From contig NZ_JAJGSX010000016.1 in assembly GCF_021245725.1 (NCBI RefSeq), positions 124,001-188,000 of the forward strand: a DNA stretch of 64,000 bases. The letters run 5' to 3'. Position numbers and translations under genes: made by a program. Each line of letters opens with the position of its first letter. Positions within the stretch are counted from its first letter, which is position 1. Below the pieces are notes generated by a model that ran no database searches, had not been told where the DNA came from, and saw nothing but the letters and a program-made list of their open reading frames with translations. Positions 1 to 64,000 of the stretch are shown one piece after another. Source of the stretch: Pseudonocardia sp. TRM90224 (GTDB lineage Bacteria; Actinomycetota; Actinomycetes; Mycobacteriales; Pseudonocardiaceae).

Positions 1-28
1 TATTGGCAATTGCGTCTAGCGTCCGGCC

Positions 29-1609
29 GTGATCCGTCGTGCCGTCCTCGCGGTCTGCCTCCTGCTCGTCACAGCATGTTCGGTACCGACCGCCCCGGGG
101 GGTGCGACAGGCAGCGGCGACGGCAGCTCGATGGTGCTCGCCGACGGGTTCGAACCGGAGAGCCTGCACCCGCTGCTCGGTTACGGCACCGAGGGCGCCT
201 CCAAGATCTTCGACGGGCTCGTCGCGCACGATGCGCAGCGGACGTTGCAGCCCGTGCTGGCGGCGAAGCTGCCCGAGCGCGCGCCCGACGCGCTGACCTG
301 GACCGTACCGCTGCGCGCCGGCGTGACCTTCCACGACGGCAGCACGTTCGACGCCGACGACGTCGTCGCGACCTACCGAGCGCTGCTCGACCCCGCCTAC
401 GCGTCGTCGATCCGCTCCGACTTCACGACCATCGCGCGGGTCGAGAAGATCGACGCGCAGACCGTCCGGTTCACCACCACCCGGCCCGACGCCGCGTTCC
501 TGCACCGCCTGACGCTGGGCATCGTCCCGGCCGAGAGCGTTGCGACGCCGGCACCCGCCGCCGACTCGCCCTTCGGCACCGCGCCGGTCGGCACCGGTCC
601 CTACCGCTTGGGCGAGTGGCGCAAGGGCAGGTCGATGCGGCTCGTCGCGAACGACGGCTACTTCGGCGGCGCGCCGGCCGTCAAGGAGATCACCGTCGTC
701 TTCGCGGTCGACGACAACACCCGCGCGCAGCGGCTGAGCTCCGGCGAGTTCGACGGCACAGTGCTGCCGCCCGCGCTCGCCGCGACGTTCCAGGGCTCGG
801 AGTACACCGTGCTCGACCACCCGAGCGCCGATTACCGGACGATCACGCTGCCCACGGCGCACCCCGTCACCGGCGATCCCGCGGTCCGGCTCGCGCTCAA
901 CTTCGCCGTCGACCGGCAAGGCATGATCGACGCGCTCTTCGCCGGCAAGGGCGCCCCGGCGTCGACGCCGATCCCCGAGGTGCTGACCGAGTACGCCGAG
1001 CCTGCGGCGCAGTTCCGGTTCGACCGCGCCGAGGCCGAGCGCATCCTCGACGCAGCAGGTTGGCTGCGCGGCCCCGACGGGACCAGGGCGCGCGGCGGCG
1101 TGCCGGCCCGGTTCACGCTGATGTACGCGGCGACCGACTCGATCCGCCGCGACTTCGCGCAGGCCTTCACGTCCGACGCGCGCGCGGTCGGGGTCGACGT
1201 CGCGCTGGAAGGGCTCGGCTGGGAGGCCATCGAGCCGCGGATGGGCGCCGACGCGCTCGTGCTTGGTGGCGGCAGCCCGTTCGACCCCGACATCGTCAGC
1301 TACCCGCTGCTGCACAGCTCGTACGCCGGCGACGGGTTCAACAACCCGGCGTCCTATGTCAACCCGGCCGTCGACGCCGCGCTGGACAAGGCGCGCGAGG
1401 CCGTCGACCCCGCCGCGCGGGTAGCGGCGGTGAAGGAGTGGCAGCGCGCCTACGCGGCTGCGCCGGGCTTCGTCTTCCTGGCCTTCCTCGACCACTCCTA
1501 CCTGGTCAGGGACCGGTGGGACGGCTACCAGCAGGCAGTCGACCCACACTCGCACGGCACCACCTGGGGGCCGTGGTGGAACGTCGAGGACTGGACCCCG
1601 CGGCCGTGA
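29..1609 (+). CDS. ABC transporter substrate-binding lipoprotein (peptide/nickel type)
   Basis: This is the extracytoplasmic solute-binding protein of a family-5 (Dpp/Opp/Nik) importer. The first 17 residues form a lipoprotein signal ending in a lipobox LVTAC, with Cys17 as the expected lipidated residue. The mature part has the family layout, including an early 'EPESLHPL' segment, a 'LTWTVPLRAGVTFHDG' stretch and a 'GTGPYRL' motif. An in-frame TAG at 17-19 lies just before GTG 29, so the gene is complete. Its stop overlaps the GTG of the first permease, making it the head of a five-gene operon. The ligand (peptide, nickel chelate, other) cannot be read from sequence. Confidence 0.93.
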   Translation: MIRRAVLAVCLLLVTACSVPTAPGGATGSGDGSSMVLADGFEPESLHPLLGYGTEGASKIFDGLVAHDAQRTLQPVLAAKLPERAPDALTWTVPLRAGVTFHDGSTFDADDVVATYRALLDPAYASSIRSDFTTIARVEKIDAQTVRFTTTRPDAAFLHRLTLGIVPAESVATPAPAADSPFGTAPVGTGPYRLGEWRKGRSMRLVANDGYFGGAPAVKEITVVFAVDDNTRAQRLSSGEFDGTVLPPALAATFQGSEYTVLDHPSADYRTITLPTAHPVTGDPAVRLALNFAVDRQGMIDALFAGKGAPASTPIPEVLTEYAEPAAQFRFDRAEAERILDAAGWLRGPDGTRARGGVPARFTLMYAATDSIRRDFAQAFTSDARAVGVDVALEGLGWEAIEPRMGADALVLGGGSPFDPDIVSYPLLHSSYAGDGFNNPASYVNPAVDAALDKAREAVDPAARVAAVKEWQRAYAAAPGFVFLAFLDHSYLVRDRWDGYQQAVDPHSHGTTWGPWWNVEDWTPRP

Positions 1610-2580
1610 GCCGGGAGCTCGGCGCGCTCGTGCTGCGCCGCCTCGCGTTTGCGGTGCCGGTGCTGGTGATCGTCGCCATCGGGGTGTTCCTGCTCGCGGC
1701 GTCCTCGCCGTTCGACCCGATCTACCAGTACTACGGCGTGGACGTCTTCACAGCGACGGACGCCGATCTCGCCGCCACGAGGGCCCGGCTCGGGCTCGAC
1801 GACGGCGTGTTCCAGCAACTGGGCAGGTGGCTCTCCGGGGTGCTGTCGGGGGATCTCGGAAGCAGCCGCTCGTTCCGGCAGCCGGTCGGCGAGGTGATCG
1901 CCGAGCGGCTGCCGTGGACGATCCTGCTGGTCACGGTCGGACTGCTGGTGGCGCTCCTGCTCGCGCTGGTCGCCGGCACGGTCGCGGCCTGGCGGCAGGG
2001 TGGGATGTTCGACCGGGTGGTCACGGCGATCGGGCACGCGATGGAGGGCATCCCGCCGTTCGTGCTGGCGCTCGTCGCGATCGCGGTGTTCGCGCTCGGC
2101 CTGCGGTGGCTGCCCGTCGCGGGCCTGACCGACGCCGGGGCGCCGGCGACGGTCGGGCAGATCACCCGGCACCTCGTGCTGCCGGCGCTGGTGCTCGGGG
2201 TGTCGCAGACGCCGTGGCTGGTGCTGCACGTGCGCGGCTCGCTGCTGGGGGCGTTCGCGGAGGACCACGTCGCCGGTGCGCGGGCGCGTGGGCTCTCCGA
2301 GCCGGTTGTGGTGCTGCGGCACGCGCTGCCGACCGCGCTGCTGCCGTTCGTGACGCTGCTGGGCACGCGGGTGCCGGAGCTGGTGACGGGAGCCGTCCTG
2401 GTCGAGACGGTGTTCTCCTGGCCGGGCATCGCGGAGGCCGTTGTCACCTCCGCGCTGGCCGTCGACTTCCCGATGATCGCGGCACTCGCCGTGCTCGCGA
2501 CGGCTGCGGTGTTGCTGGGCTCGTTGCTCGCCGACGTCGCCGTCGCGGTGGCCGACCCGAGGGTGCGGGCCGATGGTTGA
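1606..2580 (+). CDS. ABC transporter permease, DppB-like
   Basis: Inner-membrane subunit of the peptide/nickel-type importer, 324 aa. It shows an N-terminal membrane anchor with a periplasmic loop, then a bundle of hydrophobic segments. The cytoplasmic coupling (EAA-like) loop is near residues 220-240 ('AGARARGLSEPVVVLRHALP'), followed by the typical 'ETVFSWPGIAEAV'. I place the start at GTG 1606, which overlaps the TGA of the binding-protein gene in a GTGA junction; longer readings only translate the previous gene out of frame. It overlaps the next permease as well, so translational coupling is likely. Confidence 0.92.
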   Translation: MSRELGALVLRRLAFAVPVLVIVAIGVFLLAASSPFDPIYQYYGVDVFTATDADLAATRARLGLDDGVFQQLGRWLSGVLSGDLGSSRSFRQPVGEVIAERLPWTILLVTVGLLVALLLALVAGTVAAWRQGGMFDRVVTAIGHAMEGIPPFVLALVAIAVFALGLRWLPVAGLTDAGAPATVGQITRHLVLPALVLGVSQTPWLVLHVRGSLLGAFAEDHVAGARARGLSEPVVVLRHALPTALLPFVTLLGTRVPELVTGAVLVETVFSWPGIAEAVVTSALAVDFPMIAALAVLATAAVLLGSLLADVAVAVADPRVRADG

Positions 2581-3499
2581 CACGCACGCGCCTGCGGCGC
2601 GCAAGGCCGCGGGGGAGCCGCAATGGCGTTCCGCGGCGCGGGTCAGGGCGGGCACCCCACGCGGCCGCGCCGCCGGCCGGGCCCGATCCCGGCTGGTCGC
2701 GGGCGTCGGGCTGCTGGTGGTGCTCGTGCTGGCCGCGGTGCTGGGGCCGTGGCTGGGCGGGCTGGACGAGCGGGCCGTCGACTACAGCGCGATCCGGCTG
2801 CCGCCCTCGTTCGAGCACCCGTTCGGCACCGACTCGCAGGGCCGTGACCTGCTGCTGCGCAGCCTCGCGGGGCTGCGGGTCTCGCTGCTGGTCGCGGCGA
2901 CGTGCGCGGTGGTCTCGACGCTGCTCGGCGCGCTGTTCGGGGCGGCGTCCGGGGTGCTCGGCGGCTGGCCCGACCGCCTGCTCATGCGGGTGGTCGACAC
3001 CGTCAACGCCGTGCCGCACCTGCTGCTCGGCATCGTCATCGTCGCGCTCTACCGCGGCTCGGTGATCGCCGTGATCGCGTCGATCGCGCTGACGCACTGG
3101 ACCGGCGTGGCGCGGATCGTCCGGGCCGAGGTGCTCTCGTTGCGCGACCGCCCGTTCATCGATGCCGCGATCTCCGGCGGCGCCACTCGGATGCGGGTGC
3201 TGCGCCGGCACCTGCTGCCCGCGATCGTGCCGCAGGCCGCGCTCTCGACGGTGCTGCTGCTGCCGCACGCCGTCTGGCACGAGACCGCGCTGAGCTTCCT
3301 CGGGCTCGGCCTGCCGCCGCACCTCGCGAGCATCGGCAACATCCTGGGGGAGGGCCGGGCCGCGGTGCTGCTCGGCGCCTGGTGGATCGTCACCTTCCCG
3401 GCGCTGCTGCTCGTGGCGTCCGCGCTCGCCGTCGCCGGGATCGCGGCGTGGTGGCGCGACCGGACGCTGCCGCGTCGCCGATCGGAGCTGGAGCTGTGA
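2573..3499 (+). CDS. ABC transporter permease, DppC-like
   Basis: Second membrane subunit of the importer, 308 aa. About 40 cytoplasmic residues rich in Arg precede the first membrane helix. The segment 'HPFGTDSQGRDLLLRSLAG' is diagnostic of DppC/OppC permeases, and the coupling loop 'DAAISGGATRMRVLRRHLLP' sits near residue 200. 'ETALSFLGLGLPP' is also characteristic. The ATG lies 8 bp inside the end of the DppB-like gene, and its stop overlaps the GTG of the following ATPase gene. Confidence 0.93.
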   Translation: MVDTHAPAARKAAGEPQWRSAARVRAGTPRGRAAGRARSRLVAGVGLLVVLVLAAVLGPWLGGLDERAVDYSAIRLPPSFEHPFGTDSQGRDLLLRSLAGLRVSLLVAATCAVVSTLLGALFGAASGVLGGWPDRLLMRVVDTVNAVPHLLLGIVIVALYRGSVIAVIASIALTHWTGVARIVRAEVLSLRDRPFIDAAISGGATRMRVLRRHLLPAIVPQAALSTVLLLPHAVWHETALSFLGLGLPPHLASIGNILGEGRAAVLLGAWWIVTFPALLLVASALAVAGIAAWWRDRTLPRRRSELEL

Positions 3500-4428
3500 C
3501 CGGGCTGGTGGTGGACGGCCTGTCGGTGCGGTTCCGCCGCGGCCGGCGCGAGGCGACGGTGCGCGCGGTGACCGGCGCGACCTTCACGCTGCGGCCGGGC
3601 CGGCTGCTCGCGCTGGTCGGGGAGAGCGGCTGCGGCAAGTCGGTGCTCGCCTCGGCGATCATGGGCCTGCTGCCGGCGAACGCCGAGGTGGCCGGCCGGG
3701 TGGAGCTGGACGGGCGCGAGCTGCTCGCCGCGTCGGAACGGGAGCTGCGCCGCGAGGTGCGCGGGCGACGGATCGGGCTGGTCCCGCAGTCCGCGGCCAC
3801 CCACCTCACCCCGGTGCGCACGGTCGGGTCGCAGCTCGTCGAGACCGTCAAGGCGCTGCGTCCGGACGACCGCGACCCCCGGGCGAGCGTGCGTGCGCTC
3901 GCCGCCGCCGTCGGGCTGCCGGAGGTGATGCTGGGGCGCTACCCGCACGAGCTCTCCGGCGGCACCGCGCAACGGGTCGGCGTGGCGGCGGCGCTGGCCG
4001 GCGACCCGCCCGTCCTGCTGGCCGACGAGCCCACGGCCGGGCTGGACCGCCCGCTGGTCGACCGGACCGCCGACCTGCTGGCCGAGCGGGCCGCCGCGGG
4101 CCAGGCCGTCCTGATGATCACCCACGATCTGCGCGCCGCGCGCAGGGTCGCCACCGACATCGCCGTCATGTACGCGTCGCGGCTGGTCGAAATCGGCCCG
4201 GCCGGCGACGTGCTCGGCGACCCGTGGCACCCGTACACCCGCGGACTGCTCGACGCGTTGCCCGGCAGCGGGTTCGTCGCGGTCCCCGGCCACCCGCCCG
4301 ACCTGACCGCGCTCCCGCCCGGCTGCGGGTTCGACCAGCGCCGTCCCGACCTGCACACCTGCGTCCCCGACCCGGTGCTGAGCTGGCACGGCGAGCGGGC
4401 CGTTGCGTGCGCGGAGGTGCCCGCATGA
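3496..4428 (+). CDS. ABC transporter ATP-binding protein, DppD-like
   Basis: First nucleotide-binding subunit of the importer, 310 aa. Walker A GESGCGKS lies at residues 42-49, the signature LSGGTAQR near 153 and Walker B 'LLADEPT' near 175, followed by a 'MITHDL' H-loop. The C-terminal extension with 'HPYTRGLLDALP' and clustered Cys residues is the oligopeptide/nickel-specific domain, which in relatives can carry an iron-sulfur cluster. GTG 3496 overlaps the upstream stop (GTGA), and the gene ends in an ATGA overlap with the second ATPase. Confidence 0.93.
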   Translation: MTGLVVDGLSVRFRRGRREATVRAVTGATFTLRPGRLLALVGESGCGKSVLASAIMGLLPANAEVAGRVELDGRELLAASERELRREVRGRRIGLVPQSAATHLTPVRTVGSQLVETVKALRPDDRDPRASVRALAAAVGLPEVMLGRYPHELSGGTAQRVGVAAALAGDPPVLLADEPTAGLDRPLVDRTADLLAERAAAGQAVLMITHDLRAARRVATDIAVMYASRLVEIGPAGDVLGDPWHPYTRGLLDALPGSGFVAVPGHPPDLTALPPGCGFDQRRPDLHTCVPDPVLSWHGERAVACAEVPA

Positions 4429-5090
4429 CGCTCGAAGCAAGCGGGATCGTGGCCGGCTACCGGCGCGGGGAGCGGGTGCTCGACGGCATAGATCTTGCCG
4501 TCGAGCCCGGGGAGGTCGTCGGGCTCGCCGGTCCGAGCGGCTGCGGCAAGTCGACGCTCGCACGGGTGCTGGCGTTGCTGCTGGCGCCGTGGGCGGGCCG
4601 GATCAGCATCGACGGGACCGTCGCGCGCGGGGTGCGCTATCGGGCGCCGCGCGAGCTGCGGACGTCCGTCGGGGTGGTGTTCCAGCTGCCGCGGCAGGCT
4701 TGCGACCCGCGGATGGTGCTGCGCGACATCGTCGCCGAGCCGTTGCTCGCGACGGGCCGCGGCCGCGCCCCGGAGTGGGAGGCCGAGCTGCACGAACGGG
4801 TCGGGCTCACCGCCGAGCTGCTCGGCCGGCGCCCGCACGAGGTGAGCGACGGGCAGCTGCAACGCGCCTGCCTCGGCCGCGCGCTCGTGCTGCGCCCGCG
4901 CTACCTCGTCTGCGACGAGATGACCGCGATGCTCGACGCGTCGACGACAGCGGCGCTGGTCGCGGTCGTGAACGCGCAGGCCGCCGACGGTGTCGGAGTG
5001 CTCGCCGTCTCACACGACGAGGAGCTGCTGGCCGTCTGGGCGACCCGCGTCGAACGGCCCTGGGTAGCGGCGCCGGCCACCGTGGCGTAA
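4425..5090 (+). CDS. ABC transporter ATP-binding protein, DppF-like, short
   Basis: Second ATPase of the importer, 221 aa. It has Walker A GPSGCGKST near residue 36, Walker B 'LVCDEM' and an H-loop 'SHDEE'. Two oddities are visible. The signature reads VSDGQLQRA rather than LSGGQ, so the first signature glycine is Asp. The protein also stops soon after the H-loop, lacking the C-terminal oligopeptide domain of most DppF proteins (usually over 300 aa). Shortened DppF partners are known in actinobacterial importers, so it is probably functional but asymmetric with its partner. Last gene of the operon. Confidence 0.88.
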   Translation: MTLEASGIVAGYRRGERVLDGIDLAVEPGEVVGLAGPSGCGKSTLARVLALLLAPWAGRISIDGTVARGVRYRAPRELRTSVGVVFQLPRQACDPRMVLRDIVAEPLLATGRGRAPEWEAELHERVGLTAELLGRRPHEVSDGQLQRACLGRALVLRPRYLVCDEMTAMLDASTTAALVAVVNAQAADGVGVLAVSHDEELLAVWATRVERPWVAAPATVA

Positions 5091-5153
5091 CTTGTTGCAA
5101 GCAGTTTGCAAGAGCCCAGGGTGATCGTTCTGGCTGCTCGACACCCGTGGGGT

Positions 5154-5189
5154 GCGCCTGGCCGGCGTCTCGGACCGCCGGCCAGGCGC
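5154..5189. terminator. Strong convergent hairpin terminator
   Basis: A perfect 14-bp G/C stem (5154-5167 with 5176-5189) closes an 8-nt loop between the ABC operon on the plus strand and the MmpS-like gene on the minus strand. There is no U-tract on either strand, as is common in actinobacteria. Its position between convergent gene ends suggests a bidirectional terminator. Confidence 0.75.
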
Positions 5190-5199
5190 GACGCAGCCG

Positions 5200-5649
5200 T
5201 CAGTTCCGCTCGTAGACGCAGTGCCCGTTGCCGTCCGACTGCTCCACGACGACCTCGTCGTCGAGGGTGATCCGGCACCCGACGTTCTCGCCGCCGACCA
5301 CAACCACCTGGAACTGCTGTGGCAGCGTGTCGGGCACCACGAACTCCCGCTTCCACGGCAGGTCCACGTAGGTGATGAAGTCGGACGTGTCGGCGGCCCA
5401 GGCGAGGGAGTAGGCCTGGCCGGTGCCGAGCGCCTCCAGCACGAGCTTCTGGGTGCCGCCGGCCGGTGTCGTCCTTGCCGTCTCGGCCTCCTCGGTCGGC
5501 GCGTCCTTCTCGGCCGCTGCGGTCGGAGTGGGTGTCGGCGCGGTCCGCTGCTGGGCAGCGGTGGAACCGGGCAGCCCCGAGCAGCTTGCGGTCAGCAGGA
5601 CCGCGGCCGCCGCCGCGACGAGCGCGCTGCTGATGCGGAACATGGACAT
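5200..5649 (-). CDS. MmpS-family lipoprotein
   Basis: Secreted lipoprotein of 149 aa. The N-terminus is a signal ending in a lipobox (LLTASC), followed by a Thr/Pro/Ala-rich linker. The C-terminal ~80 residues resemble the MmpS fold: a beta segment 'FITYVDLPW', then 'VGCRITLDDEVVVE' and a terminal Cys, matching the 'PW ... GCRI.V.GEV' pattern of mycobacterial MmpS accessory proteins. The start is ATG 5649, with GAGGAG five bases upstream. No MmpL-type transporter gene is nearby, so it may serve a distant RND partner or act alone. The lipobox differs from the classical membrane-anchored MmpS. Confidence 0.72.
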   Translation of the reverse strand: MSMFRISSALVAAAAAVLLTASCSGLPGSTAAQQRTAPTPTPTAAAEKDAPTEEAETARTTPAGGTQKLVLEALGTGQAYSLAWAADTSDFITYVDLPWKREFVVPDTLPQQFQVVVVGGENVGCRITLDDEVVVEQSDGNGHCVYERN

Positions 5650-5733
5650 GTGCACTCCTCGGATCCGTTCGGTCCGAGGAGCCTCGTCGCGCCGGGGCGA
5701 CCGCACACGAGTGGTGGACTACCTGATCGCCGG

Positions 5734-6867
5734 TCAGCGAAGCGGGCGGAAGAAGGCCCGCAGCTCGTCGACGTAGACCTCCGGCTGTTCGAGGCTCGCG
5801 AAGTGCCCGCCGGTGGTGGGCTCGTTCCAGTGCCGCAGGTCGGTGTAGCGGCGTTCGATCCAGCTGCGCGGCAGGCGCCACAGCTCCTTCGGGAAGAGCG
5901 TGACGCCGGTCGGGACGTCGACCGGGTCCATCCGCCTGCGCTTGAAGCTCTCCCAGTACAGGCGCGCCGACGACGCCGCGGTGCCGGGCAGCCAGTAGAG
6001 CATCACGTTGTCGAGCAGCCGGTCGCGCTTGATCACGTTCTCCGGGTGGCCCGCGCAGTCGGTCCAGTCCCAGAACTTCTCGACGATCCACGCGCACTGG
6101 CCCGACGGGGAGTCGACGAGCCCGTACCCGAGCGTCTGCGGCCGCGTCGACTGCAAGGCCGAATAGCCGGTGCCGAGCTTCTGGAACGTCTCCCGCTCCG
6201 CCAGCGCGGCCTTCTCGGCGGCGGTCAACCGCCCGACCGTGCCGTCCTCGGGGCGCAGCGCGAGCGGCATGGTCAGGTGGATGCCAGCAACGTTCTCGGG
6301 CATGCCGGTGCCCAGCGCCGAGGTGATGATCGAGCCCCAGTCGCCGCCCGCGGCGCCGTACCGGTCGTAGCCGAGCCGGTCCATCAGCTGCGCCCACGCG
6401 GTCGCGATCCGCTCGACACCCCAACCGTCGACGGTGGGTTTGGCGCTGAACCCGTAGCCGGGCAGCGAGGGCGCGATCACGTGGAACGCATCGCGCGGGT
6501 CCTCGGGGTTGGTCAGCTCCTCCAGCACGCCGAGGAACTCGACGACGGAACCGGGCCAGCCGTGCGTCAGCAACAGCGGCATCGCCTTGCGGTACGGCGA
6601 GCGTGCATGGATGAAATGCACCTCGACGGCGTCGTCGCCGCCGCCGTCGAGACCGGTCTTGAACTGGGGGAACGAGTTGAGCTCCGCCTCGCAGCGGCGC
6701 CAGTCGTAATCGTGGGCCCAGTATTCGCACAGCTCGCGCGCGTAGTCGAGCGGGATGCCCTGTCCCCACCCGTCGGTGGTGGCCGCCTCCGGCCAGCGGG
6801 TGCGCGCCAGCCGGTCGCGCAGGTCGTCCAGCTGCGACTCGGGGATCTCTACGCGGAATTCGCGCAC
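5734..6867 (-). CDS. Epoxide hydrolase (EHN/alpha-beta hydrolase)
   Basis: Alpha/beta-hydrolase of 377 aa resembling microsomal-type epoxide hydrolases. It begins with the epoxide hydrolase N-terminal domain ('FRVEIPESQLDDLRDRLART'), then the oxyanion-hole motif HGWPGS. The nucleophile Asp near residue 176 is in GGDWGS, and the catalytic His is in 'GGHFASLEQPE' near the C-terminus. The predicted reaction is hydrolysis of an organic epoxide to a diol. The GTG start at 6867 shares one base with the SDR stop, so the two genes are translationally coupled at the end of the P450-led operon. Confidence 0.9.
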   Translation of the reverse strand: MREFRVEIPESQLDDLRDRLARTRWPEAATTDGWGQGIPLDYARELCEYWAHDYDWRRCEAELNSFPQFKTGLDGGGDDAVEVHFIHARSPYRKAMPLLLTHGWPGSVVEFLGVLEELTNPEDPRDAFHVIAPSLPGYGFSAKPTVDGWGVERIATAWAQLMDRLGYDRYGAAGGDWGSIITSALGTGMPENVAGIHLTMPLALRPEDGTVGRLTAAEKAALAERETFQKLGTGYSALQSTRPQTLGYGLVDSPSGQCAWIVEKFWDWTDCAGHPENVIKRDRLLDNVMLYWLPGTAASSARLYWESFKRRRMDPVDVPTGVTLFPKELWRLPRSWIERRYTDLRHWNEPTTGGHFASLEQPEVYVDELRAFFRPLR

Positions 6868-7625
6868 TAGAGCTGAACCCCTCTGGTGAGGGCGCCGTCG
6901 ACGACGAGGTTGGTGCCCGTGATGAACGACGCGCGCGGGCTCGCCAGCATCGTCACGGCGTAGGCGATCTCCTCGGCCCGCGCCATGCGGCCGGTGGGGT
7001 TGAGGCCGAGTGCGGTCGAGAACATGTCGGGGTTGCCCTGCTCGATGCCCTGCCAGACACCGCCGGGGAAGTAGGTGTTGCCGGGGGAGACGCAGTTGGC
7101 GCGCACCCCGCTGGCGGCGGTCTGGAACGCCAACCCGGAGATGTAGTGCACCACGGCGGCCTTCATCGTGCCGTAGGCGTCCTTGGCGAAGTCGATCTCG
7201 CGGCCGGACACCGACGACACCGCCACCACCGAGCCCTTGGTCTGCTCGAGGTGCGGCAGCGCCGCCTCGCACAGCCGGACGGTGTGCATGAGGTCGACCT
7301 CGAAGCCGGCCTTCCAGTTGTCCTCGCCCGAGCCGATCGCCAGCGCGCTGACGTTGGCCACGACGACGTCGACCTGGCCGAACCGCTCCGCGGACGCACC
7401 TACCCAATCGGTGAGCGCCGCCGCGTCGGCGACGTCGACGGCGCTGCCTGCGACGTCGTGTCCCGCGTCGCGCAGCTCCTTCTCGGCGGCCTCGACGTCG
7501 GTGGCGGTCCGGGCGCAGAACGCCACCCGCGCGCCCTCATCGGCGAGCGCCTTGACGACGGCACGTCCGATGCCTTTCGTCCCGCCGGTCACGAGCGCCA
7601 CCTTGCCGGTGAGCTGCAGATCCAT
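6867..7625 (-). CDS. Short-chain dehydrogenase/reductase
   Basis: NAD(P)-dependent oxidoreductase of 252 aa with the classical SDR Rossmann motif TGGTKGIG near residues 12-19. The catalytic Ser is in 'VSSVSG' and the YxxxK pair in 'DAYGTMK'. 'SPGNTYFPGG' follows the active site. I chose ATG 7625, which has an AAGGGA ribosome site six bases upstream; the longer reading adds 19 unconvincing residues overlapping the previous gene. It sits 13 bp after the acetamidase gene and overlaps the epoxide hydrolase gene by one base. A likely role is oxidation of an alcohol or diol from its operon neighbours. Confidence 0.9.
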   Translation of the reverse strand: MDLQLTGKVALVTGGTKGIGRAVVKALADEGARVAFCARTATDVEAAEKELRDAGHDVAGSAVDVADAAALTDWVGASAERFGQVDVVVANVSALAIGSGEDNWKAGFEVDLMHTVRLCEAALPHLEQTKGSVVAVSSVSGREIDFAKDAYGTMKAAVVHYISGLAFQTAASGVRANCVSPGNTYFPGGVWQGIEQGNPDMFSTALGLNPTGRMARAEEIAYAVTMLASPRASFITGTNLVVDGALTRGVQL

Positions 7626-7638
7626 CGCGCGTCCCTTC

Positions 7639-8637
7639 TTACAGTGAGCGAGCTTGTTCGCGCAGGTGGCGGTGCATGCCACCGAACGCGTCGCCGGCCG
7701 GCAGCAATGCCTTCTCGACGAGCGTCAGCGCGCTGTAGTTCGTGTCGACGACGTTCGCCAGCGGCGCTTTGCTGATCTGCGTGAGCAGCTGGTAGGCGTC
7801 GAGCTGGTCGAGGCCGTAGAGATCGCCGAGCCAGCGCACCATGCCGATCTGACTGGCCCGCCACGCGTCTTCCAGCGGCCGGGACGAACCGACCACGGCG
7901 TAGTGGTCGTCGTGCTCCAGCCGCGGCCATTCCGGCGCGCCACCCTTGATCAGATCGACGATGAGCGTGACGTCCATGGCGCCCTCGACGGCGGTGCCGC
8001 AGCTCTCGCCCTCACCCTGGCGGTAGTGGCCGTCGCCGACGGAGAAGAGCGCGCCCTCCACGTTGACGCCCAGGAAGCAGGTGGTGCCGGCCTTCATCTC
8101 GGGGGTGTCCATGTTGCCGCCGAACTTGTCCGGCACGAGGCTGGAGCGCACCTCCCGGCCCGCGGGGGCGACGCCGACGGTGCCCAGCATCGGGTTGCAG
8201 GGCAGCTCGATCCGCACGTCCGACCGCCGGGCCTCGAACAGGACCGTGTTGGCAGCCCGGTCCAGCTGGTAGATCCACGTCTCCTCGGGGAGCGGCTCGT
8301 TCAGCAGCGCGGTGCGGTCGGTGCCGGTCAGCGCGCCGAAGAACGGGATCGTCGTGGAGGCGCCCCAGTCGCGGGCCGGCGTGAGGTCGACGATGTGCAG
8401 CGCGAGCGTGTCGCCCGGCTCGGCACCCTCGACGTAGAAGGGGCCCGTCTGCGGGTTCACCTCGGTCATGTCCAGCACCGCGCTGGGGCGGTCGGTCGGC
8501 CGCTGCAGCCGCCCGGAGAACGCGTCCTCGGTCCACAGCTTCAGCGCGGTGCCCGGCTTGATCCGATGCGTCGGCGCTACACCGCCGAACGTCCATGCGT
8601 ACTGATCCGGCTGGGGGCGGAACTCGACGACGTCCAC
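7639..8637 (-). CDS. Acetamidase/formamidase family protein
   Basis: Amidohydrolase of 332 aa in the FmdA/AmdA family, which cleaves small amides to a carboxylate and ammonia. Recognisable segments are 'VEGAEPGDTLALHI', 'NPMLGTVGVAP', 'FGGNMDTPEMKAGTT' and 'GDGHYRQGEGESCGTAVE', the last holding the family's conserved acidic and His residues. It lies 41 bp after the P450 gene and 13 bp before the SDR gene on the same strand. The context suggests the amide belongs to the P450 substrate rather than general nitrogen scavenging, which is inference. Confidence 0.9.
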   Translation of the reverse strand: MDVVEFRPQPDQYAWTFGGVAPTHRIKPGTALKLWTEDAFSGRLQRPTDRPSAVLDMTEVNPQTGPFYVEGAEPGDTLALHIVDLTPARDWGASTTIPFFGALTGTDRTALLNEPLPEETWIYQLDRAANTVLFEARRSDVRIELPCNPMLGTVGVAPAGREVRSSLVPDKFGGNMDTPEMKAGTTCFLGVNVEGALFSVGDGHYRQGEGESCGTAVEGAMDVTLIVDLIKGGAPEWPRLEHDDHYAVVGSSRPLEDAWRASQIGMVRWLGDLYGLDQLDAYQLLTQISKAPLANVVDTNYSALTLVEKALLPAGDAFGGMHRHLREQARSL

Positions 8638-8678
8638 GCGGTGATCGTTGTGCTGGACGGTGGGCGGCGCAACCCCCG

Positions 8679-9878
8679 TCAGGAGGGGGTCGTGAGTCGC
8701 AGCGGGAGCGACTCCAGGCCGCGCAGCGTGTTGTTGAGCATCCGTCGCGGTGGACCGTCGTGCTCGATGCCCGCGGCGTGCCGCGCCAGGGCCGTGAGCA
8801 CCGCTTCACCTTCGAGGCGGGCCATCGCCATGCCGACGCAGGCGTGGATGCCGAAGCCGAAGCCGACCTGCCCGGTGGCGCGTCGGGAGATGTCGAACGT
8901 GTCTGGCGACTCCCACTGCCGCGGGTCGCGGTTGGCGGCCGCGAGGAGCAGCAGCACCTTCTCCCCAGCGGGAATGGTCGTGCCGCCGAGCTCGACGGGG
9001 CGCGTCGTCGTGCGGAAGAACGTCTGCACCGGCGCCTCGAACCGGAGCACCTCCTCGAACGCCGCACGCGCGCGGTCCGGCTCGGCGCGCAGCAGCGCGA
9101 ACTGGCCGGGGTGCTGCGCAAGGCAGAGCAGCGCGTTGCCGAGGCCGTGGACCGTGGTGTCGATGCCGGCGGAGAGGAAGGAACGCACGAGCATCGCGGC
9201 CTCGTCGGGGGTGAACCCCTCCGCCGCCGCCCGCGTGTGGATCTCCGCGCCCATGCCTCCCGGTGCGAGTTTCTCCTGGCGGCAGTGATCCATGATCCAC
9301 TCACGGGTCGAGGCGTTCTCGGCGATGGCGGTGGTGAACAACTCGTTGCGCGGCCCGAACGTGTTGAACACCATCCGCGCGTAGTGCAGGAGGTTCTCCC
9401 TGCCCTCGCTCGGCAGCCCGACCGCGTCGGAGAACACCCGCATCGGGTAGCGGACCGCGAGCTCCGGCATGGCATCGAACGTCCGGCCGTCGGCGAGCCC
9501 GGCCACCATCTCGTCGGCGGCGGCCTCGAACGTGTCGGCGAGGCGCCGCATCGCCGCGGCCGACAGCACGCCTGCCACCACCCGCCGGGCCCGGGTGTGC
9601 TCAGGCGGGTCGGCCTCCAGCAGCAGGGACGGCGGCCGCCACGGAGCTTCCTTCCGGAAGTCGGCCATCCCGACCCCCGCCGACGAGCAGAACGCCTCCG
9701 GATCGTGCAGCGCCGCCCGCACCTCCGCGTGCCGCGCCGTCGCCCAGATCCCGTACCGCTCCAACCGCACCACCGCGCCCGCGTCACGCAGCGCTGCGTG
9801 AGCGGGGTAGGGGTTGTGCAGGAAATCCGTCGAGAACGGGTCGAGATCGCTCACCGCCACCGGCGCCGTTGCCGTCAT
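8679..9878 (-). CDS. Cytochrome P450
   Basis: Bacterial class I P450 of 399 aa. The heme-thiolate Cys near residue 347 lies in 'FGFGIHACVG', the I-helix oxygen-activation motif is 'AGIDTT' and the K-helix ExxR is 'EEVLR'. The open frame extends upstream through a palindromic repeat, but that extension only translates repeat DNA, so I place the start at ATG 9878 before 'TATAPVAVSDLDPF'. No ferredoxin or ferredoxin reductase gene adjoins it, so electrons must come from elsewhere. It is first in the operon with acetamidase, SDR and epoxide hydrolase, consistent with an oxidative catabolic module. Confidence 0.93.
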   Translation of the reverse strand: MTATAPVAVSDLDPFSTDFLHNPYPAHAALRDAGAVVRLERYGIWATARHAEVRAALHDPEAFCSSAGVGMADFRKEAPWRPPSLLLEADPPEHTRARRVVAGVLSAAAMRRLADTFEAAADEMVAGLADGRTFDAMPELAVRYPMRVFSDAVGLPSEGRENLLHYARMVFNTFGPRNELFTTAIAENASTREWIMDHCRQEKLAPGGMGAEIHTRAAAEGFTPDEAAMLVRSFLSAGIDTTVHGLGNALLCLAQHPGQFALLRAEPDRARAAFEEVLRFEAPVQTFFRTTTRPVELGGTTIPAGEKVLLLLAAANRDPRQWESPDTFDISRRATGQVGFGFGIHACVGMAMARLEGEAVLTALARHAAGIEHDGPPRRMLNNTLRGLESLPLRLTTPS

Positions 9879-9917
9879 GGGGCAAGGATGCAAAACGGAG
9901 GGGGTCGGAGTCGCTGC

Positions 9918-9938
9918 CGCTTCCGGAGAACGGAAGCG
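9918..9938. promoter_or_regulatory. Operator dyad upstream of the P450 operon
   Basis: A perfect inverted repeat CGCTTCCG-N5-CGGAAGCG lies 40 bp upstream of the P450 start codon. Its core, CTTCCG-N5-CGGAAG, recurs exactly with the same spacing between the IclR regulator and pobA (12026-12042). It may be a binding site for that regulator. Confidence 0.55.
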
Positions 9939-9966
9939 CAGCTGCCGCGTGGGTGCGCGGAAGAGG

Positions 9967-10112
9967 GAGGGCAGCAAAGCCACTTTCCGGCCCTCACAGG
10001 GCAGGAAAGTGGCTTTCCTGCCCTCGTGTGCGGAACGCACGCATCCCGGCGTGGCCCCGCGGGGCCGTGCCAGGAGAGTGGCTTTCCTGGCAACGTGTGC
10101 GGTGCGCAGGCA
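9967..10112. repeat. Type C composite palindromic repeat, copy 1
   Basis: The core at 9967-10025 holds two facing copies of the AAAGCCACTTTCC palindrome. It is followed by a small dyad (TGCGGAACGCA, 10029-10039) and, about 40 bp on, a half element GAGTGGCTTTCC with a GTGTGCGGTGCGCA tail to 10112. Copy 1 lies between the divergent P450 and DUF1152 genes, unlike most other copies, which are 3' of genes. Confidence 0.85.
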
Positions 10113-10170
10113 CCTCGACCGCCTCTTGTCCTATGCCACTGGACGATAGACCGACCGTAGGGTTCGTCGA

Positions 10171-11253
10171 GTGCGAAACCTTGTTGTTGCCGCCGGCGGC
10201 GGCGGTGACGCCATCACGGCGGTTGCTCTTCGCTGTGGCCTCCTCGACGAGCCTGTCGTGCTGACGTACTCGTGGGACCGATTGATGATCGATCCGCTTC
10301 CCGGTCCGAGAACGGCGAACGACTTCGACGGGTTGCACCAACTGGCACCCCACGTGAACGAGGTTGCTCCCGCGACGACGACGCGACCGCCCGCCGGTTC
10401 GTCCCTTCCGCGCCTTGCGGCCGAGCTGCCCGCCCGGTTGGTGCTGCTCGACCCCTCCGGCGGAGCGGTCGGAATGGCGACCCAGATCGACGCAGCAGCG
10501 GCGTACTTCGCGGCGGATGACATCGTTCTTGTCGACGTCGGCGGCGACGCCCTCACCGATGGCGCGGATCCAGGGCTGCGCAGCCCGTTGGCCGACCAGC
10601 TCGCGCTTGCGGCATGCGTGCTGGTGGGGCGTCCGGCGCGACTCGTCGTCACGGGCGCAGGCCTGGACGGGGAGATACCGGCGGAGATCGTGCTGCAGCG
10701 CCTCGAAGGGCTCGCCGCCCATCGCCTCGCGCCGATCGACGGTGAGGGCGTCGCGTTGATCCGTCATGTGTTCGGCTGGCACCCGTCGGAGGCGTCCGGC
10801 ATGCTCGCGGCTGCCGCGGACGGGCGACGGGGACGTGTCGAGGTGCGGGACGCCGGAGATCACGTGGAACTGACGGGCCGGACTGCGGAGGTGTTCGCCG
10901 TCGATGCGGTTCGCGCTGCCGCCGTGACACCCGCAACTCTGCTCGGTCGTACGACGTCGCTGTCGGAGGCCGAAGCCGTCATCCGGGACGTCACCGGCGT
11001 CTCGGAGATCCGCTACGAGTCGACGAAGGCGAATCAGATGCGGGATCGAACGGCTCATCAGCCCTCGGCGGCCGACCTCGCAGCGGTCGACGCACACGCA
11101 AGCGCTGCGCGCAAGCGTGGTGCCGACTTCATCAGCGCGCGCCGTCTCGCCGAGTTGATCGGGGCCAGCAGCCTCGACGCCTACGCCCGGCTGTCCAGCC
11201 TGCTGTCGGCGCAGAGACCGGATCGATTCGAGCCGTCCCTGTACCGCGTCTGA
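10171..11253 (+). CDS. DUF1152 domain protein
   Basis: A 360-aa cytoplasmic protein resembling the DUF1152 family of archaea and actinobacteria. The N-terminus 'VVAAGGGGDA' is a glycine-rich loop, followed by 'YSWDRLMIDPLPGPR', a family hallmark. A later 'VDVGGDAL' is also typical. The glycine loop suggests nucleotide or phosphate binding, but no biochemical function is established to my knowledge. Codon choice is slightly less G/C-biased than in the neighbours. The gene stands alone, with a repeat upstream and a convergent IclR gene downstream. Start GTG 10171 has only a weak ribosome site. Confidence 0.75.
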   Translation: MRNLVVAAGGGGDAITAVALRCGLLDEPVVLTYSWDRLMIDPLPGPRTANDFDGLHQLAPHVNEVAPATTTRPPAGSSLPRLAAELPARLVLLDPSGGAVGMATQIDAAAAYFAADDIVLVDVGGDALTDGADPGLRSPLADQLALAACVLVGRPARLVVTGAGLDGEIPAEIVLQRLEGLAAHRLAPIDGEGVALIRHVFGWHPSEASGMLAAAADGRRGRVEVRDAGDHVELTGRTAEVFAVDAVRAAAVTPATLLGRTTSLSEAEAVIRDVTGVSEIRYESTKANQMRDRTAHQPSAADLAAVDAHASAARKRGADFISARRLAELIGASSLDAYARLSSLLSAQRPDRFEPSLYRV

Positions 11254-11277
11254 ACCAGACATCTGTCGCGGCCCACC

Positions 11278-12015
11278 TCACGGCGCCCCCAGCACCCGCG
11301 AGATCCCCCGTGCCGCGGCCCGCACCACCGGCACGTACGCCCGCGCATCCGATGTCTCCGCCGGCACGACCACCGACAATGCCGCGACGACCTCCCCGCG
11401 TGAGCCGCGCACCGGCGCCGCGATGGACAGCGCGATGAGCTCGATCTGTCCGTCGCTGACGGCCACGCCGGTGCGTCGGACCTCGGCGAGGGCCCAGCGC
11501 ACCTCGTCGGGGCGGCACATCGTCTTGGACGTGTAGCGGCGCAGCGGGCCGCTGAGCACCCGTTCCTGCAGCTCGGGGTCGGCGTGTGCGAGCAGCACCA
11601 GGCCGACGCCGGTGGCGTGCAGGGGCAGCCGGCCGCCCACCCGGGTGATGACGTTGACGGCGCCTCGCCCGGAGATGCGTTCGACGTAGACGACCTCGGT
11701 GCCGTCGAGCACGGCGAGCTGGACGTTCTGCTTGGTCACCTCGTAGAGGTCTTCGAGGAACGGCATCGCGGATTCGCGCAGCCCGAGCCCCCGCGGGGCG
11801 AGCGCGCCCACTTCCCAGAGGCGCAGGCCGATGCGGTAGCCGCCGGTGTCGGCGCGTTCGAGCGCGCCCCAGCCGGTGAGCTCGCCGACGATCCGGTGCG
11901 CCGTCGTGAGCGGTAGCCCGGCCCGCCGGCTGATCTCGGTGAGCGTGAGCTCGGGGCGGTCGGCGGTGAACGCTTCCAGCACGGCGAGCACCCGCGCCGT
12001 CACCGATACGCCCAT
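11278..12015 (-). CDS. IclR-family transcriptional regulator (PcaR/PobR-like)
   Basis: Regulator of 245 aa: an N-terminal winged HTH ('LTEISRRAGLPLTTAHRIVGEL', residues ~22-45) and a C-terminal IclR effector domain with 'YVERISGRGAVNVITRVGGRLPLHATGVG'. It is transcribed divergently from pobA-pcaH-pcaG, the usual arrangement for PobR/PcaR-type control by 4-hydroxybenzoate or protocatechuate. A CTTCCG-N5-CGGAAG dyad lies 11 bp upstream of its start, suggesting autoregulation and control of the divergent genes. The effector is inferred from context. Confidence 0.9.
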   Translation of the reverse strand: MGVSVTARVLAVLEAFTADRPELTLTEISRRAGLPLTTAHRIVGELTGWGALERADTGGYRIGLRLWEVGALAPRGLGLRESAMPFLEDLYEVTKQNVQLAVLDGTEVVYVERISGRGAVNVITRVGGRLPLHATGVGLVLLAHADPELQERVLSGPLRRYTSKTMCRPDEVRWALAEVRRTGVAVSDGQIELIALSIAAPVRGSRGEVVAALSVVVPAETSDARAYVPVVRAAARGISRVLGAP

Positions 12016-12025
12016 ACCAGGCAGT

Positions 12026-12042
12026 CTTCCGTTCACCGGAAG
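12026..12042. promoter_or_regulatory. Operator dyad between iclR and pobA
   Basis: Perfect inverted repeat CTTCCG-TTCAC-CGGAAG in the 69-bp divergent intergenic region, matching the usual size of IclR-family sites. A second palindrome, GTCGAGCTCGAC, follows at 12048-12059. The same CTTCCG-N5-CGGAAG core occurs at 9920-9936 ahead of the P450 operon. Confidence 0.6.
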
Positions 12043-12084
12043 CCACGTCGAGCTCGACCGGTCGGGTCGGTCAGGCTGGTTCGC

Positions 12085-13254
12085 ATGCGCACACAGGTCG
12101 CCATCGTGGGCGCCGGCCCTGCCGGACTCCTGCTTTCGCACCTGCTGGCCCGTCGCGGCGTCGATTCCGTCGTGATCGAGACCCGCAGCCGCGATTACGT
12201 CGAGCAGCGGGTGCGGGCCGGGGTGCTCGAACACCCGACCGTGGAGCTGCTCCGCGAGGTGGGGCTCGCCGAGCGGCTCGACCGCGAAGGGATGGCGCAC
12301 GAAGGCATCACCCTGCGCTTCGACGGCGGCGACCACCGCATCGACTTCGCCGACCTCGTCGGCAACGGCATCACCGTTTACGGGCAGCAGGAGGTCGTGA
12401 AGGACATCATCGCCGCCCGCCTCGCCGCCGGCGGCGACCTGCGGTTCGAGGTCTCCGACGTCAGCATCGAGCGCATCGACGACGCCCCGGTGGTCGGCTT
12501 CACCGGCGCCGACGGCACGCGGGTCGAGCTGGCCTGCGACGTCGTAGCGGGCTGCGACGGCTTCCACGGCATCAGCCGCGGCAACGTCGGCCCGGACGTG
12601 TTCGACCGCGAGTACCCGTTCGCCTGGCTCGGGATCCTCGCCAAAGCGGCGCCGACGCACCATGAGCTCGTCTACGCCAACCACGCCAACGGGTTCGCGC
12701 TCTACTCGATGCGCAGCCCCGAGATCACCCGTCTCTACCTGCAGGTCCCACCCGAAACCGATGCCGAGACCTGGTCGGACGCCCGGATCTGGGACGAGCT
12801 GGGCACCCGGCTCGGCGCCGACGGGTTCACCCTCAACGAGGGCCCGGTGCTCGAGAAGGGCGTGACGGGCATGCGCAGCTTCGTCGCGGAGCCGATGCGC
12901 CGCGGCCGGCTCTTCCTCGCTGGCGACGCCGCGCACATCGTGCCGCCGACCGGCGCGAAAGGCATGAACCTCGCCATCGCCGACGTCGGCGTGCTCGCCG
13001 AGGCGTTCACCGCGTTCCTGCAGCACGGCGACGAGGCGGGCATCGACGCCTACTCCGAAACCTGCCTGCGGCGGGTGTGGAGGGCGGAGCACTTCTCGTG
13101 GTGGATGACGTCGATGTTGCACAACCAGCCCGACGGCGACCCATTCACCCGCAGGCTGCAGCTCTCGCAGCTGCGCTACACCGTCTCGTCCCGCGCGGCC
13201 GCCACCAGCCTCGCCGAGAACTACGTCGGACTCCCACATGGAGCAGAACTGTGA
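12085..13254 (+). CDS. pobA: 4-hydroxybenzoate 3-monooxygenase
   Basis: FAD-dependent hydroxylase of 389 aa that converts 4-hydroxybenzoate to protocatechuate with NAD(P)H and O2. The dinucleotide-binding GAGPAG lies at residues 9-14, the 'VAGCDGFHG' DG motif is in the middle and the second FAD motif GDAAH is near 283, followed by 'PPTGAKGMNLAIADV', all characteristic of PHBH. Length matches the family. It overlaps pcaH by GTGA, so the product is passed to the ring-cleaving dioxygenase encoded next. Confidence 0.95.
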   Translation: MRTQVAIVGAGPAGLLLSHLLARRGVDSVVIETRSRDYVEQRVRAGVLEHPTVELLREVGLAERLDREGMAHEGITLRFDGGDHRIDFADLVGNGITVYGQQEVVKDIIAARLAAGGDLRFEVSDVSIERIDDAPVVGFTGADGTRVELACDVVAGCDGFHGISRGNVGPDVFDREYPFAWLGILAKAAPTHHELVYANHANGFALYSMRSPEITRLYLQVPPETDAETWSDARIWDELGTRLGADGFTLNEGPVLEKGVTGMRSFVAEPMRRGRLFLAGDAAHIVPPTGAKGMNLAIADVGVLAEAFTAFLQHGDEAGIDAYSETCLRRVWRAEHFSWWMTSMLHNQPDGDPFTRRLQLSQLRYTVSSRAAATSLAENYVGLPHGAEL

Positions 13255-13955
13255 TCCGTGGATACCGCCCCGCCCCTGAGGGCACACACCCGCCGCTGGA
13301 CTTCGAGGGCTACAAGAGCACCCGGCTGCGGGCGCCGTCGCAGGCGCCGATCGTGCTGCGGCAGCGGCTCACCGAGGTCACCGGCCCGCTGCTGACCGGC
13401 GACATCGGGCCGTCCGACCACGACCTCACCACCCAGCACGCCGGCGAGCCGATCGGTCAGCGGATCGTCGTGGCCGGGCGCGTGCTCGACGACGACGGTC
13501 GCCCGGTGCCCGACACGCTCGTCGAGGTGTGGCAGGCCAACGCGGCCGGCCGGTACCCGCACTCGCGCGACAACACCCCCGCCCCGCTCGACCCGAACTT
13601 CACCGGCGGGGGGCGCGTGCTCACCGACTCGCTCGGCAACTACTCGTTCACGACGATCAAGCCGGGCGCGTACCCGTGGGGCAACCACCACAACGCGTGG
13701 CGGCCCGCGCACATCCACTTCTCGCTGTTCGGGAGGGCGTTCACGCAGCGGCTGGTGACACAGATGTACTTCCCGGACGACCCGCTCTTCGCGCAGGACC
13801 CGATCTTCAACTCCGTGCCGGACGAGAAGGCGCGGCAGCGGATGGTCTCCACGTTCGACCTGGAGGCGACCCAGCCGGCCTGGGCGCTGGCGTTCCGCTT
13901 CGACATCGTGCTCCGCGGCCGCGAGCAGACCCCCTTCGAGGAACCCCATGAATGA
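13251..13955 (+). CDS. pcaH: Protocatechuate 3,4-dioxygenase beta subunit
   Basis: Fe(III)-binding subunit, 234 aa, of the intradiol dioxygenase that opens protocatechuate to 3-carboxymuconate. The four expected iron ligands are present with correct spacing: Tyr102 (GRYPH), Tyr141 (GAYPW), His154 and His156 (AHIHF). The N-terminal 'YKSTRLRAP' segment is typical of PcaH. The GTG at 13251 overlaps the pobA stop; longer readings run through pobA. The end overlaps pcaG by 8 bp. Confidence 0.96.
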   Translation: MIRGYRPAPEGTHPPLDFEGYKSTRLRAPSQAPIVLRQRLTEVTGPLLTGDIGPSDHDLTTQHAGEPIGQRIVVAGRVLDDDGRPVPDTLVEVWQANAAGRYPHSRDNTPAPLDPNFTGGGRVLTDSLGNYSFTTIKPGAYPWGNHHNAWRPAHIHFSLFGRAFTQRLVTQMYFPDDPLFAQDPIFNSVPDEKARQRMVSTFDLEATQPAWALAFRFDIVLRGREQTPFEEPHE

Positions 13956-14490
13956 GACGCCCTCCCAGACCGTCGGCCCGTTCCTCAGCATCGGCCTGAC
14001 CTGGCCGCAGGGGTACCTCGTCGTCGACGAGGACGCGCCCGGCGCGGTCGTGATCTCCGGTGCGGTGCTCGACGGCGCCGGCGAGCCGGTCACCGACGGC
14101 GTGATCGAGACCTGGCAGGCCGACCCCGACGGCCGTTTCGACCACCCCGACGACCCGCGAGGGGCGAGCGGGTCCGGCTTCGGCGGCTTCGGCCGCTGCG
14201 CGACCGACACCGAGGGGCTGTTCCGGATCGTCACGGTGAAGCCTGGTGCCATCGGCGACGGGCAGGCACCGCACATCGACGTAACGGTGCTCGCCCGCGG
14301 CCTCCTCGACAGGCTGGTGACCAGGATCTACTTCCCCGACGAGGTGGCGGCCAACGCGGCCGACCCGCTGCTGTCGTCGTTGCCGGCCGAGCGGGCGGCG
14401 ACGCTCGTGGCGCAGGCCGGGGACCCGGGGGAGCTGACCTTCGACATCCGGCTGCAGGGCGCGGACGAGACCGTCTTCCTCACCGTCTGA
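13948..14490 (+). CDS. pcaG: Protocatechuate 3,4-dioxygenase alpha subunit
   Basis: Alpha subunit of 180 aa that pairs with PcaH. It has the same beta-sandwich core as the beta subunit ('SGAVLDGAGEPVTDGVIETWQADPDGRF'), but the iron-ligand positions are not conserved, as expected for PcaG. 'PHIDVTVLARGLLDRLVTRIYF' replaces the HIH region. The ATG overlaps the end of pcaH. The later pathway genes (pcaB, pcaC, pcaD, pcaIJ, pcaF) are not beside it, so the rest of the beta-ketoadipate route must be encoded elsewhere. Confidence 0.95.
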   Translation: MNETPSQTVGPFLSIGLTWPQGYLVVDEDAPGAVVISGAVLDGAGEPVTDGVIETWQADPDGRFDHPDDPRGASGSGFGGFGRCATDTEGLFRIVTVKPGAIGDGQAPHIDVTVLARGLLDRLVTRIYFPDEVAANAADPLLSSLPAERAATLVAQAGDPGELTFDIRLQGADETVFLTV

Positions 14491-14639
14491 ACCTTCTGAA
14501 GGTGCTGCTGATCACCTGTCCGAGTTGGATGTCGCCCCACGTTCACAGCGTTGCCACAGGTGACGCATAGCGCGCGCCATGCTTCCGGTGCGATAACGGG
14601 ATCAAGCAGCGAGCAACGCGCGGAAGGACGTGGTCGGAA

Positions 14640-15101
14640 ATGGTGGCTTTGACGCCCGTCGCGGGCGGTTCGGCCATCAGGCACCCGCACCACGGGTTCG
14701 TGGCGCAGCTCCTGCGCTACGCCGTCGTCGGCGGCCTCGGGACGCTGGCCAACGCGCTGATCTTCCTCGTGTTGCGCACCTGGTGGGACCCGATCCCCGC
14801 GAACCTGCTGGCGCTGGTGCTCAGCACGGCCATCAGCACGGAGGTCAACCGCCGGTTCACCTTCGGCGGCTCGGAGATGCACCACTGGCGCGCGCACGTC
14901 CAGAACGGCGGCACGGTCCTCTTCTACGCCTTCTACAGCTCGACTGTCCTGCTGCTGCTCGGCGCGGTGATCGACTCGCCGGCGGCGTGGCAGGAGTCGC
15001 TCGCCGTCGCGGTGGCCAGCGTCGCCGGCGGGCTGGCCCGGTTCCTGGTGCTGCGGTACTGGGTGTTCGGCGAGCGGGACCTCGAGCCTGCCGGGTTGTA
15101 G
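14640..15101 (+). CDS. GtrA-like membrane protein
   Basis: Integral membrane protein of 153 aa in the GtrA family, whose members help move lipid-linked sugars in cell-envelope polysaccharide synthesis. Four hydrophobic segments are visible, with the family's 'LLRYAVVGGLGTLANALIFLVL' opening and the 'STEVNRRFTF' and 'RFLVLRYWVF' motifs. No glycosyltransferase gene is adjacent, so the partner is unknown. A 149-bp gap before it shows no clear promoter. Confidence 0.9.
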   Translation: MVALTPVAGGSAIRHPHHGFVAQLLRYAVVGGLGTLANALIFLVLRTWWDPIPANLLALVLSTAISTEVNRRFTFGGSEMHHWRAHVQNGGTVLFYAFYSSTVLLLLGAVIDSPAAWQESLAVAVASVAGGLARFLVLRYWVFGERDLEPAGL

Positions 15102-15140
15102 TCGCTCATCAGGCGGATCGCCGCAGCCACGGGGTTGGGG

Positions 15141-15199
15141 GAGGGCAGGAAAGCCACTTTCCTGCCCTGTGAGGGCCGGAAAGTGGCTTTCCTGCCCTC
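15141..15199. repeat. Type C palindromic repeat, copy 2
   Basis: Two facing palindromic units around GGAAAGccaCTTTCC, separated by TGCCCTGTGAGGGCC. Located between the convergent gtrA-like gene and the CoA-transferase gene. The outer arms can pair into one long stem, or each half can fold alone. Confidence 0.9.
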
Positions 15200-15234
15200 G
15201 CTCTGCGAGGTCGCCACTCCCCGGCCGTCCTGCG

Positions 15235-16386
15235 CTAGCGCTCGCCCCACAGCGCGCGCAGCGCGGCCGTGCGTTCGGCGCGGTCCATGCCGCGCAGGTC
15301 GGCGCGGCCGCGTTCGGTGACCACCACGTCGACGTCGTGCGACGCCGTCGTCACCGGCCGGGAGAGCCGCTCCACGAGCGTGGAGCGCCCGCGGTGCCGC
15401 GACGCGAGCGCGACGATCGAGAGGCCGTCGGGGCACCGGACCCCCGCCTCCGCGTAGTCGGGGTGCCCGCCCACCCCGCCGACCAGCGCCGATGCCGTGC
15501 CCTCGACGTTGACCTGCCCGGCGAGATCGATCTCGACGGCCGTGTTGCAGGCGATCAGCGGCGCAGGATCCGCCGCGCACAGGCGGGCGGGGTCGTGCGT
15601 GATCTCGAGCGGGTGCAGCAGCGGCCGATCGTGCGCCCACGAGTACAGCCGCCGGGTGCCGACCATGTACGCGCCGAACGCGTCGATCAACAGGCCGCGC
15701 TCATCGAGGTCGACGATCGGCTCCGGGAGCAACCCCGAGTCGACCCGCACCGGCACCTCCACGGCGCCCAGCACCGCCGACCCGATCCGGCCCGGACCCA
15801 CCTGCACCCGCGCACCCTCCGGGACCAGCGCCACGACGTGCCGCGCGATGGCCTTCTCGACCTCTCCCGGCAGCTCGATGCGCACCTCGCGCGGCGGGTC
15901 GTCGACCTCGTCGAGGACGGTGATGCCGTCCTCGGGCAGCGGCGGACCGGCGTCGGCATGCGGCGCACCACGTGAGACGACCGCCGCCACGGGCACCCCC
16001 GCCGCCACCAGCCCGCGCATCCACGAGACCTCGGAACCGAACCGCAGCCCGTCGTCGCCGCGGACGAGGCCGGCGACCAGCAGGTCGGGCCGCAGCGGGC
16101 CGGCGAGCAGCGCGGGGACGGCCGAGAGCCGGGTCGGCACCGACCGCACCGCGCCGTCCGCGATGGCCGACCGCAGACCCCAGCCGGACATCACCGTCCG
16201 GGCGTCGGCGAACGCGCGGTGGTCGAGGCCGGGTTCGGGGTGCGGCGTCCAGCCCATGACCAGCCCGACGCCACCGACCCGCGCTGCCGCCGCGGCGAGC
16301 CGGCCGAACAGCGCACGCGGTGTCCCGGTGCCGTCGGCGACGGCGACCCGCATGCCGGGCCGGACGAGATCGTCGATGGCGGCCAT
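15235..16386 (-). CDS. Acetyl-CoA hydrolase/CoA-transferase family protein
   Basis: A 383-aa member of the acetyl-CoA hydrolase / 4-hydroxybutyrate CoA-transferase family. The N-terminal half has 'VGLVMGWTPHP' and 'GPLRPDLLVAGLVRGDDGLRFGSEVSW'. The C-terminal half carries 'VQVGPGRIGSAVLGA', 'DSGLLPEPIVDL' and 'GTASALVGGVGGHPDYAEAG', typical of the acyl-CoA-binding domain. It is shorter than standard ~430-aa members. Substrate is not determinable. It is divergent from the hydroquinone-reductase-like gene, with only ~36 bp between starts. Confidence 0.82.
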   Translation of the reverse strand: MAAIDDLVRPGMRVAVADGTGTPRALFGRLAAAAARVGGVGLVMGWTPHPEPGLDHRAFADARTVMSGWGLRSAIADGAVRSVPTRLSAVPALLAGPLRPDLLVAGLVRGDDGLRFGSEVSWMRGLVAAGVPVAAVVSRGAPHADAGPPLPEDGITVLDEVDDPPREVRIELPGEVEKAIARHVVALVPEGARVQVGPGRIGSAVLGAVEVPVRVDSGLLPEPIVDLDERGLLIDAFGAYMVGTRRLYSWAHDRPLLHPLEITHDPARLCAADPAPLIACNTAVEIDLAGQVNVEGTASALVGGVGGHPDYAEAGVRCPDGLSIVALASRHRGRSTLVERLSRPVTTASHDVDVVVTERGRADLRGMDRAERTAALRALWGER

Positions 16387-16422
16387 CCTGTGATGGTCGC
16401 ATCGACGCAGTACTTTCGAAGT

Positions 16423-17412
16423 ATGTCGACTGACACGGGCGCATTCGAGCGCGAGGCCGTCGCTCTGGACGAGCGGATCACATCGGACGGATCGACGGCG
16501 TGGCCCGTCGAATCGGGTCGCTACCGGCTCGTCGTGGCACGGGCCTGTCCGTGGGCGAACCGAGCGGTGATCGTCAGGCGGCTGCTCGGACTCGAGGACG
16601 CCATCTCCCTGGCCATCGCGGGCCCGCTGCACGACGAGCGCAGCTGGCGGTTCCACCTCGACCCCGGCAACGTCGACCCGGTGCTCGGCATCGAGTACCT
16701 CGGCGAGGCCTACCGGAAGGCCGACCCCGACTTCGATGCCGGCATCACCGTCCCAGCGATGGTGGACGTCGCAAGCGGCAAGGTCGCGAGCAACGGGTTC
16801 CAGCAGCTCACACTCGATTTCAGCACCCAGTGGACGGAGTTCCACCGCGAAGGCGCCCCCGACCTCTACCCCGAGGCGCTGCGCGAAGAGATCGACAGCG
16901 TGATGGACGAGATCTACGGCGACGTCAACAACGGCGTCTACCGGTGCGGGTTCGCGAGCACGCAGGAGGCGTACGAGAACGCGTACCACGCGCTCTTCGC
17001 CCGCCTGGACAAGCTGTCGGAACGGTTGGCGGACCGGCGCTACCTGGTGGGCGACACGATCACGGAAGCCGACATCCGGCTGTGGGTCACGCTGGTCCGG
17101 TTCGACGCCGCCTACCACGGCCACTTCAAGTGCAACCGGCAGAAGCTCACCGAGATGCCGGTGCTCTGGGCGTACTCGCGCGACCTGTTCCAGACCGCCG
17201 GGTTCGGCGACACCATCGACTTCGAGCAGATCAAGCAGCACTACTACGGCGTGCACCACACCATCAACCCGACCGGCATCGTGCCCGTCGGGCCGGACGT
17301 CCGGAACTGGCTCACCCCGCACGGGCGCGAGGAGCTCGGTGGCCGCCCGTTCGGCGACGGCACCCCGCCCGGCCCGCCGCGCGAGGGGGAGCGGGTGCCG
17401 GCGCTCGGCTGA
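16423..17412 (+). CDS. Xi-class GST-like (glutathionyl-/mycothiolyl-hydroquinone reductase)
   Basis: A 329-aa Xi-class glutathione-transferase-like protein. The catalytic Cys is in 'ARACPWANR' (CPWA motif of YqjG/PcpF/ECM4 enzymes), which reduces thiol-conjugated hydroquinones. The C-terminal helical domain includes 'RRYLVGDTITEADIRLWVTLVRFD' and the conserved Tyr-rich 'QHYYGVHHTINPTGIVP'. Actinobacteria use mycothiol, so the physiological conjugate may be mycothiolyl-hydroquinone (inference). ATG 16423 is chosen; an in-frame ATG at 16393 would add ten residues and neither has a clear ribosome site. Confidence 0.88.
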   Translation: MSTDTGAFEREAVALDERITSDGSTAWPVESGRYRLVVARACPWANRAVIVRRLLGLEDAISLAIAGPLHDERSWRFHLDPGNVDPVLGIEYLGEAYRKADPDFDAGITVPAMVDVASGKVASNGFQQLTLDFSTQWTEFHREGAPDLYPEALREEIDSVMDEIYGDVNNGVYRCGFASTQEAYENAYHALFARLDKLSERLADRRYLVGDTITEADIRLWVTLVRFDAAYHGHFKCNRQKLTEMPVLWAYSRDLFQTAGFGDTIDFEQIKQHYYGVHHTINPTGIVPVGPDVRNWLTPHGREELGGRPFGDGTPPGPPREGERVPALG

Positions 17413-17502
17413 GCAAGTCGTACTTCACACCGGCGGCCCGGTAGGTCGCCACGGCGCGTCGGTCGAGGCTCAGCAGCGTGGCGCCGGCCGACTCACCCGG
17501 GG
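17410..17502 (-). pseudogene. PIN-domain (VapC-like) toxin remnant, C-terminus only
   Basis: Reading the minus strand, about 28 codons encode 'GATLLSLDRRAVATYRAAGV' followed by KYDLL. This resembles the extreme C-terminus of VapC-type PIN-domain RNases, where 'GA.LLTLDRRA...YR.LGV' carries the last acidic residue. The rest of the ~130-aa domain is absent, because type C repeat DNA begins immediately upstream in the toxin's reading direction. The fragment abuts the stop of the GST-like gene. It is best read as a decayed toxin gene. No antitoxin is seen. Confidence 0.5.
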
Positions 17503-17791
17503 GGCTGGGGAGGGCAGGAAAGCCACTTTCCTGCCCTGTGGGGGCCGGAAAGTGGCTTTCCTGCCCTCGCGTGCGCAACGCACACATCCTGGCCGGCCAC
17601 TACGTCCCGGGCCTGGCCTCGTGGCTTGCTCGTGCACAGGTTCGCCTCCGTGCAGGCGCGGATTCTCATCCTCGTGGCGGCCTGGAGGCCATGGCAGGCT
17701 CTCCAGGCAACGCGTGCGCTGCGCACACGGATGCGCCCGACGCCGCCCCGCCGCGCACCACGGACGGGGGAGCGGAGCATGATGGCTCCCG
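17413..17791. other. Gene-free interval: toxin remnant plus repeat block
   Basis: This 379-bp gap holds the PIN-domain fragment (to ~17502), the type C repeat core (17510-17568) and a degenerate composite-repeat tail. The tail includes 17660-17725, which resembles 57047-57105. No intact gene is apparent. Confidence 0.6.
17510..17730. repeat. Type C composite palindromic repeat, copy 3
   Basis: The core double palindrome is at 17510-17568, followed by the dyad TGCGCAACGCA at 17572-17582. A distal tail (ATTCTCATCCTCGTGGCG at 17660, then CTCCAGGCAACGCGTGCG) has a clear relative near 57050. The element lies between the GST-like gene and the GH3 gene on the same strand. Confidence 0.75.
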
Positions 17792-18964
17792 ATGCGTTCC
17801 CCTTCGATGGCACGTCGTGCCCGCCGCGCCGCGGCGGGGCAGCTGCTCGCGGGCCTCACCGCAGGCGCCCTGCTCGCCGCGCCGGGCGGGATGGCGCAGG
17901 CAGCGCCACCGCCGGCGCCCCCTTCCGACCGCCTCCCGGCCTGCGCCGCCGTCGTCGCCGAGATGACGCCGCGGGCGAGGCTGGCGCAGCGGCTGATGGT
18001 GGGCGTCGACGCGGCCGATCCGGCCACGACGGCCGACACCGTGCACAGCACGCAGGTCGGCGGGATCTTCATCGGCGGCAACGCCACGCAGCTGCTGCAG
18101 AACCAGGCGCTGCGTGGTGTGCAGGCGATGTCGCGGGTGCCGCTCGCGATCGCCGTCGACGACGAGGGCGGGCGCGTGCAGCGCATCGACACGCTCGACG
18201 GGAACCTGCCCAGCGCACGCTCCATGGCGGCGACGCTCACCCCCGAGCAGGTGCGGGAGAAGGGCAAGGAGCGCGGGCTCGCGCTCGCGGCGCGCGGGAT
18301 CACGATGAACCTCGCCCCGACCGTCGACGTCGGCGAGCAGCCCGCGAACTCCGTGATCGGCGACCGCTCGTTCGGCACCGACCCGGACCGGGTCGCCGAG
18401 TACGCCGGCGCGTTCGCGCTCGGGCTGCGCGAAGCCGGCATCGCGACCGTGCTCAAGCACTTCCCCGGCCACGGCCGCGCCACCGGCGACTCGCACAAGG
18501 GCCGGGTCAGCACCCCGCCGCTGGACGAGCTGCGCGGCGACGACCTGAAGCCGTACACCACGCTGCTCGGCCCGGGCGGCGCGCTCGCGCCGGGCAGCGG
18601 GAGCCCGGCCACAGGAGTGATGGTCGGGCACCTCGACGTCCCCGGCCTCACGACCGACCTGCCCAGCTCGCTCAGCCCGCCCGTCTACGAGCTGCTGCGT
18701 CGCGACTACGGCTTCGACGGGCTCGTCATGACCGACGATCTCGGCGCGATGAAGGCCATCACCTCGGCGTTCTCGGTGCCGGAGGCGGTGCAGCAGGCAC
18801 TCGTCGCGGGCGCGGACATGGCGCTGTGGTCGGCGGGCGGCCGCGTGACCCCGGTGCTCGAACAGATCGACGAGGCGCTGGCCGCCGGCAAGATCGACCC
18901 AGCGGCCAACGACAAGGCCGTCGAGCGGATCCTCGCGGCCAAGGGCACCTGCGCCCGTCGCTGA
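17792..18964 (+). CDS. Secreted glycoside hydrolase family 3 (NagZ-like beta-N-acetylhexosaminidase)
   Basis: A 390-aa GH3 enzyme. The N-terminus is a signal peptide (Arg-rich n-region, hydrophobic core, cleavage near 'MAQAAP'). The GH3 barrel carries the NagZ signature KHFPGHG, the downstream 'TGDSHKG' with the Asp-His general-acid pair, and the nucleophile Asp in 'LVMTDDLGAM'. It probably removes N-acetylglucosamine from cell-wall or chitin fragments outside the cell. The start is uncertain: ATG 17792 or ATG 17807 would both leave a signal peptide. Confidence 0.88.
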   Translation: MRSPSMARRARRAAAGQLLAGLTAGALLAAPGGMAQAAPPPAPPSDRLPACAAVVAEMTPRARLAQRLMVGVDAADPATTADTVHSTQVGGIFIGGNATQLLQNQALRGVQAMSRVPLAIAVDDEGGRVQRIDTLDGNLPSARSMAATLTPEQVREKGKERGLALAARGITMNLAPTVDVGEQPANSVIGDRSFGTDPDRVAEYAGAFALGLREAGIATVLKHFPGHGRATGDSHKGRVSTPPLDELRGDDLKPYTTLLGPGGALAPGSGSPATGVMVGHLDVPGLTTDLPSSLSPPVYELLRRDYGFDGLVMTDDLGAMKAITSAFSVPEAVQQALVAGADMALWSAGGRVTPVLEQIDEALAAGKIDPAANDKAVERILAAKGTCARR

Positions 18965-18967
18965 CGA

Positions 18968-19033
18968 ACTTCCCCACCGTTTTGCCAACCTGCACACGTA
19001 GAACCCCGTGCAGGTTGGCAAAACGGTGGGCAA
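18968..19033. repeat. Type A hairpin repeat, copy 1
   Basis: Inverted repeat with arms CCCCACCGTTTTGCCAACC and its complement and a loop around TGCAC...GTGCA. It begins a few bases after the GH3 stop codon, between convergent genes. The shape suits a bidirectional transcription terminator. Confidence 0.85.
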
Positions 19034-19044
19034 CTCAGCCGGAT

Positions 19045-19109
19045 CTCCCCACCGTTTTGGGCACTTGCGCGCGTTTTCGGCGCGCATCCACCCAAAACGG
19101 TGGGGAAGT
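19045..19109. repeat. Type B hairpin repeat, copy 1
   Basis: It shares the outer arms CCCCACCGTTTTG with type A. Inside, it has a different inner stem, TGCGCGC/GCGCGCA. It sits directly after the type A copy and ends six bases before the stop of the carboxylase gene on the minus strand. Confidence 0.85.
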
Positions 19110-19114
19110 TGGCG

Positions 19115-24706
<5,592 letters not shown>

Positions 24707-25053
24707 TCTCTCACTCCCCGGACGCCACGCGGGCGTCGTCGCTGCTGGCCGACAGCCTCGGCGCCGAACCCTGGCGGGAATACTCGCACGTGGCGGGGGC
24801 CTGTGCCGCCGCCGACCGCAACCGGCCAGTACGGCGCCCGACGTTCGGTTGCACGGCACCCCCACCGGCCGGGATCTCCGGCCGCTCAGCCCCACCCAAT
24901 CGAGTGGGCATGGGGGAGCACAAGCGGCGAGCGGGGGAACTCACGGCTCGCCGATCCCGGAGCCGTCGGCGCGACGAAAGTTCCCCACCGTTTTGCCAAC
25001 CTGCACGGGCTGCGGGGTGTGCAGATCGGCAAAACGGTGGGGAAGTTCGCCGT
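24707..25053. other. Gene-free interval upstream of the carboxylase gene
   Basis: This 347-bp stretch lies between the 5' end of the carboxylase gene and the 3' end of marR, both on the minus strand. The right part is the type A repeat (24978-25048). The left ~270 bp should carry the carboxylase promoter, but I cannot point to a convincing -10/-35 pair. No credible coding sequence is seen. Confidence 0.6.
24978..25048. repeat. Type A hairpin repeat, copy 2
   Basis: Arms GTTCCCCACCGTTTTGCC and the complement GGCAAAACGGTGGGGAA flank a TGCACGGGC...GTGCA centre. It ends six bases before the stop codon of the minus-strand MarR gene, so it lies just 3' of that gene. Confidence 0.85.
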
Positions 25054-25461
25054 TTAGACGGGCTGGACGCTCTTGCGGCCGACCATCGTCTTCGCGAGCA
25101 CCCCGCGGTGCGTGCCGATGGCCTGCGCGTGCCGCTCGCGACCGGCGGCGGTCAGCTGGACGCACACGCCGCGCCGGTCGGTGTCGCACATCGCACGTGT
25201 GACGAGGCCCTCTGCATCGAGCCGGGCGATCACCCGCGACAGGGCGCTCTGGCTGAGGTGGGTGCTCGCGCCGAGCTCCTGCATCCGCAGCCCGGCCTCC
25301 TTCTTGGGGGCCTCGACGAGCTGGTCGAGCACCTCGAACTCGCTGGCACCGAGGTCGTGGCCGTCTCTCAGGGCACGGTCGAGAGCGCACCACGTCGAGT
25401 GGTACTCGGCCAGTAGGTCGCGCCAGCCCGCGACGAGCTCGTCCTCGGTCACGAGCCGCAT
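25054..25461 (-). CDS. MarR-family transcriptional regulator
   Basis: Winged-helix regulator of 135 aa from ATG 25461 ('RLVTEDELVAGWRDLLAEYH'). The HTH 'THLSQSALSRVIARLDAEGLV' and the wing 'DTDRRGV' are typical of MarR. An upstream in-frame ATG (25479) would add six residues but falls in the operator array. It is divergent from an MFS exporter, and three ATGC-N4-GCAT dyads lie between them. The likely role is repression of the exporter, released by a small lipophilic or aromatic ligand. Confidence 0.88.
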   Translation of the reverse strand: MRLVTEDELVAGWRDLLAEYHSTWCALDRALRDGHDLGASEFEVLDQLVEAPKKEAGLRMQELGASTHLSQSALSRVIARLDAEGLVTRAMCDTDRRGVCVQLTAAGRERHAQAIGTHRGVLAKTMVGRKSVQPV

Positions 25462-25467
25462 CCTACC

Positions 25468-25524
25468 ATGCGCCTGCATAGAATTCCTCTGCATTAAATG
25501 CTCTCGCATTAGATGCAGCTGCAT
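25468..25524. promoter_or_regulatory. MarR operator array, three ATGC-N4-GCAT dyads
   Basis: Three 12-bp dyads of the form ATGC-N4-GCAT lie at 25468-25479, 25498-25509 and 25513-25524; the last, ATGCAGCTGCAT, is a perfect palindrome. They fill the 80-bp gap between the divergent marR and MFS genes, overlapping both likely promoters. Confidence 0.7.
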
Positions 25525-25541
25525 GTATATGCTTCCTCCTC

Positions 25542-26972
25542 GTGACCACAACGGCAACACCTGTCCTCGCACCCGCCGCGGAGACTCGCTGGTCCGCTCG
25601 TACCTGGGCGGGCCTGTTCCTCCTCTGCGGGGTGCTGTTCCTCGATGGGCTCGACGTCTCGATGGTCGGCGTCGCGCTCCCGTCCATCGGCGCTGATCTG
25701 GGCATGTCCACCTCGTCGCTGCAGTGGGTCGTCAGCGGCTACGTACTCGGCTACGGCGGCTTCCTGCTGCTCGGCGGGCGCATCGCCGACCTCATCGGCC
25801 GCCGCACCGTCCTGCTCGTCGCGCTCGGCGTGTTCGCGCTGGCGTCGCTGCTCGGCGGGATCGTCGACGATCCCGCGCTGCTCATCGCGGCCCGTTTCAT
25901 CAAGGGCGTGAGCGCCGCGTTCACCGCCCCCGCCGGCCTCTCGATCATCACGACGACGTTCGCGGAAGGCCCGGCGCGCAACCGCGCCCTGAGCATCTAC
26001 ACCGCGTTCGGTGCCAGCGGCTTCTCGTCGGGTCTGATCCTCGGCGGCCTCATGACGGAGGTCGGCTGGCGCGCGACCTTCCTGCTCCCGTTCCCGATCG
26101 CGGTGCTCGTGCTCGCGCTGGGCATCAAGCTGATCCCGCGCAGCCCGCACGTCGACCTCTCGCACCGCAGCTACGACATCGGCGGCGCGCTGACCAGTAC
26201 CGCCGCGTTGTTGCTGCTGGTGTTCACCGTTGTGTCGGCCGAGACGGCCGGCTGGACGAGCCTGCGCACGCTCGGCTCGTTCGCGGCGGTGATCGCGCTC
26301 GGCGTCGCGTTCGTGCTGATCGAGCGGCGGGTTGCGTTCCCGCTGCTGCGCCTGGGGATCCTGCGCAACCCCAACGTCCTCGCCGCGAACCTCGCCGCGA
26401 TGGCCGTCTTCGGCTCCTACATCGGCTTCCAGTTCATCGGGGCGCTGTACATGCAGTCGCTGCTGGGCTGGTCGCCGCTCGGCATGGCGCTCGCGTTCCT
26501 GCCGGCCGGTCTGATCGTCGCGTTCGGCGGGCCGCGCACCGGCGCGCTGGTCAACCGGTTCGGCTCCGGACCCGTCGTCATCGCGGGGCTGGTCGCCTTC
26601 GCCGTCGGGTACGCGCTGTACCTGCGGGTGGCGCTGGTGCCCGACTACCCGGCCGTGATCCTGCCCAGCATGATCCTGATCGGCGTCGGGTTCGCGCTCG
26701 CGTTCCCAGCGCTCAACATCCAGGCGACGACGGGGGTCGTCGACGGCGAGCAGGGCCTGGCCTCCGGGCTCGTGCAGACGTCGTTCCAGGTCGGCGGGGC
26801 GATCAGCCTCGCCGTCGTGACGGCGCTGATCGGCGGCGGGCACGCCACCGCGCCCGTCGAGGTGCTCGACAGCTACCGGCCTGCCCTGTGGCTCGTCACT
26901 GTGCTCGCGGTGGCCGGGCTGCTGGTCGTCGGGACGCTCGGACGCGTCCGGCGAACCGCTGTCGCTGCCTGA
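25542..26972 (+). CDS. MFS transporter, DHA2 (14-TM) drug exporter type
   Basis: A 476-aa major facilitator with the hydrophobic periodicity of a 14-helix DHA2 exporter. Motif C-like 'FLDGLDVSMVGVALPSIG' is in helix 1 and motif A 'GGRIADLIGRRTVLL' follows helix 2. It probably extrudes toxic organics by proton antiport. The start is GTG 25542. No ribosome site precedes it (the upstream strand reads CTTCCTCCTC), and a TATAT box lies ~12 bp before, so a leaderless transcript is plausible. Divergent from and probably controlled by the MarR gene. Confidence 0.9.
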   Translation: MTTTATPVLAPAAETRWSARTWAGLFLLCGVLFLDGLDVSMVGVALPSIGADLGMSTSSLQWVVSGYVLGYGGFLLLGGRIADLIGRRTVLLVALGVFALASLLGGIVDDPALLIAARFIKGVSAAFTAPAGLSIITTTFAEGPARNRALSIYTAFGASGFSSGLILGGLMTEVGWRATFLLPFPIAVLVLALGIKLIPRSPHVDLSHRSYDIGGALTSTAALLLLVFTVVSAETAGWTSLRTLGSFAAVIALGVAFVLIERRVAFPLLRLGILRNPNVLAANLAAMAVFGSYIGFQFIGALYMQSLLGWSPLGMALAFLPAGLIVAFGGPRTGALVNRFGSGPVVIAGLVAFAVGYALYLRVALVPDYPAVILPSMILIGVGFALAFPALNIQATTGVVDGEQGLASGLVQTSFQVGGAISLAVVTALIGGGHATAPVEVLDSYRPALWLVTVLAVAGLLVVGTLGRVRRTAVAA

Positions 26973-26985
26973 CACCTGCGGGTCC

Positions 26986-27031
26986 CGGCCGGGGTCTTCG
27001 TGGAGCGAACGCTCCGCGGAGACCCCGGCCG
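26986..27031 (+). terminator. Hairpin between MFS and acyl-CoA dehydrogenase genes
   Basis: A 12-bp outer stem (26986-26997 with 27020-27031) encloses a 6-bp inner stem (GGAGCG/CGCTCC). It begins 13 bp after the MFS stop. Its 3' end touches the first possible start codon of the next gene, so it may end MFS transcription or influence initiation downstream. Confidence 0.6.
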
Positions 27032-28197
27032 TGCACTATCGGCTCGTGACCGACGACCAGCTGATCCGCCAGGGCGTCCGCGACGTCTGCTCCGCGTTCG
27101 ACGACGCGTACTGGCGCGCCTGCGACGCCGAGCACCGCTTCCCGTGGGAGTTCTACCGCGCGCTCGCCGAGGGCGGCTGGATCGGGATCGCCATCCCCGA
27201 GGAGTACGGCGGCGGCGGGCGCGGCATCACCGAGGCGGCGGCCGTGCTGGAGGAGGTGGCGGCGTCCGGCGCGGCGATGAACGGCGCCAGCGCGATCCAC
27301 CTCTCGATCTTCGGGATGAACCCGGTCGTCCGGCACGGCGCCGACGAGCTGCGACGGCGCTACCTGCCGCGGGTCGCGAGCGGCGAGCTGCACGTCGCGT
27401 TCGGGGTCACAGAGCCGGACTCCGGCAGCGACACCACCGCGATCACCACCCGGGCCCGCCGCTCCGGCGATCACTACGTCGTGCGCGGCCGCAAGGTCTG
27501 GACGTCGAAGGCGCAGGAGTGCCAGAAGGTCCTGCTGCTGGTGCGCACGACCCCGCTGGAGGAATGCGCTCGGCGCACCGACGGCATGACGCTGCTGCTC
27601 GCCGACCTGCAACGACCCGAGGTCGACATCCGGCCCATCGCCAAGGCCGGCCGCAACGCGGTGGCGTCGTGCGAGGTGCGCTACGACGACCTCCCGGTGC
27701 CGGTCGCCGACCGGGTGGGGGAGGAGGGCAAGGGCTTCCGGTACCTGCTCGACGGGCTCAACCCCGAGCGGATCCTGATCGCGGCGGAGGCGCTCGGCAT
27801 CGGCCGGGTCGCGCTGCGCAGGGCCGTCGCCTACGCGAAGGAGCGGCGGGTGTTCGGCCGGGCCATCGGGCAGAACCAGGGCATCGCGTTCCCGCTGGCC
27901 GAGGCGCACATGCGGCTGGAGGCGGCGGCCGTGCTGGTGCGCGAGGCGGCCGCCCGGTACGACGCCGGGCTGCCCTGCGGCGAGCAGGCCAACACCGCGA
28001 AGTTCATGGCCGCGGAGGCGGGGCACTTCGCGGCCGACCGCGCGATGCAGACGCACGGCGGATTCGGCTACGCGTGCGAGTACGACGTGGAGCGGTACTG
28101 GAAGGAGTCGCGGCTCATGCAGATCGCGCCCGTTTCGCAGGAGATGGTGCTCAACTACGTCGCCGAGCACGTGCTGGGGTTGCCGCGCTCGTACTAG
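27031..28197 (+). CDS. Acyl-CoA dehydrogenase family protein
   Basis: Flavin-dependent dehydrogenase of 388 aa. It has the N-terminal helical domain, 'GVTEPDSGSDTTAI' at the flavin site, and 'KAGRNAVASCEVRYDDLPVP'. The C-terminal helices include 'VFGRAIGQNQGIAFPLAEAH' and 'QTHGGFGYACEYDVERYWKESRL'. Where many members have the catalytic 'IYEGT' Glu, it reads 'QIAPVSQEM', so the base must come from elsewhere, as in some other subfamilies. The start GTG 27031 overlaps a hairpin; GTG 27046 (VTDDQL) is an alternative. Acyl substrate unknown. Confidence 0.88.
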   Translation: MHYRLVTDDQLIRQGVRDVCSAFDDAYWRACDAEHRFPWEFYRALAEGGWIGIAIPEEYGGGGRGITEAAAVLEEVAASGAAMNGASAIHLSIFGMNPVVRHGADELRRRYLPRVASGELHVAFGVTEPDSGSDTTAITTRARRSGDHYVVRGRKVWTSKAQECQKVLLLVRTTPLEECARRTDGMTLLLADLQRPEVDIRPIAKAGRNAVASCEVRYDDLPVPVADRVGEEGKGFRYLLDGLNPERILIAAEALGIGRVALRRAVAYAKERRVFGRAIGQNQGIAFPLAEAHMRLEAAAVLVREAAARYDAGLPCGEQANTAKFMAAEAGHFAADRAMQTHGGFGYACEYDVERYWKESRLMQIAPVSQEMVLNYVAEHVLGLPRSY

Positions 28198-28221
28198 GAC
28201 TGGGCCTGCGGGGGCCGCGGG

Positions 28222-28300
28222 GAGGGCAGGAAAGCCACTTTCCTGCCCTGTGAGGGCCGGAAAGTGGTTTTCCTGCCCACGCGTGCGGAACGCACGCATC
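28222..28300. repeat. Type C palindromic repeat, copy 4
   Basis: Core double palindrome with one change from the consensus (GTGGTTTTCC instead of GTGGCTTTCC), followed by the TGCGGAACGCA dyad. It occupies the gap between the convergent acyl-CoA dehydrogenase and HxlR genes. Confidence 0.88.
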
Positions 28301-28313
28301 GCGGCTCGGCCGG

Positions 28314-28766
28314 TTACGCGCCGGTGTGCACCGAGCGCAACGGTTCGTCGCGCGTGATCAGGTGGTCGGCGGCGCAGCGCAGCTCGACCCGCACCGGCTC
28401 GCCGCACCCGTCGTGCTCGACCCGGACCGGCGGGCCGCCGGGCCCGGGGCGGTGGGTGTCGCCCCACGCCAGCATCGCCTGGATCACCGGTCGCAGGTCG
28501 CGGCCGGCCTCGGTGAGCTGGTACTCGTGCCGCTCGCGGCTGCCGCCCTCCCGGTAGGGGACGCGCACGACGATCTCCTCGTCGATGAGCGTCGTGAGCC
28601 GGTTGGTGAGCACGTTGCGGGCGATGCCCAGGCTCTCGGCGAGGTCGTCGAAGCGACGCCTGCCGCGGAAGATGTCGCGCAGCACGAGCATCGTCCACGC
28701 GTCGCCGACCACGGCCGCCGTGCGTGCGACTGAACATCTGACAGAGCCGAGCGCCTTCCGATCCAT
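28314..28766 (-). CDS. HxlR-family transcriptional regulator
   Basis: Winged-helix regulator of 150 aa. The HxlR domain begins 'CSVARTAAVVGDAWTMLVLRDIF' with the conserved N-terminal Cys at position 11, and continues 'ESLGIARNVLTNRLTTLIDEEIV'. HxlR proteins often sense electrophiles or quinones through this Cys, but here that is inference. ATG 28766 is used; a start four codons earlier is possible. It is divergent from an MFS exporter with overlapping operator dyads between them. Confidence 0.88.
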   Translation of the reverse strand: MDRKALGSVRCSVARTAAVVGDAWTMLVLRDIFRGRRRFDDLAESLGIARNVLTNRLTTLIDEEIVVRVPYREGGSRERHEYQLTEAGRDLRPVIQAMLAWGDTHRPGPGGPPVRVEHDGCGEPVRVELRCAADHLITRDEPLRSVHTGA

Positions 28767-28783
28767 GGTCGAGAGCATACCCG

Positions 28784-28820
28784 CTGAGTTGCGCAGAGAA
28801 ACTCAGATCTCTACTCTGCG
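28784..28820. promoter_or_regulatory. Overlapping operator dyads between hxlR-type gene and MFS
   Basis: Two interlocked dyads are present: CTGAGTT (28784-28790) with AACTCAG (28800-28806), and CGCAGAG (28792-28798) with CTCTGCG (28814-28820). A further AACTCAG half-site occurs at 28832-28838, inside the first codons of the MFS gene. Probable HxlR binding sites controlling both directions. Confidence 0.6.
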
Positions 28821-28826
28821 TCTCTT

Positions 28827-30245
28827 GTGACAACTCAGCCGGCGCGACCCGGTCTGGTCCTCGCCGTGACGGCACTCGGCGCCTTCGTGGCGTTCCTCGA
28901 CGTCACGATCGTCAACATCGCCTTCCCGGCGATCACCAGTGAGTTCTCCGGCTCGTCGCTCGCCGACCTCTCGTGGGTGATCACGGCCTACAACATCGTC
29001 TTCGCGGCGTTGCTGATCCCGGCCGGGCGGCTCGCCGACCAGCTCGGCCACCGCAGGGTGTTCCTCGCCGGGCTCACGCTGTTCGGGCTCGCCTCCGCGG
29101 CGTGCGCGTGGGCGCCGAACGTTCCCGTGCTGGTCGCCGCGCGGGTGGTGCAGGCGGTGGCTGCTGCCGCGATCGCGCCGTCGTCGCTCGCCCTGCTCCT
29201 CCCGGCGTTCCCGCCCGAAAGGCGCGGCGCCGCCGTCGGGATGTGGGGCGCGACGAGCGCGGTTGCCGCCGCGACCGGCCCGGCGCTTGGTGGGCTGCTC
29301 GTCGACGCGCTCGGCTGGCGCTCGGTGTTCTTCGTGAACGTGCCGCTGGTGGTCGTGGTGGTGCTCGCGGGCAGGGTGTTGCTGACGGAGTCGCGCGACA
29401 GCCGGGCCGGTATCCCCGACCTCGTGAGCGTCGGGCTGCTCGGGCTCGGCGTGGCGATGCTCTCGCTGGGGATCGTGAACGGTGAGGGCGGCGCGTGGAC
29501 GTCGCTCGGGGTCGCGGGGCCCCTCGTGCTCGGCGTCGCGCTGCTCGGCGGGTTCGTGCTGCGCAGCATGCGGGTGTCGAACCCGCTCGTCGAACTCGGG
29601 CTGTTCCGGCTGCGCGCATTCGCCGGCGCGACGGTGGGCTACTTCGTGTTCTCCTCGGCGTTCTTCGCGCTGCTGCTGGCGAACGTGCTGTTCCTGACCG
29701 GCGTCTGGCAGGTCGACGTGCTGCTCGCCGGGCTCGCCGTGACGCCCGGACCGATCATGGCGGCCGTCTCGTCCGTCGTCGGCGGCCGGCTGGTCGACCG
29801 GTTCGGCCTGCGTGCCGTGGTGCTGCCGGGCGGCCTGCTCTTCGCGGCGGGCTGCACGATATTCGCGACCGCGATCGGCCCGGAGCCGCACTACCTCACG
29901 GCGTTCCTGCCGGCGACGCTGCTGACCGGGATCGGCGTCGGCAGCATCTTCTCCGGACTCAGTGCGGCCGCCGTCGCGCAGCTGCCGCCCGCCCGCTACG
30001 CGACGGGCAGCGCCGTCGGCAACTGCGCGCGCCAGATCGGCGCCGTGCTCGGCATCGCGCTGCTGCTCTCCTGGCTCGGCACAGCAGGCCCGGACGCCGA
30101 CGCCTTCCGCACCGCGTGGGCCGTCATGGCGTTGGGCGGGGTCGGGGCGGCGATCTGCGGCGTGGTCGTCGGCGCGGCACGGGCCGCCGTCACCCTCAGT
30201 AGCGCCCCCGCGCTGCGCGCGGGTTCAGGAAAGCCACTTTCCTGA
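28827..30245 (+). CDS. MFS transporter, DHA2 type; 3' end encoded by a repeat
   Basis: A 472-aa 14-helix exporter with 'FVAFLDVTIVNIAFPAI' in helix 1 and motif A 'AGRLADQLGHRRVFLAG'. Probably a drug or metabolite exporter under the divergent HxlR regulator. GTG 28827 lacks a ribosome site, and the preceding operator/promoter leaves little room for a leader. The last codons (SGKPLS) and the TGA come from a type C palindromic repeat, so the native C-terminus has been replaced or extended by repeat DNA. Confidence 0.9.
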   Translation: MTTQPARPGLVLAVTALGAFVAFLDVTIVNIAFPAITSEFSGSSLADLSWVITAYNIVFAALLIPAGRLADQLGHRRVFLAGLTLFGLASAACAWAPNVPVLVAARVVQAVAAAAIAPSSLALLLPAFPPERRGAAVGMWGATSAVAAATGPALGGLLVDALGWRSVFFVNVPLVVVVVLAGRVLLTESRDSRAGIPDLVSVGLLGLGVAMLSLGIVNGEGGAWTSLGVAGPLVLGVALLGGFVLRSMRVSNPLVELGLFRLRAFAGATVGYFVFSSAFFALLLANVLFLTGVWQVDVLLAGLAVTPGPIMAAVSSVVGGRLVDRFGLRAVVLPGGLLFAAGCTIFATAIGPEPHYLTAFLPATLLTGIGVGSIFSGLSAAAVAQLPPARYATGSAVGNCARQIGAVLGIALLLSWLGTAGPDADAFRTAWAVMALGGVGAAICGVVVGAARAAVTLSSAPALRAGSGKPLS

Positions 30246-30279
30246 ACCCACAGGACAGGAAAGTGGCTTTCCTGAACCT
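30222..30279. repeat. Type C palindromic repeat, copy 5
   Basis: Variant with GGTTCAGGAAAG arms in place of GGGCAGGAAAG; both ends changed together, so pairing is kept. It begins inside the plus-strand MFS coding sequence and ends 28 bp before the stop of the minus-strand MFS gene. Confidence 0.88.
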
Positions 30280-30307
30280 CCCCGCTCGCGGGGGCGGCTA
30301 CGGAAGG

Positions 30308-31765
30308 TCACGCGGCGCTGCGGGCGGCGGGGATGCCGGCGAGGGCGGGGTCGAGGGGCGAGCGGGGGGTGAGTGCCGCGATCACCCCGCCGCCGAGCGC
30401 GGCGACGGCGGCCGCCACGAACACCACCGTGTAGGCGCTCGCCGAGGGCAGGACGTGCCCGTCGACCTGCGTGACGAGCCCGCTCGCCACGGCCGCGACC
30501 ACCGCGCTGCAGGACGACGTCCCGAGCATCCGCATAAGGGTGTTGAGGCTGTTCGCCGCGGCGGTCTCGGTCGGCGGCACCGCGTCCATGATCAGCAGCG
30601 GCAGCGCGGAGTACGAGAGCGCCGCGCCGATCGCCGAGACCGATGCCGCCAGCATCACCAGCGGCACCGACGCAGGCAGCAGCGACATCGACACGTTGCC
30701 GACGGTCAGCACGGCCGTGCCGGTGACGAGCGTCGTGCGCGCGCCCCATCGCCGCGACACCCGCGCCGAGACCGGGGAGAAGATCGTCATCGCGCCGCCG
30801 GTCGGCAGCATCACGATGCCCGCGACCAGCAGCGACAGCCCGAACCCGTACCCGGTGGCGATCGGCGCCTGCAGGATCTGCGTCGTCACGAGGAAGCCCG
30901 CGAACATGCCGAAGCCGATCAGCACCGACGCGATGTTCGTCCAGAGCACCGCGGGCCGCGCGGTGACCCGCAGGTCGACCAGCGGCGATCGCGTCCGCAG
31001 TTCGTAGCGCCCCCACGCCGCGAACAGGACACCGGCCGCCACGAACAGACCGATCACGAGCGTGCTGCCCCAGCCCCACTCGTTGCCCTTCGAGACGGCC
31101 AGCAGCAGGCACACGAGCGCGGCACCGAGCCCGGCGGCGCCGAGCACGTCGAACCGGCCCCCCGAGCGCAGCGACGACTCCTTGACCAGCCGGAACACCA
31201 GCGTGATCTGGACGATGCCCAGCACGGCCGCGCCGGCGAACAGCCACCGCCAGCTCGCGTGCTGCGCCACGAGCCCCGTCACCGGCAACCCGACGGCGCC
31301 GCCGATCCCCAGCGACGAGCTCATGAGCGCGATCCCGCTGCCCACCCGGCCCGCCGGGAGGATCTCGCGCATGATGCTGATCCCCAGCGGCACGACGCCG
31401 AGAGAGGCGCCCTGGAGCACCCGGGCGACGATGAGTACCCCGATGTCCGGCGATGCTGCGCCCAGCGCCGAGCCGACGGCGACCAGCCCGAGCGCGACGA
31501 GCAGCATGCGCCTCTTGCCGTACATGTCGCCGAGGCGCCCCAGCATCGGCGCGCAGACGGCGCCGGCCACGAGCGTCGCGGTGACCAGCCACGCGACCGT
31601 GGCGGTCGACGCCGAGAGCAGTTGGGGGAACTGCGGGAGCAGCGGGACGACCATGGTCTGGTTCAGCGAGACGCCGAGCCCGCACGATGCCAGCACGGTG
31701 ATGACGAGCGCGGGACGGGGAGCGGGGTCGGCCACCCGATCAGGTGACCACGCGGTAGTTGCCAT
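30308..31765 (-). CDS. MFS transporter
   Basis: A 485-aa multi-helix facilitator. The helix-1 region reads 'GLGVSLNQTMVVPLLPQFP' and motif A is 'LGRLGDMYGKRRMLL', followed by 'RVLQGASLGVVPLGISIMRE'. The pattern resembles 14-helix DHA2-type exporters, though the helix-1 motif differs from its two relatives upstream. ATG 31765 lies within an inverted repeat TTGCCA-T-TGGCAA that could be an operator. No regulator gene adjoins it; the divergent neighbour is phosphofructokinase. Substrate unknown. Confidence 0.87.
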   Translation of the reverse strand: MATTAWSPDRVADPAPRPALVITVLASCGLGVSLNQTMVVPLLPQFPQLLSASTATVAWLVTATLVAGAVCAPMLGRLGDMYGKRRMLLVALGLVAVGSALGAASPDIGVLIVARVLQGASLGVVPLGISIMREILPAGRVGSGIALMSSSLGIGGAVGLPVTGLVAQHASWRWLFAGAAVLGIVQITLVFRLVKESSLRSGGRFDVLGAAGLGAALVCLLLAVSKGNEWGWGSTLVIGLFVAAGVLFAAWGRYELRTRSPLVDLRVTARPAVLWTNIASVLIGFGMFAGFLVTTQILQAPIATGYGFGLSLLVAGIVMLPTGGAMTIFSPVSARVSRRWGARTTLVTGTAVLTVGNVSMSLLPASVPLVMLAASVSAIGAALSYSALPLLIMDAVPPTETAAANSLNTLMRMLGTSSCSAVVAAVASGLVTQVDGHVLPSASAYTVVFVAAAVAALGGGVIAALTPRSPLDPALAGIPAARSAA

Positions 31766-31900
31766 TGGCAAGTTCGTAAAGGCACGCCCTGGGCTGTTCA
31801 GGTCGCCCGGCGAATTGCATACTGGAACGGTCAAGTGCCATCGACCCCAACGGTGTGGGGTGGCTTTCGCGCAGTTCAGAGCCGAAGTTGGAGCGCTGTC

Positions 31901-33286
31901 GTGAGCTTCGCTCTCGGGGACCCCACCACGGGTGACGACCACGGCAACGTGGTGGCGCTGCCCCGTTCCCAGCCCTCTCCCGACCTCACCATCACCTCGC
32001 TCGGGCCGTGCCGCATCGAGTCGCCGATGAGCCCGCTGCTCGATGCCCGCGGGACCAGCGAGCACTACGTCGACGAGCACGACCGCGTGCTCCTCGACGA
32101 CACGCTGGCCGGGATCTCCTCCCGCGGCGTCCCGCCGAGCGAGCTGCCGGGCATGGAACCGTGCGGCCCTCGCCGGAAGATCTTCTTCGACCCGGCGAAG
32201 ACGCGTGCCGCGATCGTCACGTGCGGTGGGCTGTGTCCCGGCCTCAACGACGTGATCGCCGGGCTCGTCCGCACGTTGACCTACCACTACCGGGTGCGCC
32301 GCGTGATCGGTATCCGCAACGGTTACCAGGGGTTCGTCGCCGGTTACGGGCACGACGTCGTCGAGCTGACCCCCGAGTCGGTGCGCGACATCGCCACCGA
32401 CGGCGGCACCGTGCTCGGCACGTCACGCGGCCCGCAGGACCCCGACGAGATCGTCGACTGCCTCGAACGCCTGCACGTCAACGTCCTGTTCGTGGTCGGC
32501 GGCGACGGGTCGATGCGCGGCGCGATGCAGATCGCGGAGACGGTCGCGCAGCGCGGGCTGTTCATCGCGGTCGTCGGCGTCCCGAAGACGATCGACAACG
32601 ACATCCCATACATCGACCAGAGCTTCGGCTTCCAGACCGCCTTCAGCCACGCGAGCGACGCGATCAGGGCGGCGCAGGTCGAGGCGAAGTCGACCGCGAA
32701 CGGCATCGGTCTGGTGAAGCTGATGGGTCGGCACTCCGGCTTCATCGCAAGCTACGCCGCCCTCGCCCGGTCCGGCGCCGACGTGGTGCTCATCCCCGAG
32801 GTCCCGTTCGCGTTGGAAGGGGAGGGCGGGCTGCTCGCGCACCTGCGGCGGCGGGTCACCGAGCGCGGGCACGCCGTCGTCGTCGCTGCCGAAGGCGCGG
32901 GCCAGGAGTTGCTGGCGAGCTCCGAGGGCCACGACGCCTCCGGCAACACGAGGCTCCAGGACATCGGGCCGTACCTGCGGCGCCGGATCGGCGACCACTT
33001 CGCCGACGCCGGCATCGAGACCTCGATCCGCTACATCGACCCCAGCTACGCCATCCGCAGCGTGCCGGCCAACCCCTACGACAGCGTCTACTGCGTGCGG
33101 CTCTCGCAGGCGGCGGTGCACGCCGCGATGTCGGGGCGCACCCAGATGGTCGTGGGCCGCTACCGCCGCCGGTTCGTCCACGTCCCGATGGCTGCGGCGG
33201 TGAGCCGGCGCAACCAGGTCGACCCGCACGGCGACCTGTGGCTGGCGGTGCTGGAGTCGACGGGACAGCCGGTCCGGTTCGTCTGA
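31901..33286 (+). CDS. ATP-dependent 6-phosphofructokinase (long, clade X-like)
   Basis: Phosphofructokinase of 461 aa, longer than the ~320-aa E. coli type and similar to plant/spirochaete-like long enzymes. The phosphate loop is 'GGLCPG' near residue 108, the nucleotide site 'GGDGS' near 200 and the catalytic 'PKTIDND' near 227. Gly in GGDG predicts ATP rather than pyrophosphate use, while Lys in PKTIDND is the combination known in this clade. GTG 31901 has GGAG seven bases upstream. It phosphorylates fructose 6-phosphate in glycolysis. Not in an operon. Confidence 0.93.
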   Translation: MSFALGDPTTGDDHGNVVALPRSQPSPDLTITSLGPCRIESPMSPLLDARGTSEHYVDEHDRVLLDDTLAGISSRGVPPSELPGMEPCGPRRKIFFDPAKTRAAIVTCGGLCPGLNDVIAGLVRTLTYHYRVRRVIGIRNGYQGFVAGYGHDVVELTPESVRDIATDGGTVLGTSRGPQDPDEIVDCLERLHVNVLFVVGGDGSMRGAMQIAETVAQRGLFIAVVGVPKTIDNDIPYIDQSFGFQTAFSHASDAIRAAQVEAKSTANGIGLVKLMGRHSGFIASYAALARSGADVVLIPEVPFALEGEGGLLAHLRRRVTERGHAVVVAAEGAGQELLASSEGHDASGNTRLQDIGPYLRRRIGDHFADAGIETSIRYIDPSYAIRSVPANPYDSVYCVRLSQAAVHAAMSGRTQMVVGRYRRRFVHVPMAAAVSRRNQVDPHGDLWLAVLESTGQPVRFV

Positions 33287-33335
33287 CGCGAATTCGAACC
33301 ATATTTCTGCTTTATCGAAATTGCCGCTGCAGATC

Positions 33336-33363
33336 TTGCGTGGTCGATGATGATCGCTATAGT
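33336..33363 (+). promoter_or_regulatory. Sigma-70-like promoter of the small secreted protein gene
   Basis: A -35 TTGCGT (33336-33341) and -10 TATAGT (33358-33363) are separated by 16 bp in an unusually A/T-rich stretch. Transcription would start near 33370, leaving a ~35-nt leader before GTG 33406. Confidence 0.55.
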
Positions 33364-33405
33364 CCGACCGAGTTGGTCTTTCAGCTGATCTCGGGGGGAA
33401 TGCAC

Positions 33406-33786
33406 GTGAAGTTCCGTGTTGTCGCTGTGCTGGCCAGTTGTGCCGCCGTCATGGCATTGACCGTGGGGCCCGCTTCCGCGGATCCGACGCATTGCAGTCC
33501 CAGCGTCAAGGAGAAGGTTCGCGACTACCGAGGCGCCAACCTGGCCCTCCGCCGCTGCCCGTCCGACCTCGCCGACCACTACTCGTACTTCGCGGTCATG
33601 AACGACGTGCCGGTCGGCAGCTACGTCCACCTGTACTACGTCGACGGCAGGGGTCAGGTCCCCGGCGCCGTCGACGGGCCGAGCGACGAGTGGGCGCACG
33701 AGGAGACCGATCCGACCTATGGCAGGCTCGGCGAGCTGAAGGCCTGCGTGACGATGGGCGACGACGGCGAGTTCTGGTGCGCCTGA
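33406..33786 (+). CDS. Small secreted Cys-containing protein, unknown function
   Basis: A 126-aa secreted protein. A signal peptide (KFRVVAVLASCAAVMAL) ends at a likely ASA cleavage site, giving a mature domain of ~100 residues with four Cys (THC, RRC, KAC and FWC), which may form two disulfides. It is rich in Asp and Tyr. No family is recognised. GTG 33406 is preferred because GGGGGGA lies six bases upstream; ATG 33400 directly abuts that site. It has its own promoter. Confidence 0.75.
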   Translation: MKFRVVAVLASCAAVMALTVGPASADPTHCSPSVKEKVRDYRGANLALRRCPSDLADHYSYFAVMNDVPVGSYVHLYYVDGRGQVPGAVDGPSDEWAHEETDPTYGRLGELKACVTMGDDGEFWCA

Positions 33787-33810
33787 ACCTCGAAGCCGCC
33801 GGCTGAGCCC

Positions 33811-33881
33811 GAAACTTCCCCACTGTTTTGGGCACTTGCGCGCGATTTCGGCGCGCATCCACCCAAAACGGTGGGGAAGTT
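33811..33881. repeat. Type B hairpin repeat, copy 2
   Basis: Outer arms CCCCACTGTTTTGGG and CCCAAAACGGTGGGG (one G-T wobble) with inner stem TGCGCGC/GCGCGCA. It directly abuts the stop codon of the minus-strand acyl-CoA dehydrogenase and lies 24 bp after the plus-strand gene end. Confidence 0.87.
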
Positions 33882-35033
33882 CTACAGCCCCATCGAGCGC
33901 CCGATGACCTCTTTCATGATCTCGGTCGTGCCACCGTAGATACGGGTGATGCGCGCGTCGGCGTAGGCGCGGGCGATCGGGTACTCGTTCATGTACCCGT
34001 ACCCGCCGTGCAGCTGCAGGCACTTGTCGACGACCTTGCCCTGCAGTTCGGTGCACCACCACTTCGCCTTCGAGGCGTCGACGGCGGTGAGCTCGCCGGC
34101 GTCGAGGGCCCGGATGCAGTCGTCGGTGTAGTGCTCGGCGATGTCGATCTCGGTGGCCAGCTCGGCGAGCACGAACTTCGAGTTCTGGAACGAGCCGATC
34201 GGCTTCCCGAACGCCTTCCGCTCCTTGACGTAATCGAGCGTCATGTCCAGCGCGGTGCGCGCCGCGGCGACCGCGGAGACGGCGATGGACAGCCGTTCCT
34301 GCGGCAGCTTCGTCACCAGCTGCGTGAAGCCGTGCCCCTCCTCGGAGCCGAGCAGGTTCGCCACCGGCACCCTGACGTCGGTGAACGACAGCTCGGCGGT
34401 GTCCTGCGCGTGCTGGCCGAGCTTGTCGAGGTTGCGCCCCCGTTCGAAACCGGGCATCCCGCGCTCGACCACGAGCAGGCTCATGCCCTTGTGCTTCTCC
34501 GCGGGGTCGGTCTTGACCGCGGTGATCACCAGGTCGGCGTTGATGCCGTTGGTGATGAACGTCTTCGCGCCGTTGACGACGTAGATGTCGCCGTCGCGGC
34601 GTGCGGTCGTGCTCATCGACGCGAGGTCGGAGCCGATGCCCGGTTCCGTCATCGCGATCGCCGTGATCAGCTCGCCGGACGCGATGCCGGGCAGCCAGCG
34701 TTGCCGCTGCTCATCCGAGCAGTAGGCCATGAAGTACGGCAGGCAGATGTCGTTGTGCAGGGTCAGGCCGAGGCCGGCAGCGGCCGCGTTGGCCCGCATG
34801 ACCTCCTCGGCGATCACCGCGTTGAACCGGAAGTCGCGCACCCCGCCGCCGCCGAGCTCCTCGGGGATCTCCATCCCGAGGAAGCCGGACTTCCCGGCGG
34901 TCGCGAACAGCTCGCGCGGCACGATCCCGGCGGCGTCCCACTCGTCGACATGCGGGACGACCTCGGCTTCGAGGAACCTCCGGAACGAGTCCCGGAACGC
35001 TTCGTGATCATCTTCGAACAGCGAGCGACGCAT
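33882..35033 (-). CDS. Acyl-CoA dehydrogenase
   Basis: Flavoenzyme of 383 aa carrying out alpha,beta-dehydrogenation of an acyl-CoA. It has the full family layout: 'RRSLFEDDHEAFRDSFRRFL' start, flavin-contact 'AMTEPGIGSDLASM', 'KTFITNGINADLVI', 'QRQAFGK'-type 'ERKAFGKPIGSFQNSKF', and the C-terminal 'QLHGGYGYMNEYPIARAYADARI' with IYGGTTEI. Gly instead of Glu in IYGGT points to the long-chain/isovaleryl-type arrangement, in which the base lies on another helix. A tandem ACGTTAGCGT/ACGTTAACGT site upstream suggests TetR-type regulation. Confidence 0.93.
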   Translation of the reverse strand: MRRSLFEDDHEAFRDSFRRFLEAEVVPHVDEWDAAGIVPRELFATAGKSGFLGMEIPEELGGGGVRDFRFNAVIAEEVMRANAAAAGLGLTLHNDICLPYFMAYCSDEQRQRWLPGIASGELITAIAMTEPGIGSDLASMSTTARRDGDIYVVNGAKTFITNGINADLVITAVKTDPAEKHKGMSLLVVERGMPGFERGRNLDKLGQHAQDTAELSFTDVRVPVANLLGSEEGHGFTQLVTKLPQERLSIAVSAVAAARTALDMTLDYVKERKAFGKPIGSFQNSKFVLAELATEIDIAEHYTDDCIRALDAGELTAVDASKAKWWCTELQGKVVDKCLQLHGGYGYMNEYPIARAYADARITRIYGGTTEIMKEVIGRSMGL

Positions 35034-35040
35034 GCCGTGG

Positions 35041-35060
35041 ACGTTAGCGTACGTTAACGT
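35041..35060. promoter_or_regulatory. Tandem operator-like site upstream of acyl-CoA dehydrogenase
   Basis: The perfect palindrome ACGTTAACGT (35051-35060) is directly preceded by its one-mismatch copy ACGTTAGCGT. It lies 8-27 bp upstream of the start codon at 35033. TetR-family regulators of fatty-acid genes use similar TTAAC-type sites, but no such regulator is encoded in this window. Confidence 0.5.
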
Positions 35061-35087
35061 CGCTGCGCGACGCGCTGTGACGACCGA

Positions 35088-35157
35088 CCTCCCCACCGTT
35101 TTGCCAACCTGCACGCCGTCCGGCCTGTGCAGGTTGGCAAAACGGTGGGCAAGTTCG
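35088..35157. repeat. Type A hairpin repeat, copy 3
   Basis: Arms CCCCACCGTTTTGCCAACC and GGTTGGCAAAACGGTGGG, centre GTGCA. It ends two bases before the stop of the FadE34-like gene and lies upstream of the preceding dehydrogenase gene's operator. Confidence 0.85.
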
Positions 35158-35159
35158 GG

Positions 35160-37298
35160 TCAGTTGATCAGCGGGTCGCGCGGCAGGCCGAGGATGCGCT
35201 CCGCGACCTGGTTGCGGGCGATCTCCGACGTGCCGCCCGCGATCGTGAGGCAGCGCGACCAGAGGTACGAGCGCATCACCAGCTCGTTCCCGCCGCTGAC
35301 GGCCGCGGCGCCGGCGAGCCGGACGCCGAGCCCGGCCACCCGCTGCGCGTGCTCGCTGGAGAAGAGCTTCGAGAGGTTGCCCTCCGGGCCCGGCTCGTTG
35401 CCGCCGACCGCCCGCGCGGCCTGGCGCAGCAGCATGAGCCGCATCGCCAGCTCGTCGACGATCAGCGTGCCCACCTCCCGCTCTGCGGCCGCCGGGTCGG
35501 CCGCGGCGGCAGCGAGCGGCAGCAGGTCCCGTGCCCGGATCGGCAACGCCCCCGCCGTGCCGCCGCCGATGGAGACCCGCTCGTTGCCCAGCGTCGCGCG
35601 CGCGACCCGCCAGCCCTGCCCGACCTCGCCGACGACGTCCTCGTCGGGCACGAACACGTCATCGAAGAACACCTCGTTGAACAGCGCGTCGCCGGTGAGC
35701 TCGCGCAGCGGCCGCACGTCGACGCCCTCCGCCCGCAGATCGATCGCCATCATCGTGATGCCCGAGTGCTTCGTGCCGGACGAGTCGGTGCGCACGGTCG
35801 CGAAGCCCCAGTCGGACCGGTGCGCGCGGGTCGTCCACACCTTCTGCCCGGTGACCCGCCAGCCGCCGTCGACCCTGGTGCCGCGCGTCGAGATCGCGGC
35901 GGCGTCGGAGCCCGCGCCGGGCTCGGAGAAGAGCTGGCACCACTCGATCCCGCCGAGCAGGGTCGGGCGCACCCACCGTTCCAACTGCTCGGGGGACCCG
36001 CGCTGGCTGATCGTCTGGATCACCCACGCGGTGATGCCGAGGTTGGGCACGTCGACGCCGCGGAATTCCTCCTCGATCACCAGCTGCTCCGCGGCGGAGG
36101 CCGATCGGCCCCACGGCGGCGGCCAGTGCGGCACCAGGTACCCGGCCTCGACGAGCGCCGCCCGCCTGGCCGCGGCGTCCTTGCCGGCGAGCGAGGCGAC
36201 GAACGCCCGTGCGTCGGCCCGGTAGTCCTCGGCCTCCGGTGGGAGGTCGAGGTCGGGCGTCCGCTTGACGCCGGCGCCCACCAGCGTCGCGACGTCGCGC
36301 TCGGCGTCGCCCGCCCGCGCGACGAACGCCGAGAGCGTCAACGCACGCCGCAGGTAGAGGTGTGCGTCGTGCTCCCACGTGAAGCCGATGCCGCCGTGCA
36401 GCTGGATGTTCATCTCGGCGGCGCGGACGCCGGCGGGGACGGCCCGCGCGGCGGCGACCGCTGCCGCGAGGTCCGCCTCGGGGCTGCCGGCTCCCGCGCG
36501 GGCGGCGTCCCAGGCTGCAGCGGTCGCCAGCTCGGCGTCGAGCAGGAGGTTCGCGCAATGGTGCTTGACGGCCTGGAACGTGCCGATCGTGCGGCCGAAC
36601 TGCTGGCGCTCCTTGGCGTAGGCGAGCGCCATGTCGAGGCACGCGTGCGCGCTCCCGGACGCTTCGGTCGCCGCGAGCGTCCTGGCCAGCCGGCGTGCGA
36701 CGGCCGCGGCACCGGGGATCGTCGCCAGTGCGGCGGACGCCTCGGCGGTCACCGCGACCGGTCGGCGCGTCGGGTCGAGCGGGTTCGCCGCCGCCTGCCG
36801 CAGCACCGCCGCCTCGAAGACCAGCATGTCGTCGCCGGCGGCCAGCAGGATGACGTCGGCAAGGCCGCCGCCGAGCACGAGATCGTCCTGCACGGTGGCG
36901 CCGTCGAGCGTTGCGCGCAGGCCGACAGCGCCGATCCGCGACCCGTCGGCGAGCCCCGGCAACAGCGCCGCGGCCACCTCGGCCGATGCCGATTCGGCGA
37001 TCACCGCGGACGCGAGCACGGTCGGGAGGAACGGCCCGGGCGCGACCACTCGGCCCAGCTCCTCGAGCACGACGGCGAGCTCGGGGATCCCGGCGCCCTC
37101 CCCGCCGTGCTCCTCGGGAACGTGCAGCCCGAGCCAGCCGAGCGAGGCCAGCTCCTTCCAGAAGGCGGGCAGCGTCTCGGCGGCAGGCGTGCCGGCGCGG
37201 TCGGGGAGGAGCTCGCGGGCCGCCGTCCGCTTCCCGGAGAGGAAGGAGCGCGCCACCTCGGCGAGAGTCCGGTGGTCGTCGCTGATCGCCAGAACCAT
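35160..37298 (-). CDS. Fused two-domain acyl-CoA dehydrogenase (FadE34-like)
   Basis: A 712-aa protein with two acyl-CoA dehydrogenase domains in tandem. The first (~1-330) opens 'ISDDHRTLAEVARSFLSG' and has 'ERQQFGRTIGTFQAVKHHCA'; the second (~345-712) has the intact flavin motif 'SEPGAGSDAAAISTRG', 'GQKVWTTRAH' and a C-terminal 'IAGGTSEIARNQVAERILGL'. Length and layout match mycobacterial FadE34, which acts on C24 steroid side-chain CoA esters. Such fusions mimic the alpha2beta2 steroid enzymes. The substrate here is only inferred to be bulky or steroid-like. Divergent from a MarR gene. Confidence 0.87.
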   Translation of the reverse strand: MVLAISDDHRTLAEVARSFLSGKRTAARELLPDRAGTPAAETLPAFWKELASLGWLGLHVPEEHGGEGAGIPELAVVLEELGRVVAPGPFLPTVLASAVIAESASAEVAAALLPGLADGSRIGAVGLRATLDGATVQDDLVLGGGLADVILLAAGDDMLVFEAAVLRQAAANPLDPTRRPVAVTAEASAALATIPGAAAVARRLARTLAATEASGSAHACLDMALAYAKERQQFGRTIGTFQAVKHHCANLLLDAELATAAAWDAARAGAGSPEADLAAAVAAARAVPAGVRAAEMNIQLHGGIGFTWEHDAHLYLRRALTLSAFVARAGDAERDVATLVGAGVKRTPDLDLPPEAEDYRADARAFVASLAGKDAAARRAALVEAGYLVPHWPPPWGRSASAAEQLVIEEEFRGVDVPNLGITAWVIQTISQRGSPEQLERWVRPTLLGGIEWCQLFSEPGAGSDAAAISTRGTRVDGGWRVTGQKVWTTRAHRSDWGFATVRTDSSGTKHSGITMMAIDLRAEGVDVRPLRELTGDALFNEVFFDDVFVPDEDVVGEVGQGWRVARATLGNERVSIGGGTAGALPIRARDLLPLAAAAADPAAAEREVGTLIVDELAMRLMLLRQAARAVGGNEPGPEGNLSKLFSSEHAQRVAGLGVRLAGAAAVSGGNELVMRSYLWSRCLTIAGGTSEIARNQVAERILGLPRDPLIN

Positions 37299-37347
37299 GT
37301 TCTGAGATTAGCCCGTCCATCGTTCTGCGACGAGACGATCCCGCTCT

Positions 37348-37361
37348 GAACAGTTGGTATC
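37348..37361. promoter_or_regulatory. Operator half-site upstream of marR
   Basis: GAACAGTTGGTATC, nine bases before the MarR start, resembles the GAACAGAACTATC half of the dyad upstream of the following MFS gene (37871-37884). This would allow the regulator to bind both its own promoter and the exporter's. Confidence 0.4.
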
Positions 37362-37369
37362 CTGACCTA

Positions 37370-37852
37370 ATGGACATGCGGCCTGACGAGGAGATCCGCG
37401 GCGACCTGAGCTTCCTGTTCGACAAGGGCAGCCAGCGCCTCGCCGCGCGGGTTGCGGCGGCGCTGGCCGAGGTGGGGCTCACCGCGAGGGAGTACTGCGT
37501 GCTGTCGAAGGCCGTTCCCGGCCACCTCACGCAGGGCGAGATCGCCGAGATCGCCTTGCTCGACAAGACGACCATGGTCGTGACCATGGACAAGCTCGAG
37601 AACGCGGGCCTCGCCCGGCGGACGCCCTCGCCGCACGATCGCCGGGCCCGGATCGTCGAGGCGACGAGCGAGGGCGCCGAGCTGGCCGTGAAGGCGCAGG
37701 CGATCACGAAACAGGTTTTCGACGAGGTGCTCTCCGTCCTGCCGGACGCGCTGCGCGAGACCTTCCTCGACGCCATGGTGCGGCTGGTCGGCGTGGGCGG
37801 GCCGCTATCGGACACTGCAGCAGCGCCGACGAAGTCGTCCCGCACGGTCTAG
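37370..37852 (+). CDS. MarR-family transcriptional regulator
   Basis: A 160-aa winged-helix regulator with 'LTQGEIAEIALLDKTTMVVTMDKLENAGL' as HTH and 'SPHDRRARIVEATSEG' as wing, standard for MarR. It is followed on the same strand by an MFS exporter 72 bp away, whose leader contains a perfect GATAGTTC-N6-GAACTATC dyad. The likely role is ligand-relieved repression of the exporter and of itself. ATG 37370 or ATG 37376 could be used. Confidence 0.88.
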   Translation: MDMRPDEEIRGDLSFLFDKGSQRLAARVAAALAEVGLTAREYCVLSKAVPGHLTQGEIAEIALLDKTTMVVTMDKLENAGLARRTPSPHDRRARIVEATSEGAELAVKAQAITKQVFDEVLSVLPDALRETFLDAMVRLVGVGGPLSDTAAAPTKSSRTV

Positions 37853-37862
37853 TAAAACTCGG

Positions 37863-37884
37863 GATAGTTCCGAACAGAACTATC
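37863..37884. promoter_or_regulatory. MarR-type operator upstream of MFS gene
   Basis: A perfect 8-bp inverted repeat, GATAGTTC and GAACTATC, separated by six bases, in the 72-bp gap between marR and the MFS gene. A degenerate third half (GGTAGTTC) follows at 37901-37908. Confidence 0.7.
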
Positions 37885-37924
37885 TGATACGGTCCTTCTT
37901 GGTAGTTCTCACCAGGAGGTTCCG

Positions 37925-39334
37925 ATGGCTGTACCCACCCAGCAGGCCGCCCCGCGGGCCGCGAGGTCGCGCTGGCTCGCGCTCGCCGTGCTCTGCGGCG
38001 GCATGCTCATGATCATTCTCGACGGCACGATCGTCAGCGTCGCGCTTCCGGCGATCCAGGAGAGCCTCGGCTTCACGGCGACCGGGTTGGCCTGGACGGT
38101 GAACGCCTACCTCGTGCCGCTCGGTGGGCTGCTGCTGCTCGCCGGCCGCCTCGGCGACCTGCTCGGCCGCCGCCGGATGCTCGTCACGGGCCTGACGCTC
38201 TTCGTGCTCGCCTCGCTGCTGTGCGGGCTCGCGATCAGCCCCGAGATGCTGATCGGCGCCCGGTTCGTCCAGGGTGTTGCGGCTGCGATGGCCTCGGCCG
38301 TTGTGCTCGGCATGATCGTGGAGCTCTTCCCTGAGCCGGTCGAGCGGGCGAAGGCGATGGGCGTCTACTCGTTCGTCGGCGCTGCCGGCGCCTCGGCCGG
38401 GGTGATCCTCGGCGGGCTGCTCACGGAGACCGTCGGCTGGCGGTGGATCTTCCTGGTCAACGTGCCGATCGGGGTTGTGGCCGTCGTGCTCGCGATGTGG
38501 GTTGTGCAGCGTGATGGCGGGGCGCCCACCGGCGCGCGGCCGGACGTGCTCGGCGGGGTGCTGGTGACGGCCGGGCTCGTGCTCGCGGTCTACACGATCG
38601 TCGACGAGTCGGGGCTCGCGTTCCGGGTCGCCACTGGCGTGCTCGCCGTGCTGTTGCTCGTCGGGTTCGTGATCCGGCAGCGACGCATCGCCGAGCCGCT
38701 CGTGGACCTGTCGATCTTCCGGTCGCGTGGGGTGTCCGTCGGGAACGTCGTCCAGCTGCTCTTCGTCGCCGGGATGATGGGCTTCCAGTTCACCGCCGCG
38801 CTGTTCCTGCAGCAGGCGCTGGGCTTCACGCCGGGACAGGCCGGGCTCGCGCTGCTGCCCGTGCCGGTCGTCATCGCCGTGGTCTCGATCGGCATCGCGG
38901 GCCCGCTGATCGGGCGGTTCAGGCCCGGCCGCGTGCTGATCGTCGGTGAGGCGGTGCTCGTGCTCGGCCTCGGCCTGCTGGCGTTCGGGCCCTCCACCAG
39001 TGGATACGTCGTCGGCGTGCTGCCGTCGATGATCCTGCTCGGCATCGGCGGCGGGCTCACGCTCCCTGCGGTCAGCACCGTGATGATGGCCGACGCGACG
39101 CCGGGCAATGCCGGGCTCGCGTCCGGGCTGGCGAACACCAGCCAGCAGGTCGGCGCGGCGCTCGGCATCGCCGTGCTGGCCGCGATCGCGGCGGCGCACA
39201 CCGCGGGGTTGCGGGCCGGCGGGGTCGCCGAGCTCCCGGCGCTCGCCGGTGGCTTCCAGCTGGCCTTCGCCATCAGCACCGTGCTGGTGCTGGCCTCCGT
39301 CGGGCTGACGGTCGGGCTGCTGCGCCGGCGGTAG
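37925..39334 (+). CDS. MFS transporter, DHA2 type
   Basis: A 469-aa 14-helix exporter with helix-1 motif 'MIILDGTIVSVALPAIQ' and motif A 'AGRLGDLLGRRRMLV'. An optimal ribosome site AGGAGG lies five bases before ATG 37925, in contrast to its two apparently leaderless relatives. It is the presumed target of the preceding MarR regulator. Substrate is unknown; DHA2 exporters commonly move antibiotics, dyes or detergents. Confidence 0.92.
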   Translation: MAVPTQQAAPRAARSRWLALAVLCGGMLMIILDGTIVSVALPAIQESLGFTATGLAWTVNAYLVPLGGLLLLAGRLGDLLGRRRMLVTGLTLFVLASLLCGLAISPEMLIGARFVQGVAAAMASAVVLGMIVELFPEPVERAKAMGVYSFVGAAGASAGVILGGLLTETVGWRWIFLVNVPIGVVAVVLAMWVVQRDGGAPTGARPDVLGGVLVTAGLVLAVYTIVDESGLAFRVATGVLAVLLLVGFVIRQRRIAEPLVDLSIFRSRGVSVGNVVQLLFVAGMMGFQFTAALFLQQALGFTPGQAGLALLPVPVVIAVVSIGIAGPLIGRFRPGRVLIVGEAVLVLGLGLLAFGPSTSGYVVGVLPSMILLGIGGGLTLPAVSTVMMADATPGNAGLASGLANTSQQVGAALGIAVLAAIAAAHTAGLRAGGVAELPALAGGFQLAFAISTVLVLASVGLTVGLLRRR

Positions 39335-39337
39335 CGG

Positions 39338-40102
39338 TCACTCGCCTCGCCAGACGGGAGGGCGCTTCTCCGCGAACGCGGTGGCGCCCTCCTTGGCGTC
39401 GGCCGAGGCGAACACCGGCCCCATGATCGCGTTCTGGCGCGACCACCGCTCGTCGGCGGGCCAGTCGGGGGACTCCGTAATGATCTTCTTGGTCGCCCGG
39501 ATCGCGAGCGGCCCGCTCTCGGTGATCTTGGTGGCCAGCGCGACCGCGGCGGTGAGCGCGTCACCCGGCTCGGTCAGCCGGTTCACCATTCCCCAGCGGT
39601 GGGCGTCCTCCGCGCTGAAGAACTCGCCGGTGAGCGCGTACTCCATCGCGAGCGCCCGCGGGATGCGCTGCGGCAGCCGGAACAGCCCGCCCGCGCCCGC
39701 GACGAGCGAACGTTTGGCCTCGGGCAGTCCGAACTTCGCCTCGCGCGACGCGATGATCATGTCGCAGGCCAGCGCGACCTCGCAGCCACCGGCCAGCGCG
39801 TACCCCTCGACGGCCGCGATGATCGGCTTCTGCGGCGGCGCGATGGTGATCCCCGCGAGCCCGCGGCCGGGGAGGCTGGGGACCTCGCCGACGAGGAAGG
39901 CCTTGAGGTCCATGCCCGCGCTGAACGTCCCACCGGCGCCGGCGAGGATGCCGACGCTGATCTCGTTGTTGCCGTCGAGCTCGTCCAGCGCTTCGGCGAC
40001 TCCGTGGGCCAACGCCCCGTTGATGGCGTTGCGCGCTTGCGGCCGGTTCATGGTGATCACCAGCACGGCGCCGTGGCGCTCGGTCAGGACCTCGTCGGAC
40101 AC
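39338..40102 (-). CDS. Enoyl-CoA hydratase/isomerase family protein
   Basis: Crotonase-fold enzyme of 254 aa. The oxyanion-hole segments are 'GAGGTFSAGMDLKAF' and 'AVEGYALAGGCEVALACD', and 'KFGLPEAKRSLVAGAGG' carries the conserved Glu region. It probably hydrates or isomerises an enoyl-CoA in beta-oxidation. GTG 40102 has GAGGAGG four bases upstream; the longer frame adds 15 residues without support. It is divergent from a thiolase gene, whose product could act two steps later in the same pathway. Confidence 0.9.
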   Translation of the reverse strand: MSDEVLTERHGAVLVITMNRPQARNAINGALAHGVAEALDELDGNNEISVGILAGAGGTFSAGMDLKAFLVGEVPSLPGRGLAGITIAPPQKPIIAAVEGYALAGGCEVALACDMIIASREAKFGLPEAKRSLVAGAGGLFRLPQRIPRALAMEYALTGEFFSAEDAHRWGMVNRLTEPGDALTAAVALATKITESGPLAIRATKKIITESPDWPADERWSRQNAIMGPVFASADAKEGATAFAEKRPPVWRGE

Positions 40103-40206
40103 ATGGCCTCCTCGAAGTGTGACGTGGCTCGCTGCGCTGTCGGCCACGATCCGAGCCTATCCTGAAACAGGCAGCACTGACTGGAACTGCAGCGGAGGAG
40201 TTCGTC

Positions 40207-41355
40207 ATGCGAGATGCCGTGATCGTGGAAGCCGTCCGGACGCCCGTCGGGAAGCGAAATGGCGGGCTGTCGGGAGTGCACCCGGTCAGCCTCTCGGCGC
40301 ACGTGCTGAAGGCGCTCGCGGAGCGCACCGGCGTCGACCCCGCCGTCGTCGACGACGTGATCTGGGGTTGCGTCTCGCAGGTCGGCGAGCAGACCTTCGA
40401 CATCGGGCGCAACGCCGTGCTCGCGGCCGGGTGGCCCGAGACCGTCACCGGCGTGACCATCGACCGCCAGTGCGGCTCCAGCCAGCAGTCGCTGCACTTC
40501 GCGGCGGCCGGGCTGATCGCGGGACAGTACGACGTCGTGGTCGCTGGCGGCGTCGAGTCGATGAGCCGCGTGCCGATGGGGGCGTCGTCGCAGGGCGCCG
40601 ACCCGTTGGGGCCGGAGTTCGCGGCCCGCTACGGCGGCGTGCGGCCCAACCAGGGCGTCGGCGCCGAGATGATCGTCGAGCGGTGGGGCCTCTCGCGCAC
40701 GCAGGTCGACGAGTTCTCCGTCGGCTCGCACGAGAAGGCCGCCGCGGCGCAGGACGAGGGTCGCTTCGACGCCCAGATCGCGCCCGTCACGACCCCCGAC
40801 GGCACCGTCGTCAGCAAGGACGAAGGCGTCCGCCGCGGCACCAGCGTGGAGACGCTCGCCGGGCTGAAGACCGTCTTCAAGCCGGAGGGCGGGGCGATCA
40901 CCGCCGGCAACTCGTCGCAGATCTCGGACGGCTCGGCCGCGCTGCTGATGATGACGTCGGAGAAGGCACGTGAGCTGGGGCTCACGCCGATCGCCCGCGT
41001 GCACACCGCCGTGCTGGCCGGGGCCGACCCGGTGATCATGCTGACCGCGCCCATCCCGGCGACGCAGAAGGCGCTGGCCAAGAGCGGCCTCGGGATCGAC
41101 GAGATCGGGGCCTTCGAGGTCAACGAGGCCTTCGCGCCGGTGCCGCTGGCGTGGCTGGCCGAGCTCGGGGCCGACGCGAAGGCGCTCAACCCCAACGGCG
41201 GTGCGATCGCGCTCGGCCACCCGCTCGGCGGCTCCGGGGCGCGGCTCGCGACCACGCTGGTGCACCACATGCGCGACAACGGCATCCGGTACGGCCTGCA
41301 GACGATGTGCGAAGGCGGCGGCCAGGCGAACGCCACCATCCTCGAACTGCTGTAA
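40207..41355 (+). CDS. Thiolase (acetyl-CoA acetyltransferase family)
   Basis: A 382-aa thiolase with the acyl-accepting Cys in 'DRQCGSSQQ' (~residue 90), the 'NEAFAPVPLAW' motif, 'GGAIALGHPLGGSGAR' with the active-site His, and the C-terminal Cys in 'CEGGGQANA'. It should cleave 3-ketoacyl-CoA to acyl-CoA plus acetyl-CoA, or run in reverse. GGAGGAG precedes ATG 40207. It is followed seven bases later by a CaiB/BaiF transferase gene, forming a two-gene operon. A close paralogue lies at 50361-51524. Confidence 0.93.
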   Translation: MRDAVIVEAVRTPVGKRNGGLSGVHPVSLSAHVLKALAERTGVDPAVVDDVIWGCVSQVGEQTFDIGRNAVLAAGWPETVTGVTIDRQCGSSQQSLHFAAAGLIAGQYDVVVAGGVESMSRVPMGASSQGADPLGPEFAARYGGVRPNQGVGAEMIVERWGLSRTQVDEFSVGSHEKAAAAQDEGRFDAQIAPVTTPDGTVVSKDEGVRRGTSVETLAGLKTVFKPEGGAITAGNSSQISDGSAALLMMTSEKARELGLTPIARVHTAVLAGADPVIMLTAPIPATQKALAKSGLGIDEIGAFEVNEAFAPVPLAWLAELGADAKALNPNGGAIALGHPLGGSGARLATTLVHHMRDNGIRYGLQTMCEGGGQANATILELL

Positions 41356-41362
41356 TCGGGGC

Positions 41363-42514
41363 ATGCTCGACACCACGCCGGCCACCGGACCGCTGGCCGG
41401 GGTGGTCGTCGCCGACTTCTCCCGCATCCTCGCCGGCCCGTACGCGACCATGCTGCTCGCCGACCTAGGCGCCACCGTGATCAAGGTCGAGGGGCCGGGG
41501 ACCGGCGACGACACCCGCACCTGGACGCCGCCACGCGCTGATGACGGCACGGCCACGTACTACCTGTCGATCAATCGGAACAAGCACTCGATCGTGCTCG
41601 ACCTGCGTGATCCCGGCGACCTCGACGTCGCGCGCACGCTCGCGGCGCAGGCCGACGTCATGATCGAGAACTTCAAGCCGGGCGGGCTGGTGCGTTTCGG
41701 GCTCGACCACCCATCGGTCGCGGAGACGAATCCCGGCGTCGTCTACTGCTCCATCAGCGGGTTCGGGCCGGCCGAGGGGGCGGCGCTGCCGGGGTACGAC
41801 CTGCTCGTGCAGGCGACGTCCGGGCTGATGAGCCTGACCGGGGAGGCCGACGGGCCTCCGTTGCGGGCCGGGGTCGCCGTCTTCGACGTGATCACGGGCC
41901 TGCACGCCGCGGTCGCGATCCTCGCGGCGCTGCGGCACCGCGAGATCACCGGCGAGGGTCAGCACGTCGAGACGAACCTACTCTCGGCGGCCCTGTCCGG
42001 GCTGGTCAACCAGACGTCGGCGTACCTGGCGGGCGGCGTCGTGCCGGGGCGGATGGGCAACGCGCACCTGAGCCTGTTCCCGTACGAGCCGCTGCCGACC
42101 GGCGACGGAGACCTGATCGTCATCGCGGCCAACGACGGGCAGTTCCGCAAACTCGCGACCGCCATCGGCGCGCCCGAGCTGCTCGACGACCCGCGCTTCG
42201 GATCGATGGCCGACCGCAACGCCAACCGCGACCAGCTGCGCCCGCTGCTTCTGGAACGGCTCGCGACGCGCTCGGCGCAGGAGTGGTTCGACGTGCTCAG
42301 CGCGGCCGGGGTGCCGTGCGGCCCGATCAACACCATCGACAAGGGCATCGAACTGGCCGGCAAGCTCGGCCTCGACCCCGTTGTCGAGCCCGACGGCGTA
42401 CCCAGCATCCGCAACCCCGTCAGCTACTCCGCCACCCCACCCTCCTATCGCCGCAAACCACCGGCCCTGGGCGCCGACGGCGACGCCGTCCGCGCCTGGC
42501 TCCAGGACCAATGA
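41363..42514 (+). CDS. CaiB/BaiF (family III) CoA-transferase
   Basis: A 383-aa family III CoA-transferase, which moves CoA between acids through an aspartyl-anhydride intermediate. It shows 'LAGPYATMLLADLGATVIKVE' at the N-terminus, 'SINRNKHSIVLDL', and the catalytic Asp in 'GYDLLVQATSG'. It may activate the acid that the adjacent thiolase and hydratase later degrade. Its TGA stop overlaps the first unit of the downstream 22-bp tandem array. Confidence 0.93.
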   Translation: MLDTTPATGPLAGVVVADFSRILAGPYATMLLADLGATVIKVEGPGTGDDTRTWTPPRADDGTATYYLSINRNKHSIVLDLRDPGDLDVARTLAAQADVMIENFKPGGLVRFGLDHPSVAETNPGVVYCSISGFGPAEGAALPGYDLLVQATSGLMSLTGEADGPPLRAGVAVFDVITGLHAAVAILAALRHREITGEGQHVETNLLSAALSGLVNQTSAYLAGGVVPGRMGNAHLSLFPYEPLPTGDGDLIVIAANDGQFRKLATAIGAPELLDDPRFGSMADRNANRDQLRPLLLERLATRSAQEWFDVLSAAGVPCGPINTIDKGIELAGKLGLDPVVEPDGVPSIRNPVSYSATPPSYRRKPPALGADGDAVRAWLQDQ

Positions 42515-42895
42515 GTCGCGCGTTCGGGAGCGGTGAGTCGCCGCTCTTGGCACGGTGAGTCGCCACCTCCGGCACGGTGAGTTGTCACTTTTGGCACGGT
42601 GAGTTGTCACTTCTGGCACGGTGAGTCGCCACCTCTGGCACGGTGAGTCGCCACCTCTGGCACGGCGGATCGCACGTCCTGGCGCGGTGGCGCACCGTGC
42701 TGCAAGTGTCGACTCACCGTGCTGGAGGTGTCGACTGACCGCTGGGGCGTGGGACTCGCGCGCGGAAATGTGGCATTCGCGCGCGGAAACGTGGGACTCG
42801 CCCGCTGGGACGTGGGACTCGCGCGGTGGGACGTGAGACTCGCCCGCTGGGACGTGGGACTCGCGTGTTGAAACGGGGGACTCGCCGTGCTTGGG
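42513..42895. repeat. Minisatellite: 22-bp array, inverted units, then 21-bp array
   Basis: Eight direct 22-bp units (GAGTCGCCACCTCTGGCACG+GT type) run from 42513 to ~42688, starting within the stop codon of the CoA-transferase gene. They are followed by two units of the same family in inverted orientation (~42693-42736, CACCGTGCTGGAGGTGTCGA+CT type). Seven 21-bp units (GTGGGACTCGCGCGCGGAAA+C type) then run from 42749 to 42895. Units differ by several substitutions. There are no unique spacers, so it is not CRISPR. The 455-bp gap 42515-42969 holds nothing else. Confidence 0.92.
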
Positions 42896-42969
42896 GTGTC
42901 GACTCGGCTGGACGTGCCGGAGCCGCGACGGCCTGATCTCCGTCGCGGCTCTGGCAGGCAGGGCGTCAG

Positions 42970-44373
42970 TCAGTTCCCGAAGGGGCTGCTGCCGCCGAAC
43001 GGTGTGGACGACGGGGTCTGCCCGCCGGTGGTGGTGGCCGCGCGGTCGGGCTGGCTGCCGAGCGTGACCTGGACGGTGCGGGTGGTGCTGCCGCTGCCGA
43101 CGGTGAGGCTGATCTGCTGGCCGGGGGCGTAGGAGCCGATGCGGGCGATGAGGTCGGCGAAATCCTCGATCGTCGCGTCGCCGACCTTCGTGATGACGTC
43201 GCCTGCCACCAGTCCGGCCTGCGCCGCGGGCGAGCCCTCCTGCACGGTCGCGAGCTGCGCGCCCGCGCCGCCCGTCCCGGTCGACGTCGACCGCCCGGTC
43301 ACGCCCAGCACGGGCTTGGTGGCCGTGCCCGTGTCCATGATCTCCTGCGCGATCCGGCGCGCCTGGTCGATCGGGATCGAGAAGCCGAGGCCGGTGCTGC
43401 CCTGCGAAGCGATGGCGGAGTTGATGCCGACCACCTGCCCGTCGAGGTTCACCAGCGGGCCACCGGAGTTGCCGGGGTTGATCGGCGTGTCCGTCTGCAG
43501 CCCGTTGTAGACGACGGCCTGGCCGTCCTCGCCCTGCACCTGGACGGTCCGGTTGAACGCGCTCACGATGCCGGTGGTGACGGTGCCGGTGAGGCCCTGC
43601 GGCGAGCCGATCGCGACGACCGGCTGCCCGACCTGCAGACCCGCGCTCTGGCCGAGCGCCGCGGGGGTGAGCCCGGACGCCCCCTCGATCTTGATGACGG
43701 CCAGGTCGTAGCTCGGCGAGGTGCCGACGACCCGTGCGCTGTGCGTGCTGCCGTCCGCGAGCGTGACGGTGATGTCGCCCGTCGAGCCGGCGACGACGTG
43801 GTTGTTGGTGAGCACGTTGCCGTCGGCGGTGAGGACGACGCCGCTGCCCTCCGCCGCGCCGCCGTTCAGCGCGACCCTGATGTCGACGGTGCTCGGCGTG
43901 GCCTTCGCCGCGGCGGCGGCCACCGACCCCGGCACGAGGCTCGCGGAGCTCGACGACCCGGGAGCCGCCGTGAGCTGCGGGTTACCGCTGCCGTTGCCGA
44001 GCAGCGCGTACGCGCCGCCGAACCCGGCGCCACCGCCGATGACGCCGGCGATGAGGGCAGCCGCCACGATCCCTTTCATCGTGCGCGGCGCCCGCGGCTG
44101 CTGCGGTGGTGCGTATGTCCGGTCGGGGGGCCAACCACCGTTCGGCGGGCCGCCTGCCGACCAGGCCGGGCCGGCGGCGGGGGGAGCCGCCGGCCCGGGG
44201 TTCTGGTACCCGCCAGGATAGGGCGCGAACGGCGTTCGGCTAGGGGTTGCCTCCGGCGCGTCGGGTGCAGGTGCCCCCGCGAAGGCCGGAATGCGGTGCT
44301 GCTCGTGCTGCTGATCGGTGCCGACGGTCGAGGCGCTTGCGTCCCGGCCCAGCTCCCTCTGCTCGTCGCTCAT
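42970..44373 (-). CDS. HtrA/DegP-type membrane-anchored serine protease with PDZ domain
   Basis: A 467-aa PepD/HtrA-like quality-control protease. A ~98-residue Pro/Gly-rich cytoplasmic tail precedes one membrane helix (residues ~101-124). The extracytoplasmic trypsin domain has the triad His192 (NNHVV), Asp223 (SYDLAVIKI) and Ser303 (GNSGGPL). A PDZ domain spans ~365-450, followed by a low-complexity Thr/Ser/Gly tail. It should degrade or refold misfolded envelope proteins. It is transcribed alone toward the minisatellite, with the GH3 gene 64 bp upstream on the same strand. Confidence 0.94.
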   Translation of the reverse strand: MSDEQRELGRDASASTVGTDQQHEQHRIPAFAGAPAPDAPEATPSRTPFAPYPGGYQNPGPAAPPAAGPAWSAGGPPNGGWPPDRTYAPPQQPRAPRTMKGIVAAALIAGVIGGGAGFGGAYALLGNGSGNPQLTAAPGSSSSASLVPGSVAAAAAKATPSTVDIRVALNGGAAEGSGVVLTADGNVLTNNHVVAGSTGDITVTLADGSTHSARVVGTSPSYDLAVIKIEGASGLTPAALGQSAGLQVGQPVVAIGSPQGLTGTVTTGIVSAFNRTVQVQGEDGQAVVYNGLQTDTPINPGNSGGPLVNLDGQVVGINSAIASQGSTGLGFSIPIDQARRIAQEIMDTGTATKPVLGVTGRSTSTGTGGAGAQLATVQEGSPAAQAGLVAGDVITKVGDATIEDFADLIARIGSYAPGQQISLTVGSGSTTRTVQVTLGSQPDRAATTTGGQTPSSTPFGGSSPFGN

Positions 44374-44437
44374 GACTCCAAGTTGCGCCCGGAGTCTGGG
44401 AACCAGCTGAGTGCTGGCTGGGAATGCGGTCTGGAAA

Positions 44438-45886
44438 CTACGGGCGGGTCAGGACCTCCGCGGCCGCTTGCGCATGCACCATCCCGTCGCCCCACACCGT
44501 CACGGACGGCGCGGACGGCACCCACCTGGCGTCCGGCAGCCCGACGTGGACGAGCACGGCGTCCGGCCGTGAGGCCCGCACGGCGTCGACGACCGGCCGC
44601 GGCCCGTCGACCACGCCGACCACCGGCCGCCCCGCGGCGACGGCGAGCGCCGCGTCGACATCGGCGAGCTCGGCGACAGCCGTCGAGGTCACGCCCGTGT
44701 CGAGCCGCGCGAGCGCCGTCACGAGCCGGGTATCGTGCTTCCCCGCCGCGATACCCGGCCCGGACGTCAGGTCGAGGACGTGGGCTCCGCGCCCGATCCG
44801 CACGTCCCCGAGAACATCGAGCACCCGCCGCGCCGCGTCGAGCCCCGCGCCAGCAGGTGGCGCAACACCGGCCGACCGGGTCGCCACCCACGCCGCCATC
44901 TCCGCGACCCGACGCCCGGCGTCCGCGACCCGGTCGCGTGAGAGCGTGCCGTCGGCGAGCGCGGCCACGACGGCGTCGCGCACCTCGTGATAGCCCTGCT
45001 CGTCGTCGTACGGGTGCGGGAACGACGGGTTGCCCGTGCAGAGCAGGTCGACGCCGGCGGCGAGCGCGGCGACCCCGCCCGGCCCGCGGCCGACCCCGTG
45101 CGCGATGGCGTGCATGTCGAGCGCGTCGCTGATCACGACGCCGTCGAAGCCGAGCTCCGAGCGGAGGATGCCCAGCAGCGCCGGGCTCATCGTTGCGGGC
45201 GCGCCGGCGTCGATCGCGGGGAAGCGGACGTGTGCGGTGAGCACGCTGCGCACCCCGGCCTCGACGGCAGCGGCGAACGGCGCGATGTCGCGTTCCCGCA
45301 GCGTCGTGGCGTCGGCGTCGACCGTGGGCAGTGCGCGGTGCGAGTCGACGGTGGTCGAGCCGTGCCCCGGGAAGTGCTTGGCGCTCGCCGCCACCCCGGC
45401 GCCCTGCAGCCCCCGCACGAACGCCGCGGTGTGCCAGCCGACCAGCTCCGGCGTGGCGCCGAACGAGCGGATGCCGATCACGGGGTTGTCCGGCTCGGCG
45501 TTGACGTCGGCGACCGGGGCGAGCGCGAGGTCGATCCCCGCGGCCCGGCACATGTGCCCGATGCCGGCGGCCACGGCCTCCGTCGCGGCGACGTCGTCGA
45601 GCCTGCCCAGCGCGGCGGCGCTCGGCCACGACGAGCCGCTCGCCTGTTCGAGGCGGGTGACGGTGCCGCCCTCCTCGTCGGATGCGACGACGAACCCGTC
45701 GCGCAGCCCGTGCAGCGTGCGCGTGAGCTCGCCGAACTCGGCGTCGACGTTCGGCGCGAACACGCAGACGCCGGCGAGCCCGCGGTCGATCGCCCGGGCC
45801 AGCCAGCCGGGCACCGTCGTGCCGGTGAAGCCCGGCAGCAGCACCCCCTCGGCCAGCCGCACGAGCGCGGGATCGGTCGAGGTCAT
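44438..45886 (-). CDS. Glycoside hydrolase family 3 beta-N-acetylhexosaminidase
   Basis: A 482-aa GH3 protein without an obvious signal peptide. The NagZ motif KHFPGHG is followed by 'TTVDSHRALP' (Asp-His acid pair), and the nucleophile Asp is in 'VVISDALDMHAI'. A C-terminal ~130-residue alpha/beta domain follows, as in larger NagZ proteins. Its ATG overlaps the stop of the upstream permease (ATGA). Position after a sugar ABC importer suggests it hydrolyses the imported chito-oligosaccharide to N-acetylglucosamine in the cytoplasm, like dasD. Confidence 0.9.
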   Translation of the reverse strand: MTSTDPALVRLAEGVLLPGFTGTTVPGWLARAIDRGLAGVCVFAPNVDAEFGELTRTLHGLRDGFVVASDEEGGTVTRLEQASGSSWPSAAALGRLDDVAATEAVAAGIGHMCRAAGIDLALAPVADVNAEPDNPVIGIRSFGATPELVGWHTAAFVRGLQGAGVAASAKHFPGHGSTTVDSHRALPTVDADATTLRERDIAPFAAAVEAGVRSVLTAHVRFPAIDAGAPATMSPALLGILRSELGFDGVVISDALDMHAIAHGVGRGPGGVAALAAGVDLLCTGNPSFPHPYDDEQGYHEVRDAVVAALADGTLSRDRVADAGRRVAEMAAWVATRSAGVAPPAGAGLDAARRVLDVLGDVRIGRGAHVLDLTSGPGIAAGKHDTRLVTALARLDTGVTSTAVAELADVDAALAVAAGRPVVGVVDGPRPVVDAVRASRPDAVLVHVGLPDARWVPSAPSVTVWGDGMVHAQAAAEVLTRP

Positions 45887-46698
45887 CCCTTGACCGCCCC
45901 CGCGACCAGCCCTGACGTGAGCCGCCGCTGCGCGATCACAAAGAAGATCATCACCGGCACCGTGATGATGGTCGATGCCGCCATCACCGCGCCCCAGTCG
46001 GTCGCGTGCTGTCCGAAGAAGCCGCGCAGGCCGACCGCCGCGGTGTAGTTGGTCTCCTGCGACATGAACGTCAGGGCGAAGATGAACTCGTTCCAAGCCG
46101 TGATGAACGAGAACACGCTGGTCGCCACGAGCCCGGGCGCAACGAGCGGCAGCAGCACCGAGCGGAACATCCGCCCCCACGACGCGCCGTCGAGGTACGC
46201 GGCCTCCTCCAGCTCGACGGGCACGGCGGCGACGAACCCGCGCATCGTCCAGATCGCGAACGGCAGCGAGAACGCCAGGTAGACCACGACCAGCCCGATC
46301 AGCGTGTTCAGCAGCTGCAGGCTCTTCGCCTGGATGAACAGCGGGATGACCAGCGCCTCGATCGGCACCATCTGGATGATCAGGATCATCACGAGCACCG
46401 ACGTGCGGAACCGGAACCGGAACCTGGCCACCGCGACGGCAGCGAGCAGCGCCAGCAGCGCACCGGCGAGCACGGTCCCCATCGCGACGATGAGCGAGTT
46501 GAGCAGGTACCGGCCGAAGCCGCCCTCGCCGAACACGAACGCGAAGTTGGCGAGCGTCCACTCCTCCGGCAGGAACGTGCGCGACCCCGCGTTCGCCCGC
46601 CCGTTCAGCGCGGTGGAGATCATCAACCACACCGGGAACAGCGTGAACAGCAGCACGGCCGCAACGCCGACGCCCTTGCCGAAACTGCCGGCCCTCAC
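45883..46698 (-). CDS. Sugar ABC transporter permease, MalG/DasC-like
   Basis: Inner-membrane permease of 271 aa with six hydrophobic segments and the coupling loop 'EEAAYLDGASWGRMFRSVLLPL' (EAA motif) near residue 190. A Pro-Val-rich 'IQMVPIEALVIPLF' helix is typical of MalG-type permeases. GTG 46698 overlaps the stop of the MalF-like gene and is preceded by GGAGGA. Part of the importer encoded at 45883-48985. Confidence 0.92.
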   Translation of the reverse strand: MRAGSFGKGVGVAAVLLFTLFPVWLMISTALNGRANAGSRTFLPEEWTLANFAFVFGEGGFGRYLLNSLIVAMGTVLAGALLALLAAVAVARFRFRFRTSVLVMILIIQMVPIEALVIPLFIQAKSLQLLNTLIGLVVVYLAFSLPFAIWTMRGFVAAVPVELEEAAYLDGASWGRMFRSVLLPLVAPGLVATSVFSFITAWNEFIFALTFMSQETNYTAAVGLRGFFGQHATDWGAVMAASTIITVPVMIFFVIAQRRLTSGLVAGAVKG

Positions 46699-47669
46699 AG
46701 CTCGTCCTCCTTGAACAGCAGCCTCAGGTAGCCCATCGTGATCACGAGCAGCACGACGGTCAGCAGCACCGCGATGGCCGCGCCGAGCCCGTACTTGTTC
46801 TGCGCGAACGACTCCACGTACGACCACGTGCCCAGGTTGAGCACGCTGCGGTTGACCCCGTCGCCGCCGGGCATGAGGTAGATCTGGGTGAACACCTTGA
46901 AGTCCCAGATCGTCGAGAGCACCGTGACCACGGCGAACACCGGGCGCAGCGTGGGGAACGTCAGCGACCAGAACCGGCGCCACGCGCCCGCGCCGTCGAT
47001 CACCGCGGCCTCGTTCAGCTCGTTCGGGATGGTCATCAGCCCGGCGAGCACGGTCAGCGCGACGAACGGGAAGCCGTGGTGCACCACGTTGAGCAGCGCG
47101 ATCACGTAGAACGAGACGCGATCGGCGAACGGGTTCGCCGTCGTGGCGTCGAGGAGGCCGATCGCGTCGAGCGCCTGCACGGCGATGCCGTCGCCCGGGG
47201 TGAAGAGGAAGACCCACACGTAGGTGCCGGTGACCGCCGGCAGCGCCCACGCGACCAGGATCGCGGTGGTCACCAGGCCCCGCGACACCGTGCCCAGCCG
47301 GTTGAGCAGCAACGCGACGAGCGTGCCGACCACAACCGTCGCCAGCACGGCGACGATCGCGAAGACCACCGTGTTGGGCAGGACGATCTGCCAGAGGTTG
47401 GGATCGCTCAGCAGTGCCGTGTAGTTGTCGAGCCCGATCCAGCGGGTGCGTCCCGTGACCAGCTCGCGCAGCCCGAAGTTCTGCAGCGAGAGCAGCACGA
47501 CCTGCACCATCGGCCAGAGCAGGAGCCCCGCCATGACGACGAGCGCCGGCAGGAGCAGCAGCCACGGCCGGGAAGTGCCCGTGCCGGGCCGGGTGCGGCG
47601 CCGGGTGGGCCGGGCCGGGGGAGCATCCCCGGCCCGGCCCGCCTTCGAGCGGTTCGCGACGGTGGTCAC
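46695..47669 (-). CDS. Sugar ABC transporter permease, MalF/DasB-like
   Basis: Permease of 324 aa. A ~38-residue Arg-rich cytoplasmic tail precedes helix 1, and the EAA loop 'NEAAVIDGAGAWRRFWSLTFP' lies near residue 225. 'LLLWPMVQVVLLSLQNFGL' is the typical first-helix region of MalF-like sugar permeases. GTG 47669 overlaps the TGA of the binding-protein gene, so the genes are translationally coupled. No ATPase gene is present in the cluster, so a shared MsiK-type ATPase encoded elsewhere is expected. Confidence 0.92.
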   Translation of the reverse strand: MTTVANRSKAGRAGDAPPARPTRRRTRPGTGTSRPWLLLLPALVVMAGLLLWPMVQVVLLSLQNFGLRELVTGRTRWIGLDNYTALLSDPNLWQIVLPNTVVFAIVAVLATVVVGTLVALLLNRLGTVSRGLVTTAILVAWALPAVTGTYVWVFLFTPGDGIAVQALDAIGLLDATTANPFADRVSFYVIALLNVVHHGFPFVALTVLAGLMTIPNELNEAAVIDGAGAWRRFWSLTFPTLRPVFAVVTVLSTIWDFKVFTQIYLMPGGDGVNRSVLNLGTWSYVESFAQNKYGLGAAIAVLLTVVLLVITMGYLRLLFKEDEL

Positions 47670-48985
47670 GAGCTGCTGAAGAGGGTGTTCATCTCGGCGG
47701 TCGCCGCCGTTGTGGCCTGCTCGACCGTTTGCTCGCCGGTCAGGATCGACCGCATCATCGTCGCGACCGTCTTCTTGGCCTGGATCTGGCCGAAGGCGGG
47801 CGAGACGGGGACGGCGCGGCCCGCGTCGACCATCTGCTTCGCGAACGGCGCGACCAGCGGGTCGGTGGACTGCGCCGCCTGCTGCAGCAGCGCGGTGGTG
47901 CCGGGGAAGTAGCCCGACGACGTGCTCCACTTCTCCGCGAACTCGCCGGTGCCCATCAGCTTGACCAGCTCCCACGCGAGGTCCTGGTTCTTGCTGCCCT
48001 CGAAGACCGAGAGCAGCGAGCCGCCGAGCACGGCCGGCGCGAGCCCGCCGTTCTCGCCGGGCAGCGAGAAGGCCCCGATCTTGCCTTGGAGCTCCGGAGC
48101 GGCCTCGACCAGCGCCTTCGGCGTCCAGTTGCCCGAGATGATCATCGCGGCCTGGCCCTTGGTGAACGCGTCGCGCAGGTCGGTCTCCCGCCACGTCGCC
48201 GCGGCCGGGGTGGAGAAGCCGTTCTTGAGGGCGAGGTCGGCGTAGAACTGGATGCCGGCGCGGGCCTGCGGCGTGTCGAGCGCCGCGACCCACTTGTCGC
48301 CGTTCTTGGTGGCGATGTCACCGCCGGCGGCCCAGACGAACGGGTAGACGGCGAACTCGTTGTCGCCCGCGATCGGGAACGGCAGCATGTCCGGCTTCGC
48401 GGCCTTGATCTTCTGGCCGGCGGCGACGATCTCGGCCCATGTGGTCGGCGGGTTGATGCCGAGCTCGGCGAAGACGTCCTTGCGGTAGACGACCGAGCGC
48501 ACCCCCGCGTACCAGGGCAGGCCGTAGAGCGAGCCGTCGATGCGGCCGGCCTCCTCGAGGCCCTTGACCAGGCCGTCGCCGAGCCCGGCGCTCTCGACCC
48601 GCTGCGTCAGATCGGCGAACGCGCCTGCCGTGCCGAACTCGCTCAGCCAGGTGGTGCCGACCTCGGCGACGTCCGGTGTCGTGCCGCCGGCGATCGCGGT
48701 CGTGAACTTGTCGTGGCCGGTCTTCCACTGGAGGAACTCGACCTCGAGCTTCGCGCCGGTCTGCTTCTCGAACGCCGCCGAGAGCTCGTCGACGTACGGC
48801 TTGGGGTCGGGGTTGGTGCCCTCCATGATCCACATCCGGAGGGTCTGGCCGGCGCCGTTCACCGGGCCTCCGCCGGCCGGCGCCTGATCACCGCCGCCGC
48901 TGCTGCAGCCGGCGACGGCGAGCGCCGCCGCGGCCAACACCGCGACGCCGATGCGCCGCACCCCTCGTGAGCCCGTTCTCGACAT
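47666..48985 (-). CDS. Sugar ABC transporter substrate-binding lipoprotein, DasA/NgcE-like
   Basis: A 439-aa family-1 sugar-binding lipoprotein with lipobox LAVAGC and a typical 'GHDKFTTAIAGGTTPDVAEVGTTW' segment and 'GSLYGLPWYAGVRSVVYRKDVF' region. Together with two permeases, a GH3 hexosaminidase and a GntR/UTRA regulator, the arrangement resembles the streptomycete das locus for N,N'-diacetylchitobiose. That ligand is inferred from gene order only. The ORF is preceded by a 102-bp region with an operator-like GGTCTAGTC dyad. Confidence 0.9.
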   Translation of the reverse strand: MSRTGSRGVRRIGVAVLAAAALAVAGCSSGGGDQAPAGGGPVNGAGQTLRMWIMEGTNPDPKPYVDELSAAFEKQTGAKLEVEFLQWKTGHDKFTTAIAGGTTPDVAEVGTTWLSEFGTAGAFADLTQRVESAGLGDGLVKGLEEAGRIDGSLYGLPWYAGVRSVVYRKDVFAELGINPPTTWAEIVAAGQKIKAAKPDMLPFPIAGDNEFAVYPFVWAAGGDIATKNGDKWVAALDTPQARAGIQFYADLALKNGFSTPAAATWRETDLRDAFTKGQAAMIISGNWTPKALVEAAPELQGKIGAFSLPGENGGLAPAVLGGSLLSVFEGSKNQDLAWELVKLMGTGEFAEKWSTSSGYFPGTTALLQQAAQSTDPLVAPFAKQMVDAGRAVPVSPAFGQIQAKKTVATMMRSILTGEQTVEQATTAATAEMNTLFSSS

Positions 48986-49019
48986 GCGGGGGATCCCCTC
49001 TCGGCAGACCGCTCATTAA

Positions 49020-49051
49020 GACCAGAGGTCTAGTCCGGCGAAGACTAGACC
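49020..49051. promoter_or_regulatory. GntR (DasR-like) operator upstream of the sugar importer
   Basis: Perfect dyad GGTCTAGTC-N7-GACTAGACC at 49027-49051, with an extra GACC half at 49020-49023 making GACC-AGA-GGTC. The GGTCTAG/CTAGACC halves resemble the streptomycete DasR recognition sequence. It lies 35-66 bp upstream of the binding-protein start and just downstream of the GntR gene. Confidence 0.68.
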
Positions 49052-49087
49052 AACCGGGCGGGGCTACGTCAAGGTTCGGGCAAACCC

Positions 49088-49807
49088 TCAGGAAGGGAAG
49101 ATGTCGACCATGATCCGGTAGCGGTCGCCCCGATAGACCGAACGGACGAACTCCGCCACCCGGCCGTCCTCGACCCGGCACGTGCGCTCGAAGCAGAACG
49201 CAGGGGTGCCGGCCTCGATGCCGAGCGCCGCGGCGTCGTCCGGGCTGGTCAGGGCGGCTTCCGCGGTCTGGGTGCCGGAGGCGATGCGGTGTCCGAAGCG
49301 CTGCGCGAGCAGCTCGTAGTACGAGCGGTTCTCCAGGTCGTCGCCGGTGAGGCCGGGTACCAGCTCCACCGGGACGTGCAGGTCCTCGACGGCCATCGGC
49401 TCGCCGTCGGCCAGCCGCAAGCGTCGGACGTGCAGGATCTGCGCGCCCGGCGCCACCTCCAGCAGTGCGGCCAGCATGACGCCCGCCGGCATCACACTGG
49501 TCGAGAGCGTGCGGCTGCCCGGGTGCAGGCCTCGGGCGCGCATGTCGGCGGAGAACGAGTTCGCGGCGAGGCGGTGCGCGACCTTCGCCGGAGCGACGAA
49601 CGTACCGGCGCCCTGCCTGCGGACCAGCAGCGATTCGGCGATCATCCCGTCGACCGCGCGGCGCAGCGTCATGCGGGCGACGCCCAGCTCGCGGGCGAGG
49701 TCGCGCTCGGCTGGGAGGGGCTCGCCGGGGGCCATGGCGGCGATCAGCTCGCCGAGTCGAGCGCGCAACCAACGCTGCTTGTCGGTCTCCGTCGTGCTCG
49801 CCGTCAT
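49088..49807 (-). CDS. GntR-family regulator with UTRA domain (HutC/DasR subfamily)
   Basis: A 239-aa regulator. The N-terminal GntR winged helix (~10-75) has 'PLPAERDLARELGVARMTLRRAVDGM'. The UTRA effector domain (~85-235) has 'RGLHPGSRTLS', 'RLADGEPMAVEDLHVP' and 'TQTAEAAL'. HutC-subfamily members sense sugar phosphates or amino-sugars. It is co-directional with and directly upstream of the chito-oligosaccharide-type importer, with an operator-like dyad between them. ATG 49807 is chosen; the longer frame adds 15 residues. Confidence 0.9.
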   Translation of the reverse strand: MTASTTETDKQRWLRARLGELIAAMAPGEPLPAERDLARELGVARMTLRRAVDGMIAESLLVRRQGAGTFVAPAKVAHRLAANSFSADMRARGLHPGSRTLSTSVMPAGVMLAALLEVAPGAQILHVRRLRLADGEPMAVEDLHVPVELVPGLTGDDLENRSYYELLAQRFGHRIASGTQTAEAALTSPDDAAALGIEAGTPAFCFERTCRVEDGRVAEFVRSVYRGDRYRIMVDIFPS

Positions 49808-49877
49808 GGGCCATTGGTACACCAGCGGACCGATCTGAAGCCAGAAACTCACTTGCTGTCAGGGTTATCCTGACGGC

Positions 49878-50267
49878 ATGAACGATCTCGTGGAACTCGC
49901 CTTGACCGTCGACGTGACGGCGGCCGGGCAGGCCGTCCAGGTGGCCGCTGTGACCGAGGCCGGCCGGCAGGCCGATGCGCTCCTCGGGCCGGCACCGATC
50001 CCGGGCAGCATCGAGTGGCACGCCGAGGAGGGCACCGACCTGCCCGTTCAACGCGAGCGGGCGTGGCAGCTGCTCCAGCTGCGCATCGGGCTCGCCGCGG
50101 GCGTCGACACCGTGCCGACCGTCATCGGCCTGCGCAACCACGGCGCGACGTGGGAGCAGATCGCGCACGCGGCGGGCATCACGCGGCAATCGGCACACGA
50201 GCGCTGGGCCCGCAAGGTCGACGGCCTCCTCAACCGCGCCGGCGACTGGCACCGCGACCCCACGTGA
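49878..50267 (+). CDS. Small helix-turn-helix protein, function unknown
   Basis: A 129-aa protein. Its N-terminal half is Ala/Val-rich with no known motif. The C-terminal part has a helix-turn-helix-like stretch 'GATWEQIAHAAGITRQSAHERW' of the kind seen in sigma-region-4-like or MerR-like DNA-binding proteins. It is divergent from the GntR gene (70 bp between starts) and convergent with a thiolase gene, separated by a type B repeat. It may be a small DNA-binding regulator; target unknown. Confidence 0.72.
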   Translation: MNDLVELALTVDVTAAGQAVQVAAVTEAGRQADALLGPAPIPGSIEWHAEEGTDLPVQRERAWQLLQLRIGLAAGVDTVPTVIGLRNHGATWEQIAHAAGITRQSAHERWARKVDGLLNRAGDWHRDPT

Positions 50268-50280
50268 CGTGAGCCCGCCC

Positions 50281-50351
50281 GAACTTCCCCATCGTTTTGG
50301 GTGGATGCGCGCCAAAACGGCGCGCAAGTGCACAAAACGGTGGGGAACTTC
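50281..50351. repeat. Type B hairpin repeat, copy 3 (inverted)
   Basis: Same outer arms, but the asymmetric inner sequence is in the opposite orientation to copies at 19045 and 33811 (GGGTGGATGCGCGCC first). It lies between the convergent HTH and thiolase genes, 14 bp after one stop and 9 bp before the other. Confidence 0.87.
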
Positions 50352-50360
50352 GGGCCGGGC

Positions 50361-51524
50361 CTACTGGACCAGCTCCAGGATGGTGGCGTTGGCCGTCCCG
50401 CCGCCCTCGCACATCGTCTGCAGCCCGTAGCGGATGCCGCGGTCGCGCATGTGGTGCACGAGGCGGGTCATGAGGACCGTGCCGGACGCGCCGAGCGGGT
50501 GCCCGACGGCGATCGCGCCGCCCAGCGGGTTGAGCGCGTCGACGTCGGCCCCGGTCTCGCGCAGCCAAGCCAGCGGTACGGGGGCGAAGGCCTCGTTGAC
50601 CTCGAACGCTCCGATGTCGGAGATCGCCAGCCCCGAGCGCTTGAGCACCTTGGCCGTCGCCGGGATCGGGCCGGTCAGCATCATGATCGGGTCGGCGCCG
50701 CTGACCGCGCCGCTGTGGTAGCGGGCGATCGGCGTCAGCCCCAGCTCGGCGGCCCGCTCCGGGCTCGCCACCAGCAGGGCCGACGCACCGTCGGAGATCT
50801 GCGACGCGTTGCCGGCGTGGATCACCCCGTCGGCCCGGAACGAGGGCTTGAGCCTCGCGAGCGTCTCCGGTGTCGTGCCCCGGCGCAGCCCCTCGTCGGC
50901 GACGAGGTCGGGCGCGCCCGGCACCGCGACGAGCTGGTCGTCGAACGCGCCGGCGTCGATCGCGGCGGCCGCGAGCGCGTGCGACCGCGACGCGAACCCG
51001 TCGAGCTCACCACGCGAGAACCCCCACTTCGCCGCGATCAGCTCGGCGCCGACACCCTGGTTGAAGTTGTTGCCGGGGAAGTCGGCGAGCGGCTCGGCGT
51101 ACCGCTCGCGCACGAGCGGGCCGTACGGGCTGCCCAGCTCGCGGCCCGCGCCGAGCGGCACGCGGGTCATCGACTCCACCCCGCCGGCCACGACCAGGTC
51201 GTACTGGCCGGCCAGCACCATCCCGGCCGCGAAGTCGAGCGCCGACTGGCTCGATCCGCACGCCCGGTTCACGGTCACGCCCGGCACGGTCTCCGGCCAC
51301 CCCGCGGCCAGCACGGCGTAGCGCCCGATCTGCGCGGCCTGGTCACCCACCTGGTTGACGCACCCCCAGACGACGTCGTCGACGAGCTCGGGGTCGAGGC
51401 CGTTCCGTTCGGCGATCGCTCGTAGGACCGCAGCCGAGAGATCAACCGGATGGACGCCGGCCAGCGAGCCGTTCCGCTTGCCGATGGGGGTGCGGACGGC
51501 GTCGACGATGACGGCCTCTGGCAT
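50361..51524 (-). CDS. Thiolase (acetyl-CoA acetyltransferase family)
   Basis: A 387-aa thiolase, paralogous to the one at 40207-41355. The acyl Cys is in 'NRACGSSQSALDF', with 'NEAFAPVPLAW', 'GGAIAVGHPLGASGT' and a C-terminal 'CEGGGTANATILELVQ'. It probably degrades 3-ketoacyl-CoA. ATG 51524 has GGAG six bases upstream. It is transcribed alone, divergent from the riboswitch-controlled GDT1-type transporter. Confidence 0.93.
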   Translation of the reverse strand: MPEAVIVDAVRTPIGKRNGSLAGVHPVDLSAAVLRAIAERNGLDPELVDDVVWGCVNQVGDQAAQIGRYAVLAAGWPETVPGVTVNRACGSSQSALDFAAGMVLAGQYDLVVAGGVESMTRVPLGAGRELGSPYGPLVRERYAEPLADFPGNNFNQGVGAELIAAKWGFSRGELDGFASRSHALAAAAIDAGAFDDQLVAVPGAPDLVADEGLRRGTTPETLARLKPSFRADGVIHAGNASQISDGASALLVASPERAAELGLTPIARYHSGAVSGADPIMMLTGPIPATAKVLKRSGLAISDIGAFEVNEAFAPVPLAWLRETGADVDALNPLGGAIAVGHPLGASGTVLMTRLVHHMRDRGIRYGLQTMCEGGGTANATILELVQ

Positions 51525-51613
51525 GGCGGGCTCCTCACGCGGGTTCACCCGACCGTATGTCCGTGCGCTACGCCACACCAGCCCGCCGGTGGCATCTGGA
51601 GTATGGTGACGGG

Positions 51614-51720
51614 CGCGAAGGGGAGTAGCTCCCAACGTCGCGGTCGACATACTGGCGCCACCCGAAAGCTGGGAGTGCCCGGCCGCACGGCCTGCACCAC
51701 CAGGCGAGCGAGACCTTCGA
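51614..51720 (+). promoter_or_regulatory. yybP-ykoY (manganese) riboswitch
   Basis: The leader of the downstream transporter gene has the hallmark GGGGAGTAGCTCCCAACGT near the 5' side, an ACATACTGG segment and the closing 'GGCGAGCGAGACCTTCG'. The P1 helix pairs CGAAGG (51616-51621) with CCTTCG (51714-51719). This is the Mn2+-sensing aptamer, which usually controls Mn exporters. The ~65-nt expression platform before the start codon could sequester the ribosome site, but I cannot define the switch. Confidence 0.88.
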
Positions 51721-51785
51721 TCCGGTGAACGCACCGGGTCGGAGTTGCTCGCCAACCTCGATCCGGTCCGAGATCGAGGTGGTCC

Positions 51786-53000
51786 GTGGTCATGGAAGGT
51801 TTCCTGCTGGCGTTCGCCGTCAGCTTCGGGGTGGTCTTCGTCGCCGAGCTCGGCGACAAGTCCCAGCTGATGGCGCTCACGTTCGCCACGCGCTACCGCG
51901 CGCTGCCGGTGCTCGCCGGCATCACCATCGCCACGGCAGTGGTGCACCTGCTCTCCGTCGCCGTCGGGCACGGGCTGGGCGCGGCGCTCCCGACCGGCTG
52001 GATCGCGCTGGCCGCCGCCGTCGCATTCGTCGGGTTCGGCGCGTGGACGCTACGCGGTGACGAGCTGACCGACTCCGAACGCCGCAAGGCGGAACGGTCG
52101 AGCGGCTCGGCCGTGGTCGCGGCGTCGGTGGCGTTCTTCCTCGCGGAGCTCGGCGACAAGACGATGCTCGCGACCATCACGCTCGCCACCCAGCACGGCT
52201 GGTTCGGCGTCTGGGTGGGCTCGACGATCGGCATGGTCGCCGCCGACGCGCTGGCGATCGTCGTCGGCCGCCAGCTCGGTCGGCGCCTCCCCGAGCGCGC
52301 CGTGAAGATCGGTTCTTCGGTCCTGTTCTTCGTGTTCGGCGGCTGGCTCGCGGTCGACGCGGTCGGTGTGCTCTCCGGTCGGCCCACCTGGACGGCCGTT
52401 GCGGAGCTGCTGGACCACCACGCCGCGGGATGGATCGCGCTCGCCATCGGCGTGACGGCGACCGTTCTAGCCGTCGTGGGACGGCGCCGGCTGCGGGGGG
52501 CACCGACCGCGCCCGCGTGGACGGCGAGGGTGCTCTTCGTGCTGGCGACGCTGCTCGGCCTCGGCGCCCCGCTGCTCGTCGGGGTGGACGTCATCGACCC
52601 GATCACGGTGTTCGACGATCCCGGCATCGTCGTGATCGGTGCGGGGCTCGCCCTGCTCGGCGTCGTGCTGGTGCTGGCCTCGCAGGCGAGCCGCAGCGCC
52701 GGCACGGCGATGGCGACCCGCGGGCTGCACGCGCGCATCCGCAACCCCGGGCTCACCGGGATGGTCCTCGCGACCGCGGGGACGATGGTGATGGTGCCGA
52801 CGCTCGTCGGGGTGCTCGCGGCCGTGCTGCTCGTCGTCGCGGTGCAGATCCAGGCGCGTGCCGTGCGGGAGCCGGTGCTGGCGCGGCTGCACGGGGAGTC
52901 GTACGCCGAGTACACCGCCCGCACCGGGCGGTTCCTGCCCAAGCTGCCCGAGGCGCCGCCGCCTCGCTTCCCCAGCCGCCACCACCAGCGGGTGGGCTGA
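51786..53000 (+). CDS. TMEM165/GDT1-family (UPF0016) Mn/Ca transporter fused to an ICMT-like C-terminus
   Basis: A 404-aa membrane protein. The first ~195 residues hold two GDT1 repeats with motifs ELGDKS (~residue 21) and ELGDKT (~121), the signature of cation/proton exchangers exporting Mn2+ or Ca2+. After a linker, residues ~240-404 add four hydrophobic segments. The C-terminal 'ARIRNPGLTGMVLATAG' and 'GESYAEYTARTGRFLP' resemble isoprenylcysteine methyltransferase-like (ICMT/PEMT) proteins. The upstream Mn riboswitch supports manganese efflux. GTG 51786 has GAGG six bases upstream; ATG 51792 is possible. Confidence 0.88.
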   Translation: MVMEGFLLAFAVSFGVVFVAELGDKSQLMALTFATRYRALPVLAGITIATAVVHLLSVAVGHGLGAALPTGWIALAAAVAFVGFGAWTLRGDELTDSERRKAERSSGSAVVAASVAFFLAELGDKTMLATITLATQHGWFGVWVGSTIGMVAADALAIVVGRQLGRRLPERAVKIGSSVLFFVFGGWLAVDAVGVLSGRPTWTAVAELLDHHAAGWIALAIGVTATVLAVVGRRRLRGAPTAPAWTARVLFVLATLLGLGAPLLVGVDVIDPITVFDDPGIVVIGAGLALLGVVLVLASQASRSAGTAMATRGLHARIRNPGLTGMVLATAGTMVMVPTLVGVLAAVLLVVAVQIQARAVREPVLARLHGESYAEYTARTGRFLPKLPEAPPPRFPSRHHQRVG

Positions 53001-53039
53001 GCCGGGCATGTTCACGGGCCCGATCGTGTTGCACCAATC

Positions 53040-53873
53040 ATGACCAGCACCCTGTCCGGCCCGGTTGTGCCGGATCTGCAGGAATCGTGGAACGTGTGGC
53101 ACGCCGAGCGGGAAGCGGAGCTCAGCACCCCGCACGGCTGGCTCAGCCTCACCGCGTTGCACTGGCTCGACACCGAGCCCACCTCGTTCGACGGCCTGCC
53201 GGGGACGTGGAGCGCCACCCCCGACGGCGTGGTGATCACCGCGACCGCCGCCGACGGGCTCGTCGTCCGCACGGTCACCGAGCCGCGGCTCGTCGACGGC
53301 ACCGTCACGCTGCACCCCGTCGACGGCCTGCCCGGCAGCCTCGTCGAGGCGGGCGACCTCCTGATCGAGGTCGTTCGCCGCACCGACTCGCACGCCATCA
53401 GGGTCCGCGACCCGCACGCGATCACCAGGACGGCCTTCACCGGCGTGCCCGCTTTCCCCGTCGAGGAGCGGTGGGTCGTCGACGCCACCTTCGAGCCCTA
53501 CGCCGAGCCGCGCCCGATCACCGTCGGGGCCCTGGTCGAGGGGCTCAACCACCACCTCACTGCCGTCGGCGTCGTCCGCTTCACGATCGATGGCGAGCAG
53601 CACCAGCTCGTCGCGCTGCCGGGCAAGGACGGCGGGCTCTCGCTGCACTTCCGCGACGCGACGGCGGGGGTCTCGACCTACCCGGGCGGCCGCTCGGTGC
53701 GCACCGCCGACCCCGCGGCGGACGGCAGCGTGAAGATCGACCTCAACCGCCTCACCAACCTGCCCTGCGCCTTCACGGACTACGCCACCTGCCCGCTCCC
53801 GCCGGAAGGGAACGTGCTGAGCGTGGCCGTCGAGGCAGGGGAGCGCAGCCCGCTGCGGCCGGACCGGAGCTGA
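53040..53873 (+). CDS. DUF1684 domain protein
   Basis: A 277-aa soluble protein of the DUF1684 family. Recognisable features are 'HGWLSLTALHWLD' at the N-terminus and 'KIDLNRLTNLPCAFTDY' plus 'CPLPPEGNVLSVAVEAGE' at the C-terminus, which contain the family's conserved Asn, Cys and Pro. No activity is established for the family as far as I know. It starts 39 bp after the transporter gene and may be read from the same transcript, though no functional tie to manganese is evident. Confidence 0.85.
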   Translation: MTSTLSGPVVPDLQESWNVWHAEREAELSTPHGWLSLTALHWLDTEPTSFDGLPGTWSATPDGVVITATAADGLVVRTVTEPRLVDGTVTLHPVDGLPGSLVEAGDLLIEVVRRTDSHAIRVRDPHAITRTAFTGVPAFPVEERWVVDATFEPYAEPRPITVGALVEGLNHHLTAVGVVRFTIDGEQHQLVALPGKDGGLSLHFRDATAGVSTYPGGRSVRTADPAADGSVKIDLNRLTNLPCAFTDYATCPLPPEGNVLSVAVEAGERSPLRPDRS

Positions 53874-53878
53874 ACGCA

Positions 53879-53949
53879 AACTTCCCCACCGTTTTGCCTA
53901 CTTGCACGGGCTGAGCCGTGTGCGGGTTGGCAAAACGGTGGGGAAGTTC
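53879..53949. repeat. Type A hairpin repeat, copy 4
   Basis: Arms CTTCCCCACCGTTTTGCC and GGCAAAACGGTGGGGAAG, centre TTGCACGGG...GTGTGCG. It starts five bases after the DUF1684 stop and ends three bases before the stop of the minus-strand ParA-partner gene. Confidence 0.87.
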
Positions 53950-53952
53950 GTG

Positions 53953-54378
53953 CTACTTCGACCAGGCCCCACCCGACATCGCGGCCGATCGCACGCGGAA
54001 GCCCGCGGTGCCGGCGACGATGTCGCGGCGGATCTCCGCCTTGTTGCGGCCGGTGCCGGCGACGGTCGGGCCGAGGGCCTTCGCGATCTCCTTGAGCACC
54101 GGGACGGTGAAGAGGCTGTCGTTGCGGATCAGGAAGTCGGCGACGTCTGCGGGCGTCGAGAGGCGGTTGATCTCCGCGACCGCGGCCGCGACGTCCACCC
54201 CTGCCGGGATGGGAGGTTTCGCGACCGGGCGGCGGGCGGAGCGGGCCGGCCGGAACTCGAGTCGGCCGCGTCCGGTAGCAAGATCCTCAAGCTGCGAGGG
54301 CGTGAGGGACTCGAGTATCGCGGTGGCCTGCTGCAGCGCGGCCGCCAACGGTGATGGAGCTGGAACTTCGGTCGTCAC
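53953..54378 (-). CDS. Small ParA-partner protein with SAP-like C-terminus
   Basis: A 141-aa protein encoded immediately after, and overlapping (ATGA), the ParA-like gene. The N-terminal third is helical ('QQATAILESLTPSQLEDLA'). The C-terminal part 'LKEIAKALGPTVAGTGRNKA' followed by EIRRDIV resembles a SAP-type helix-extension-helix nucleic-acid-binding fold. It is not a ParB: no CTPase or HTH motif is seen. The pairing suggests a DNA- or cargo-binding adaptor for the ATPase. Function inferred from context only. Confidence 0.68.
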   Translation of the reverse strand: MTTEVPAPSPLAAALQQATAILESLTPSQLEDLATGRGRLEFRPARSARRPVAKPPIPAGVDVAAAVAEINRLSTPADVADFLIRNDSLFTVPVLKEIAKALGPTVAGTGRNKAEIRRDIVAGTAGFRVRSAAMSGGAWSK

Positions 54379-55265
54379 GCTGCAATCCCCTCGAGCTTGC
54401 CCGACAGCTCAGAAACCATGTCACGGAGCTCGCGCGTCTGTGCGCGGCCCGTACCTCCGAGGATGACCGGTACCCCGTGTTCCGGGGCCGGTCCGTAGAC
54501 CGCCTTGCTATCCCGCATGGTCGTCACGAACGTGGGCACCTCCCGTGCCTCGATCCGGCTGATGACGCTGCGCTGGGCCTCGATGGGGGCACCGTTCTGG
54601 TTCTGCACCATGGTGAACACCACCGCGGCGGGCGGGCGTTCGATCGGCCCCGCCCCGCAGTCGTTGTACTGCTCGATGAACTCCTTGATCTTCAGCCCGA
54701 GCGAGTCGATCCCGTTGGTCGACAGGTAGTCGGGCTTCGTGGGGATCAGGAGGAGGTCGCTCGCCGCAACAGCGTTCTTGGCGATGAGGCCGAAGTTGGG
54801 CGCGCAGTCGATGAGTACAACGTCATAGTCGGCAAACGCTTCGTGCTGCAATCCGTCACGCAATCGGCTGTGAAGATCTCCGAAAAGTTTCTCGTCGGAG
54901 ATCAACTTCGCGGCCAGGGCGGTCTCGATGTCCGAGAGGTCGCGGTGGGCCGCGATGAGATCGAGGTGGCCACGGCTGCGTGAGAGCTTGTCGTGCACGC
55001 GCGGCGGTGACGCGATGAGGCCCATCGGGCTGTCCATCGCAGCCGGCGTGCCCACGCCGTCGTACCAGTGCTTGATGGTTCTGGAGGGCAGCAGTTCGGC
55101 CGTCCACTCGCTCTGCGTGAAGAACGAGACGGTGAGGCTGGCCTGAGCGTCGAGATCGACGAGCAGGACCTTCTGGCCTCGTGCCGCGAGTCCGGCGCCG
55201 AGGTTGGCGGTCAGGGTGGTCTTACCCACGCCGCCCTTGTGATTGATGATCGCGACGACCTTCAC
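54375..55265 (-). CDS. ParA/Soj-family ATPase
   Basis: A 296-aa ParA-type ATPase with the deviant Walker A KGGVGKT at residues 10-16, 'LLVDLDAQASLT' (A') and Walker B 'VVLIDCAPNFG'. It lacks the N-terminal HTH of plasmid-P1-type ParA. GTG 55265 is preferred because GGGAGGG lies a few bases upstream; the frame extends five codons further to 55280. The region is less G/C-rich than its surroundings. With the small partner gene it forms an orphan two-gene operon unlike chromosomal parAB, possibly plasmid- or island-derived. Confidence 0.87.
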   Translation of the reverse strand: MKVVAIINHKGGVGKTTLTANLGAGLAARGQKVLLVDLDAQASLTVSFFTQSEWTAELLPSRTIKHWYDGVGTPAAMDSPMGLIASPPRVHDKLSRSRGHLDLIAAHRDLSDIETALAAKLISDEKLFGDLHSRLRDGLQHEAFADYDVVLIDCAPNFGLIAKNAVAASDLLLIPTKPDYLSTNGIDSLGLKIKEFIEQYNDCGAGPIERPPAAVVFTMVQNQNGAPIEAQRSVISRIEAREVPTFVTTMRDSKAVYGPAPEHGVPVILGGTGRAQTRELRDMVSELSGKLEGIAA

Positions 55266-55575
55266 CGTTCTCCCTCCCATGACGCGGGCCGAACGATGCC
55301 ATACGGGTGAACCACCCCGGCACTGAGGTCGAGGCGCGCCGCATCCCCCGCTCAGGGGCGTCGAGGGGGCATATCGGGCCTGTTCGGCACCGGTTTGGAC
55401 CTTGTGGCGGGGTTCGAGTGGTGACTGTGCAGAGTGAGATAACGAGGCGGTTACGCCAAGGTGTGTTTGTCTCCGCCCGGGTGGCCCATCCAGACTTCAC
55501 TCGTCCGAGTATCAGTTTGGTGAATTCACTCCATCGGGTGATCAGGCCGCGCGATCGGCCGCCATCCTGAGGGGC
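55266..55575. other. Divergent intergenic region, parA-like / TIGR03084-like
   Basis: A 310-bp stretch between divergent starts. The middle (55420-55560) is relatively A/T-rich and should hold the promoters of both genes. I see no strong dyad, repeat or coding potential in it. Confidence 0.5.
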
Positions 55576-56370
55576 ATGCCGCCCTCCATGGACGATCTCG
55601 CCGACGACCTGGCTGCCGAGACGGCCGTGCTGCGCGCGCTCGTCGTCGACCTCGACGCCGACGGGTGGGCGGCGCCAACTCCCGCCGCCGGTTGGTCGGT
55701 GCACGACCAGATGGGCCACCTCGCCCACTTCGACGACGCCGCGGTGCGGTCCGCCGTCGAGCCCGAGGCGTTCTCGGCGGAGCTCGCCGCTGTGCTGGCG
55801 GAAGGCGGAACGGACCCCGACGAGATCGCCGCACGCTACCGCGGGCTGCCGCCGGAGGCGGTGCTCTCGTGGTTCGACGAGTCGCGCACCCGCCTGCTGG
55901 AGGTCTTCCGCGCACTCGACCCCGCCCTGCGTGTGCCCTGGTACGGCCCGCCGATGAGCGCAGCGTCGTCGCTCACCGCGCGGATCATGGAGACGTGGGC
56001 GCACGGACAGGACGTCGCCGACACCGTGGGCGTCACGCGGGAGCCGACCGACCGCCTGCGGCACGTCGCCCACATCGGTGTGCGCGCCCGCCCGTTCAGC
56101 TACGCGCTGCGCGGCAAGGAGCCGCCGTCCACGCCGGTGCGCGTGGAGCTGGTGGCGCCGGGAGGGGGGACCTGGACGTGGGGCCCCGACGACGCCGCTG
56201 ACCGCGTCACCGGCCCCGCGCTCGACTTCTGCCTGCTCGTCACGCAGCGCCGCCATCGCGACGACACGGCGCTGGAGGCGAACGGCCCGATCGCGGACGA
56301 GTGGCTGGGCATCGCCCAGGCATTTGCCGGCGCGCCAGGCGGGGGTCGCCGCGCCGGCCAGTTCGGCTAA
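55576..56370 (+). CDS. Maleylpyruvate-isomerase/DinB-like metal-binding protein (TIGR03084 type)
   Basis: A 264-aa protein of the mycothiol-dependent maleylpyruvate isomerase/DinB superfamily. The N-terminal four-helix bundle shows the metal-binding pattern: 'GWSVHDQMGHLAHFDDAAV' (first His set) and 'RIMETWAHGQDVAD' (second His). The C-terminal ~80 residues form the accessory domain 'PVRVELVAPGGGTWTWGP' typical of TIGR03084. Relatives use mycothiol or bacillithiol. Substrate unknown. ATG 55576 or ATG 55588. Confidence 0.85.
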   Translation: MPPSMDDLADDLAAETAVLRALVVDLDADGWAAPTPAAGWSVHDQMGHLAHFDDAAVRSAVEPEAFSAELAAVLAEGGTDPDEIAARYRGLPPEAVLSWFDESRTRLLEVFRALDPALRVPWYGPPMSAASSLTARIMETWAHGQDVADTVGVTREPTDRLRHVAHIGVRARPFSYALRGKEPPSTPVRVELVAPGGGTWTWGPDDAADRVTGPALDFCLLVTQRRHRDDTALEANGPIADEWLGIAQAFAGAPGGGRRAGQFG

Positions 56371-56374
56371 GGGG

Positions 56375-56542
56375 TCAGCGCGAGCGGTCGTCCTCGTAGT
56401 CGGGGACGTGCGTGCGTTGCTCCGCGACGTCGGCCTCGTCGGCCTCCAGCGGGAGGTCGGCCGCGTCGAGCTCCTCGGCCTCCTCCGGTCCGGTGGGGAC
56501 CTGCTGCTCGGCCACGTCGGCGTCGGGATCTTCGATGCCCAT
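56375..56542 (-). CDS. Small acidic protein with duplicated DADVAEQ motif
   Basis: A 55-aa ORF. The protein is highly acidic, with a duplicated motif: DPDADVAEQ near the start and EADEADVAEQ near residue 37, ending YEDDRSR. Coding character is good (G/C third positions) and the stop lies four bases past the convergent gene's end. Similar short acidic proteins with repeated 'EADA.EQ' motifs occur widely in actinobacteria, function unknown. No ribosome site is obvious before ATG 56542. Confidence 0.65.
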   Translation of the reverse strand: MGIEDPDADVAEQQVPTGPEEAEELDAADLPLEADEADVAEQRTHVPDYEDDRSR

Positions 56543-56595
56543 GGGATGGAGTGTGCCCGTCGCGGGTGCCGCTCACACCTGCCTGGCACTCGACA

Positions 56596-56865
56596 TCAGA
56601 GTGACATCGACGCGAACTCGGTGCGTTGGTGCGCGCGCAGGACGCCCACGACGCCGGCGACGGTGGCCGCGACCAGTACGGCGAGCCCGGTCAGCGTCGC
56701 GGCGTCGGGCGCCAGCAGGGGCTGGCCGCGCAGCGCCTGCCACGTGACGAGCGCGACCAGTCCGGCGTAGGAGGCGGCGCCGACGAACGGCAGCCCCGGT
56801 CCGACCCATCCTGCTGCGCTGGTTCGCCCTGCCGGTCGAGCCGGGGTGATGTGCGTGGAAGCCAC
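56596..56865 (-). CDS. Small two-helix membrane protein, unknown
   Basis: An 89-aa reading with two hydrophobic segments ('LPFVGAASYAGLVALVTW' and 'LTGLAVLVAATVAGVVGVL') and a short basic/polar tail. GTG 56865 is proposed because the frame upstream runs into type C repeat DNA. There is no recognised family, and the N-terminal ~20 residues are of low quality as coding sequence. It could be a real small membrane protein or a fortuitous frame; the helices and codon bias favour the former modestly. Confidence 0.45.
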   Translation of the reverse strand: MASTHITPARPAGRTSAAGWVGPGLPFVGAASYAGLVALVTWQALRGQPLLAPDAATLTGLAVLVAATVAGVVGVLRAHQRTEFASMSL

Positions 56866-56883
56866 CCAGGTGCACCCCGGATG

Positions 56884-56957
56884 GGTGCGGAACGCACACG
56901 TTGCCGGGAAAGCCACGTTCCCGGCCCCACGCGCCGGGAAAGCCACTTTCCCGGCAC
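56884..56957. repeat. Type C composite repeat, copy 6 (inverted, GGGAAAG variant)
   Basis: The TGCGGAACGCA dyad comes first, then two GGGAAAGCCAC-type palindromic units in the same orientation, the first with a C-to-G change in its right arm. This is the reverse order of the copies at 9967 and 17510. Confidence 0.75.
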
Positions 56958-57140
56958 CCCCTTCGGCGTCGAGTCCCCGCCTGCCGCTGCCGTTCGTTCA
57001 CCGACCCCACCGCGGCCGCACACCCGAGCGCCGCACCCAGTACGGATTCTCATCCCTCGTGGCGACCCGGAGGGCCATGACGGACCTTCCTGGCACTGCT
57101 TGGGGCCCGGCCTGCCCTGCGTCGGGGCCGGCGCGGTGGA

Positions 57141-57194
57141 CGTCAGGAAAGCCACTTTCCTGCAACGACGTTGCAGGAAAGTGGCCTTCCTGAC
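57141..57194. repeat. Type C palindromic repeat, copy 7 (CAACG-centre variant)
   Basis: One continuous 26-bp arm, GTCAGGAAAGCCACTTTCC and onward to CAACG, pairs with its complement across a 2-nt AC centre with a single mismatch. It is the longest stem of the family. It lies 45 bp downstream of the tctA stop (minus strand). Confidence 0.88.
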
Positions 57195-57239
57195 CACGCC
57201 GACCCCGCCGGGGGAGGGGGTGCGGGCTCGGGTGGCCGG

Positions 57240-58748
57240 TCAGTGGTCGGCGGGCTCGCGTTCCTTCTCCGGCCGCTTCACGAACTTGCGCGCGATCGGG
57301 ACGAGCAGCAGCACGAGGATCGCGAGGTAGACGATCACCGCCAGCGGCGTGGAGACGAGCGTGAGCCAGTCGCCGTCGGCGATCTGCAGCGCACGGCGCA
57401 GCTGCAGCTCGGCGTCCGGGCCGAGGATCACCCCGAGCACCGCGGGCAGCACCGGCAGCCCGTAGCGGCGCATGAAGAACCCGATCACGCCGATCACCAG
57501 CAGCACGATCAGGTCGACCGGCTGCCCGCTGACCGCGTACGCCCCGACGCAGGCGAAGAACAGGATCCCCGCGTACAGGTACGGCCGCGGGATGCGCAGC
57601 AGCTTCGCCCAGACCGGCGCGAGCGGCAGGTTGAGCACGAGCAGCAGCACCAGCCCGATGAACAGGCTCGCGATCAGCGTCCACACCAGCTGCGACTCGC
57701 GCTGGAACAGCAGCGGGCCCGGCTGGATGCCGAACTGCTGGAACGCCGCCAGCATCACCGCGGCCGTCGCCGTCGTCGGCAGGCCGATCGTCAGCATCGC
57801 GGTGAGCGTGCCCGCCGAGGACGCGCTGGACGCCGACTCCGGTCCGGCCACCCCCTCGATCGCGCCCTTGCCGAACTCGTCGCGACGGCGCGAGAGCCGC
57901 CGCTCGAGCACGTACGACAGGAACGTCGGGATCTCCGCGCCACCGGCGGGGATCGCGCCGAACGGGAACCCGATGAGCGGCCCGCGCAGCCACGGCTTCC
58001 AGGTGCGCCGCAGGTCGTCGGAGCCGAGCCAGGGCTGGCCGACCGGGATGACCTCCTGCTCGGTGCGCCGCAGGTGCGCGGCCACCCACAGCGCCTCGCC
58101 GACGGCGAAGATGCCGACCGCGACGATCACGACGTCGATGCCGTCGGCGAGCTGCGGGATGCCGAACGTGAGCCGCTGCGACCCGGTCAGGGGGTCGAGC
58201 CCGACCAACCCGATCGCGAGCCCGATCGCGAGCGACGCGAACCCGCGCACCCGCGAGCTGCCCAGCACCGACGTCACGGCGACGAACGCCAGCACCATCA
58301 CGGCGAAGTAGTCGGGCGCGCCGATGCCGACGGCGAGGCCCGCGACCAGCGGCGCGAGCAGCACCAGCAGGATCGTGCCGATCATGCCGCCGACGAAGTG
58401 CCCGATCGCGGCCGCGGCGAGCGCCTGCGGCCCACGCCCCGATCTCGCCATCGGGTTGCCCTCGATCGCGGCCACCACCGCCGCGCTCTCACCGGGCGTG
58501 TTGAGCAGGATCGACGTCGTCGAGCCGCCGAACATGCCGCCGAAGTAGATGCCGGCGAACATGATGAACGCCCCGGTGGGGTCGAACGCGTACGTGACCG
58601 GCAGCAGCAGCGCCAGCGCCATCGCCGGCCCGATGCCGGGCAGCACGCCGATCGCCGTGCCGAGCAGCACGCCGATCGCGGCGAACAGCAGGTTGGTGGG
58701 TGTCAGCGCGTGGCCGAACCCGTCCATCAGCGAGCTGAACGTGTCCAT
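57240..58748 (-). CDS. tctA: Tripartite tricarboxylate transporter, large membrane subunit
   Basis: A 502-aa TctA permease with about 11-12 hydrophobic segments. The opening '[30 protein letters not shown]' is the family signature, and '[24 protein letters not shown]' with '[18 protein letters not shown]' are further conserved blocks. It imports citrate or other carboxylates together with TctB and the binding protein TctC. Its start follows the tctB stop by one base. Confidence 0.95.
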
Positions 58749-58749
58749 G

Positions 58750-59262
58750 TCAGATCAGTCCCATCAGCGGGCCGCCGGGGAGGTCGACGCCGAGCAGCGT
58801 GTCGAACACGAACCACGTGACCAGCGAGACGCCCGCGGCGATCAGCGGGTCGCGCGGGATCTCGCGGGAGCCGAGCGAGTAGGTCGCCCCCCAGAACAGC
58901 GCCATGCCGGCGAGCGGCCAGCCGATCAGCGGGATCAGCACGGCGGTGGCCACCAGCACGCCGGCCAGCATCAGCACCGTGCGCTTGTCGCTCGGGTGGG
59001 TCAGGTCGATGTCGTCGCCGCTCTCGGCCTCACCCTTGCCGCCGCGCAGCACGTCGAGCGTCAGCAGCACGGCGAGCAGCAGCAGGAGCATCCCGACGCC
59101 GAGCGGGACGGCGTGCGGCCCGAGCGGGTCGGACGACGAGCCGCCGCCGCGGGTCTCCAACAGCGTGTTGCCGAGCACGAGGGCGCCTGCGGCGAACAGG
59201 AACGCCGAGATGCCCAGCTCGGAGTGGTCCTTCAGCCATGTCCTGTCGATCGGTGCGCTCAT
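58750..59262 (-). CDS. tctB: Tripartite tricarboxylate transporter, small membrane subunit
   Basis: A 170-aa membrane protein with four hydrophobic segments and a long polar loop between the second and third ('[20 protein letters not shown]'), the usual TctB form. ATG 59262 shares a base with the tctC stop (TGATG). TctB sequences are poorly conserved, so the call rests on topology, length and position between tctC and tctA. Confidence 0.88.
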
Positions 59263-60287
59263 CAGGCCAGCCCCAGCTCTCGGAGGATCTTGGCGACGCG
59301 GTCGTTCTCCGCCGCGAGGAACGTCCCGAACCGGTCGGCGGGCAGGAACGCGTCGGTCCAGCCGTTGCGCTCGAGCGCCTCCTTCCACTCCGGGGTGTCG
59401 TGCAGCGCGACGAACGCGTCGACGAGCTCACGGGTCTGGTTCGCGTCGAGGCCCGGAGGCGCGACGATGCCGCGCCAGTTGGTGAACTCCATGTCGACGC
59501 CCGATTCCTTGAGCGTCGGGGCGTCGATGCCTTCGACCCGCTCCGGTGCGGTGACGGCCAGCACGCGCAGCTCACCGGCCTCGATCTGGTCGCGGTACTC
59601 GGAGATGCCGGACGTGCCGAACGCGACCTTGTTGCCGAGCACCGCGGCGAGCAGCTCGCCGCCGCCGTCGTAGGGGATGTAGTTGACGGCCTTCGGCTCG
59701 ATGCCGGCCGCCTTCGCGAACAGCATCGGGGCCAGGTGGTCGGGGCCGCCGGGGGACGACCCGCCGCCGACCGGCACGCCGCCGGGGTTCGCCTTCCACG
59801 CGGCGATCAGCTGGTCGATGGTCTTGAACTGGGAGTCCTTGCCGACGACGACGATCTCCGACTCCTGGGTCAGCCGCGCGATGGGCGTGACGTCGGCGAG
59901 GGTCGCGGGCGAGTCGTTGGTGTAGACGCTGCCGACGACACCGAGGCCCATCGACATGACCAGCCGATCGTTGCCCGACTCGTTCACCGTCCGGCCGAGC
60001 CCGACCGTGCCGCCCGCGCCCGGCAGGTTGAACACCTCGATCGAGCCGCTGACCCCCGAATCCTCCATCGCCTTCGCCGCCGTGCGAGCGGTGATGTCGT
60101 AGCCGCCGCCGGGCGCGTTGGGGACGAGGAAGCGCAGGCCGCGCAGCTGGGTGCCGTCGGTGCCCCCGGAGAGGCTCCCGATCAGCGGCGGGATCAGCAG
60201 CAGCGCGGCGATCGCCGCGACGATCGCGGTCCACGCCCGGGCGCCGCGCTTGGGCGCCGCCCGCTCGGGTTCGGTCCGGGTGACCAT
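59262..60287 (-). CDS. tctC: Tripartite tricarboxylate transporter substrate-binding protein
   Basis: A 341-aa extracytoplasmic receptor of the Bug/TctC family. An N-terminal hydrophobic segment (~residues 19-40) anchors or exports it; no lipobox is seen. 'LRFLVPNAPGGGYDITARTAAKAME' is the signature region, with 'NLPGAGGTVGL' and 'PYDGGGELLAAVLG' following. ATG 60287 has GAGGAGG five bases upstream. It is divergent from a CitA/CitB-like two-component system, presumably its regulator. Confidence 0.92.
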   Translation of the reverse strand: MVTRTEPERAAPKRGARAWTAIVAAIAALLLIPPLIGSLSGGTDGTQLRGLRFLVPNAPGGGYDITARTAAKAMEDSGVSGSIEVFNLPGAGGTVGLGRTVNESGNDRLVMSMGLGVVGSVYTNDSPATLADVTPIARLTQESEIVVVGKDSQFKTIDQLIAAWKANPGGVPVGGGSSPGGPDHLAPMLFAKAAGIEPKAVNYIPYDGGGELLAAVLGNKVAFGTSGISEYRDQIEAGELRVLAVTAPERVEGIDAPTLKESGVDMEFTNWRGIVAPPGLDANQTRELVDAFVALHDTPEWKEALERNGWTDAFLPADRFGTFLAAENDRVAKILRELGLA

Positions 60288-60357
60288 GGCGGCCTCCTCG
60301 TCGAGGTGTGGTGCCGGTCATGATGCGGCCGGGGCGCGCGGTTGTCTGCGTTCGACG

Positions 60358-60389
60358 CACAACGGTCGTTGTGGTCGTAATGGTCGTGT
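60358..60389. promoter_or_regulatory. Dyad and triple 9-bp direct repeat between tctC and sensor kinase
   Basis: CACAACG-GT-CGTTGTG (60358-60373) is a perfect 7-bp dyad. It overlaps three consecutive 9-mers, CGGTCGTTG, TGGTCGTAA and TGGTCGTGT (60363-60389). This is a good candidate binding site for the CitB-like response regulator in the 201-bp divergent region. Confidence 0.5.
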
Positions 60390-60488
60390 TGCACCGGCGT
60401 GCTCTTCCCGCGTCCGTTCTTGCGTCTGGGCAGGTCGCCGTCTCGCTGCCGCGTTGAACTGGCGCTTCGGTGGTGCCACGCTGCCGCG

Positions 60489-62078
60489 GTGGCTCGTACG
60501 CTGGCTCGGCAGTTCCTCGTCTGGCAGCTGGCCGTGGTCGTGCTGCTGCTCGGCGCGGTGGCGGTCGTCGCCGTCGTGCAGCAGAACGCCGCGTTCCGGG
60601 AGACGCAGGGCCGACGGGTGCTGTCGGTCGCGGAGGACGTCGCGTCGATGATCGCCGTCCGCGAGAGCCTCGAGCGTCGCCACTTCGACCCGCTACCGGG
60701 GCTCGCCACCAGCGCGCGCAACATCTCCGGCGCCGACGAGGTCGTCATCGTCGACTCCGACGGCATCGCCCGCACCGCCGACGACCCCGCGCTCGTCGGC
60801 ACCCGCTACGACCTGGGCGACAGCACGGCGCTGCAGGGCAGGTCGTGGACGGGCAACCCGGACGGGCGGACCGTCATCGCGCACGTCCCGGTGATGTCGC
60901 AGGAGACCCAGAGCCTGATCGGGATCGTGGCGGTCAGCGCGCAGGCACCCTCGCTGCTGGACGGGCTCGCGGCCGCGCCCGGGCCGACGGTCGCGTTGCT
61001 GGGGGTGGCGCTCGTGCTCGGGGTGGTCGGCTCGCTGCTGCTGGCCAGGCACGTCCGGCGGCAGACGCTCGGACTGGAGCCCGCCGAGATCGTCGAGCTG
61101 GTCCAGCGTCGTGAAGCGATGCTGCTCGGGGTGAAGGAGGGTGTGGTCGGGCTGGACCGGGCGCACCGGGTCACGCTGCTCAACCAGGCCGCGCGCGACC
61201 TGCTCGGCCCGATCGAGGTCGGCGCCGACGTCGCGACCGCAGGGCTGGACGAGCGGCTGCGCGACGTGCTGATCGGCGCCTCGGTCGGCGAGGACCAGCT
61301 GGTGCTGCGCGGCTCGACGGTGCTCGTGCTGAACCGGATGCCGGTGGTCGTGCACGGCGAGCAGGTCGGTGCCGTCGTCACACTGCGCGATCGCACCGAG
61401 CTCGCGACGCTAGAACACCGCCTGGACGCGTCGCGGCACGTCACCGACACGCTGCGCGCGCAGACGCACGAGTTCACCAACCGCCTGCACACCATCGCCG
61501 GGCTCACCGAGCTGGGCGAGCACGACGAGGTGCGCCGGTTCGTCGCCGACATCGTCGCCGGGAGCGACCAGTGGCGCCGCGACGTCACCGCCAGGGTCGC
61601 CGACGCCGCGGCGGCTGCGCTGCTGGTCGCGAAGGCGAGTCTCGCTACGGAACGCAACGTCGAGCTGCGGCTCGTCCCGGGCACGACGCTGGGCGCCCAC
61701 CACGACCCGGCGCTCTCGGCGGACCTGGTGACGGTCGTCGGCAACCTCGTCGACAACGCCCTCGACGCCGTGGCCGCGGGCGTCCCGCCGCGTTGGGTCG
61801 AGATCGGGATCGAGGGACCGGACAGCGGCGCCGTGCGGGTCACCGTCCGCGACTCGGGACCGGGGGTGGCGTCGGAGCTGGCCGAGGAGGTCTTCCGGCA
61901 CGGCTTCACCACCAAGGCGGCCGACGAGCCCGGCGGGCGTGGGCTCGGGCTCGCGCTCACGCGGCAGGTGTGCCTGCGCCGCGGCGGCAGCATCACCGTC
62001 CACAATGACTCCGGCGCCGTCTTCACCGCGGTGCTGCCGCTGGTCGACGCTCCGATCGATGCGGAGGTCGCGGTCTGA
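60489..62078 (+). CDS. Sensor histidine kinase, CitA/DcuS family
   Basis: A 529-aa membrane kinase. Two helices (~10-32 and ~170-190) bracket an extracytoplasmic PDC/CACHE-like sensor domain ('SGADEVVIVDSDGIARTADDPALVGTRY'). A cytoplasmic PAS domain follows, then the phospho-acceptor His near residue 327 in 'RAQTHEFTNRLHTIAGL'. The ATPase has N-box 'NLVDNALDAV', 'DSGPGV' and 'GRGLGLAL'. CitA-type kinases sense di- and tricarboxylates directly, fitting the divergent tct transporter. GTG 60489 is the most likely start but lacks a strong ribosome site. Confidence 0.92.
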   Translation: MARTLARQFLVWQLAVVVLLLGAVAVVAVVQQNAAFRETQGRRVLSVAEDVASMIAVRESLERRHFDPLPGLATSARNISGADEVVIVDSDGIARTADDPALVGTRYDLGDSTALQGRSWTGNPDGRTVIAHVPVMSQETQSLIGIVAVSAQAPSLLDGLAAAPGPTVALLGVALVLGVVGSLLLARHVRRQTLGLEPAEIVELVQRREAMLLGVKEGVVGLDRAHRVTLLNQAARDLLGPIEVGADVATAGLDERLRDVLIGASVGEDQLVLRGSTVLVLNRMPVVVHGEQVGAVVTLRDRTELATLEHRLDASRHVTDTLRAQTHEFTNRLHTIAGLTELGEHDEVRRFVADIVAGSDQWRRDVTARVADAAAAALLVAKASLATERNVELRLVPGTTLGAHHDPALSADLVTVVGNLVDNALDAVAAGVPPRWVEIGIEGPDSGAVRVTVRDSGPGVASELAEEVFRHGFTTKAADEPGGRGLGLALTRQVCLRRGGSITVHNDSGAVFTAVLPLVDAPIDAEVAV

Positions 62079-62746
62079 TGCGGGTGCTCGTCGTCGACGA
62101 CGACTTCATGGTCGCCCGCGTGCACAGCGGCTACGTCCAGCGCATCCCCGGCTGCACGGTCGTGGGTGTGGCGCACTCCGGCGTCGATGCACTGGAGCAG
62201 GCCGCCGCGCTGCGCCCCGACCTGGTGCTGCTGGACGTCTACCTGCCCGACATGTCCGGCATCGACGTCCTGCGGCGACTGCGCACCGGCGCGCCCGACG
62301 ACCCGTTCGTGCTGGTCATCACGGCCGCTGACGACACCGCGACGGTCACCGCGGCACTGCACGGCGGCGCGGCGCACTACCTGGTCAAGCCGTTCGAGTC
62401 GAAGGCGCTGCAGGAGCAGGTCGAGCGGGTGATCAAGGTGCGCGGGCGGCTCGCCGGCCTGGATCGAGCCGGGCAGGAGGACATCGACGCGTTCTTCGGC
62501 GGGCGCCCCGCCGGTGCCGCCCGGCTGCCGAAGGGGCTGACCGCGCCCACCGCGCAGCTCGTCGAGGAGGTGCTGCGCGGGCACGACGGCGACCTCTCGG
62601 CGTCGGAGTGCGCGGAGCGGGCCGAGCTGTCGCGGGTGAGCGCGCGGCGCTACCTGGAGCACTTCGTCCAGCAGGGCACGGTGACGGTGCGCCTGCGCTA
62701 CGGCGGCACCGGCCGTCCGGAACGCCGCTACCGCTGGACGGGCTGA
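62078..62746 (+). CDS. Response regulator, CitB/DcuR family
   Basis: A 222-aa regulator. The receiver domain has the acidic cluster 'VDDD', phospho-acceptor Asp53 in 'LLDVYLPDMSG' and the conserved Lys in 'YLVKPFE'. The C-terminal part ('TAQLVEEVLRGHDGDLSASE' and 'LSRVSARRYLEHFVQQGTV') is the winged-helix DNA-binding domain of CitB-type regulators. The ATG overlaps the kinase stop (TGATG). It probably activates tctCBA in response to an external carboxylate. Confidence 0.93.
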   Translation: MRVLVVDDDFMVARVHSGYVQRIPGCTVVGVAHSGVDALEQAAALRPDLVLLDVYLPDMSGIDVLRRLRTGAPDDPFVLVITAADDTATVTAALHGGAAHYLVKPFESKALQEQVERVIKVRGRLAGLDRAGQEDIDAFFGGRPAGAARLPKGLTAPTAQLVEEVLRGHDGDLSASECAERAELSRVSARRYLEHFVQQGTVTVRLRYGGTGRPERRYRWTG

Positions 62747-62817
62747 AAGTTCCCCACCGTTTTGCCAACCTGCACACCCAAAAGGGGGTGCAAGTTGGCA
62801 AAACGGTGGGGAAGTTC
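62747..62817. repeat. Type A hairpin repeat, copy 5
   Basis: Arms AGTTCCCCACCGTTTTGCC and GGCAAAACGGTGGGGAA, loop TGCACACCC...GTGCA. It begins at the base after the response-regulator stop and ends four bases before the stop of the convergent hydrolase gene. Confidence 0.88.
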
Positions 62818-62821
62818 GGGC

Positions 62822-63685
62822 TCAGGCTGGGGTGGCGGCGGCTGTCGTCTGGGTCAGGATCGCGGCGACGAGCGGGGAGAGCACCGTGCGGTTGATGGCG
62901 TGCCCCATACCCGGGATGCGGACGAGGCGGCCGCTGCCGATCGAGCGGGCGAGGTGGCCGGCGTTGGGCGGCGGGAAGGCGGGGTCCTCCGGCGCCTCGA
63001 TGATCAGCGTCGGGACCTCGACGGCCGCGAGCTCGCCACCGCGCTCCAGGCCCTCGGTGGCCATCCGCGCGTGTGCGGTGGTCGGCTCCGACGAACCGGC
63101 GTGCTCGATGACCCGCTCCTCGAGAGCGCGGAACTCCGCGGGGTCGAAGGGCGTGCCGGTGCCGTTGAGCGCCCGCCAGTGCGCGACGCGCCAGCGCAGC
63201 TCGCCCTCAGGGTCGCGCGGGTCGTCCATCTCGCCCCAGAGCCGCAGCAGGGCCTCCTCCGGCCCCGGCATCACCGGTGCGCCGGGCACGGCCATCGCGC
63301 CGGTGCAGAAGAGGGTGGCCGACGCGAGCCGGTCGGCGTGGTCGAGCAGGAGCAGCTGGACGATGAACCCGCCCATGGACATCCCGACGACGTGCGCGCG
63401 CGGGACGTCGAACGCGTCGAGCACGGCGACGGCGTCGGCTGCGAGGTCGGTGATGCCGTAGGGCTGGTCATCGATGACCTTGCTGCTGAGCCCGGTGTCG
63501 CGGTGGTCGTAGCGGATGACGCGGTGGTGCTCGGCGAGGCGGTCGACCAGCTCCTGCGGCCAGGTGAACGCCGATGCGTTGGCTCCCATCACGAGCAGCA
63601 GAGGCTCGCCGGGATTGGGGCCGGTCGGGGAGATGTCCTCGGCCCAGATGCGCACACCCGGTGCGACGTCGACGTAGCGTTCCAC
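62822..63685 (-). CDS. Alpha/beta-hydrolase
   Basis: A 287-aa alpha/beta-hydrolase. The nucleophile Ser lies in 'VVGMSMGGF' (~residue 103), the acid Asp is in 'EAPEDPAF' and the catalytic His in 'GMGHAIN'. 'YDHRDTGLSS' is an oxyanion-region motif common to this subfamily. The nearest recognised types are esterases and aclacinomycin-methylesterase-like (RdmC) enzymes; substrate unknown. No export signal. Confidence 0.88.
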   Translation of the reverse strand: MERYVDVAPGVRIWAEDISPTGPNPGEPLLLVMGANASAFTWPQELVDRLAEHHRVIRYDHRDTGLSSKVIDDQPYGITDLAADAVAVLDAFDVPRAHVVGMSMGGFIVQLLLLDHADRLASATLFCTGAMAVPGAPVMPGPEEALLRLWGEMDDPRDPEGELRWRVAHWRALNGTGTPFDPAEFRALEERVIEHAGSSEPTTAHARMATEGLERGGELAAVEVPTLIIEAPEDPAFPPPNAGHLARSIGSGRLVRIPGMGHAINRTVLSPLVAAILTQTTAAATPA

Positions 63686-63745
63686 GGCCTCAGCCTGCCC
63701 GGTGCTCCAGGACGCTGTCGAACCGGGAGGGTGTGCCGCACCCCA

Positions 63746-63787
63746 CCCCGCCCGGCACCGGGTTTCCCCAGGTGCCGGGCGGCGGGG
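63746..63787 (-). terminator. Hairpin terminator downstream of mIHF
   Basis: A perfect 9-bp stem CCCGGCACC (63751-63759) / GGTGCCGGG (63771-63779), extended by G/C pairs with a small bulge, lies 9 bp after the mIHF stop on the minus strand. There is no U-tract. It probably ends mIHF transcription. Confidence 0.65.
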
Positions 63788-63795
63788 TCGGCGAC

Positions 63796-64000
63796 CTACT
63801 TCAGTGCGTCGAGAAGCGCCTTGCGCTGGCGCTCGCCAAGACCGGCGGCACGGCGGGAAGCGTCGATGCCGGTGGCCTCCAGAAGCGCGGAGACCTTCGC
63901 CGGGCCGTAGCCGGGGAGGCTCTTGAGCAGGTCGGCGACCTTGGTCTTGCCGACGATCTGGTCGGACTTCGCACGGTCGAGCACGGCGGGGATCGTCTGC
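63796..64000 (-). CDS. mihF: Integration host factor, actinobacterial type (partial)
   Basis: The C-terminal ~68 residues of actinobacterial IHF, a nucleoid protein required for phage integration in mycobacteria and essential in several species. It shows a 'KTKVADLLKSLPGYGPAKVSALLEATGI' helix-hairpin-helix region with the GxGP-like DNA-backbone loop, then 'RRAAGLGERQRKALLDALK' at the terminus. The 5' end lies beyond the window edge, so the start is not seen. Confidence 0.93.
   Translation of the reverse strand, partial: QTIPAVLDRAKSDQIVGKTKVADLLKSLPGYGPAKVSALLEATGIDASRRAAGLGERQRKALLDALK

Follow-up and report, generated by a model that had tools for sequence, protein, structure and literature searches.

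We found that the tandem-repeat array between two convergent genes in the window, a 64,000-nucleotide stretch of contig 22 from a 9.38 Mb genome in 113 contigs, is one of many dispersed arrays and not a private minisatellite. With a probability that we put at roughly 40%, these are phased polar arrays of an asymmetric DNA–protein site at gene 3′ ends, which when loaded with protein would form a barrier to RNA polymerase; their role at gene ends is probably that of a terminator or roadblock. The orientation of the arrays, their contact with stop codons, their inward facing, their whole-turn spacing and their near-exclusivity with hairpins fit a DNA-bound polar gene-end device. Judged from sequence, the arrays suggest an undescribed protein-bound marker of gene ends, and among the options listed by the first-pass annotation of this DNA a protein-binding array is the one favoured by the data.

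The array spans positions 42511-42907 and was detected independently by Tandem Repeats Finder and a repeat finder (Table 1). The annotation had described a minisatellite at 42513-42895 with eight direct 22-bp units, two inverted units and seven 21-bp units. The repeats proved real, but the bounds were slightly wider and enclosed an extra inverted unit at the far border. The direct run does start at the CoA-transferase stop, but it consists of a leader, six 22-mers and one degenerate 21-mer. The counts of the other units were correct, but the 21-mers were found to be inverted too, because on the minus strand they share GAGTC with the 22-mer. There is a single orientation switch at about 42690, and the array therefore faces inward from each of the two convergent genes. 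The 21-mers resemble GCGAGTCCCACGTCCCAGCGG when read on the minus strand and have the sense of the protease gene, one of the seven carrying GAATG in place of GAGTC. The leader is close to GTGAGTCGCGCGTTCCGGAGCG, a sequence read at other array borders. When the segment was mononucleotide-shuffled 200 times, no units appeared (maximum 0 matches at ≤2 mismatches), and the 64-kb window gave no Rfam match at the gathering score.

Table 1. The repeat array and its neighbours, in window positions
Feature	Position	Strand	Remarks
CoA-transferase family III gene	41363..42514	+	gene call; Pfam PF02515, E 3.8e-114
CoA-transferase TGA stop	42512-42514	+	inside first repeat unit
Leader unit ATGAGTCGCGCGTTCGGGAGCG, holds the stop codon	42511..42532	+	6 mismatches to 22-mer consensus
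Six 22-bp units, consensus GTGAGTCGNCACNTNNNGCACG	42533..42664	+	0-2 mismatches
Degenerate 21-bp unit GCGGATCGCACGTCCTGGCGC, distal end of direct run	42665..42685	+	4 mismatches
Two inverted 22-bp units	42696..42739	-	0 and 1 mismatch
Seven 21-bp units, minus-strand consensus GCGAGTCCCACGTNCNNGCGG	42739..42885	-	0-5 mismatches; GAGTC core
22-bp-like inverted unit, border beside minus-strand gene	42886..42907	-	3 mismatches
Separate hairpin, 17-bp arms, between array and protease stop	42915..42956		repeat finder
Trypsin-like serine protease with PDZ domain, convergent neighbour	42970..44373	-	Pfam PF13365, PF13180; stop at 42970

A search of the genome with a two-unit pattern (≤3 mismatches) returned 348 matches (149 plus 199) and none for the reversed control. 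Related arrays elsewhere in this number argue against an inert local relic, which the annotation had allowed for. The arrays were analysed in a sample of three parts: 780 kb of contig 37, taken regardless of arrays; the initial 20 kb of contig 22; and 54 stretches surrounding array places among the matches listed. With an array defined as units of ≤3 mismatches chained to a unit of ≤1 mismatch, the sample yielded 60 arrays with 313 units, 47 of them one-way and 13 two-way. The 22-mer consensus, drawn from 301 units, was GTGAGTCG[ACT]CAC[TC]T[CT][CT][GA]GCACG, and the spacing of 22-mers was exactly 22 bp in 236 of 238 cases (spacings up to 70 bp). A CRISPR array is ruled out because the 22-mers abut with no spacers between them, in agreement with the annotation. 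The 21-mers formed 28 runs, 20 in the same sense and 8 in the opposite one, and were spaced by 21 bp in 109 of 113 cases; of the 20 instances in which they adjoined 22-mers, 17 had them on the gene-distal side with the same sense, the window array being among the other three. At the gene side of several one-way arrays the border often reads aGGTGAGTCG (or CAGGTGAGTCG), while inner units read CACGGTGAGTCG; the sequences look as if the element had a defined end. Single copies of GAGTCG were not enriched after the stops of 690 non-array genes of contig 37, with 15 sense and 12 antisense occurrences within 60 nt and 12 for the reversed control.

We next consider how the arrays lie relative to genes, which were called by a script that had learned codon usage from 257 long reading frames, a non-standard caller whose errors affect the assignment of neighbours. 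The 60 arrays comprise 73 one-sense runs, of which one lacks a called neighbour. A same-sense gene preceded 55 of the 72 scorable runs, with 17 placed otherwise, and among runs within 150 bp of a gene the figure was 53 of 63. One-way arrays with both neighbours called had the same sense in 29 cases and the opposite sense in 5 (p 4e-5, 13 at contig ends excluded), and all 13 two-way arrays pointed inward. The 46 arrays with both neighbours lay between 22 convergent, 21 same-strand and 3 divergent pairs; the corresponding numbers for the 697 gene pairs of contig 37 were 135, 428 and 134. The annotation had reported a repeat start fused to a stop codon, and this was confirmed as a recurrent trait: a TGA stop fell inside a unit, in one register, in 12 of the 55 same-sense runs (p 7e-12, with a uniform offset assumed). 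Five of these 12 had a whole matching unit in the coding end and two more a related leader unit. Units were seen to reach into coding sequence at L099, L116, L123, L143, L145 and in two contig-37 genes, so that the C-terminal tails of seven called proteins, ESTPPAR or ESRVPER for example, are encoded by the array. About a quarter of the runs are exceptions that have no preceding same-sense gene. Some of these belong to two-way arrays or lie at contig ends, and at least five are one-way arrays of this genome with both neighbours called. In 14 of the 60 arrays no called gene was met before the contig end, and such arrays may be incomplete.

Hairpin elements occupy other gene ends of the same genome. 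Contig 37 carries two hairpin families 3′ of genes, TTCCCCACCGTTTTG and CAGGAAAGCCACTTTCCTG. Of 68 convergent gaps measuring 60 bp or more, 20 hold the first and 16 the second, and none holds both (p 0.0017). One same-strand gap holds both, and in 117 divergent gaps the first was found 3 times and the second not at all. A hairpin family was present in 2 of 21 array convergent regions versus 36 of 67 non-array contig-37 gaps (p 3e-4), a comparison that is unmatched because arrays were the criterion for choosing the former loci and the latter came from one contig. The window array itself has a hairpin alongside (Table 1). Elsewhere in the window, a 30-bp imperfect palindrome, AGGGCAGGAAAGCCACTTTCCTGCCCT, lies at 9968-10025, 15141-15198 and 28222-28278 and represents one of the two hairpin families that this genome often carries at gene 3′ ends. 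Downstream regions of contig 37 (L039-L077) showed a second palindromic family around TTCCCCACCGTTTTGCC, whose 8-mers were present in up to 52 of 358 such regions.

Searches of other genomes revealed a patchy distribution. The pattern of the window units was found in 2 of 62 genomes of the genus, with 348 matches in the window's own genome, 6 in G014 and none in the other 60. A shorter pattern matched 9 of 390 family genomes, among them five congeners (G008, G012, G014, G017 and G060) besides the genome itself. Of 394 genomes of the class, 10 contained three GAGTCG cores at exact 22-bp steps. Six of these genomes belong to the family of G675, and in two of the ten (G462 and G515) the matches are simple 11-bp repeats. 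When the spacing was left free, 208 of 245 genomes of the G675 family matched, many of the matches listed being coding repeats, and the nine strongest had 62-207 matches versus 0-10 in the control. Among 200 genomes of the window's family, 109 matched, mostly with one to few matches each, and high counts were reached in G324 (212), G335 (121) and G102 (88). Scanning contigs with the long pattern found nothing; the shorter core gave 17 stretches, and the seven examined came from Pseudonocardia eucalypti (four), Actinophytocola gossypii and two Nocardioides. The G675 family is presumably Nocardioidaceae, since arrays of this type are present in named Nocardioides records. GAGTCG-core arrays with otherwise different units thus recur in other Pseudonocardiaceae and in this second family, and collections of plasmids and phages gave no array match. 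When orthologs were compared, the thiolase gene and the CoA-transferase gene lay at separate places among the listed congener matches. Since most genomes of the array-bearing families have no dense arrays, the function cannot be general.

The placement at gene ends extends beyond this genome. Among arrays elsewhere, 101 of 137 scorable ones follow a same-sense gene (p 2.5e-8 with relatedness ignored, and related species inflate the counts), 36 do not, and 3 were unscorable. Of 19 same-sense runs in G874, 5 have the TGA stop within TGAGTCG, which is also the register of the window's genome. Two further observations concern the variety of the units. A 22-bp array of G027 (L362:3018-3232), 14 bp away from a stop codon and followed by a DUF222 gene, has a GAGTT core, so the core itself can drift. 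Two genomes of another genus of the family (G197 and G213, g11) contain 21-bp arrays such as GCGAGTCGACCCTCCAATCAC in small numbers.

The period of the arrays was surveyed in 30 second-family genomes picked for high counts, at one locus each and with spacings of 12-42 bp allowed. Fourteen loci had a period of 32, ten of 22, two of 31 and one of 21, the remainder being one irregular and two coding loci; all 27 regular arrays therefore had periods of 21, 22, 31 or 32 (L262, with period 21, lies partly inside a called gene). We also pooled loci outside the window's genome, with identical arrays removed and 51 arrays inside called genes set aside. The pool held 140 non-coding arrays, 17 irregular and 123 regular, and the modal period was 21, 22, 31, 32 or 33 in 111 of the 123 (61 at 22 and 44 at 32), part of the pool having been found beforehand with a fixed 22-bp pattern. 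Other periods made up 12 of the 123, for example 24 bp in L187 and 19 bp in L188, two short non-coding GAGTCG arrays that are exceptions to whole-turn spacing. Within the pool, thirty loci of the window's family, mostly from low-count genomes, included 14 non-coding arrays with scattered periods (15, 18, 22, 25, 34, 36, 38) and only 3 at 22; these are background and count against a universal rule. The 32-bp unit of G874 has about 22 conserved and about 10 variable positions. Phasing on B-DNA predicts steps of 10-11 bp, and the periods 21, 22, 31, 32 and 33 correspond to two or three helical turns.

In the reading that we prefer, the window array is one copy of a dispersed gene-end element built from asymmetric sites of about 20-22 bp that contain GAGTC(G) and stand head to tail. 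The element sits close after the stop codon and in most cases points the same way as the gene, its units being two or three helical turns apart. A putative sequence-specific DNA-binding protein would load on one helix face along the array, and RNA polymerase coming out of the gene may be blocked by the loaded array in a polar manner; facing arrays would block both convergent polymerases. The arrays would fulfil the role played elsewhere by hairpin elements at gene ends, and their copy number may grow by slippage or recombination. Orientation, location and spacing are observed here, whereas a bound protein and its consequences for transcription are inferred.

The main competing explanation is a selfish or MITE-like extragenic element with no host function, which would accumulate at gene 3′ ends because it causes the least damage there; core and period would then be features recognised by a spreading enzyme, perhaps a DUF222-HNH protein. 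We regard this as unlikely, and several findings speak for it. The amplification is patchy among lineages, as the counts in the genus illustrate, the gene-side border is often similar, and units extend into coding ends. Moreover, several arrays of this genome precede a repeated 1.3-1.9-kb segment with a same-sense DUF222 plus HNH gene. The genome has at least 30 DUF222 matches (best 30 of 68 candidates), and of nine copies listed, six begin about 400-720 bp after an array, one does not and two are cut by contig ends, which gives six of seven resolvable copies. Same-sense DUF222-HNH genes at this distance were noted at L104, L106, L115, L120, L144, L148, L379 and L380. The whole repeated protein matched DUF222 plus HNH in Pfam, and its 90-residue DUF222 fragment matched nothing. 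Against the involvement of this protein, a DUF222 profile built from 27 proteins and applied to flanks of about 1.5 kb or more detected no DUF222 frame at any of the 97 loci in other genomes that carry regular non-coding arrays, while it detected all 5 of the genome's own DUF222 loci and 10 of its 54 array loci; most of its arrays have no such gene near them. Over 176 loci from other genomes the profile found a single DUF222 frame, at L190, which is not an array locus, and tblastn found none in 182 loci (6 of them from the window's genome, many overlapping or array-less). In other Pseudonocardia a 22-bp array lay near only 1 of 30 DUF222 loci, with GAGTT for GAGTC, and DUF222-rich congeners, for example G037 and G061, have no match to the pattern of the window units. 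DUF222-HNH as a general partner is ruled out outside this genome by the 0 of 97 array loci, and we read these genes as riders on arrays, not as a general factor. To our knowledge, head-to-tail arrays at whole-turn spacing are not a feature of MITEs, which also counts against a selfish element. In favour of a selfish element, REPs likewise supply stop codons in many cases (PMC3733652).

The helical spacing, the inward orientation and the enrichment between convergent genes would be expected of a phased binding array for a chromosome-organising or topological factor, similar to gyrase, SMC or a nucleoid protein, that acts at convergent ends, where positive supercoils meet, and is not a terminator. 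Gyrase is bound by BIME-2 elements according to the relevant part of PMC2817692. By itself, such a factor predicts neither the stop-codon contact nor the near-exclusivity with hairpins, and we consider it a rather improbable explanation.

An RNA element in the 3′ UTR, in which long hairpins between facing arrays stabilise the mRNA or are cut by RNase III, is more improbable still. The annotation had proposed that the array and its inverted units could fold, and this holds for the window array (z -7.95) and for the two-way arrays, all 13 of which folded far better than shuffles (z -5.1 to -21.4), as inverted repeats must. It does not hold for one-way arrays. We folded the 22-mer part of 41 of the 47, those that had three or more units and did not exceed 200 bp, against 30 shuffles each, some at contig ends being possibly cut two-way arrays. 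The mean z was +0.43 in the sense direction, with 0 of 41 below -2, and +0.71 in antisense. Because one-way arrays fold no better than shuffles, an RNA hairpin is unlikely as the common element, and the folded 3′-UTR RNA suggested by the annotation is unlikely as a common principle; helical spacing, in addition, is meaningless for unpaired RNA. An intrinsic terminator, judged on fold, does not describe the unfolded one-way arrays, and the annotation was right to set the ordinary hairpin terminator aside.

About 29 nearly identical 22-bp units stand in tandem at G675:C14:191562-192206, which may be a sign of recent expansion. Neutral minisatellites, born of replication slippage and dispersed by recombination, would account for such near-identical long runs and for the proximity of contig ends to arrays, 14 of the 60 having no gene before the end, but are very improbable given an orientation, a stop adjacency, a common core and period classes in two families that they leave unexpected.

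As for the protein-loaded barrier, the textbook account has bacterial transcription end either at RNA hairpins or through Rho. The arrays would indicate a third, DNA-bound means of marking where genes end. They offer a ready bait for pulling out the factor and may also explain contig breaks in such genomes. Searches of the open-access literature gave no earlier description of these arrays. A survey of prokaryotic satellites, in the sections that cover this point, places transposed non-coding long-repeat satellite families only in Leptospira interrogans and Methanocella conradii (PMC6749651), and the main text of RepRanger has no mention of Nocardioides, Pseudonocardia or GAGTC (PMC12306157).

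Among known systems, REPs are high-copy, intergenic and often found 3′ of genes or in convergent gaps, as described in part of PMC3733652, and clusters of REPs and BIMEs are bound by proteins, as outlined in part of PMC2817692. The arrays resemble them in being high-copy, clustered and located at gene 3′ ends and in convergent gaps. They differ in that their units stand head to tail, in 47 one-way and 13 inward blocks, whereas REP units alternate; in that REPs are palindromic whereas one-way arrays have no fold (0 of 41 below -2); and in that their units mostly follow the sense of the gene. REPs are also tied to a transposase, of the Y1 (RAYT) type, and its family PF01797 gave no match at E 0.001 in this genome (96.7% complete assembly), while 5 of 14 control genomes were positive. 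With no one-way fold and no Y1 transposase, membership of REP/RAYT is ruled out.

Mycobacterial MIRUs, with units of 53-101 bp, lie inside operons in tandem and in the sense of the neighbouring gene, and meet stop codons at TGA. The arrays are likewise tandem, gene-sense and in contact with stops at TGA, but their units are of 21, 22 or 32 bp and they are enriched between convergent genes. Iterons are direct repeats of about 22 bp at whole helical turns, bound by protein at a plasmid origin beside a Rep gene. The arrays share direct repeats at whole turns (27/27 in abundance-picked genomes and 111/123 in the pool), but they are many and lie at gene ends, whereas iterons form one array at a replication origin. 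In eukaryotic rDNA, Sal-box terminators are tandem, polar and 3′ of genes, and terminate through bound TTF-I and not through an RNA hairpin. We know of no homology between Sal boxes or TTF-I and the arrays, and the likeness is one of functional analogy only. By this analogy it is conceivable, if doubtful, that Actinomycetota possess a protein-dependent polar gene-end system in which arrays of evolving asymmetric sites, helically phased at two or three turns, would stop polymerase directly behind stop codons and shield convergent genes with the help of a fast-evolving DNA-binding factor, as a bacterial counterpart of Sal box and TTF-I.
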